From assembly GCA_030590985.1 (NCBI GenBank), contig JAUVBX010000004.1, positions 1-40,200 of the forward strand: a stretch of DNA of 40,200 nucleotides, written 5' to 3'. Positions within the stretch are counted from its first letter, which is position 1, and each line of letters starts with the position of its first letter. This DNA is from Lutibacter sp. (GTDB lineage Bacteria; Bacteroidota; Bacteroidia; Flavobacteriales; Flavobacteriaceae). This document shows positions 1 to 40,200 of the stretch, in pieces. A model generated the notes under the pieces. It did no database searches. It saw only the letters and a program-made list of their open reading frames with translations, and was not told the origin of the DNA. The position numbers were made by a program, and so were the translations under genes.

Positions 1-473
1 AAGGCTGAATTACCACCACCCACTACAATAATATCTTTACCCGTATAAAAATCACCATCGCAAGTTGCGCAGTATGAAATACCTCTACCTTTAAAAGTAT
101 CCTCGCCTTCTACATTAAGTTCTCTTGGCCTTCCACCTGTAGCTATAATAACTGCTTTGGCGGTAAATTTTTCTTCTCCTACACTTACTAGTTTAGTTTT
201 ATTAGAAAGATCTAATTCAGTAATTTTAATATTTTGTTTGATTTCACAACCAAAAGACAAAGCTTGCTTTTTCATGGTCATTGCAAGTTGATAACCCGAA
301 ACATTTTCAATACCTGGATAATTAGCAATTTCATGAGTTAAGACAATTTGTCCACCTATCATCCCTTCGTTTAGAAGTAGTGTTTTAATTTTCGCTCTTG
401 ACAAATATATACCTGCTGTTAATCCTGCTGCACCAGCACCGAGAACAATGACATCATAATTGTTTATTTCCAT
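1..473 (-). CDS. trxB: Thioredoxin reductase (partial, C-terminal part runs off the left edge)
   Basis: Reverse-strand translation from ATG at 473: [27 protein letters not shown]...; GAGAAG dinucleotide-binding motif and the YCATCDG redox motif. Confidence 0.93.
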
Positions 474-488
474 AGTAAAAAGAGTTTA

Positions 489-525
489 AAAAAGACTGCT
501 TGAATAATTTTCAAACAGTCTTTTT
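489..525 (-). terminator. Strong hairpin followed by a U-tract on the minus strand (terminator or attenuator)
   Basis: AAAAAGACTG (489-498)/CAGTCTTTTT (516-525) 10-bp stem, plus inner TTGAA/TTCAA after one mismatch; loop TAATT. Confidence 0.8.
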
Positions 526-536
526 AGTAAGATTAA

Positions 537-881
537 TTAAGACAATGTTTCGTCTAATATTTCTTTAACTTGTTCTTTAGATTGAATACTAGAAGTCGCT
601 TTTACTAACTTGCCATTCTTGTAATACATTGTGAAAGGTAAGCCCATAAAACCTACACATTCAGGAGCATTTCTAATAACATGTGCCTCTGGAGAATCAA
701 ATAACATATCCATAAATTTTATATTTGGATATTCTTCTCTTAATTCTTCCATTGCATCATAAACAGGCACACACATAGGCCCCATTCTACCACAACAAAT
801 CATTACATTCTCATTAGTGTCTAAAATTTCTGTATGTTGAGCAGCAGTAATAACGTGCTCAATATTTGTCATTAATGTCAT
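537..881 (-). CDS. Thioredoxin family protein with atypical CGRMGPMC motif
   Basis: 114-aa ORF with thioredoxin-like C-terminal half (GLPFTMYYKNGKLV) and CGRMGPMCVPVYDAMEEL in place of CxxC; upstream of trxB on the same strand. Confidence 0.8.
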   Translation of the reverse strand: MTLMTNIEHVITAAQHTEILDTNENVMICCGRMGPMCVPVYDAMEELREEYPNIKFMDMLFDSPEAHVIRNAPECVGFMGLPFTMYYKNGKLVKATSSIQSKEQVKEILDETLS

Positions 882-1011
882 ATACTTATTATTTTATTAT
901 AATTGTTAAATAAAGCGCGAAATTACTAAAAACTGTAATTTAAATATGATATATTTGTTACAAAACCAACTAATTTTATTTCAATTATTTACAGATGATT
1001 TTTTTGTAATT

Positions 1012-3126
1012 CTAATAAGTAATTTTGATTTGTTTTAAAGCATCTTGTACATTTTCAGTAGGTAATTTACAAGAACTATTTACACAAATATAAATTTGTG
1101 TCACTTGCTCATCAAATCGATTTCTTAATAAAAGAAAATCACTTTTAGAAGTACTACCAACAAGCAATTTATTAGGAATATAAAATTGATTTAATTCTTT
1201 CATCTTTAGTATCGCCTCTTTACCAGTAATTGCAATTTCATAATAATCTCCAGAAAAATCAGATGCTAATTGCAACCAGTTAGCGTAACTTGATGCATAT
1301 TGCTCAGCCTTTGCATAAACATTATTCAACATATCGCTACTTACTTCTAAATATTGCTTATCTGAATAATAGCGGGCAAGTTTAAAAAGATTTCTAGCCA
1401 TAATAGAATTAGAAGATGAAATAACATTATCAGTTATTTCAATTTTACGTGTAATAAGTTGTTCATCTTCATCAGAAGTAAAATAAAACAAGTGTAAATC
1501 TTCGTCATAAAAATGTGTAAAAGTATAATCTGTAAGTTTCTTGGCAAGTCCAAGCCATTCCTCTTCAAATGTAACTTCGTAAAGTGAAATTAGGGCATCG
1601 ACTAAAGTCACATAATCTTCCAAATAAGCATTAATATTACTTTTCCCATTTTTGTAATTACGATTTAAACCTCCATCTTTACGTAACATCTGTTTGGTAA
1701 TAAAATTTGCATTCTTTTTCGCAGCTTCTAAATAAGTTGGGACATTAAATACTCTATAGGCATCTATATAACCTTTTAGCATTAATGAGTTCCATGAAGT
1801 TAACACTTTATCATCTAAATTTGGACGAGCCCTTTCTTCCCTGTTTTTCAAGAGTAAAGTTTGCCATTCATTTAATTTACTATTGAGTATATTTAAACTA
1901 ATATTATGGGTTTTGGCTATTTCATCTTTTGATTTACTTCTGATTAATACATAATTATCATTTTCCCAAATTCCATATCTTGAAATATTGTAATAATCTT
2001 TAAAGAGTTCAAAATCATCCTCTAATAGCTGTTTGAGTTCGATTTCTTTCCAATAATAATAAGCACCTTCTTCTTTTTCATTTAGTTCATTATAACTATC
2101 CGCATCCAAAGAAGAATAGAAGGCTCCTTTATTATTCGTTAATTCACGTGACACAAATTCTAATGTTTGAAAAACTATTTCTTTATACAAGTCGTTTTTT
2201 GTAATCAGATAGGCATCTGAATACAAACTCACTAATTGCCCATTGTCGTAGAGCATTTTCTCGAAATGAGGTATGTGCCATTTTGTATCAGTTGAATAGC
2301 GTGCAAAACCACCTCCTATATGATCAAATATTCCACCATAAGCCATCTTAGTTAAAGTTGTATTTACATATTTCAGTAATTCTTTATCTTCACTTTGTAC
2401 AGCATGTCGTAATAAAAATTGATAATTATTTGGCATAGGAAACTTAGGAGCTTGATTATACCCTCCTAGTTTTCTGTCAAAAAATGTTCGCCAATTATTA
2501 ACAATATCAATTATCTGAGATGATGAAAAATCTTTTCGTTTATTATTGAATTCTAAAATATTATTTTTAGTAATACCATCTGTTAGTTCTTCTGCATATG
2601 CCATTAACTTGTCAGGATTTGATTGCCATAATTTAGCTATTTCGGTTAGAATGTTTATCCAGTTTTCTTTTGGAAAATAAGTGCCTCCCCAAAAAGGTTT
2701 TCCATTCGGTAATGCTACTGCATTTAGAGGCCATCCTCCCCTACCATTTAATAATTGAACTGCATCCATGTAGATCTGGTCTATGTCAGGACGCTCTTCT
2801 CTATCTACCTTAATACAAATAAAATTATCATTCATCAACTTAGCAACTTTCTCATCCTCAAAACTTTCATGTTCCATAACATGACACCAGTGACAAGCAG
2901 CATATCCTATTGAAATTAATAGTAGCTTATTTTCTTTTTTTGCTATTTCTAAAGTTTCTTTATTCCAAGCTTTCCATTGCACGGGATTATGAGCATGTTG
3001 TAATAAATAAGGACTTGTTTCATGTATTAAATCATTGGTAAATTTATGATTAAACTTTTCTGTATTTTGACTCGTACACTCCATTAAAGAAAACATTAAA
3101 AGCGTTAAAAATAATTTATAATACAT
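1012..3126 (-). CDS. DUF255 / YyaL-like thioredoxin-domain protein (SSP411 family)
   Basis: 704 aa: [77 protein letters not shown] are hallmark motifs; Cys near residue 17 suggests a lipoprotein. Confidence 0.93.
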
Positions 3127-3277
3127 CTTATCTCACTATTTTTGGCTAATATACAATCTTTGAAAAATTTGAATTTTATTGGTCTATAGGTATATTTGAT
3201 GCTGTCATATAGTCTGTCTATAAAAACTTGCATAGTTTTTGTAATTCATATTTTATAAATAATTATTAAATAAAAAA

Positions 3278-3784
3278 ATGGATACATTTTTATTACTAGC
3301 TGGATTCTTATTAACCCTTATTGGGATAATCGGTTCGTTTATACCTATTTTACCAGGACCTCCTACAGGTTGGGCAGGGCTGTTACTATTGTACTTGACT
3401 AGCATAGTCCCAATGGATTGGTGGGTTTTAGGAATTACATTAGGTATTGCAATCACTATAACTATATTAGATTATATTATTCCTGCTATGGGAACAAAAA
3501 AATCAGGAGGCAGCCGATATGGCATGTGGGGAACCACCATAGGGCTCATTATTGGCTTATTTTCACCAATCCCACTTGGTTTTCTAATAGGTGCCTTTAT
3601 CGGTGCTTTTATTGGAGAAATGATCTATGATAGCAAAGATACAAGTAGAGCAACAAAGGCAGCTTTTGGCTCATTCTTAGGGTTCTTAACTTCAACTTTT
3701 ATTAAGTTGATTGTATCTATATTCTTTCTTGGTTTTTTTATAGTAAAGTTCTGGGGATATAAAGATGCTTTTTTTAGTTTCTAA
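3278..3784 (+). CDS. DUF456 family membrane protein
   Basis: 168-aa hydrophobic Gly-rich ORF; G.FIPILPGPPTGWAGLLLLYL and GGSRYGMWGTTIGLIIGLF...GAFIGEMI. Confidence 0.85.
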   Translation: MDTFLLLAGFLLTLIGIIGSFIPILPGPPTGWAGLLLLYLTSIVPMDWWVLGITLGIAITITILDYIIPAMGTKKSGGSRYGMWGTTIGLIIGLFSPIPLGFLIGAFIGAFIGEMIYDSKDTSRATKAAFGSFLGFLTSTFIKLIVSIFFLGFFIVKFWGYKDAFFSF

Positions 3785-3864
3785 TTTAGAAAACTTTAAC
3801 AGTTCCGTTTTAAACCAAACCTGATTTAATATGTCTTAGAGGTATAATTATTAAACTTTCTATT

Positions 3865-4314
3865 ATGAAATCATTTATTTATATCACAATTTTATTATTC
3901 AGTATTAGTGTTTTTGCTCAAAGACCTATGTCAAAAAAAATGAAACCTAACTTATCAACTGAACAACAAGCAGAATTACAAAGTAAGAGAATAGCATTGG
4001 CTCTAGATTTAGATTCAAAACAATTAGCAGAAGTCAAAGCATTACAATTGGAAAGAGCTCAAGAACGTTTAGAAAACCGCAAACTTAGAGATACGCGTAG
4101 AGGAACAGCTGAAAGACCTTCACAAAAAGAACTATTTAAAATTAATAATGAACGTTTAGACGCTCAAATAAGACATCAAGAAAAAATGAAAAAAATTCTT
4201 ACAAAAGAACAATATGAAATGTGGAAAGAAATTAGAATAAAACAACGTTTAAATAGGCAAAATAGGCAAAACAAAATACCTCAAAATAAAGGTGGTCATC
4301 CAAGAACCTTTTAA
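3865..4314 (+). CDS. Secreted small basic protein, Spy/CpxP-like or DUF4890-like
   Basis: Signal peptide (MKSFIYITILLFSISVFAQ), charged helical LDLDSKQLAEVKALQ and ILTKEQYEMWKEIR motifs; C-terminal RQNRQN repeat. Confidence 0.65.
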   Translation: MKSFIYITILLFSISVFAQRPMSKKMKPNLSTEQQAELQSKRIALALDLDSKQLAEVKALQLERAQERLENRKLRDTRRGTAERPSQKELFKINNERLDAQIRHQEKMKKILTKEQYEMWKEIRIKQRLNRQNRQNKIPQNKGGHPRTF

Positions 4315-4341
4315 CAAATACCGTCCTTTTTAATTTAATAT

Positions 4342-4374
4342 AAACTGTCTTCTATTTTAGACAGTTTTTTATTT
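4342..4374. terminator. Bidirectional intrinsic terminator between convergent genes
   Basis: AAACTGTCT (4342-4350)/AGACAGTTT (4359-4367) perfect 9-bp stem followed by T-rich tract. Confidence 0.85.
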
Positions 4375-5610
4375 TATTACTAATATTTGTCCTATAAAAA
4401 TAGTATTATCCTCAAGGTTATTTAAGCGTTTAATTTCTGAAACACTAGTATTATTAAATCTTGCGATAGAATATAACGTATCTCCTTGAGCGACAATATG
4501 CGTATCATTATTTCCTGATTTCCCTGATTTTCTAGGATCTGCAATAAATATTCTTTGTCCTAATCTAACTTCATCTTTATAAACATTATTCCAACGACGA
4601 AGTGCTGGTATAGCTAAATCATATTTGTAGGCTATTTGGTATAGAGTTTCACCTTCCTGTACGATATGATATTGAAGTTCTTTACTAACAGACTCATCAT
4701 TTTTTGGAATATTTGTTGTCCTAATTTCTTTACTTGGCGGTACTGTATCTTTACTAACTTCTATAGTTTTTTCAACAACCTGAGACGCTGTTGATTTTAA
4801 AGATAATTTCTGTCCAACATATATTTTATCTGATGTTAGGTTATTAATATCTTTAAGTTCTTCAATACTTACTCCAAATCTCCTAGAAATACTGTATAGC
4901 CCATCTCCTTTATTAACAATATAAACCGTTGGGTTAATACTAGCGGTAGTTGAAGTAGTTCTATATGATTTTTTCCCTAAAACAATTTCATCATATATAT
5001 ATAATTCATATTTTTCTATGATATTAATTAATTTTTGAGGATATTTTTTATCGGTTGCATACCCCGCTTTTTGCAAACCTTTAGCCCATGCTTTATAGTC
5101 TCCTTTCTCTAATTTAAATAAATTTTTGTAACGACTTCTTTCTGTTAAAAAACGAGAGTGATCATTATATGAGTTCATTGGATTTTTATATACTCTAAAA
5201 CATTCTCCTTTTTTATCATCATCATGATATGTTCTTCCACCATTCCAATTTTTATGACATTTAATACCGAAATGATTATTTGATTTTTGAGTTAATTCAC
5301 TGTTACCACTACGTGATTCTAAAATACCTTGTGCTAAAGTTATACTGGCTGGTATATGATATTCTCTCATTTGATTAACAGCAATACCAGCATATTCATC
5401 AATATAATTTGTTGTGGATAAGCTTTTTTTAGAATAAGGGATAACAATCTTCATTTCTTTTTCAGACGTAGTTTCTTTTCTGTCTCTTTTAGTTTTTGAT
5501 GTAGTCGTTCTGGATGAAGTATTTGTAGTCTTTACATTTTTTTTCGCACCGCAGCTAGAAAAAAATAAACTTAAACTCAATCCTACTAATAGAAATCTAA
5601 TTTTAGTCAT
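4369..5610 (-). CDS. Glucosaminidase-domain lipoprotein with three C-terminal LysM domains
   Basis: Lipobox-like FFSSCGAKK; ITLAQGILESRSGNSELTQKSNNHFGIKCH; three LysM repeats (YIVNKGDGLYSISRRFGVS, YHIVQEGETLYQIAYKYDL, HIVAQGDTLYSIARFNNTS). Confidence 0.93.
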   Translation of the reverse strand: MTKIRFLLVGLSLSLFFSSCGAKKNVKTTNTSSRTTTSKTKRDRKETTSEKEMKIVIPYSKKSLSTTNYIDEYAGIAVNQMREYHIPASITLAQGILESRSGNSELTQKSNNHFGIKCHKNWNGGRTYHDDDKKGECFRVYKNPMNSYNDHSRFLTERSRYKNLFKLEKGDYKAWAKGLQKAGYATDKKYPQKLINIIEKYELYIYDEIVLGKKSYRTTSTTASINPTVYIVNKGDGLYSISRRFGVSIEELKDINNLTSDKIYVGQKLSLKSTASQVVEKTIEVSKDTVPPSKEIRTTNIPKNDESVSKELQYHIVQEGETLYQIAYKYDLAIPALRRWNNVYKDEVRLGQRIFIADPRKSGKSGNNDTHIVAQGDTLYSIARFNNTSVSEIKRLNNLEDNTIFIGQILVIK

Positions 5611-6547
5611 GGTTTGTAATTATAGTGGGTAAATTTTTACTTATTAATCTTTGATTCATTCCATCAATACCTTGTAAGCCTCCGCTGTGAATCGCTAAAA
5701 TCTTAACTCCTTCTTTTAAATTACCTTTTTTTTTCATATCTACAATTCCAAAAAGCATCTTTCCTGTATAAATAGGATCTAATTGAATTGTTGTCTGATT
5801 TTTAAAATCATTGATAAATTTAACCAATTCTTCGTTTATCTTAGCAAAACCTCCAAAATGATAGGCCTTTTGAAGTTGCCAATTATCTTTTGTATAGACA
5901 TATTTTTCTATCTCACTACTCAAAAAATCACCATTTAACGCAGGAAAACCTAATACTTTTTGATGTGACTTTAACGAATTAATGATTCCTGATATAGTTC
6001 CTCCCGTACCTATTGCACAACAAATATAATCAAATTTTGTATCATTTTCACCTAAGATCTCTTCACATCCTTTTACAGCAAGTTTATTTGTACCTCCTTC
6101 AGGTACAAGATAAAACGATCCAAACTCTTTGTATAACTGATCTTTAAACTCTTTTGTATGCTTTAATCTATACGATTTTCGATCGATAAATTTAAACTTC
6201 ATTCCATGTTTATGAGCAAGGGATAAAGTTGGATTCTTACGCAATGTAGATATAAGGTCTTTTGCCAATTCATCACCTCTAATAATTCCAATTGTTTTAA
6301 ATCCGAATTCATTTCCAGCAGCTGCTGTTGCGGCTATGTGGTTGGAATAAGCCCCTCCAAAAGTTAATAGTGTATCATAATTTTGCTTTTTTGCAGCTTC
6401 TAAATTATAACGAAGCTTCCTATACTTATTTCCTGAAATATGTGGGTGTAATAAATCTTCTCGTTTTATCCACAACTCAATTGGCTCATATCCTTTTGGG
6501 GTATAAACAAGTCTTTGATTTTTACTGTTTTGTAGAGGTAATATCAT
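5603..6547 (-). CDS. PLP-dependent ACC deaminase / D-cysteine desulfhydrase-like protein
   Basis: 314 aa: LWIKREDLLHPHISGNKYRKLRYNL (PLP lysine motif), LLTFGGAYSNHIAATAAAG, CCAIGTGGTISGI. Confidence 0.9.
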   Translation of the reverse strand: MILPLQNSKNQRLVYTPKGYEPIELWIKREDLLHPHISGNKYRKLRYNLEAAKKQNYDTLLTFGGAYSNHIAATAAAGNEFGFKTIGIIRGDELAKDLISTLRKNPTLSLAHKHGMKFKFIDRKSYRLKHTKEFKDQLYKEFGSFYLVPEGGTNKLAVKGCEEILGENDTKFDYICCAIGTGGTISGIINSLKSHQKVLGFPALNGDFLSSEIEKYVYTKDNWQLQKAYHFGGFAKINEELVKFINDFKNQTTIQLDPIYTGKMLFGIVDMKKKGNLKEGVKILAIHSGGLQGIDGMNQRLISKNLPTIITNHD

Positions 6548-6595
6548 AAGACAAAGTTAGAATAATTTCAAAATGTAGTATTTGAGGTATATTAA

Positions 6596-6632
6596 AAATA
6601 AAAAAACAGAGTCCAAAAATTGAACTCTGTTT
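6596..6632 (-). terminator. Intrinsic terminator downstream of tRNA-Lys
   Basis: ACAGAGTCCA (6606-6615)/TGAACTCTGT (6621-6630), 10-bp stem with one G-U wobble; T-run on the minus strand. Confidence 0.85.
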
Positions 6633-6640
6633 ATATATTG

Positions 6641-6713
6641 TGACCTGGCTGGGGCTCGAACCCAGGACCACCTCCTTAAAAGGGAGGTGCTCTACCAACT
6701 GAGCTACCAGGTC
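6641..6713 (-). tRNA. tRNA-Lys (anticodon TTT)
   Basis: Reverse complement GACCTGGTAGCTCAGTTGGTAGAGCACCTCCCTTTTAAGGAGGTGGTCCTGGGTTCGAGCCCCAGCCAGGTCA folds as a full cloverleaf; anticodon loop CTTTTAA. Confidence 0.97.
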
Positions 6714-6781
6714 TCGCATTTAAGCGGGTGCAAATATAATAGGATATTTAGTAAAATCAAACAAAGAATTCAATTATTTTT

Positions 6782-7546
6782 TTATTGTCCTTTTAAAAGT
6801 GCTTCTCGTACTTTTTTGTATAGATTAGAAGAATATACAAAATCCACAATTGCCTCATTTTCAGTCTTAAATATATCATTTTTTGTTCCTTCCCAAGCTT
6901 TAAGACCATCTTTTAAAAAGACGATTTTATCACCAATTTCCATAACAGAATTCATATCATGTGAATTAATCACAGTAGTAATATTATATTCTTGCGTAAT
7001 TTCTCTAATTAAATTATCAATTACGATTGCTGTTTGAGGATCTAGACCTGAATTTGGTTCATCACAAAACAAGTATTTTGGATTCATAACTATTGCCCTC
7101 GCAATTGCCACTCTTTTTTTCATCCCACCTGATAATTCAGAGGGATACATATGGTTAGTATTATGCAAATTTACTCTGTTTAACACAAAGTTAACCCGCT
7201 CTAGCATCTCTTGTTTAATTTTATTGGTGAACATCTTTAAAGGAAACATCACATTTTCTTCAACCGTCATAGAATCATATAGTGCACTACCTTGAAAAAC
7301 CATTCCAATTTCTTTACGAATTTGTCTTTTTTCATTTTCTTTAAGTCCATTAAAAATCCGTCCATCAAAATCAATTATACCTTCTTCGGGAGTATGAAGT
7401 CCAAGCATACATTTCAAAAAAACCGTTTTTCCTGAGCCACTTTGACCAATAACAAGGCTGGTTTCCCCTTTTTCGAAAGTGGCTGATATACCTTTTAGAA
7501 TATGGGCATCTCCAAATGATTTATGTAAATTTTTAATTTCTAACAT
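6782..7546 (-). CDS. ABC transporter ATP-binding protein, MlaF-like
   Basis: Walker A GQSGSGKT, signature LSGGMKKRVAIARAI, Walker B YLFCDEPNSGLD; adjacent to an MlaE-like permease. Confidence 0.92.
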   Translation of the reverse strand: MLEIKNLHKSFGDAHILKGISATFEKGETSLVIGQSGSGKTVFLKCMLGLHTPEEGIIDFDGRIFNGLKENEKRQIRKEIGMVFQGSALYDSMTVEENVMFPLKMFTNKIKQEMLERVNFVLNRVNLHNTNHMYPSELSGGMKKRVAIARAIVMNPKYLFCDEPNSGLDPQTAIVIDNLIREITQEYNITTVINSHDMNSVMEIGDKIVFLKDGLKAWEGTKNDIFKTENEAIVDFVYSSNLYKKVREALLKGQ

Positions 7547-8287
7547 CTATCCTAACAGCATTTGAGTTAAAAAATAGTTTAATAATATAATCACTACACT
7601 CGTCCATACCACTGCTTTTGTACTCGCTCTCCCTACTTCTAAGGCTCCACCACGTACATTATGTCCGTGATAGGAAGCTACAGTAACAATAACAAAGGCA
7701 AATACTAATGTTTTAATAATTGCATATTTTACAAAATAAGGATTAAACTCTAATTGAATTCCCATTATATAATCTTCTGTGAAAAACAAATCCGTTAAAA
7801 TACCTGCTACCCAACCTCCAAAGATTCCTAAAAACATAGCTAATATTACCAATATTGGATAAAATAACAAGACAGCTATCACCTTTGGAAGTACCAAATA
7901 ATTTAACGAATTGATACCCATTATTTCGAGAGCATCTATTTGTTCGGTTACACGCATTGTACCGATACTAGAAGTAATATATGAACCAACCTTACCTGCT
8001 AAAATAACTGACATAAAAGTAGGTGCAAATTCTAGGATCATGGAGCGTTTCGTAGCAAAACCAATTAAATATTTTGGAATAAAAGGACTATCGACATTTA
8101 AGGCTGTTTGAATAGCAATCACGCCTCCTACAAAAAAAGCGATGAAAGTTACTATCCCTAGTGATTTAAGTCCTAAATCATCAATTTCACGAAATAACAA
8201 CTCCCAAAAAACTTTCCATTTTTGTGGTTTTTTAAATACTTGACCAAGCATATTAAAATAAGCACCGATATGTTCTAAATTAGTCAT
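7547..8287 (-). CDS. ABC transporter permease, MlaE-like
   Basis: 246 aa: FFVGGVIAIQTALN, GKVGSYITSSIGTMRVTEQIDALEIMGINSLNYLVLPKVIA typical MlaE/YrbE motif. Confidence 0.93.
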   Translation of the reverse strand: MTNLEHIGAYFNMLGQVFKKPQKWKVFWELLFREIDDLGLKSLGIVTFIAFFVGGVIAIQTALNVDSPFIPKYLIGFATKRSMILEFAPTFMSVILAGKVGSYITSSIGTMRVTEQIDALEIMGINSLNYLVLPKVIAVLLFYPILVILAMFLGIFGGWVAGILTDLFFTEDYIMGIQLEFNPYFVKYAIIKTLVFAFVIVTVASYHGHNVRGGALEVGRASTKAVVWTSVVIILLNYFLTQMLLG

Positions 8288-8323
8288 ATAATATTGCTAA
8301 AGTATAAAAAAAGGTTTTAAAAA

Positions 8324-10222
8324 TCAGTCTAAACTCTCGTGTAATGTTGACCAAGTTTCCATCAAGTCTTGTAAATCATCCTTTTTTTGTTGATAATACT
8401 TAAAGAAATCGGGTTTTCCAATAATAGTTTCATCATTTTCAAAAATTGCTGCATCTAAATTTAGTATCTCTTTTTCTAAATCAGAAATGAGCACCTCAAT
8501 TTTACTTATTTTATTATTAATTCTTTTAATTTCCTTATCACGTTCTCTGCTGCTATTATTAGAAACTGCTTTATTCGTTTTTAGATTATTCGAAATTCTC
8601 TCAACCTCTCTAAAATTATCAAATTTACGTTGTTCTAAATAATAATTGATATCCCCTAAGTATTCTTTTATTTTATGTTCTCTAAATTCATAAACTTTAT
8701 CAACCAGTCCTTGTAAAAAATCTCTGTCATGAGAAACTAGAATTAAACTTCCTTCAAATGCTTTTAATGCATTTTTAAGTACATTTTTTGAAACCATATC
8801 CAAATGATTGGTAGGTTCGTCCATTATTAAAACATTAAATGGATTTAACAACATTTTACATAAGGCAAGTCTGTTTCTTTCGCCTCCTGACAACACTTTA
8901 ACTTTTTTCTCTACAGTATCTCCTCCAAAAAGGAAACTCCCCAACATATTTCTAATTTTAACACGATTCCCATCATTTGCTGATAGTTCCATTTCTTCTA
9001 TCAATGTGTTTTCTCCATTCAAGTAATCAGATTGGTTTTGAGCAAAATAACCGATTTTAACGTTATGTCCTACTTCAACTTCACCATTGTAAGTTATTTC
9101 ATTAACTAAAATCTTTGCTAGAGTGGTCTTTCCCATACCATTTTGTCCTACAAATGCAATTTTACAACCTCTTTCTATCAATAGATCAAATTTATCAATA
9201 ACTAAATTTTCATCATATCTTTTTGTCACTTCATTGAGAGTGAAAATAAGTTTACCTGGTTGATCTGCTGATGGAAAACGAACATTCATTACCGAATTAT
9301 CAGTTACATCTACTTCAATTCTATCGACTTTTTCTAATTTTTTTATAAGTGACTGCGCAAATGCGGCTTTACTCGCTTTATATCGAAATTTTTCTATAAG
9401 TTGTTCTGTCTGTTTTATCTGCTTTTCCTGATTTTTTTTAGCCTGTAATTGTTTTTCAATTAATTCTTGACGAATCGCAAGGTATTGCGAATACGGTTTT
9501 TTAAAGTCATAAATGCTTCCTAATGATATCTCAATCGTACGATTGGTTACATTATCGAGGAACATTCTATCGTGTGAAACAACCAATACTATTCCTTTAT
9601 AAGATTTTAAAAAATTTTCAAACCATAAAATCGAATCTAAATCTAAATGATTAGTAGGTTCATCTAATAACAGAACTTCATTGTTTTGAAGTAATAGTTT
9701 TGCTAATTCTATACGCATTCGCCATCCACCTGAAAAAGTATCTGTAATCTTATCAAAATCATCACGTTTAAAACCTAAACCTTGTAATATTCGCTCAGTA
9801 TCGCCTTTATAACTATAACCACCTATCAAATCAAAACGATGCGTTAAATCATCTAATTGATGTAAAAGATCTTGATATGCTTCACTCTCAAAGTCTTTCC
9901 TAGATTCTAATTGGATGTGAATATCGGATAAAGTAGATTCAATTGATTTTATCTCTGAAAAGGCTAAGTAAGTTTCTTCTAAAATTGTTTTTCCATAATT
10001 AAAATCTATATCTTGTTTGAGAAAACCAATTTTAGTGTTTTTGTCGATAGCTAATATCCCATCATATTCTTGTTCACCTGCAATAACACGTAGAAGTGTA
10101 GATTTTCCAGCACCATTCTTACCAATTAATCCTACCCTATTTCCTGCAGTAAGTTTAAACCCCATATCAGAAAAAATAGGTGTTCCTGCAAAAGATACCG
10201 ATAAGTTATTTACATCTATCAT
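8324..10222 (-). CDS. ABC-F family ATP-binding protein
   Basis: 632 aa; two ATPase domains (GKNGAGKST, GQNGMGKTT), two signatures (FSGGWRMRIELAK, LSGGERNRLALCK), LLLDEPTNHLDLDS linker, C-terminal coiled coil. Confidence 0.94.
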   Translation of the reverse strand: MIDVNNLSVSFAGTPIFSDMGFKLTAGNRVGLIGKNGAGKSTLLRVIAGEQEYDGILAIDKNTKIGFLKQDIDFNYGKTILEETYLAFSEIKSIESTLSDIHIQLESRKDFESEAYQDLLHQLDDLTHRFDLIGGYSYKGDTERILQGLGFKRDDFDKITDTFSGGWRMRIELAKLLLQNNEVLLLDEPTNHLDLDSILWFENFLKSYKGIVLVVSHDRMFLDNVTNRTIEISLGSIYDFKKPYSQYLAIRQELIEKQLQAKKNQEKQIKQTEQLIEKFRYKASKAAFAQSLIKKLEKVDRIEVDVTDNSVMNVRFPSADQPGKLIFTLNEVTKRYDENLVIDKFDLLIERGCKIAFVGQNGMGKTTLAKILVNEITYNGEVEVGHNVKIGYFAQNQSDYLNGENTLIEEMELSANDGNRVKIRNMLGSFLFGGDTVEKKVKVLSGGERNRLALCKMLLNPFNVLIMDEPTNHLDMVSKNVLKNALKAFEGSLILVSHDRDFLQGLVDKVYEFREHKIKEYLGDINYYLEQRKFDNFREVERISNNLKTNKAVSNNSSRERDKEIKRINNKISKIEVLISDLEKEILNLDAAIFENDETIIGKPDFFKYYQQKKDDLQDLMETWSTLHESLD

Positions 10223-10271
10223 TATTGGGTTATGGATTATGAAAATTAATTATTCTTGTAATTACTTGGTA

Positions 10272-11321
10272 TTATAAAAGGTTTTCATATCGCTTAATAT
10301 TCATTTCATCTATAATTGGTGTATTATTTTCTATATGTTCAAACAAAATGCTAGCTATAGCGGGAGCAACTATTACTCCACGTGTGCCTAGTCCATTTAA
10401 AACGGCTAAATTAGAATATTTTGGATGTTTCCCTACCAATGGACGTCGATCTTTTATTGTAGGTCTTATTCCAACTTTATAGTCTAAGACCTTGTAAGGT
10501 AGTTTTAAAAAACCTTGTAATTTTCGTTTTAATTCTTGTTTTGCAGTTTTAGTGGGTTTAAATGATTTATCCTCCCAATTATAAGTAGCTCCAACTACAA
10601 ATTTATGATTTCCAAACGGAACCATAAACACACTAGATTTTAAAGCATAGTTAATAGCTAGATCAGGAACTTCAATTAGCAACATTTCACCTTTGGCTTC
10701 TCTCATAGGTAAATAACTAAAATATGGATTTTGATGTAAATAAGATCCCTCACTAAAGACCACATTAGTAGTTTCAATATCTTGGTAATGTATTATATCA
10801 TCTGAAATTATCAGTTGATCATATTTAAAAGTTTTTTGTTGAAATAAATCATTTTCTATCAAATAAGCTTTATAGTCATACAGAAGCTCTTCACCAGCTA
10901 TCCTTCCGACATTTTTGAGCTCTCCATATCCAAATGGAGCATTTATGCCATTGATATCTTTGTGAACAATTTTAGGGTTCATATATTCTGACATCAGCGT
11001 TTTGTCAGAAGCAACAACCCAATTATTTTGTTCTCCCACCGATTGCAGAATTCTACAAATTTTAAAAGGATAAATATATTTTTTAGCGAACTTTTTTTCT
11101 AGTTCTTTATAAAATGGAAGTGCTATTTGCCACATTTCATGTGCTTTCCAAGCTGGTGTAAATCTTTTAAGAATTGTAGGATTATACATCCCACCCACCA
11201 CTCGACTAGGAATGTTTTGATTATCATCAATAACAACAAATGACTTACCAGCTTTTTCTAATTCAGCGATAAAAGCCATTCCAGCTAATCCAAATCCTAT
11301 TACTAAATAATCAACTTTCAT
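10272..11321 (-). CDS. FAD-dependent oxidoreductase (DAO family)
   Basis: YLVIGFGLAGMAFIAELEKAGKSFVVID N-terminal FAD motif; C-terminal GIRPTIKDRRPLVGKHPKYSNLAVLNGLGTRGVIVAP. Confidence 0.88.
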   Translation of the reverse strand: MKVDYLVIGFGLAGMAFIAELEKAGKSFVVIDDNQNIPSRVVGGMYNPTILKRFTPAWKAHEMWQIALPFYKELEKKFAKKYIYPFKICRILQSVGEQNNWVVASDKTLMSEYMNPKIVHKDINGINAPFGYGELKNVGRIAGEELLYDYKAYLIENDLFQQKTFKYDQLIISDDIIHYQDIETTNVVFSEGSYLHQNPYFSYLPMREAKGEMLLIEVPDLAINYALKSSVFMVPFGNHKFVVGATYNWEDKSFKPTKTAKQELKRKLQGFLKLPYKVLDYKVGIRPTIKDRRPLVGKHPKYSNLAVLNGLGTRGVIVAPAIASILFEHIENNTPIIDEMNIKRYENLL

Positions 11322-11356
11322 AAATTTACATTTATCTTAGAAATTACTAAAATAAA

Positions 11357-11384
11357 AAAAAGACCCTCGATTGAGAGTCTTTTT
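11357..11384 (-). terminator. Intrinsic terminator downstream of gldN
   Basis: AAAAAGAC.CTC gatt GAG.GTCTTTTT hairpin with one mismatch, followed by a T-run on the minus strand. Confidence 0.8.
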
Positions 11385-11403
11385 AAGAAATTATTGTTTG
11401 GAA

Positions 11404-12309
11404 TTAATAATTCCATAAATCTAATTCTTTATTTCGAATATTCTCTTTTAATTTTTCAGATTCTAAAACTTGGAATAGTGAATTACCTTTTACATAATTT
11501 TTTACCTCTCTATCTCCATGAATATTTTCCTCTTTATATATTAAAGAACTAAAACGATGTGCATTTAAAAGATGGTCAAATGATATTGGAAATGCAGCAT
11601 TGTTAGGATTAAATACTTTCATCTCATGCATAACTTGTCTTGCATTAGGATAAAAAACCCAAAATATTGCTAATTTCTCATTGATATCACCAATATCGTC
11701 ACGACCAATAGTTTGTACATCTTGCGCGACAGGAGCAATCCCTAAAAGTCTAAATTTCATTTCTCCTTGACGTTTATCAATATACCACACACCTTTTATC
11801 TTATAACCCTCAATATGTTCTGAATCTATATTATAAATATCAATATATTCTGAAATATCAGCATAAGGATCTGCATTTAAGACATCAATTCCTTCAGCAA
11901 TTGTATCTCTTCTATACAATTTCTCTTGAATTTCTTGATAAGAAAGCTTTGCTGTAAAATAAGAATCATCATAAACTTCAGAAATTTCCCCTTGCTTAAT
12001 ACCTCTTAAGAGTGTATCATATAAGGAACGACGGTCATTAGAAATACGCATAGTGTCTATTGGATAGTAATAAGGAAGATTTAAACGCTCATTTAAATCA
12101 ACATATTCCCATACTATTTTAGACCAATAAATATCACGGTCATCAATAAAACCATATTCTAAGGGTTTGTCATTATCTGCTGCCAACTTCTCTAATGATT
12201 TCTTCCCTATATCTTGAGGAACTTTAGCATTTAATAAGTTAGATTGTGCACTAATAATAGCACTTACAAATAAAAATACACTTAGTATTAAAAATTTAGT
12301 ACGATTCAT
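11404..12309 (-). CDS. gldN: Gliding motility / type IX secretion protein GldN
   Basis: 301 aa; signal peptide; YGFIDDRDIYWSKIVWEYVDLNERLNLPYYYP typical of GldN/PorN; last gene of the gldKLMN order. Confidence 0.95.
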   Translation of the reverse strand: MNRTKFLILSVFLFVSAIISAQSNLLNAKVPQDIGKKSLEKLAADNDKPLEYGFIDDRDIYWSKIVWEYVDLNERLNLPYYYPIDTMRISNDRRSLYDTLLRGIKQGEISEVYDDSYFTAKLSYQEIQEKLYRRDTIAEGIDVLNADPYADISEYIDIYNIDSEHIEGYKIKGVWYIDKRQGEMKFRLLGIAPVAQDVQTIGRDDIGDINEKLAIFWVFYPNARQVMHEMKVFNPNNAAFPISFDHLLNAHRFSSLIYKEENIHGDREVKNYVKGNSLFQVLESEKLKENIRNKELDLWNY

Positions 12310-12323
12310 TTTACTTTATTTTT

Positions 12324-13865
12324 CTATTTTATTTCAATCATTACCGGCGAAGCATTTTTAATCCTATAACCAGATGCACTACCTACTAATGATGATTTGA
12401 TGTCAAAAATATTAACCATATCTCCTCTTTTAGCTTTAGCAATTGCACCTTGTGCTTTAGAACTCATTCTAGCTCCACTTACAATAACAGTAGCTTGTCC
12501 AGGAACTTTAACTTTAAATGCAGTTGTTCGTAGTGTTAAATCAAATACAAAATCAGGTAAAACTACCCCAACGGTTGCTTTTGCTAAACTAGCTTTTGGC
12601 ATAGAAACATTTCCCGTTTGATTACGGATAGCGCCTCTTGGAGCAGGAATATCCATAATTCTAAACTCCATAGGAGTTCTTATTGTTTTTCCACTTGATA
12701 ATTTTGCTGTAACATTGATTGTTACAGAACTTCCTGTTGAAGGATTCATCACATATTTACCTTTCCCAACTTTTTTTAAACCTGGTGCATTTGCATTAAC
12801 ATTGCCATCACCTACTCCTGGTACCGATATTGAAATAGGATTATCTAAACCACGATAAACTACATTCATTTTATCAGCAGATATTACAGCACTACTCGGT
12901 TCTGTGATTACAGTATACTCACTTGTAAATTCAACTTCAATATCGTCACCATCTTTCTGTTTAAAAATAAATTTACCTTTAATTGGATGTGTCCCAGGAT
13001 TACCAGCTCTAAAGCTCAAATTAACCTGACCAGATTCTACTTTACCTGCTACATTTGATTCAAATTTATCGGGTTTAAAACTAGGATCATATTTACCCAA
13101 TACAATTTTACCAGTTACTGTTTCACCAGAGAAATAGGCACTTTTGTCAAGAGCAACAATACCTTCATAATTAGACAAACTCGCATCTTCAATAAGTTTT
13201 GTACCTAAAAAGGTGTTGTAAATATCAGATTCTGTAGTACGAATATCAGCTTGTATCTGTTCAATATTAGTTAAAGTTGTAATCAAGGGGAAACCTTTAT
13301 AACGACTTTCTAACCAAGGAATTTTAATTTTCCCATCTTTAACAGTTTGATCTTCTATTGCAAATCTATTCTCAATCTGACTTTTAAGTTCTGTGTATTT
13401 TTCGTTATCAAGCTTACTTATAACCGTTCCACTATAGCCATTAATTCTGTCTAAAAACTCTTGCCCTTGTGTAGAAAATTTGTTATCACTAGAGAAGAAA
13501 AAAGCATCACCTGCTTCTTCACTATCCATTGATTCATAATCACTCAAATCATCCAAATGTTCTGTAAGTTTACTTTTAACTACATCTAAATATTGAAAAA
13601 AATCATCTGATTCTGTTTTAATCAATTGTGCATTATTATAAGAATCTTTATATCTTTCAGGGCTATCAACTGCTTTTTTTGCTAAACTTTCAATAACTCC
13701 TTTATTGGCTTCACCTACTCTTATGTTAGATTCAGTCAATCTTTCTTTCATAAAACCAAAAGACGATAATACTTTTTTACTCATATTTAATGCAAGCATC
13801 GCAATAAATACAAGATACATCAAGTTGATCATCTTTTGCCGTGCTGATAAATTTCCTCCTGCCAT
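12324..13865 (-). CDS. gldM: Gliding motility / type IX secretion protein GldM
   Basis: 513 aa; MAGGNLSARQKMINLMYLVFIAMLALNMSKKVLSSFG N-terminus diagnostic of GldM/PorM. Confidence 0.97.
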   Translation of the reverse strand: MAGGNLSARQKMINLMYLVFIAMLALNMSKKVLSSFGFMKERLTESNIRVGEANKGVIESLAKKAVDSPERYKDSYNNAQLIKTESDDFFQYLDVVKSKLTEHLDDLSDYESMDSEEAGDAFFFSSDNKFSTQGQEFLDRINGYSGTVISKLDNEKYTELKSQIENRFAIEDQTVKDGKIKIPWLESRYKGFPLITTLTNIEQIQADIRTTESDIYNTFLGTKLIEDASLSNYEGIVALDKSAYFSGETVTGKIVLGKYDPSFKPDKFESNVAGKVESGQVNLSFRAGNPGTHPIKGKFIFKQKDGDDIEVEFTSEYTVITEPSSAVISADKMNVVYRGLDNPISISVPGVGDGNVNANAPGLKKVGKGKYVMNPSTGSSVTINVTAKLSSGKTIRTPMEFRIMDIPAPRGAIRNQTGNVSMPKASLAKATVGVVLPDFVFDLTLRTTAFKVKVPGQATVIVSGARMSSKAQGAIAKAKRGDMVNIFDIKSSLVGSASGYRIKNASPVMIEIK

Positions 13866-13909
13866 ATTATTTACTTTTAAAGGTTATTAATTGGTTTGGT
13901 TTTGGAAAA

Positions 13910-14584
13910 TTATCCTTTGTTCATTGCACTTAACATACCACCATATACCCCGTTAAGAGTTTGAAGTTTATTCGTCATAGATTCCATTTGCTCTTTTAGC
14001 ATTCCTGCATTTTGAGCCATTTCTTCGTTAACTTGGGCTTGTCTGCTTGTGCTTTCTAGTTGCACCTTATACAAACTATTTAAAGATTCCATCTGAGCAG
14101 CTGCCATTGATAATTGTTCACTATATCTATTAGTTGCTGAGATCGAATCAACCGCTGGTTGAATTTGTTCTGCAGCTCCTTTAAAATTCAGTATGCTTTC
14201 ACCTAAACTTGTCATTAAACCTACATCTAACTTTGCTTCTTTTAACATACCGTCTAATTTCTGAGACAACATAGTTTGTACTTCTTTGGCTTCCAGCATA
14301 TCTTTTCTTTTCGCTTCTCTTTTTTTCTCTCTTTCCCCACCTGCTAATTCAGGATATACTTTTGACCAGTCTAAATCCTCATCAACTTTTTCAAAGGCTG
14401 AAACTGCAAATACAACCGCTTCAGTAATTAACCCAATTGCTAGTAACATACCTCCCGTTAAATGAATTGGTCCTAAATTTAATTTCCAGTGGAGAATCTT
14501 AAAAAGTGCTCCTAAAATTACAATTGATGCTCCAAGACTATACGTCATGTGAAAAAATTTCTTACTTGCTCTTGACTGTGCCAT
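13910..14584 (-). CDS. gldL: Gliding motility / type IX secretion protein GldL
   Basis: 224 aa; two N-terminal TM helices (FHMTYSLGASIVILGALFKILHW...), coiled-coil C-terminal part; between gldK and gldM. Confidence 0.96.
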   Translation of the reverse strand: MAQSRASKKFFHMTYSLGASIVILGALFKILHWKLNLGPIHLTGGMLLAIGLITEAVVFAVSAFEKVDEDLDWSKVYPELAGGEREKKREAKRKDMLEAKEVQTMLSQKLDGMLKEAKLDVGLMTSLGESILNFKGAAEQIQPAVDSISATNRYSEQLSMAAAQMESLNSLYKVQLESTSRQAQVNEEMAQNAGMLKEQMESMTNKLQTLNGVYGGMLSAMNKG

Positions 14585-14634
14585 AATGTTATTCTTTTTG
14601 GTTTATAAAAGGGTTATTAAGTTGATTAAATTTA

Positions 14635-15999
14635 TTATTTACCTGTTAAACTGGTTCCGAGATAGTCTTGTACTGTTCTAAAACCTATATAACTACGTGC
14701 TGTATCTCCATATTCATAATCTCTTGAACTCACTTCAAGGAAATATGCCATATCTTTCCATGAGCCTCCTCTTATCACTTTACGTTTATTTTTACGGTCT
14801 TCTACATTAGGGTTCATTGTCGACCCTAAATAGTATGAGGCTTCATTATAAGCTGTTTGTGTCCATTCTGACACATTTCCTGCCATATTGTATAAACCAT
14901 ATCCATTTTCATTATACGATTTTCCTTCCATGGTATATAATGCACCATCAACAGCATAATCACCTCGAGCTGGTTTAAAGTTAGCTAAAAAACATCCTCT
15001 ATCATTTGTGGTATAGGGAGTACCCCATGGATACTTGGCATATTCTAGACCACCACGTGATGCGTATTCCCATTCTGCTTCTGATGGAAGTCTAAAATGT
15101 GGTACTCTACTCGCTTTTTTACGTTCACGTAAAAAATCATTCTTCTTTTTTGTTCTCCAACTACTAAAAGCTCTTGCTTGATTCCAAGTGATACCAACAA
15201 CAGGATAATCTCCATAAGCTTGATGCCAAAAATAATCTTGATGCATCGGGTCATTATATGAATATGCAAAATCCTTAACCCAAACAGTTGTATCAGGATA
15301 AACAGGAACAATTTCATGAATTATTTGCTCTTTACGTGTAGTTCCTTTACGAGCAGCAGCTTCTCTATCCAACCATGAAAATTTATATTTTAATTTTGTT
15401 ACATCTAACATTCTCCTTCCATCAAAACTTTCGTCTAACGGAATGAACATAGTATCCATTACCTCTGCATACTCCATACTTGGAAATTCACCTGTATTCC
15501 AAATCAAATTCTCTTCCCAATTCAAAAAACGTCCCATAGTTGGTGAATTAATATCCCCTAAACTACCATAGTTTTCCATCATATATCTAACATAAACACT
15601 ACCATCACTTACCGTATCTTTAAATTGATAATCTAACAATACTCCTTCACCAGGTTCAGCACCATACGATAATTCGTCTGCTAATATTGCTAATTTGGTT
15701 CGTACAATAGAATCTCTAACCCAAAAAACGAACTCTTTGTATTCACTATTGGTTATTTCTGTCTCATCCATGTAAAATGGACGTACTGTAGCTGTTCTTG
15801 CTGGTGTATTAAGGGCTCCAATATCATCTTCATCTTGTTTACCCATAGTAAACGTACCTCCAGGAATAAAAACCATTCCGTATGGTGTCTCTGAATGCCA
15901 TTTACTACTAGTTCTTACTCCTACCAATTCACCCTTGTCGCTAGAGCCACAACTGTAAACCATTGAAATTAGCAAAATTAAAATTGCTGTTTTTCTCAT
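14635..15999 (-). CDS. gldK: Gliding motility lipoprotein GldK (SUMF1/FGE-like domain)
   Basis: 454 aa; lipobox MVYSCGSS; FIPGGTFTMGKQDED, RLPSEAEWEYASRGG, YNMAGNVSEWTQTAY, VIRGGSWKD. Confidence 0.96.
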   Translation of the reverse strand: MRKTAILILLISMVYSCGSSDKGELVGVRTSSKWHSETPYGMVFIPGGTFTMGKQDEDDIGALNTPARTATVRPFYMDETEITNSEYKEFVFWVRDSIVRTKLAILADELSYGAEPGEGVLLDYQFKDTVSDGSVYVRYMMENYGSLGDINSPTMGRFLNWEENLIWNTGEFPSMEYAEVMDTMFIPLDESFDGRRMLDVTKLKYKFSWLDREAAARKGTTRKEQIIHEIVPVYPDTTVWVKDFAYSYNDPMHQDYFWHQAYGDYPVVGITWNQARAFSSWRTKKKNDFLRERKKASRVPHFRLPSEAEWEYASRGGLEYAKYPWGTPYTTNDRGCFLANFKPARGDYAVDGALYTMEGKSYNENGYGLYNMAGNVSEWTQTAYNEASYYLGSTMNPNVEDRKNKRKVIRGGSWKDMAYFLEVSSRDYEYGDTARSYIGFRTVQDYLGTSLTGK

Positions 16000-16025
16000 A
16001 ATATTAATCGTTTTATCGAAACGTG

Positions 16026-16056
16026 CAAACCTAAATTATTTTTTTGATATATCAAA
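16026..16056 (-). promoter_or_regulatory. Candidate Bacteroidota promoter for gldKLMN
   Basis: Minus strand TTTG (16053-16056) - 19 nt - TAGGTTTG (16026-16033), matching the TTTG/TAnnTTTG pattern; gldK start at 15999. Confidence 0.65.
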
Positions 16057-16081
16057 TCTTAAATTGAATATTTACACAAAA

Positions 16082-17245
16082 TTAATCTAATTTCTTTCTA
16101 TTTATGTACCATCTGTCAGGAACTTCTTGTCTATTTGCACTTAAATAATCATTGTAAGTACAGGGTACTAACGTTCTTCTTTTAGTTTTATTATTATCTT
16201 TTACATTAATTTCCATCCACCATCTTCCACTTTTATCACTTTTATAAAATTGTAAAGTTTCTTCGTCAATCATTACAATATATTTCTTGTAATTTTGTAA
16301 GTCAATTGAGGGAAACTCGTAGGATCGATAATTAACTCCTTCTACATAATACCAAAGCATCTGTGCTATAAGCTGCGGTGTTTGTATACCACTATTATTA
16401 CTTGTATTATATTCATATATCCCAAATATAGATAATTTATCACTTAATCCAGCATATCGTGTTATCTTGCAAATATCGTCTGCACTTAAACCACTAATTA
16501 AAGCATTATTGTTTGCAGGTGCGTCAATTTTCCTAACAACTCCCATATCTATACTTAACACATCGGTATCTCGTAAAACTGGCTCAACTATCTCAATATC
16601 ACTTTTCACATCTCCTAATCTATAAGCATCGAATAATAAATTCTTTATTAAATTAATTTCATCCTGCGAATTTAAAAACGTTTGATACCCAATATTTGAA
16701 AAGTTAAATAAATTATTTGGCTTTTCCATCACAATCTTAGTTAAATACGATTGTGAATCTATCATTTCATCAAAACTTCCTAAATCAAATTTTGCATCAA
16801 CAACTGCTAAGTTCACTTTTTGTTCCAAATCATCAAAAGCTCTATAACTAGCATAGGTTAAAGCTTGACTTCCTCCAATTATTATTGGCAGCAACTTTTG
16901 TTTAAGTAAATAAGTTATTATTTCTTTTAGAGCTACTTCCGTGTCTTTATAAGATTTTCCAATTTTAACATCTCCTAAGTCATAAATACTAGTATTCCAA
17001 TTTCCTGCAAATAATTGATAAAATTCTTTTCTTATTAAATCAATATCTTGCCCCGTTCCTTTATTATTAACAGCAGAACGATCTTCAGGTACTCCAATAA
17101 ATACGAGAGAACTAGCAACAAAACCAATACTACTTTTAGCATTGTTTAGAATAATATTTTTTCCTAAACATCCTTCTGGTAGTGCTTCAATAAAATCAAC
17201 AATTGATTTTTTTACAGGATTTATAAAATTTTCTATGCAATCCAT
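16082..17245 (-). CDS. Arginase/formimidoylglutamase-like ureohydrolase-fold protein
   Basis: 387 aa: LVFIGVPEDRSAVNNKGTGQ, LPIIIGGSQALTYASYRAF, NLAVVDAKFDLG, DVLSIDMGVVRKIDAP; arginase-like layout. Confidence 0.78.
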   Translation of the reverse strand: MDCIENFINPVKKSIVDFIEALPEGCLGKNIILNNAKSSIGFVASSLVFIGVPEDRSAVNNKGTGQDIDLIRKEFYQLFAGNWNTSIYDLGDVKIGKSYKDTEVALKEIITYLLKQKLLPIIIGGSQALTYASYRAFDDLEQKVNLAVVDAKFDLGSFDEMIDSQSYLTKIVMEKPNNLFNFSNIGYQTFLNSQDEINLIKNLLFDAYRLGDVKSDIEIVEPVLRDTDVLSIDMGVVRKIDAPANNNALISGLSADDICKITRYAGLSDKLSIFGIYEYNTSNNSGIQTPQLIAQMLWYYVEGVNYRSYEFPSIDLQNYKKYIVMIDEETLQFYKSDKSGRWWMEINVKDNNKTKRRTLVPCTYNDYLSANRQEVPDRWYINRKKLD

Positions 17246-17342
17246 ACAGGAGATAAGTCACGAATTAGAGGGTAACTAACTTAACTAGTTTTAATAATTA
17301 GAACAAATTTACTTAAAAAAAATAACACTATAATAAATTATC

Positions 17343-19832
17343 TTATTTCTTTTTAGTGCTTTTTCTCTTTCTTGGTGCTTTTTTCTTGGTGTTTTTTGCA
17401 ATTATTTCTTGTACTTTTTCTAAACTTAATTTATCAGCTTTCGTCGTTTTTGGTAATTCAATTTTAACTTTACCTTTAATGATATTAAAGCGTCCCCATC
17501 GAGCTTTTTCAACTCTTATTCCTTCTTCTTCCCAATTATGAATAATTTTATCAATATTTTTTTGTTTTTTAATCTCAATAATTTCAGTAATATTTTCTAT
17601 TGATAAATTATCAAAATCATATTTTCTACTAACATTGATAAACATTCCATTCCATTTAAGAAAAGGACCAAAACGTCCAATTCCTTTTTGAACTGGCATA
17701 TTTTCATATTCTGCTATTGGAGCATCTGCTTTTTGCTTAGCTAAAATTAATTCAATAGCGTCTTCTATAGTAACTTTCGTTGGATCTTCCCCCTTAGGTA
17801 ATGAAACAAACATTTTATCATATTTTACATAAGGTCCAAATCTTCCATTAGAAACTATTACATCAGTTTCTTTATAAGTTCCTAAAATTTTAGGTAATTG
17901 GAATAAATCTAAAGCTTCTGATAATGTGATACTACTTATTGTTTGTGATCCTTGTAAACTTGAGAATTTTGGTTTTTCCTCATCGGTTGCTTCCCCTATT
18001 TGAATCATTGCCCCATATCGTCCTAACCTAGCATATACATTTTTTCCACTTTCGGGGTCTTGCCCCAATAAACGCTCCCCTCTTGCACGATCAGCATTTT
18101 GTGTCACATGCTCAACAGTACTATGAAATCCTTTATAAAAATCTTTAATTATTGCTTTCCAATCTCCTTTACCTTCGGCTATTTCGTCAAATTCAGTTTC
18201 GGCTCTTGCAGTAAAACCATAATCCATTACTTTTGTGAAATTTTCAACTAAAAAGTCATTTACCACTTTCCCAATATCTGTAGGAATAAGCTTCCCTTTA
18301 TCTGCTCCAACTATTTCAGTTAATTCCTTTTGGTCAATTATATTTTGGTTTAATGTAATCTGTGTATAGGTTCTTTTCACACCTTCTAATACAGGTTTTT
18401 CAACATAGTTTCTTCTTTGTATAGTCGAAATTGTAGGTGCATAGGTAGAAGGTCGACCAATACCAAGTTCTTCTAATTTTTTCACTAATGCTGCTTCTGA
18501 ATATCTATAAGAAGGTTTAGTGTAACGTTCTGTAGCTTTAATATAATTGACACTCACTTTTTCTCCAATCATTAATTTTGGCAACATACCTGCTTGCTCC
18601 TCTTCACCTCCATTATCTTTTCCCTCTAGATATACTTTTAAAAAACCATCAAATTTAATAACCTCTCCTTTAGCAGAAAAAATTTCTTTATTTTTATTAT
18701 TGACAATCTTTACATTTGTTCTTTCTAGTTGTGCATCGCTCATTTGAGAAGCAATTGTACGCTTCCAAATCAAACTATATAATCTATCTTGATCACTATT
18801 AATTGAAATAGTACTACTACTTAAATTTGTTGGGCGTATTGCTTCGTGTGCCTCTTGTGCTCCTTTTGATTTAGTTTTATAATTTCTTGGTTTGCTATAG
18901 GATTTTCCATAGGCTTCATCAATCACTTTTTGCGCTGATATCTTCGCATCATTTGATAGATTAACACTATCAGTACGCATATAAGTAATTAACCCTGCTT
19001 CATAAAGTCGTTGGGCTGTTTGCATCGTCTTAGCTACTGGGAAATACATTTTTCGCGAAGCTTCTTGTTGCAATGTTGAAGTTGTAAATGGAGGTGCAGG
19101 GTATTTGGTAGCTGGTTTCTTTTTTAAATCGGCCACCTTAAAATCAGCTCCAATACACGAGTTTAAAAAAGCTTCGGCTTCTAAACGTGTTTTAAAACTA
19201 GTTGTTAATTTGGTTCGAAAACTTTTTCCATTTTCATTCGTAAATTCTGCTATTACTTTATAAGATGCTTGTGGTTTGAAACCTTCAATTTCTCGTTCTT
19301 TTTCCACAATTAATCTAACTGCAACCGATTGCACTCTCCCAGCTGAAAGTCCACTTTTTACTTTTTTCCATAACACAGGAGATAATTCGTAACCCACTAA
19401 CCTATCTAAAACACGACGCGCTTGTTGTGCGTTAACCAAATTATAATTAATACTACGTGGATTTTCCACAGCTTTTAAAATAGCATTTTTAGTAATTTCG
19501 TGAAATACAATACGCTTGGTATTACTTTCAGTTAACTTTAGTTGTTCAAACAAATGCCAAGCAATTGCCTCTCCTTCACGATCCTCATCACTTGCTAACC
19601 AAACAGTATCTGCTTTTTTTGCTAAACTTTTAAGTTTTCTAATCACATCTTTTTTATCATCAGAAACAACATATTTAGGCATGAAATCTCCGTCTACATT
19701 TACCCCTAATTCTTTAGATGGTAAATCGGCAACATGTCCGAAACTAGATGCTACCACATAATCTTTTCCTAAAAACTTTTCAATAGTTTTGGCTTTGGCA
19801 GGTGACTCGACGATTACTAAATTTTTTGACAT
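17343..19832 (-). CDS. topA: DNA topoisomerase I
   Basis: 829 aa: MSKNLVIVESPAKAKTIEKFLGKDYVVASSFGHVADLP, ASDEDREGEAIAWHL, AGLITYMRTDSVNLS, Lys-rich C-terminus. Confidence 0.98.
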   Translation of the reverse strand: MSKNLVIVESPAKAKTIEKFLGKDYVVASSFGHVADLPSKELGVNVDGDFMPKYVVSDDKKDVIRKLKSLAKKADTVWLASDEDREGEAIAWHLFEQLKLTESNTKRIVFHEITKNAILKAVENPRSINYNLVNAQQARRVLDRLVGYELSPVLWKKVKSGLSAGRVQSVAVRLIVEKEREIEGFKPQASYKVIAEFTNENGKSFRTKLTTSFKTRLEAEAFLNSCIGADFKVADLKKKPATKYPAPPFTTSTLQQEASRKMYFPVAKTMQTAQRLYEAGLITYMRTDSVNLSNDAKISAQKVIDEAYGKSYSKPRNYKTKSKGAQEAHEAIRPTNLSSSTISINSDQDRLYSLIWKRTIASQMSDAQLERTNVKIVNNKNKEIFSAKGEVIKFDGFLKVYLEGKDNGGEEEQAGMLPKLMIGEKVSVNYIKATERYTKPSYRYSEAALVKKLEELGIGRPSTYAPTISTIQRRNYVEKPVLEGVKRTYTQITLNQNIIDQKELTEIVGADKGKLIPTDIGKVVNDFLVENFTKVMDYGFTARAETEFDEIAEGKGDWKAIIKDFYKGFHSTVEHVTQNADRARGERLLGQDPESGKNVYARLGRYGAMIQIGEATDEEKPKFSSLQGSQTISSITLSEALDLFQLPKILGTYKETDVIVSNGRFGPYVKYDKMFVSLPKGEDPTKVTIEDAIELILAKQKADAPIAEYENMPVQKGIGRFGPFLKWNGMFINVSRKYDFDNLSIENITEIIEIKKQKNIDKIIHNWEEEGIRVEKARWGRFNIIKGKVKIELPKTTKADKLSLEKVQEIIAKNTKKKAPRKRKSTKKK

Positions 19833-19855
19833 AGATAAGATGAATTTTGAGCGTA

Positions 19856-19885
19856 CAAAAGTATATAGTTTTTTTTAAAATCAAA
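19856..19885 (-). promoter_or_regulatory. Candidate promoter for topA
   Basis: Minus strand TTTG (19882-19885) - 18 nt - TACTTTTG (19856-19863); start codon at 19832. Confidence 0.55.
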
Positions 19886-19933
19886 ATTATTATATGTTTT
19901 CATTCTTAATTAACAAAATTTTTACCCTGTCAA

Positions 19934-19966
19934 TTTGTCAGTTTTAGATAATAGATTGTATCTTTG
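19934..19966 (+). promoter_or_regulatory. Candidate promoter for the miaB operon
   Basis: TTTG (19934-19937) - 21 nt - TATCTTTG (19959-19966), 30 nt before the miaB start. Confidence 0.6.
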
Positions 19967-19995
19967 CCTATCTAAAAACTACTTAATACTACTAA

Positions 19996-21438
19996 ATGGG
20001 AAGTAATCAAATTATTGATGAAAAAAAACAAGGGCAAGCCTTGCTAACCAAACCCAAATCCGTTAACGGAAAAAAGGTTTATTTAGAAAGTTATGGTTGT
20101 CAAATGAATTTAAATGACAGTGAAATTGTCGCTTCTATTCTTTTAAAAGAAGGATACAATACCACTATGGATATGGAAAAAGCTGATTTGGTTTTAGTAA
20201 ATACCTGCTCTATTCGAGAAAAAGCCGAACAAACTGTACGCAAACGTTTAGAAAAATATAATTCGATTAAAAAGGTAAATCCAACCATGAAAATTGGTGT
20301 TTTAGGATGTATGGCTGAACGTTTAAAAGAGAAATTTTTAGAAGAAGAACAAATGGTAGATATGGTCGTTGGACCTGATGCGTATCGTGATTTACCTAAT
20401 TTAATTAAAGATATAGAAGATGGTCGAGAAGCTATAAATGTTCTTTTATCAAAGGAAGAAACCTATGCTGATATTGCACCTGTACGTTTAAACTCCAATG
20501 GTGTATCGGCTTTTGTATCAATTACACGTGGTTGTGATAATATGTGCACGTTTTGTGTAGTACCTTTTACTCGTGGTAGAGAACGCAGCAGAGATCCCAA
20601 AAGTATTCTCAAAGAAATTAAAAATTTACAAGATAAAAACTACAAAGAAATAACATTACTCGGACAAAATGTAGATAGTTATATTTGGTATGGAGGTGGA
20701 CTAAAAAAAGATTTTAATAAAGCATCTAAAGAAGCACAAGAAAAAGCTATTGATTTTTCTAATTTACTAGATATCTGCGCATTAGAATTCCCAGAGATAC
20801 GTATTCGTTTTTCAACTTCCAATCCACAAGACATGAAGCTAAATGTGATTCATACTATGGCAAAACACACAAATATTTGTAAGTATATTCATTTACCTGT
20901 TCAAAGTGGAAGCACAAGTGTATTAGAACGTATGAACCGAAAACATACACGTGAAGAGTATATCGATTTAATTAATAATATCAGAAGTATTATACCAGAA
21001 TGTGCTATTTCACACGATATGATCGCTGGTTTTTCTGGTGAAACGGAAGAAGAACATCAAGAAACATTGAGCTTAATGGAGTATGTTAAGTATGATTTTG
21101 GCTTTATGTTTGCTTATTCAGACAGACCCGGAACACCTGCTCATAAAAATATGCAAGATGATGTGCCTCTAAACATTAAAAAACATAGGCTTACAGAAAT
21201 CATTCAATTACAACAAAAACACGGGCTTTATCGAATGAAACAATTTTTGGGTAAAACTGTTGAAGTATTAATCGAAGGAAACTCAAAAAAATCAGATGCT
21301 CATTGGAAAGGACGTAGCTCACAGAATGCTATGGTTGTTTTTCAAAAAACTGAAAATGAAAAAATTGGTGATTTAGTATTCGTAAAGATTACTGATTGTA
21401 CATCTGCAACCTTAATTGGGACTAAAACAACCAATTAA
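19996..21438 (+). CDS. miaB: tRNA-2-methylthio-N6-dimethylallyladenosine synthase
   Basis: 480 aa: YLESYGCQMNLNDSEIV, radical-SAM motif ITRGCDNMCTFCVVPFTRGRERSR, C-terminal TRAM-like region. Confidence 0.97.
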   Translation: MGSNQIIDEKKQGQALLTKPKSVNGKKVYLESYGCQMNLNDSEIVASILLKEGYNTTMDMEKADLVLVNTCSIREKAEQTVRKRLEKYNSIKKVNPTMKIGVLGCMAERLKEKFLEEEQMVDMVVGPDAYRDLPNLIKDIEDGREAINVLLSKEETYADIAPVRLNSNGVSAFVSITRGCDNMCTFCVVPFTRGRERSRDPKSILKEIKNLQDKNYKEITLLGQNVDSYIWYGGGLKKDFNKASKEAQEKAIDFSNLLDICALEFPEIRIRFSTSNPQDMKLNVIHTMAKHTNICKYIHLPVQSGSTSVLERMNRKHTREEYIDLINNIRSIIPECAISHDMIAGFSGETEEEHQETLSLMEYVKYDFGFMFAYSDRPGTPAHKNMQDDVPLNIKKHRLTEIIQLQQKHGLYRMKQFLGKTVEVLIEGNSKKSDAHWKGRSSQNAMVVFQKTENEKIGDLVFVKITDCTSATLIGTKTTN

Positions 21439-21451
21439 AAACCAAATTATT

Positions 21452-22651
21452 ATGAATATTCAAGCCATAAAACAACGATTTAGTATTATAGGAAATGATC
21501 CTACCTTAAATCGTTCCTTAGAAAAAGCTACACGTGTAGCTCCAACTGACATTTCGGTTTTGGTAACTGGTGAAAGTGGTGTTGGTAAAGAAAGTATTCC
21601 AAAAATCATACATGCCTTATCACACCGTAAACACGCTAAATATATTGCTGTAAATTGTGGTGCAATACCAGAAGGGACTATAGACAGTGAGTTATTTGGA
21701 CATGAAAAAGGGTCATTTACAGGGGCAACTACTGCTCGTAAAGGCTATTTTGAAGTTGCAGATGGCGGAACAATATTTTTAGACGAAGTTGGCGAGTTAC
21801 CTCTCACAACGCAAGTGCGTCTTTTACGTGTGTTAGAGAATGGTGAATTCATAAAAGTAGGTTCCTCTAATGTGCAAAAAACAGATATACGTGTTGTAGC
21901 TGCTACCAATTTAGAGATGGATAAAGCTATAAACAAAGGTAAATTTAGAGAAGATTTATACTACCGTTTAAGTACTATCGAAATTAACATTCCTCCTTTA
22001 CGTGAACGAAAAGATGATATTCATTTACTTTTCAGAAAATTTGCCTCCGATTTTGCGCAAAAATATCACATGCCCACCATTAGATTAACCGAAGATGCGA
22101 TACAATTATTAAATAGATATTCATTTCCAGGAAATATACGCCAATTACGAAATATCGCTGAGCAACTTTCAATAATCGAAACAGAACGTACTATAAATTC
22201 GACAAGACTTAAAGAATATTTACCCAATTATAATAGTCAATTACCCAGCCTAGTTAGTGGACAATCAGCTGAATTTGACTATACTGCAGAACGGGAAATG
22301 ATGTATAATGTCATCTTAGAATTACGAAAAGAACTAGATGAAGTAAAACACCTAACAATGAACCTCTTAACAGGTAAAGAAGCTTCTACTAATTCAACAC
22401 TCCCGAGGATCTACAAAGAGGAGCCCAAAGAAAATGAAGATACATTTATAGATATTTCAAAAAAAACAGAAAATGAAAATGATATATTTGAAGAGATTGT
22501 TGAAGAAAATCAATTAACCCTGCAAGATCAAGAAATAACGATGATTAAACGCTCATTGCAAAAACATCAAGGAAAACGAAAACTAGCTGCCAAAGAATTA
22601 GGAATTTCTGAAAGAACATTATATCGAAAGATAAAACAATATGATTTATAA
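21452..22651 (+). CDS. Sigma-54-activator-like AAA+ transcription regulator with Fis-type HTH, no receiver domain
   Basis: Walker A GESGVGKE, ELFGHEKGSFTGAT (GAFTGA-like), GGTIFLDEVGELPL; C-terminal AAKELGISERTLYRKIKQY. ATG at 21452 preferred over the track start at 21416, which overlaps miaB. Confidence 0.92.
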   Translation: MNIQAIKQRFSIIGNDPTLNRSLEKATRVAPTDISVLVTGESGVGKESIPKIIHALSHRKHAKYIAVNCGAIPEGTIDSELFGHEKGSFTGATTARKGYFEVADGGTIFLDEVGELPLTTQVRLLRVLENGEFIKVGSSNVQKTDIRVVAATNLEMDKAINKGKFREDLYYRLSTIEINIPPLRERKDDIHLLFRKFASDFAQKYHMPTIRLTEDAIQLLNRYSFPGNIRQLRNIAEQLSIIETERTINSTRLKEYLPNYNSQLPSLVSGQSAEFDYTAEREMMYNVILELRKELDEVKHLTMNLLTGKEASTNSTLPRIYKEEPKENEDTFIDISKKTENENDIFEEIVEENQLTLQDQEITMIKRSLQKHQGKRKLAAKELGISERTLYRKIKQYDL

Positions 22652-22657
22652 AATAAA

Positions 22658-23158
22658 ATGAAAGTAAAAACATATACACTTCTAATTATCACTCTGTTAC
22701 TTGTTGCAAGTTGTGGTATTTATTCATTATCAGGAGCCAAAATAGATGCAAAAACTATTCAAATAGATTATTTCCCGAATAATGCTGCACTAGTTGAGCC
22801 TTCACTAAGTCAAAAGTTTACCATTGCGTTACAAGATTTATTTTTACAACAATCTAATTTAACTTTGACTAAATCAGACGGTGAATTACAATTTGAAGGA
22901 GAAATAACCGATTATACAATTAGGCCAACAGCAGCAACAGCAGAACAAACTGCGGCTTTAAACAGACTGACAATAAAAGTTAAAGTGCGTTTTTATAATA
23001 ATTTAAATGAAGAAGATAACTTTGAAACAACTTTTTCACATTTTTATGATTATGAAGCAAATCAGCAATTGGTTGGAAGTACAATAGACGATGCTTTTAA
23101 TGAAATATTTGAACGCATAACACAAGATATATTCAATGCTTCAGTTGCCAAATGGTAA
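22658..23158 (+). CDS. lptE: LPS-assembly lipoprotein LptE-like
   Basis: 166 aa; lipobox LLVASCGIYSLSGA; IQIDYFPNNAALVEPSLSQKFT as in Bacteroidota LptE. Confidence 0.85.
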   Translation: MKVKTYTLLIITLLLVASCGIYSLSGAKIDAKTIQIDYFPNNAALVEPSLSQKFTIALQDLFLQQSNLTLTKSDGELQFEGEITDYTIRPTAATAEQTAALNRLTIKVKVRFYNNLNEEDNFETTFSHFYDYEANQQLVGSTIDDAFNEIFERITQDIFNASVAKW

Positions 23159-23198
23159 ATTATACTAGTTTTGTAAAATATTATTCTGCTTATATAGA

Positions 23199-24581
23199 AT
23201 GAATACTAAAGAATTTTTAAAAATATTAAAAGATCCTACTCAACTACAAAATGAACAAGTTTTTGAGTTAGAGGATGTAATTCGTAGTTTTCCCTACTTT
23301 CAAGCGGCAAGAGTATTATATCTAAAAGGACTTAAGAATCAGAATAGTTTTAGATATAATCAAGACTTAAAAACAACTGCAATTCATACAACCGATCGCA
23401 GTGTCTTATTCCATTTTATTACCTCTGATACATTTTATAATTCACAATCAAAGAAACAAGAACTAAAGATTATTCAGAAAATCGAAGAAGTCGATGAAAA
23501 TGTTATTAAAAATCTAAAGAAGGAAGTAACCACATCTGAAGAAGATAAGAATCTAATACTTAAAGATACTGAAAGTACTACTGACAAAGTTTTTGAAGGC
23601 GATAGTAACAAAATTGAAGCATCTACAGATAAAATTCATAGTATTCAAAAAGAAAAAGACTACATAACCAATGACATTGCAGAAAATCTAAAAGAAACTG
23701 AAGAAGAATTACAAAAAAATAAAGGAATAGAAAAAGAGGAAATCGAATACTTTATTAAAAAAATGACTTCTAATCCAGAAGAATATTCATTTATTGAAAA
23801 CAAGGATACTGATGATTTGGTTATTGAAACGGATGAGCAAAATGTTGAATATATTGATGAAACTAGTATAGAAAAATTGCAGAAGGAAGTAGCGATAATT
23901 ACACACGATGAAGAAGTAAAATTCTTAAAAGAAAAAGCTGATAAAGCAAAACAAGATATTGATAATAAAAGTCAAGAAGCTACTACAGATAAATCAAGAA
24001 AAGCTAAAGGTTTTATTTTTGAGATAGATAATGAAGAACATATCTATACTGTTGAAACAGAATCATCTAACAACACTAACACCTCGAAAACACAAGATTA
24101 CCACATTGCATTTGAATTAATTCAAGATGAAATAACGACCCAAATCACTGAAGAATCTCCCGTCAAAGAAGAAAAAATATCAATTGACTTAGACATAACC
24201 GATCCTATTCATTTTAACAAGGACGACACATACTCATTTAGTGATTGGATGCAACTATCCTCTTTCAAACCAATAGACCGTAACAAACCGGCTAAAATAG
24301 TTATACAACGGGGTAAAAATATGGATTTGATAGATGAGTTTATCGAAAAAAATCCTAAAATAAAACCTAGTAAAATTGCAGGGTTTACCGTCAATTTCAA
24401 TCAAATTGAAGAAATTGAAAGTGATATTATGATGACCGAAACTTTAGCACGTGTTTATACCGATCAGCACAAATATGATAATGCAATTAAAGCTTATGAG
24501 ATATTAAGTTTGAAATTTCCAGAAAAAAGTAGTTTCTTTGCAGACCAAATAAAAATGCTAGAAAATTTAAAGCAGAAATAA
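23199..24581 (+). CDS. Hypothetical protein with charged Lys/Glu-rich central region and TPR-like C-terminus
   Basis: 460 aa; N-terminal VFELEDVIRSFPYFQAARVLYLKGLK; C-terminal TETLARVYTDQHKYDNAIKAYEILSLKFPEKSSFFADQI is TPR-like. Confidence 0.75.
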   Translation: MNTKEFLKILKDPTQLQNEQVFELEDVIRSFPYFQAARVLYLKGLKNQNSFRYNQDLKTTAIHTTDRSVLFHFITSDTFYNSQSKKQELKIIQKIEEVDENVIKNLKKEVTTSEEDKNLILKDTESTTDKVFEGDSNKIEASTDKIHSIQKEKDYITNDIAENLKETEEELQKNKGIEKEEIEYFIKKMTSNPEEYSFIENKDTDDLVIETDEQNVEYIDETSIEKLQKEVAIITHDEEVKFLKEKADKAKQDIDNKSQEATTDKSRKAKGFIFEIDNEEHIYTVETESSNNTNTSKTQDYHIAFELIQDEITTQITEESPVKEEKISIDLDITDPIHFNKDDTYSFSDWMQLSSFKPIDRNKPAKIVIQRGKNMDLIDEFIEKNPKIKPSKIAGFTVNFNQIEEIESDIMMTETLARVYTDQHKYDNAIKAYEILSLKFPEKSSFFADQIKMLENLKQK

Positions 24582-24607
24582 ATAACAAAATATAATTATA
24601 TAATAAA

Positions 24608-24958
24608 ATGAATACATTACTAATCTCATTAATTATCATCGTAGCCTTCTTATTAGTATTACTTATTATGGTACAAAATCCTAAAGGTGGTGGTTTATCA
24701 TCTACTTTTGGAGGTGGCGGTGCTTCTATGGGTGGTGTGCAAAGCACAAATACATTCTTAGATAAAAGTACTTGGACTCTAGCAGCTGTAATGATTGCTC
24801 TAATTTTATTAACCAACTTTACACTAAGACCAGATACTGCAAGTTCTAAATCTGGACTAAAAGAAACTTTAGATAATCGTGAGTTAATCGAAGAAGTTCC
24901 TGAGACAACACCTGCTGTACCAGTTGCACCAGCTGAAAACTCAGAAAAACCTGAATAA
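24608..24958 (+). CDS. secG: Preprotein translocase subunit SecG
   Basis: 116 aa; two TM helices and MVQNPKGGGLSSTFGGGGASMGGVQSTNTFLDKSTW. Confidence 0.94.
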   Translation: MNTLLISLIIIVAFLLVLLIMVQNPKGGGLSSTFGGGGASMGGVQSTNTFLDKSTWTLAAVMIALILLTNFTLRPDTASSKSGLKETLDNRELIEEVPETTPAVPVAPAENSEKPE

Positions 24959-24980
24959 TCCATCAAAAAAGATCTTATTT

Positions 24981-25015
24981 AATGCCAACCTAGTGACAGG
25001 TTGGCATTTTTTTTT
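24981..25015 (+). terminator. Intrinsic terminator after secG
   Basis: AATGCCAACCT (24981-24991)/AGGTTGGCATT (24998-25008) perfect 11-bp stem, loop AGTGAC, then T-run. Confidence 0.92.
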
Positions 25016-25023
25016 GATTGGCA

Positions 25024-25031
25024 TACTTTTG
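25024..25031 (+). promoter_or_regulatory. Candidate -7 element for groESL
   Basis: TACTTTTG matches TAnnTTTG; a TTG at 25001-25003 lies 20 nt upstream, inside the secG terminator stem. Confidence 0.5.
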
Positions 25032-25077
25032 GAAAAAGAAACTAATAATTAATCAGTTTAACTATAATATTATAACA

Positions 25078-25353
25078 ATGAGTATAAATATCAAACCATT
25101 AGCAGATAGAGTTTTAATTGAACCTACAGCAACAGAAACTACTACAGCTTCAGGTATAATAATTCCTGATTCAGCAAAAGAGAAACCCCAAAAAGGAAAA
25201 GTAATTGCTGTCGGAAAAGGAACAAAAGACCAACCGATGACCGTAAAAAAAGGAGATGCAGTGTTATATGCAAAATATGCTGGCACTGAATTAAATATTG
25301 AAGGTAAAGATTACCTGATTTTACGTGAAAGTGATATTCTAGCAACTCTATAA
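25078..25353 (+). CDS. groES: Co-chaperonin GroES
   Basis: [51 protein letters not shown] at 25078 preferred over the upstream track start. Confidence 0.97.
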
Positions 25354-25363
25354 TTAATACTAA

Positions 25364-27004
<1,641 letters not shown>

Positions 27005-27031
27005 ATCTTAGTAAAACTATATTTTAAAACA

Positions 27032-27062
27032 AAACCCGATTCTTAATTGAAACGGGTTTTTT
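27032..27062. terminator. Intrinsic terminator between convergent groEL and sodB
   Basis: AAACCCG.TTC...GAA.CGGGTTT stem with one A-A mismatch, then T-run. Confidence 0.85.
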
Positions 27063-27085
27063 AGTTAATTAGTTTTTTGATTGAA

Positions 27086-27691
27086 TTAAACTAATTTATG
27101 ATAGCGTCTACTAACTTCATCCCAATTTACAATATTCCAAAAAGTTTGAATATAATCAGGACGACGATTTTGAAATTTTAAATAGTAAGCATGTTCCCAA
27201 ACATCTAAACCTAAAATTGGAATACCAAAACATCCAGCATCATCCATTAATGGGTTGTCTTGATTAGGTGTACTACATATTTCTAATTTTCCGTTTTCAA
27301 CACACAACCACGCCCATCCACTGCCAAAACGAGTAGCAGCTGCTTTATTAAATTCCTCTTGAAAAGCTCTAAAAGAGCCAAAAGAAATATCGATAGCTTT
27401 TGCTAAATCACCACTTGGTTTTCCTCCTCCTGTTGGAGATAAAATTGTCCAAAATAAAGAATGATTGTAAAAACCACCTCCATTATTTCTAACAGCTGTA
27501 CTGTAATTTGAAATATTCGCTAAGATTTCTTCAACAGTTTTTCCTTCAGTATCTGTTCCAGCAATTGCATTATTTAAATTGTTTGTATAACCTGCATGGT
27601 GTTTCGTATGGTGAATTTCCATGGTCATTGCGTCAAAATGAGGCTCTAAAGCATCGTACGCATAGGGTAATTTCGGTAATGTAAATGACAT
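27086..27691 (-). CDS. sodB: Superoxide dismutase (Fe/Mn type)
   Basis: 201 aa; [60 protein letters not shown]. Confidence 0.96.
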
Positions 27692-27968
27692 AATATATAA
27701 TTTTAGTTAATAGTAAATTAAGATGCTTCTCTGAAAAAAACGCAGATAAACTTCCTATTATCTTCCAAATATAATAAACAATAAAGCTCAATAACTCTAA
27801 AAATAATATTACCTGTTTATAAGACTATAAAGAAAACTTATTAGTAATTATTCATATTAAATAAATAAAAAGCTGATTATTCCAATAAATTAGTAAATTG
27901 CGTCAAAGGTTTTGGTTTGTTAATTCAGAAAACGCAAAAACTATTCATAAATGAAATAGATAAGAATA

Positions 27969-29417
27969 ATGCTATTTAATTCAATCGACTTTGCTGTATT
28001 CTTACCAATCGTTTTTGCACTTTATTGGTTTGTAACGAATAAAAGATTAAAACTTCAAAACTTCTTACTAGTTATCGCAAGCTATACGTTCTACGGTTGG
28101 TGGGATTGGCGGTTTTTATCACTTATTATTTTTAGTACCCTAGTCGATTATTCTGTTGGATTAGCACTAAAAAAACAAGAAAATCAAACCAAAAGAAAAA
28201 TTTTACTTTGGACAAGTATTTTAGTAAATCTAGGCTTTCTTGGTTTTTTCAAATATTATAATTTCTTTCTAGATAATTTTATAACTGCCTTTTCTTTTTT
28301 CGGAACTGAAATAAAAGCCAATTCCTTGTATATTATATTACCAGTAGGAATTAGTTTTTATACATTTCAAACTTTAAGCTATACAATTGATGTCTATAAA
28401 AGAAAACTTGAACCAACAAAAGACTTAATCGCTTTTGCTGCCTTTGTAAGTTTCTTTCCTCAATTAGTTGCCGGTCCTATTGAAAGAGCGACCAATCTAT
28501 TGCCTCAGTTTTATAAAAAACGAAAGTTTATTTATAGCCAAGCTACTGATGGAATGAAGCAGATACTTTGGGGATTATTCAAAAAAATTGTTATTGCCGA
28601 TAATGCTGCGGAGTATGCCAATATGATTTTTAATGATTCATCTGATTATTCAGGAAGCACCTTAGTTTTGGGAGCTTTATTTTTTACATTTCAGATTTAT
28701 GGAGATTTCTCAGGGTATTCTGATATCGCAATAGGAACTTCGAGGCTTTTTGGCTTTAATCTTAAACGAAACTTTGCCTTTCCCTATTTTTCAAGAGATA
28801 TTGCAGAATTTTGGAGACGTTGGCATATTTCACTTTCTACTTGGTTTAGAGATTATCTTTACATTCCACTAGGAGGTAGCCGTGGTGGAATTTGGATGAA
28901 AATCAGGAACACTTTCATCATCTTCATCGTAAGTGGTTTTTGGCATGGGGCGAACTGGACTTTTATTGTATGGGGTGCATTAAATGCCATCTATTTTATT
29001 CCGTTACTTCTTACTAATAATAATAGAAATAACCTAGACATTGTTGCCAGAGGAAAGTATTTACCCTCATTTAAAGAATTGATAAGCATGTTACTCACCT
29101 TTGGACTAACTGTTTTTGCATGGATATTTTTTAGAGCAGAAAATATGGAACATGCTTTTAGTTATATTTCTCAAATAGTTTCTTTAAGCTTATTTGAAAT
29201 GCCTTATTTCTTAGGAATAAGAAAAGCTGCAATGATAGTTGGCTTTATCATTTTATTCCTTTTAATTGAATGGATAGGCAGAGAACAACAATACGCTATA
29301 AAAACTTTGGTGTCAAAATGGAAAAAACCGTTTCAATGGGTATTTTACTACCTTATTGTGATGCTAATTTTCTTATATGGCACTACTAGTAAAGAATTTA
29401 TCTATTTCCAGTTTTAA
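27969..29417 (+). CDS. MBOAT family O-acyltransferase (AlgI/DltB-like)
   Basis: 482 aa; GWWDWRFLSLIIFSTLVDY, ILPVGISFYTFQTLSYTIDVYK, FPQLVAGPIERA, EFWRRWHISLSTWFRDYLYIPLGG, SGFWHGANWTFIVWG. Confidence 0.95.
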   Translation: MLFNSIDFAVFLPIVFALYWFVTNKRLKLQNFLLVIASYTFYGWWDWRFLSLIIFSTLVDYSVGLALKKQENQTKRKILLWTSILVNLGFLGFFKYYNFFLDNFITAFSFFGTEIKANSLYIILPVGISFYTFQTLSYTIDVYKRKLEPTKDLIAFAAFVSFFPQLVAGPIERATNLLPQFYKKRKFIYSQATDGMKQILWGLFKKIVIADNAAEYANMIFNDSSDYSGSTLVLGALFFTFQIYGDFSGYSDIAIGTSRLFGFNLKRNFAFPYFSRDIAEFWRRWHISLSTWFRDYLYIPLGGSRGGIWMKIRNTFIIFIVSGFWHGANWTFIVWGALNAIYFIPLLLTNNNRNNLDIVARGKYLPSFKELISMLLTFGLTVFAWIFFRAENMEHAFSYISQIVSLSLFEMPYFLGIRKAAMIVGFIILFLLIEWIGREQQYAIKTLVSKWKKPFQWVFYYLIVMLIFLYGTTSKEFIYFQF

Positions 29418-29420
29418 AAT

Positions 29421-30356
29421 ATGAAAAGATTTATTAGACATATAATCCTTTTTAGTAGTATCGTTTTAGCATCTATCTACTTTATATTATCTCAAGCAGA
29501 TGGATATTCAGACCCATTTTATTTAAAATTTACAACACCACAACAAAAAAGTTTAATAATAGGTACTTCAAAAGCAGCACAAGGAATTATACCTAGCGTT
29601 ATCGCTGAAAATTTTGACATTCCAGTTTATAACTATTCTTTTAGTATAAATAGTAGTCCGTTTGGACCCAAATATTTAGAAAGTATTAAGCACAAGCTTT
29701 CACAGAAAAAACGAGATGGCGTTTTTATATTAAATGTTGATTGTTGGAGTATAGCTAGCAGATGTACTGAACCAAACGACATATTGAGTTTTAGAGAAAA
29801 TAATACATGTATTGCAGAAATGGAAACTGTTGACAAAAATCCCAATTTATCTTATCTGCTTAAGTATATGTCTGGTAATTATTACAAAATTCTGCACAAA
29901 CCAGCTGTGGCATTATTACATGATGATGGTTGGCTAGAGGTTTCACTTTCTATGGATTCAATATCAGTTGCTAGAAGAACAAAAAGCACCTTATTAAATT
30001 ATAAGAACAAGCAATCGATTTATAAGTATTCGAGTCTTAGAGTAGATTATCTTGTTAAAACAATAGATTTTCTAAATGAATTTGGCGATGTATATTTAGT
30101 AAGACTTCCTGTATCTCCAAAATTAATGGCAATAGAAAATGATGTAATGCCAGATTTCAACAATACAATAAACCAAATAGTAAACAAAACATCAGGTTAC
30201 CTAGATCTGACAACTACAAACGATTTGTATAAATATACCGATGGGGTACATCTTCAAAAAGAATCAGGAAAAAAAGTTACCGAAGAGATTTCAAAATGGA
30301 TTAGAAATGTTGAAGCCCAACAAAAAGGCACGAAAAAAGGAACTACAGTTAAGTAA
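29421..30356 (+). CDS. SGNH-like periplasmic protein paired with the MBOAT gene
   Basis: 311 aa; N-terminal TM anchor, LIIGTSKAAQG (block-I-like) and YTDGVHLQKESG (DxxH-like block V); starts 3 nt after the MBOAT stop. Confidence 0.65.
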   Translation: MKRFIRHIILFSSIVLASIYFILSQADGYSDPFYLKFTTPQQKSLIIGTSKAAQGIIPSVIAENFDIPVYNYSFSINSSPFGPKYLESIKHKLSQKKRDGVFILNVDCWSIASRCTEPNDILSFRENNTCIAEMETVDKNPNLSYLLKYMSGNYYKILHKPAVALLHDDGWLEVSLSMDSISVARRTKSTLLNYKNKQSIYKYSSLRVDYLVKTIDFLNEFGDVYLVRLPVSPKLMAIENDVMPDFNNTINQIVNKTSGYLDLTTTNDLYKYTDGVHLQKESGKKVTEEISKWIRNVEAQQKGTKKGTTVK

Positions 30357-30420
30357 TTCCTTTTTTTGTTTTATTAAAAGCTTTTCTACATTGAGGTTAT
30401 TCAACTACCTCAACAAACAA
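30319..30420 (+). repeat. Direct repeat copy A, spanning the 3' end of the SGNH gene and a lysS-3'-like remnant
   Basis: 30319-30360 matches 33501-33542 at 37/42 positions; 30397-30420 matches 33588-33611 at 22/24 positions. Confidence 0.8.
30333..30368 (+). terminator. Terminator-like hairpin overlapping the 3' end of the SGNH-like gene
   Basis: AAAAAAGGAACTAC/GTAATTCCTTTTTT with one mismatch, loop AGTTAA, followed by T-run. Confidence 0.65.
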
Positions 30421-30495
30421 ATTCTTTAATACATAATGAGATAAAAAACCCAATTTTTATGTCAATACCAATTGTTTTAGAAGTAACTTCAATAA

Positions 30496-32673
30496 CTATT
30501 TATTTATTTCATTCAGATAATTAATAAAATACTTATCGTCAGTTACCAAGCGCCTAGTTTGTTCAAATCGATTATAATCAATACCTCCCGCATCTAGTAT
30601 TTTTCTGGTATTTGATAAAATTTGTTTAAGTAATTCGGGATTATCCTGTAATAGCTTTTGTTGTTTATTAATTGCATTTGTAATGTCAAATTGTTTAATA
30701 ACAGTTTTATTATCAATGACTTTTCCTTTTAAATCTTTTTCATCTGTTATATCAAAAAGTTTAATATCAAAGGATTTATCTTTAGATTGCAAATATGATA
30801 TAACTGAATTCATTTGATTTTTAACCAAGTTTAATTCTTTATCTTGTTGTTTTAATCTTAGTACAAGATCATTTGCATTTATCCCAACTGCAACATTTAC
30901 CATTGAAATTCTAAAATCATTAACTGCTTCAGACCACGCAACACCAACAATTCTTTCAAATTGATCTAAAGTAATATCATTTGGACTAACTGCAATTCCA
31001 AAACCATCTTTCAACATAGAGGCTATAATATAATCTCCAATAGTTACTTTTCCTTTTACTTTTACTTGAACTTGCCCCATAAAAGCAATTTTTTCAAAAT
31101 TAGCTTCCTTTCCTACTGGAGGCATATTACCTAATACAATAGGACTTTTAGAAACGACCATAAAATGATTAGCATTAGTCATGTTTTTTGAAATTTTACC
31201 ACCTCTTACTCCAACAATGTCTCCATAACTAAAAGTCTCATTATAAATAGCTTTTTCGAGCCATTCTGCATAATCTCCACTACCAGATTCAAAAGCCACA
31301 CCAACGTTTGCATTTGCAGTCAAATTATATTCTGCAATTTCTCCAACTTTTAATGCTGCTTGTGCTGCCATAACAACAACTTCCGCTGCATCTAATTGAG
31401 TTCCACAAGCTACACCTTCTGCTGCAAAAGCAACAAGATCAAAAGCAGCCATCATATTATCCCAAATGTATTGAAAACTACCTAATAATTCCAGCGAAGT
31501 TTGTCCTTCTATCCTACCTTGTCTACCATTGTCATCCCAAAAAGTAATAAAATTTTTACTATTATTTCTTGTACCATTTACTTTTACAGCAATACCTTGA
31601 TTACTCCCTTCTACACGTAATGGATAGGCATCATAACTATTATCACCACCTGTAAGCGCCGGCTTTGTATTAATTGTTACTTGACCATTTAAAAACGTAC
31701 GCTCACCTACTAAAAAATGATGATCTACAATAACAGAATCACCATGAACTTTTAAATTTCCACCGATATCTAAACCTCCTCTAATAGCAATACTATCAGC
31801 AACAAATAAGCCTCTTACATCGGCTAAACTCCCAAATCGAGGAATTGGATCTGGTGACACTTCATCAGATACTACTAACATGTCTGTTACAGTACTTGCA
31901 TCGATATTGATATTTGAGTCAAATTGACCAAAACCATTTACATGAAGATCTCCAGTAAGTAAAGTAAGACTTTGGTTTTCTACAGTAAAAGGCCCATTAT
32001 TTATAGTTTCTCCCTCTACAGTATTTAAATATACATTTTTTGCAACTGTTAGGTTTTCATCAATGCTTAAACTCTTCTTCATATTAATATCTCCATTACT
32101 AAAGATACGCATTCGTTCCTCATCATTGGTTACCAATACAAGATCCGCCTCATCTGTAGTACCCAGTTTGTCTTTATCAGGATCAGATTTTGAATTACCA
32201 AAAAGTGACCAGTTTTGAGATGGAACTCCACTCCCACCTTTAACCTCAATTCCGTCACTTATTTTAGATGCTGTTGCAGCATGAAAAGCATAAGGAACTG
32301 CAAGTAATTTGCTAATACTAACAGAGGAATAGTTATCTTCTTCATCGGTTTTCATGGCAATATCTATCCAAATATTCTCAGTTTCCCAAGGTATTTTATT
32401 AAAGACCCCTTTTTCTATGTTTCCTTGTCCAACTACCAACGAAAATAAACCGAATTGATTAGTTGTAACATTGTGCACTTCAGTATAGTAAATTTGAGAT
32501 AAATTTATATCGCTTTGAAGTTTAATTTTTAGTGAAATAGGTTGATTTGCAATTATTTCACCTGAAAGATCTCTTGCTACCGCCTGATATTTCATCCCTT
32601 GCGGTGTTGTTTGCGCATTAAAAGAAGTTATCATTAGCAATGATATAATAATGCTAAAAAGTATTTTTTTCAT
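30496..32673 (-). CDS. Secreted surface/fibre-like protein with possible peptidase-G2/intramolecular-chaperone-like C-terminal domain
   Basis: 725 aa; signal peptide; PQGMKYQAVARDLSGEIIANQPISLKIKL N-terminal domain; SGDYAEWLEKA...YGDIVGVRGGKISK...SKSPIVLGNMPP; C-terminal helical region. Confidence 0.65.
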   Translation of the reverse strand: MKKILFSIIISLLMITSFNAQTTPQGMKYQAVARDLSGEIIANQPISLKIKLQSDINLSQIYYTEVHNVTTNQFGLFSLVVGQGNIEKGVFNKIPWETENIWIDIAMKTDEEDNYSSVSISKLLAVPYAFHAATASKISDGIEVKGGSGVPSQNWSLFGNSKSDPDKDKLGTTDEADLVLVTNDEERMRIFSNGDINMKKSLSIDENLTVAKNVYLNTVEGETINNGPFTVENQSLTLLTGDLHVNGFGQFDSNINIDASTVTDMLVVSDEVSPDPIPRFGSLADVRGLFVADSIAIRGGLDIGGNLKVHGDSVIVDHHFLVGERTFLNGQVTINTKPALTGGDNSYDAYPLRVEGSNQGIAVKVNGTRNNSKNFITFWDDNGRQGRIEGQTSLELLGSFQYIWDNMMAAFDLVAFAAEGVACGTQLDAAEVVVMAAQAALKVGEIAEYNLTANANVGVAFESGSGDYAEWLEKAIYNETFSYGDIVGVRGGKISKNMTNANHFMVVSKSPIVLGNMPPVGKEANFEKIAFMGQVQVKVKGKVTIGDYIIASMLKDGFGIAVSPNDITLDQFERIVGVAWSEAVNDFRISMVNVAVGINANDLVLRLKQQDKELNLVKNQMNSVISYLQSKDKSFDIKLFDITDEKDLKGKVIDNKTVIKQFDITNAINKQQKLLQDNPELLKQILSNTRKILDAGGIDYNRFEQTRRLVTDDKYFINYLNEINK

Positions 32674-32702
32674 AATAGTAAGTTTTGTAAATTAGAATAT
32701 GA

Positions 32703-33200
32703 TTAGTTCTTTAAAACTCTGTAGGCTGCTACATTCGTTCCTAAAGAGTCTGAGATACTCAATAAATAAATTCCAGATGCCAAATAGGTCATGTCAAAAG
32801 GAAAATTTGGTTCGTTTTCAAATACATCAATAGATTTTAAAAAATTTCCGGCACTATCAAATAAATTGATATTATATGGAAAATTAAAATTCTCATGTAT
32901 TTGAATGTTTAAAATAGAATACACAGGATTTGGGAAAATTGTGAAATTCATAAATAATCCCTGATTTTCAACTTCAATATTTTCAATTGTCAAGAACGGT
33001 TGATGAAAACCTTGTGTAAATACTTTATTACCGAGATTAACGGTCTCTATAAAATTCTCTCCTAGTGTCCATTCAATAATTAATCCCTCAGCTTGATTAA
33101 CCCCTCCTTGTACAGATAATACAGTAGGAGACAAGCTTTGCGAAATTAAATGGATTGAGATAAAAAATAATAGGGTGGTAAATAGTGCTTTTTTTTTCAT
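32703..33200 (-). CDS. Secreted protein with type A T9SS C-terminal sorting domain
   Basis: 165 aa; signal peptide MKKKALFTTLLFFISIHLISQ; C-terminal FTIFPNPVYSILNIQI...NLFDSAGNFLKSID...YLASGIYLLSISDS....AYRVLKN. Confidence 0.88.
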   Translation of the reverse strand: MKKKALFTTLLFFISIHLISQSLSPTVLSVQGGVNQAEGLIIEWTLGENFIETVNLGNKVFTQGFHQPFLTIENIEVENQGLFMNFTIFPNPVYSILNIQIHENFNFPYNINLFDSAGNFLKSIDVFENEPNFPFDMTYLASGIYLLSISDSLGTNVAAYRVLKN

Positions 33201-33327
33201 AATTTAAGATTAATAATTATTGTTAAAAAAGTATCCAAGTATGGGGTTAAGTATGCAACTTCTCATTGCTCATAGCAAAAAAACATCTTTCACTAAAGGT
33301 CAAATTAGAAAACGCAATCTCTTATAA

Positions 33328-33388
33328 AGAAGTTAAATATACAATGACCTCGGTCACTCAAACTAATGATTGTAATCAATTAACTTCT
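33328..33388. repeat. Nested inverted repeat upstream of the T9SS-cargo gene
   Basis: AGAAGTTAA (33328-33336)/TTAACTTCT (33380-33388) and TACAAT (33340-33345)/ATTGTA (33369-33374), with palindrome TGACCTCGGTCA (33345-33356) inside. Confidence 0.6.
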
Positions 33389-33500
33389 AAAGAATTAGTG
33401 AGATGATTTACTTTGTAATGATCTAAATTTTTTGAATATGACTATTTACAAAGTGACAATTCCGTGACGGTAAATAGACATTAAACTGCTATAATATGCG

Positions 33501-33611
33501 AACAAAAAGGCGTGAAAAAAGGAACTACGATTATGTAATTCCTTTTATATTTTATAGACCTCTCGACTACGCTCGAGGTGACATTTGTTATTCAACTATC
33601 TCAACTAACAA
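33501..33611 (+). repeat. Direct repeat copy B, SGNH-3'-like remnant followed by the lysS 3' end
   Basis: 33501-33542 and 33588-33611 match copy A in the same order and orientation. Confidence 0.8.
33562..33577. repeat. Small palindrome, REP-like candidate
   Basis: CTCGA-CTACGC-TCGAG within gacctCTCGACTACGCTCGAGgtgac; GC-rich island in AT-rich DNA, absent from copy A. Confidence 0.5.
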
Positions 33612-35291
33612 CTCATCATTCTTTTTCACAACCCTAGCTATTTTCTTAGATGTCAATCCTTTAATGGTTTTATCCCACTTTTTATTACTTAAACCTGATT
33701 GGGTTTTTAAGTCGTTTAAGGCTACCGGAGAGTTTGCTTTTAATATGGTAAATACTGCTTTTTCCTCATCAGTCATGGCAACTGCTTTTTTCTCCGGTTT
33801 CATTTGTGGAAAAAAAAGCACTTCTTGAATAGAACTATTATTAGTCATAAACATCACCAAACGATCAATACCAATACCAATACCAGATGTTGGTGGCATT
33901 CCATATTCTAAGGCACGTAAGAAGTCGTGGTCAATAAACATCGCCTCATCATCCCCTTTTTCTGATAACTTTAATTGTGCTTCAAAACGTTCTTTTTGGT
34001 CAATTGGGTCATTTAACTCAGAATAGGCATTTGCCAGTTCACTACCGTTAACCATTAGTTCAAAACGTTCTGTTAAAGCAGGATTTGAACGATGTTCTTT
34101 TGTTAACGGGCTCATCTCTTTAGGATAATCAGTGATAAAAGTAGGTTGTATATACAAATGCTCACACTTTTCTCCGAAAATTTCATCGATCATTTTACCT
34201 ATACCAAAGCTTTCATCTACTTCTATACCTAACTTTTTGCAAACATTTCTTAACTCAGATTCATTCATTCCTGCTACATCAATTCCTGTATGAACTTTAA
34301 TAGCCTCCAATATAGGGACTCGTGCATAAGGCGCTTTAAAACTTACCTTTTGATCTCCAATTTGTAGTTCAGTAGTGCCGTTACTGTCAATTGCTACTTT
34401 TTCTAGCAATTGTTCTGTCATCTCCATCATCCAATTATAATCTTTGTAGGCAACATATAATTCCATTATTGTAAACTCCGGATTATGTGTACGATCCATT
34501 CCTTCGTTACGAAAGTCTTTTGAAAATTCATAAACAGCTTCAAAACCTCCTACAATTAATCTTTTAAGATATAATTCGTTTGCGATTCTAAGATAAAGTG
34601 GAATATCTAACGCATTGTGATGTGTAATAAATGGTCGAGCTGCTGCCCCACCCGGTATAGGTTGTAAAACAGGCGTTTCTACTTCTAAGTATCCCTTATT
34701 ATTTAAGAATTCTCTAATCGAATTATTAATCTTCGTGCGTTTAATAAAGGTTTCTTTTACATGATCATTTACAATTAGATCTACATAGCGTTGACGATAT
34801 CGTGTCTCAGCATCACTAAAAGCATCATATACTTTACCATCAGCATCTGTTTTGACCATTGGTAGTGGTTTTAATGCTTTAGATAACAATGTAAATTCCT
34901 TAACCCGAACAGATATTTCACCTACTTTGGTCTTAAAAACTTCACCACGAACACCAATAATATCACCCATATCCAATAATTTTTTGAATACAGTATTGTA
35001 CATGATTTTATCTTCATTTGGACAGATTTCATCTCGGTTAAAATAGATTTGCATTCTACCTGATGCATCTTTAAGTTCAGCAAATGAAGCTTTACCCATA
35101 ATACGACGACTCATAATACGACCAGCAAGAATCACTTCTTTTCCTTCAAATGAATCAAAATTAGCTATAACTTTCTCTATTGAAGCTGTAGTTTTATATT
35201 CAGCCGCAGGATAAGGATTAATTCCTAAATCACGTAATTGTTGTAGGGATGCCCTACGCACTCGTTCTAGTTCAGAAAGGTTTTGATTCAA
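33588..35291 (-). CDS. lysS: Lysyl-tRNA synthetase (class II) with C-terminal extension
   Basis: 567 aa; LRDLGINPYPA, RMDRTHNPEFTIMELYVAYKDY, PPTSGIGIGIDRLVMFMTNNSSIQEVLFFPQMKP; ~70 extra residues after the normal class II end. Confidence 0.97.
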   Translation of the reverse strand: MNQNLSELERVRRASLQQLRDLGINPYPAAEYKTTASIEKVIANFDSFEGKEVILAGRIMSRRIMGKASFAELKDASGRMQIYFNRDEICPNEDKIMYNTVFKKLLDMGDIIGVRGEVFKTKVGEISVRVKEFTLLSKALKPLPMVKTDADGKVYDAFSDAETRYRQRYVDLIVNDHVKETFIKRTKINNSIREFLNNKGYLEVETPVLQPIPGGAAARPFITHHNALDIPLYLRIANELYLKRLIVGGFEAVYEFSKDFRNEGMDRTHNPEFTIMELYVAYKDYNWMMEMTEQLLEKVAIDSNGTTELQIGDQKVSFKAPYARVPILEAIKVHTGIDVAGMNESELRNVCKKLGIEVDESFGIGKMIDEIFGEKCEHLYIQPTFITDYPKEMSPLTKEHRSNPALTERFELMVNGSELANAYSELNDPIDQKERFEAQLKLSEKGDDEAMFIDHDFLRALEYGMPPTSGIGIGIDRLVMFMTNNSSIQEVLFFPQMKPEKKAVAMTDEEKAVFTILKANSPVALNDLKTQSGLSNKKWDKTIKGLTSKKIARVVKKNDELLVEIVE

Positions 35292-35374
35292 AATAAAAGG
35301 TTTATAGATTAAGTTTGCAAATATACAATCAATCTATCAAATTTTAAATTCTAAATTTTGAATTCTTAATTAAC

Positions 35375-38300
35375 CTACCAACCAGGTGTAAAGTTAAGTC
35401 CAAAAACTCCTTTGCTATTTCCTTCTAATTGAAGTGGAAATGCGTAATAGGGTTCTATAATTAATTGACCAAATAAATTGATTCGTGTAGAAATTCCTGT
35501 ACTTGTTATTATAGTTGACTGCTCTAGGGTTCTATCAACTTCATATCGTTCATTTTTACCCCAAGCTACACCAGCATCAAAAAACAAGTTTAAATCAGTA
35601 AACAAAAAACCTGATTTAATAGCAGCAAGTCTTTCAGGTCCAGTAAAAGGAAAACGAATTTCAAAACTAGCTAAAATCATTTTACTCCCTAGAATATCAT
35701 TAGGAGTAAGTGATTCTTCGTCTAAAAGATTACTTCTTTCAAAAGCCTTGTAATTATAGCCTCTAATTAAGGTTTCATATCCTAAGTATAAGGGTGGCAT
35801 GATAGCATCATTTGCATCATCTCCTAATCGTAAATAAGTATTTCCCTTGAAAGCAAAAGTAACAGGTTTTGCATAAAAATATTTTCTAGCATCGGCTAAT
35901 AACGAAGTCATATTTAAACGACCAAATGATTGTTGTACTTCAAAACGATATCGATATCCTTTCATGGGTGCTGTTAAACCAAAACTAGAATTATCACCTA
36001 CATAGGCAAGACTCACATCTTGTATGGCAAAAGGCTCTCCAACACCTTCCTCTATATTTCTTTCTCTATCTTCACCGTAATAATAATACCCATATTCATC
36101 ATAGTAATTATTGTATTTATCTAATCTAAAACTATAATAATTAAATGAGGCTCCTGCTTCTAATCGTGTTGCCTTTGAAAAAGGATAATAGGAAAAAACG
36201 GAAGCTTGTTCGTTAAATATTCGATAGACATTATATGTTTCTTTAAGACTGTTTACTGTTTGACCATTAATAGAAATACTATCGTATCCTATTTCATACG
36301 TTACATATCTATATGGAATATGAGACACACCACCACCCCATGCATAACGTGATTTTCGATTTAAATAAGCTGCTTGAGCTCCAAAATCTTGTAATTCTCC
36401 ATTAAGCATTGCACCAATATATAATTGATTTTCACCGAGCATATCACCAAATAGCATGTTAATACCTCCTGACATTCCCGTACCATATCTTCCTGTAGAA
36501 ATACCTACACCACCATTACTTATATAATCTAACTTAAATTTAGGTTCATAATCTTTTTCTTTGAGTTTGTCGGTTTCTGCTAAAATATTTTCATTTTTTA
36601 AATTTACATCTACAAAACCCTCTTTTAAATTCATCGATGGCAAAATTGCTGCTATTTCACTTTCATCATCAGCTGCAATTTCTTTAGCCTCCAAATCTGA
36701 TACTTTAATTTTATAAATATTATATTTAGAATCATTATAATGACTATATAAAATTTCGTTTTTATCAGTCGAAACACTTATTGCTGAAGAATACTTGGTG
36801 ATACCACTAACTCCTGTATAAAAATTAGTTAATTGTTTAATCTGTGCCGTTTTAATTTCATATTGATAAATATCTCGAAAACCTTCTCTGTCAGAAAGAA
36901 AATAGATAAATCTACCATCACCACTATACGTAGGATTTAAATTACTTGAGTTTGGAAAAACATTTGGAGTAAAAACTTCTTTTCTATCCAAGTTTAGAAT
37001 TGCAAAAGTTAAATTTTTATTTGGTCGTGTTTTCGCATAGTCTATATGATCAGTCACAAAGACAATACTTTTTCCATCAGGAGACCATTTAGGTTGCATA
37101 TTGGCATAATAATCATTCGTCAATTGTTTAACTTCTTTTGTGTTTATGTCAATAGTAAATAAATTACTATGTCCATTTTTCAATCCAGAAAATAATATTT
37201 TCTCACCATCAGGAGACCAGTTAATATTACTAAAAGAAGGAATAGTAGGAATGAAGAAATCGTCAATTACTCTTGCTTTATCCATATCAGCAATCGCTAA
37301 TTTATTTTTCCCTTCACTATAAATAACAAAGGCATATCTTTTACTATCAGGAGACCAAGTTCCTGCTGATTCAAAAGCATCTAATGCATCTAAATGACTT
37401 TTATGCGTACGTGTAGATAGTTTTTTAATTATTTTTCCACTTACAGCATCTGCAAGAAATAAATCAAGTGAAAAGATATTCTTTTCCGATAAAAATATAA
37501 AGTATTTACCATCAGGACTTACCGAAGGAGATATATTTAAACGTCCGCCATTTTTTTCATCAATCAACTTTTGACCAAGTCCTTTTATATTTCTATTTTT
37601 CATCAGAGGTTTGTAATGATTTTCAATAGCTGTTTTCCATTTTACTGAAAACGAATCTGTTGGCATCCCTAATTCTTTTTTAAAGGCCTCTTTCACACCA
37701 AATTTAGCCGTTTCTAAGTACAACGGATAGAGTTTATCATCACCAAAAGTTCCCCCTACAAAAGCCCAAAATGCTTGTCCATAACGATACGGGAAATACC
37801 GCGACTTATACAAATCTTTAATTCTAGGAAAATATTCATTCGCAACAGCATCACGCATCCACATAGCTGTATGCGCATCAACACTTCCAATGGATAAGTA
37901 TTCTGCCATCCCTTCTGTCATCCATAATGGAATATTTGCCATATTACTAAATGACAAAGAATCACTTGATTTAATCATATTGTATTGATGTGCATGAACC
38001 AACTCATGCCCCATTACATGATCTGTTTGCGTATAAGATGGTGTCACAGGGAAAGTAACCCTGTTCTTTAGTCCTTCTGTAACGCCACCTGTACTCGTCC
38101 CAATCAAACCACCTACAACAGAGGTTTGTTGAAAATCACCGTGATTACTGTATAATATTATTGGAACTTTATAATCGAAAGTATCTTTAAAAATCTGTTC
38201 GTGACGGACACGCCACTTTTCAGCATCTTTAACCAGGCCAATGATTAATGAATCTTCTTCTAAGTAATGATAGGTGTCAAAAGTTTTAGACTCAACCACT

Positions 38301-38437
38301 TTAAAATCAAATTTTTTGTACTTAACCTTATTTTGTCCAAAATACTGAGCTTGTACACTTTGAAAAAAGAGAATAGAAAAACCGATTAGTAAAAGATTAA
38401 ATTTACGATTCATAAGATGGGTTTTAAAGATAGGCAT
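35375..38437 (-). CDS. Predicted gluzincin metalloprotease / TolB-like beta-propeller / outer-membrane beta-barrel fusion
   Basis: 1020 aa; VMGHELVHAHQYN (HExxH) with downstream WMTEGMAEYLS; repeated WSPDGKxIxF propeller motifs; C-terminal barrel-like region ending GVFGLNFTPGW. Confidence 0.82.
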   Translation of the reverse strand: MPIFKTHLMNRKFNLLLIGFSILFFQSVQAQYFGQNKVKYKKFDFKVVESKTFDTYHYLEEDSLIIGLVKDAEKWRVRHEQIFKDTFDYKVPIILYSNHGDFQQTSVVGGLIGTSTGGVTEGLKNRVTFPVTPSYTQTDHVMGHELVHAHQYNMIKSSDSLSFSNMANIPLWMTEGMAEYLSIGSVDAHTAMWMRDAVANEYFPRIKDLYKSRYFPYRYGQAFWAFVGGTFGDDKLYPLYLETAKFGVKEAFKKELGMPTDSFSVKWKTAIENHYKPLMKNRNIKGLGQKLIDEKNGGRLNISPSVSPDGKYFIFLSEKNIFSLDLFLADAVSGKIIKKLSTRTHKSHLDALDAFESAGTWSPDSKRYAFVIYSEGKNKLAIADMDKARVIDDFFIPTIPSFSNINWSPDGEKILFSGLKNGHSNLFTIDINTKEVKQLTNDYYANMQPKWSPDGKSIVFVTDHIDYAKTRPNKNLTFAILNLDRKEVFTPNVFPNSSNLNPTYSGDGRFIYFLSDREGFRDIYQYEIKTAQIKQLTNFYTGVSGITKYSSAISVSTDKNEILYSHYNDSKYNIYKIKVSDLEAKEIAADDESEIAAILPSMNLKEGFVDVNLKNENILAETDKLKEKDYEPKFKLDYISNGGVGISTGRYGTGMSGGINMLFGDMLGENQLYIGAMLNGELQDFGAQAAYLNRKSRYAWGGGVSHIPYRYVTYEIGYDSISINGQTVNSLKETYNVYRIFNEQASVFSYYPFSKATRLEAGASFNYYSFRLDKYNNYYDEYGYYYYGEDRERNIEEGVGEPFAIQDVSLAYVGDNSSFGLTAPMKGYRYRFEVQQSFGRLNMTSLLADARKYFYAKPVTFAFKGNTYLRLGDDANDAIMPPLYLGYETLIRGYNYKAFERSNLLDEESLTPNDILGSKMILASFEIRFPFTGPERLAAIKSGFLFTDLNLFFDAGVAWGKNERYEVDRTLEQSTIITSTGISTRINLFGQLIIEPYYAFPLQLEGNSKGVFGLNFTPGW

Positions 38438-38629
38438 TATATTAGTCGTTAAAATGCTTATAGATTACAAATATATTCAAAATATTATTGTAACAAATGA
38501 GTCCTATACTATTGATTGTATTAGTATAAATTAGTTGCTTTAATAACTAAGATTTATTAAGAAAGCTTAAAAATTGTTTATTCATAAACTAGTATTCCTC
38601 ACAAATAGAACCGCTTTAAAAATTTTATG

Positions 38630-38637
38630 TAACTTTG
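38630..38637 (+). promoter_or_regulatory. Candidate -7 promoter element for the small RNA/leader upstream of xrtF
   Basis: TAACTTTG matches TAnnTTTG; predicted start falls at about the GCATCC 5' stem strand. Confidence 0.55.
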
Positions 38638-38639
38638 CC

Positions 38640-38748
38640 GCATCCTTTTTAAGAAGGATAATTTGTGTCGAAAAGGCACTTGTTAATAAGTGTCTAGGTT
38701 TCAAACCAATGAAAAGCTTCTCGCCTTTGGGCGGATGCTTTTTTTTTA
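38640..38748 (+). ncRNA. Putative structured small RNA or terminator-ended leader (family not identified)
   Basis: Promoter-like TAACTTTG immediately upstream; GCATCC (38640-38645)/GGATGC (38733-38738) closing pair; internal hairpin AGGCACTT..AAGTGTCT; 3' CGCC-tttg-GGCG stem followed by a run of T. Confidence 0.6.
38716..38748 (+). terminator. Intrinsic terminator ending the putative small RNA/leader
   Basis: GCTTCtCGCCtttgGGCGGATGC imperfect hairpin (one bulge, one mismatch) followed by nine T. Confidence 0.75.
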
Positions 38749-38794
38749 TTTTAGGTATTTTAATTACTTTTACCTATTATAAGATTTATATACT

Positions 38795-39352
38795 TTGAAA
38801 AAAAACAAAGCAGTAATCATATTTTTACTTCGTTTCTTTGTGAGCTATTTTATACTCTCAGGATTGTATCAATTTTATCTGAGCAAAAGCCAACAAACAG
38901 AAACTCACTACAGCTGCAGTCCTATAACTGAAATGGTTACGAAAAATACTGTTTATATTGGTGATATTTTAGGTTTTGATTTTAAAAGTGAGCAAAACAC
39001 ACAAGAGCTTTCATTTAAACTATATATAAACGGTAATTTTGTAGCTCGTATTGTAGAAGGTTGCAACTCAATAAGCATTATTGTATTGTTTTGGGCCTTT
39101 ATCATAGCTTTTGCGGGAAGTTGGAGAAATACAATATCATTTGGTTTAATTGGTAGTTTATTAATATATATTTTAAATATTTTACGTATTATTTTTATCA
39201 GTATCGCATTAGATAAATATCCTCAACATTCTAACTTTTTGCATCAAATTTTATTCCCTGCAATTATCTATGGTTTTACTTTTATACTTTGGGTAATTTG
39301 GGTTAAATATTTTGCAATTAAAAACTCAACTGAGTATAAAATAAATGTATAA
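38795..39352 (+). CDS. xrtF: Exosortase family protein XrtF (TTG start)
   Basis: 185 aa multi-TM protein; VEGCNSISIIVLF (Cys), YILNILRIIFI (Arg) and FLHQILFPAIIYG (His) exosortase motifs; overlapped by an associated membrane gene. Confidence 0.9.
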   Translation: MKKNKAVIIFLLRFFVSYFILSGLYQFYLSKSQQTETHYSCSPITEMVTKNTVYIGDILGFDFKSEQNTQELSFKLYINGNFVARIVEGCNSISIIVLFWAFIIAFAGSWRNTISFGLIGSLLIYILNILRIIFISIALDKYPQHSNFLHQILFPAIIYGFTFILWVIWVKYFAIKNSTEYKINV

Positions 39353-39782
39353 AAAATGGTTTAACATATTGTTTGTAGGCTTATTATTCTTATTGCTAAT
39401 AGGAGTTCGTTATTTTGAAGAGCTATTTTATGATCCCCTTCAAGCTTATTTTGAATATGACTATTTGCATAATAGCTTAGCCGAATTTAACAAAGGAAAA
39501 TTATTTTTTAATATTTTTATTAGGTATACTATAAACAGTATTATTTCGATACTAATTATTTGGGTTGCTTTCAGAAAAAAAAGTTATGTAAGTTTTAGTA
39601 TATACTTCTATAGTATAGCATTTGTATTTTTACTATTTACTTTTTGGTTAGTATTACTAACTCGATTTGAGAATTATTATCTATTTGGTTTTTATATTCG
39701 TCGTTTTTTAATACATCCAATTTTCATTTTATTGCTTTTACCTGCTTTTTATTATCAACTTAAACATACTAAGGCTAAGTAG
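39345..39782 (+). CDS. Exosortase F system-associated membrane protein
   Basis: 145-aa multi-TM ORF overlapping xrtF by 8 nt; RYFEELFYDPLQAYFEYDYL typical of the xrtF partner. Confidence 0.82.
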   Translation: MYKKWFNILFVGLLFLLLIGVRYFEELFYDPLQAYFEYDYLHNSLAEFNKGKLFFNIFIRYTINSIISILIIWVAFRKKSYVSFSIYFYSIAFVFLLFTFWLVLLTRFENYYLFGFYIRRFLIHPIFILLLLPAFYYQLKHTKAK

Positions 39783-39908
39783 TCCTTACCAGAAAATATC
39801 TATTTCTTAGAGTCACTAAGTAGTTTGCGTTCAAACAATTTGATTTTTCTTGTATTTTTTTAACATACTATTTATTTAATGATATGTAATTTATGTTACA
39901 TTTGCCGT

Positions 39909-40200
39909 GTGAAACACACTCTTATATATAAGTTTTCTGCAACTTTACTAGCTCTCCTAGTTTTGTTTTCAAGCTTGTCATTTAGTGTTCAAAAACATTA
40001 TTGTGAAGGTGAGATAAATTCATCTTTTTTTTATAGTGCAGTAGAATTATGTGATGAAGAATCAGCTGAATGTCATAGTAAAGAAGTTGAATCAATGTGT
40101 TGTACTTCTAATTTAAAAGAATCAAATTGTTGTACAAATACGTCAGAATTTATTGAAGGAATATCCATTGAACAACAAGCACAAACAAAGCAGAGTATTA
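39909..40200 (+). CDS. Cys-rich HYC-type secreted protein (partial, right edge; GTG start)
   Basis: VKHTLIYKFSATLLALLVLFSSLSFSVQKHYCEGEINSSFFYSAVELCDEESAECHSKEVESMCCTSNLKESNCCTNTSEF...; signal peptide followed by HYC and CC motifs; frame open to the edge. Confidence 0.72.
   Translation, partial: MKHTLIYKFSATLLALLVLFSSLSFSVQKHYCEGEINSSFFYSAVELCDEESAECHSKEVESMCCTSNLKESNCCTNTSEFIEGISIEQQAQTKQSI

Follow-up and report, generated by a model that had tools for sequence, protein, structure and literature searches.

The window, a 40,200-nt stretch of a Lutibacter contig, contains a gene for a folded RNA of about 108 nt (38640..38747, + strand; its start was placed by the promoter and its end by the T-run). 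This is probably a free-standing small RNA of the Flavobacteriaceae that acts in trans, and two conserved motifs, GUGUYG and CCAAUG, are exposed in it. Genome comparison established the structure of this RNA, its spread, two transcription arrangements, relocation of the gene and its carriage by integrative elements. The original prediction had offered two readings of a compact transcript at this site, a riboswitch or attenuator of the downstream gene xrtF and, alternatively, a free-standing small RNA. The second is strongly supported by the structure, the spread, the RNA's own promoter and terminator, and the variety of its neighbours.

At this locus transcription of the RNA would start at its own promoter and stop at its own terminator. 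All its parts lie on the + strand. The -7 promoter element TAACTTTG (38630..38637) fits the Bacteroidota consensus TAnnTTTG, and GCATCC (38640-38645) is present at the predicted RNA start, followed by an optional 5' hairpin, P1 (ATCCTTTttaaGAAGGAT, 38642..38659), whose sequence is not conserved. The conserved part of the RNA begins at GUGUCG (38665) with the single-stranded motif GUGUCGAAA (38665..38673), for which the family form is GUGUUGU; columns 2-6 of this motif are each at least 90% identical across 105 sequences. Next come P2, an 8-bp hairpin of free sequence and complete covariation (AGGCACTTgttaatAAGTGTCT, 38674..38695), and P3, a small hairpin of conserved sequence and slight covariation (GGUUUcaAACC, 38697..38707). 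The second exposed motif, CCAAUG (38706..38711), occupies the P3/P4 junction, its CC closing P3; in the same 105 sequences its U and G are 100% conserved, its C residues 99-100%, and the A before UG is A93/G6. P4 is an intrinsic terminator (AAAAGC...GCUUUU plus nine T, 38712..38747) with a covarying inner stem. Hairpins of largely free sequence would thereby keep GUGUYG, close to the 5' end, apart from CCAAUG, which precedes the terminator. The -7 element, GCATCC, the 8-bp internal hairpin and the nine-T terminator named in the original prediction are all present in the sequence. The predicted 5' ATCCTT/AAGGAT hairpin is also real, but it is optional and variable in sequence, occurring in six of the nine xrtF-linked copies.

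The folded, covarying structure far exceeds what chance would give. The region folds at -37.1 kcal/mol, compared with -25.4 ± 3.5 for shuffled sequences (z = -3.4), and none of 200 shuffles folded as well. The expectation that a flavobacterial alignment would show conservation and covariation was borne out strongly in 105 homologues: all eight P2 pairs have changed on both sides with 96.6% pairing kept, and the whole structure is 94.7% paired. Cells changed on both sides number 453, against 124 ± 12 in shuffles, and the covariation score is 0.562, against 0.195 ± 0.007 for shuffles and at most 0.116 for slid controls. The alignment of the 105 sequences was fitted to the model, which biases it in favour of the structure; even so, the slid controls and the eight variable P2 pairs leave the structure hardly in doubt.

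The conserved AUG (38709-38711; ATG in 98, GTG in 6 and TTG in 1 of 105 sequences) was also considered as the start of a small ORF. Its initial five codons frequently read M-[KER]-S-F-P, but the frame is lost beyond them; the phase between AUG and the T-run varies (43/41/21), and in 92 of the 105 sequences no stop occurs before the RNA end. The ORF was therefore judged non-coding.

Each of the other six same-genus genomes yielded a homologue in a DNA search, and two further Flavobacteriia MAGs (L018 and L019) carry the RNA upstream of xrtF. A covariance model built from seven sequences (R1) matched 89 of 399 Flavobacteriaceae genomes; a second, built from 36 sequences (R2), matched 199 of 250, representing 189 of 237 genera, as well as all 100 high-quality genomes of one large genus, g146, which to judge by its size is probably Flavobacterium. 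Seven of twelve genomes scored as negative and with a located tRNA-Asp gene carry a diverged copy directly behind it, so the figure of 80% of genera is an underestimate. Model matches outside the family were rejected: the best two at the level of the order (L083 and L084) resemble ordinary terminators 3' of coding sequence, and so do the matches listed at the level of the class. A candidate second copy in the window's own genome (C10, 29.6 bits with R1) was not recovered with R2.

The surroundings of the 105 copies fall into two arrangements. In 57 copies a same-strand tRNA-Asp (GUC) gene precedes the RNA, and the 80 nt leading up to the core contain no TAnnTTTG; another 34 have TAnnTTTG at most 80 nt upstream of the core and no tRNA-Asp. 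No copy has both, and 14 have neither, several of these showing a truncated tRNA-Asp end. In most tRNA-linked copies the upstream protein gene belongs to a single cluster, of which a sampled member encodes a DUF58 protein. In many of the tRNA-linked copies, a terminator-like hairpin followed by a T-run separates the tRNA from the RNA, and a promoter element is absent (for example L049:1434-1500, L060, L102 and L110). Thirteen of the promoter-bearing copies neighbour a gene that we take, reading the sequence by eye, to be lysS. Downstream genes vary across the 105 copies. By sequence alone, the RNA has its own transcription unit, by promoter or by processing from a neighbour, with its own terminator.

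The ancestral gene would most likely have stood directly behind tRNA-Asp and been co-transcribed with it. Wherever a tRNA-Asp gene could be read in the window's genus, a simple terminator comes after it and the RNA copy is absent; likewise, in G158 tRNA-Asp lacks a copy and the RNA adjoins lysS. The gene has therefore moved with its structure kept. It has been retained independently of its neighbours in no fewer than three genomic settings (DUF58/tRNA-Asp, lysS/DUF456 and peptidase/xrtF). In the window's lineage it appears to have moved beside a peptidase gene and xrtF and to have gained a promoter. There the upstream neighbour is a divergent gene for a peptidase-MA/beta-propeller protein (35375..38437, - strand), shared with L026, which lacks xrtF; the downstream neighbour is xrtF, of exosortase family F (38795..39352, + strand; TIGR04128, E 1.9e-57). 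A short cysteine-rich, secreted-looking protein is encoded after the xrtF pair (39879-40199, + strand) and is cut by the end of the window.

Six genomes carry two copies of the RNA as direct repeats 2-30 kb apart. In five of the six, the repeat starts in the 3' end of tRNA-Asp and spans the whole RNA, the second copy being accompanied by a tRNA fragment only; all six repeats hold a complete RNA and stop 5-10 nt past its matched end. In the most diverged pair (G294), the stem upstream of the matched core has changed from GTCCCAG/CTGGGAT to GTCCCGAC/GTCGGGAT with pairing kept. Tyrosine-integrase genes adjoin the intact tRNA-Asp in four of the six elements, and restriction-modification or nuclease genes lie inside the elements. 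The element loci are L161-L169, in genomes G269, G372, G420, G349, G091 and G294, and several carry restriction-modification genes. Integrative elements inserting into a tRNA gene usually restore that gene, and those at tRNA-Asp restore the RNA as well as the tRNA. In each of the six the terminator is where the repeated block stops, which is evidence of selection for the RNA, although some of the six elements may be related. Among the matches listed for a combined tRNA-Asp and RNA query of phage and plasmid records, most covered the tRNA half. Three IMG/VR viral contigs (L189, L190 and L191) contain the RNA, two of them at a contig end and one of these two beside a tRNA-Asp that is truncated, the pattern expected of prophage borders.

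Because the RNA is built like a free-standing small RNA and exposes two motifs, we infer that it acts in trans. Most likely the exposed motifs or the terminator arm would pair with mRNAs, the commonest mode of such small RNAs. In a duplex scan of 848 genes of its own genome, start codons showed no clear enrichment for any segment; AAUUUGUGUCGAAA, which did best, scored 34 there against 13.8 ± 7.8 for shuffles, but 50 inside genes. The deep conservation of the exposed motifs suits protein binding as well as it suits mRNA pairing, and protein binding is the main rival explanation. Like 6S and SRP RNA, which work by binding a protein or ribonucleoprotein, the RNA would then be a housekeeping RNA that binds a putative protein or ribonucleoprotein and not mRNAs, its linkage to tRNA-Asp providing a steady, growth-linked supply. 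Its near-universal and usually single-copy occurrence in the family, the near invariance of its exposed motifs, the tRNA linkage and the scan result all agree with this reading, but class- and order-level searches did not find the RNA outside Flavobacteriaceae, and in the window's clade GUGUUGU has changed to GUGUCGA. We consider it a minority possibility. Equally tentative is a broader form of the idea, in which the RNA would represent a Flavobacteriaceae-specific housekeeping class with some general function, ranking with 6S RNA and tmRNA, supplied through tRNA-Asp and so important that the elements bring a full replacement copy.

The location of the RNA inside att-like repeats of six integrative elements might also be explained if it were a mere spacer and terminator of tRNA-Asp, used as an attachment site and free of function. 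This is very improbable: termination needs neither a covarying hairpin nor conserved exposed motifs, an integrase core would require just the tRNA end, and the RNA persists far from tRNA-Asp with its own promoter.

Least probable of all is regulation of xrtF in cis by a leader attenuator or riboswitch, as first proposed from a mutually exclusive pairing with the terminator: although the RNA lies about 47 nt 5' of xrtF in the window and 10-129 nt from it in other genomes of the genus, and a 6-nt alternative pairing exists in the window, that pairing is not conserved and xrtF lies 3' of only 9 of the 105 copies, every one in the window's clade. The GCATCC/GGATGC pairing is present as described, but it reaches 6 nt in the window alone, 5 nt in one relative and at most 4 nt in the rest, and P1 is missing from three of the nine xrtF-linked copies. 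No copy examined outside the clade has xrtF beside it, tRNA-Asp precedes most copies in the family, and in L026, from the same sister genus as L025, the peptidase neighbour is kept while the downstream gene is a different, convergent one. Moreover, six of the genus's seven genomes have TACnTTTA 12-18 nt beyond the RNA match (in the window, the promoter-like TACTTTTA, 38765..38772, + strand, 3' of the terminator), and its position between terminator and xrtF suggests that xrtF has its own promoter.

The linkage to tRNA-Asp, the relocation seen in certain lineages and the replacement by mobile elements together indicate strong selection to keep the RNA. With a short covariance model it can be annotated, and it can be searched for in existing flavobacterial transcriptomes, which would make its function directly testable.

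A near-universal folded RNA of one of the largest environmental bacterial families seems to be absent from Rfam. The window RNA reached the gathering score of no family in Rfam 15, and relaxed thresholds added only sub-threshold matches; 6S-Flavo and Flavo-1, against which a check had been proposed, gave no match at either setting, and the scanned homologues matched only tRNA. Flavo-1 and 6S-Flavo are likewise flavobacterial RNA families, and neither is matched by the window RNA or its homologues. The PyrR binding site (RF00515) aligns weakly along its full length with 38640-38748, at 29.1 bits against a gathering threshold of 54 (E 0.045), so the window RNA is not a member. In the literature searched, no description of a tRNA-Asp-linked small RNA was found.

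The closest parallels are other small RNAs of Bacteroidota. Rfp18 and the other Rfp RNAs are conserved small RNAs with several stem-loops from the same family (PMC9723704). In Flavobacterium psychrophilum, deletion of Rfp18 lowers the mRNAs of two metalloproteases, its predicted targets, with which it is predicted to pair through its third stem-loop (PMC9723704); in the window RNA the third stem-loop, with P1 uncounted, is the terminator. The main-text description of the Rfp RNAs gives no link to tRNA-Asp (PMC9723704). Given its near-universal presence in g146, the window RNA may be one of the 89 Rfp RNAs of F. psychrophilum, possibly Rfp18 itself, the Rfp RNAs being compared by description only. 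Pairing with mRNAs has been shown for FopS of Bacteroides (PMC11697453). Compared by description, FopS differs from the window RNA in belonging to Bacteroidaceae, in its 12-15 copies per genome, in its length of about 65-70 nt and in its 5'-end seed (PMC11697453). FopS and GibS are, like the window RNA, short small RNAs of Bacteroidota, most with their own promoter, and they pair with mRNAs (PMC11697453).
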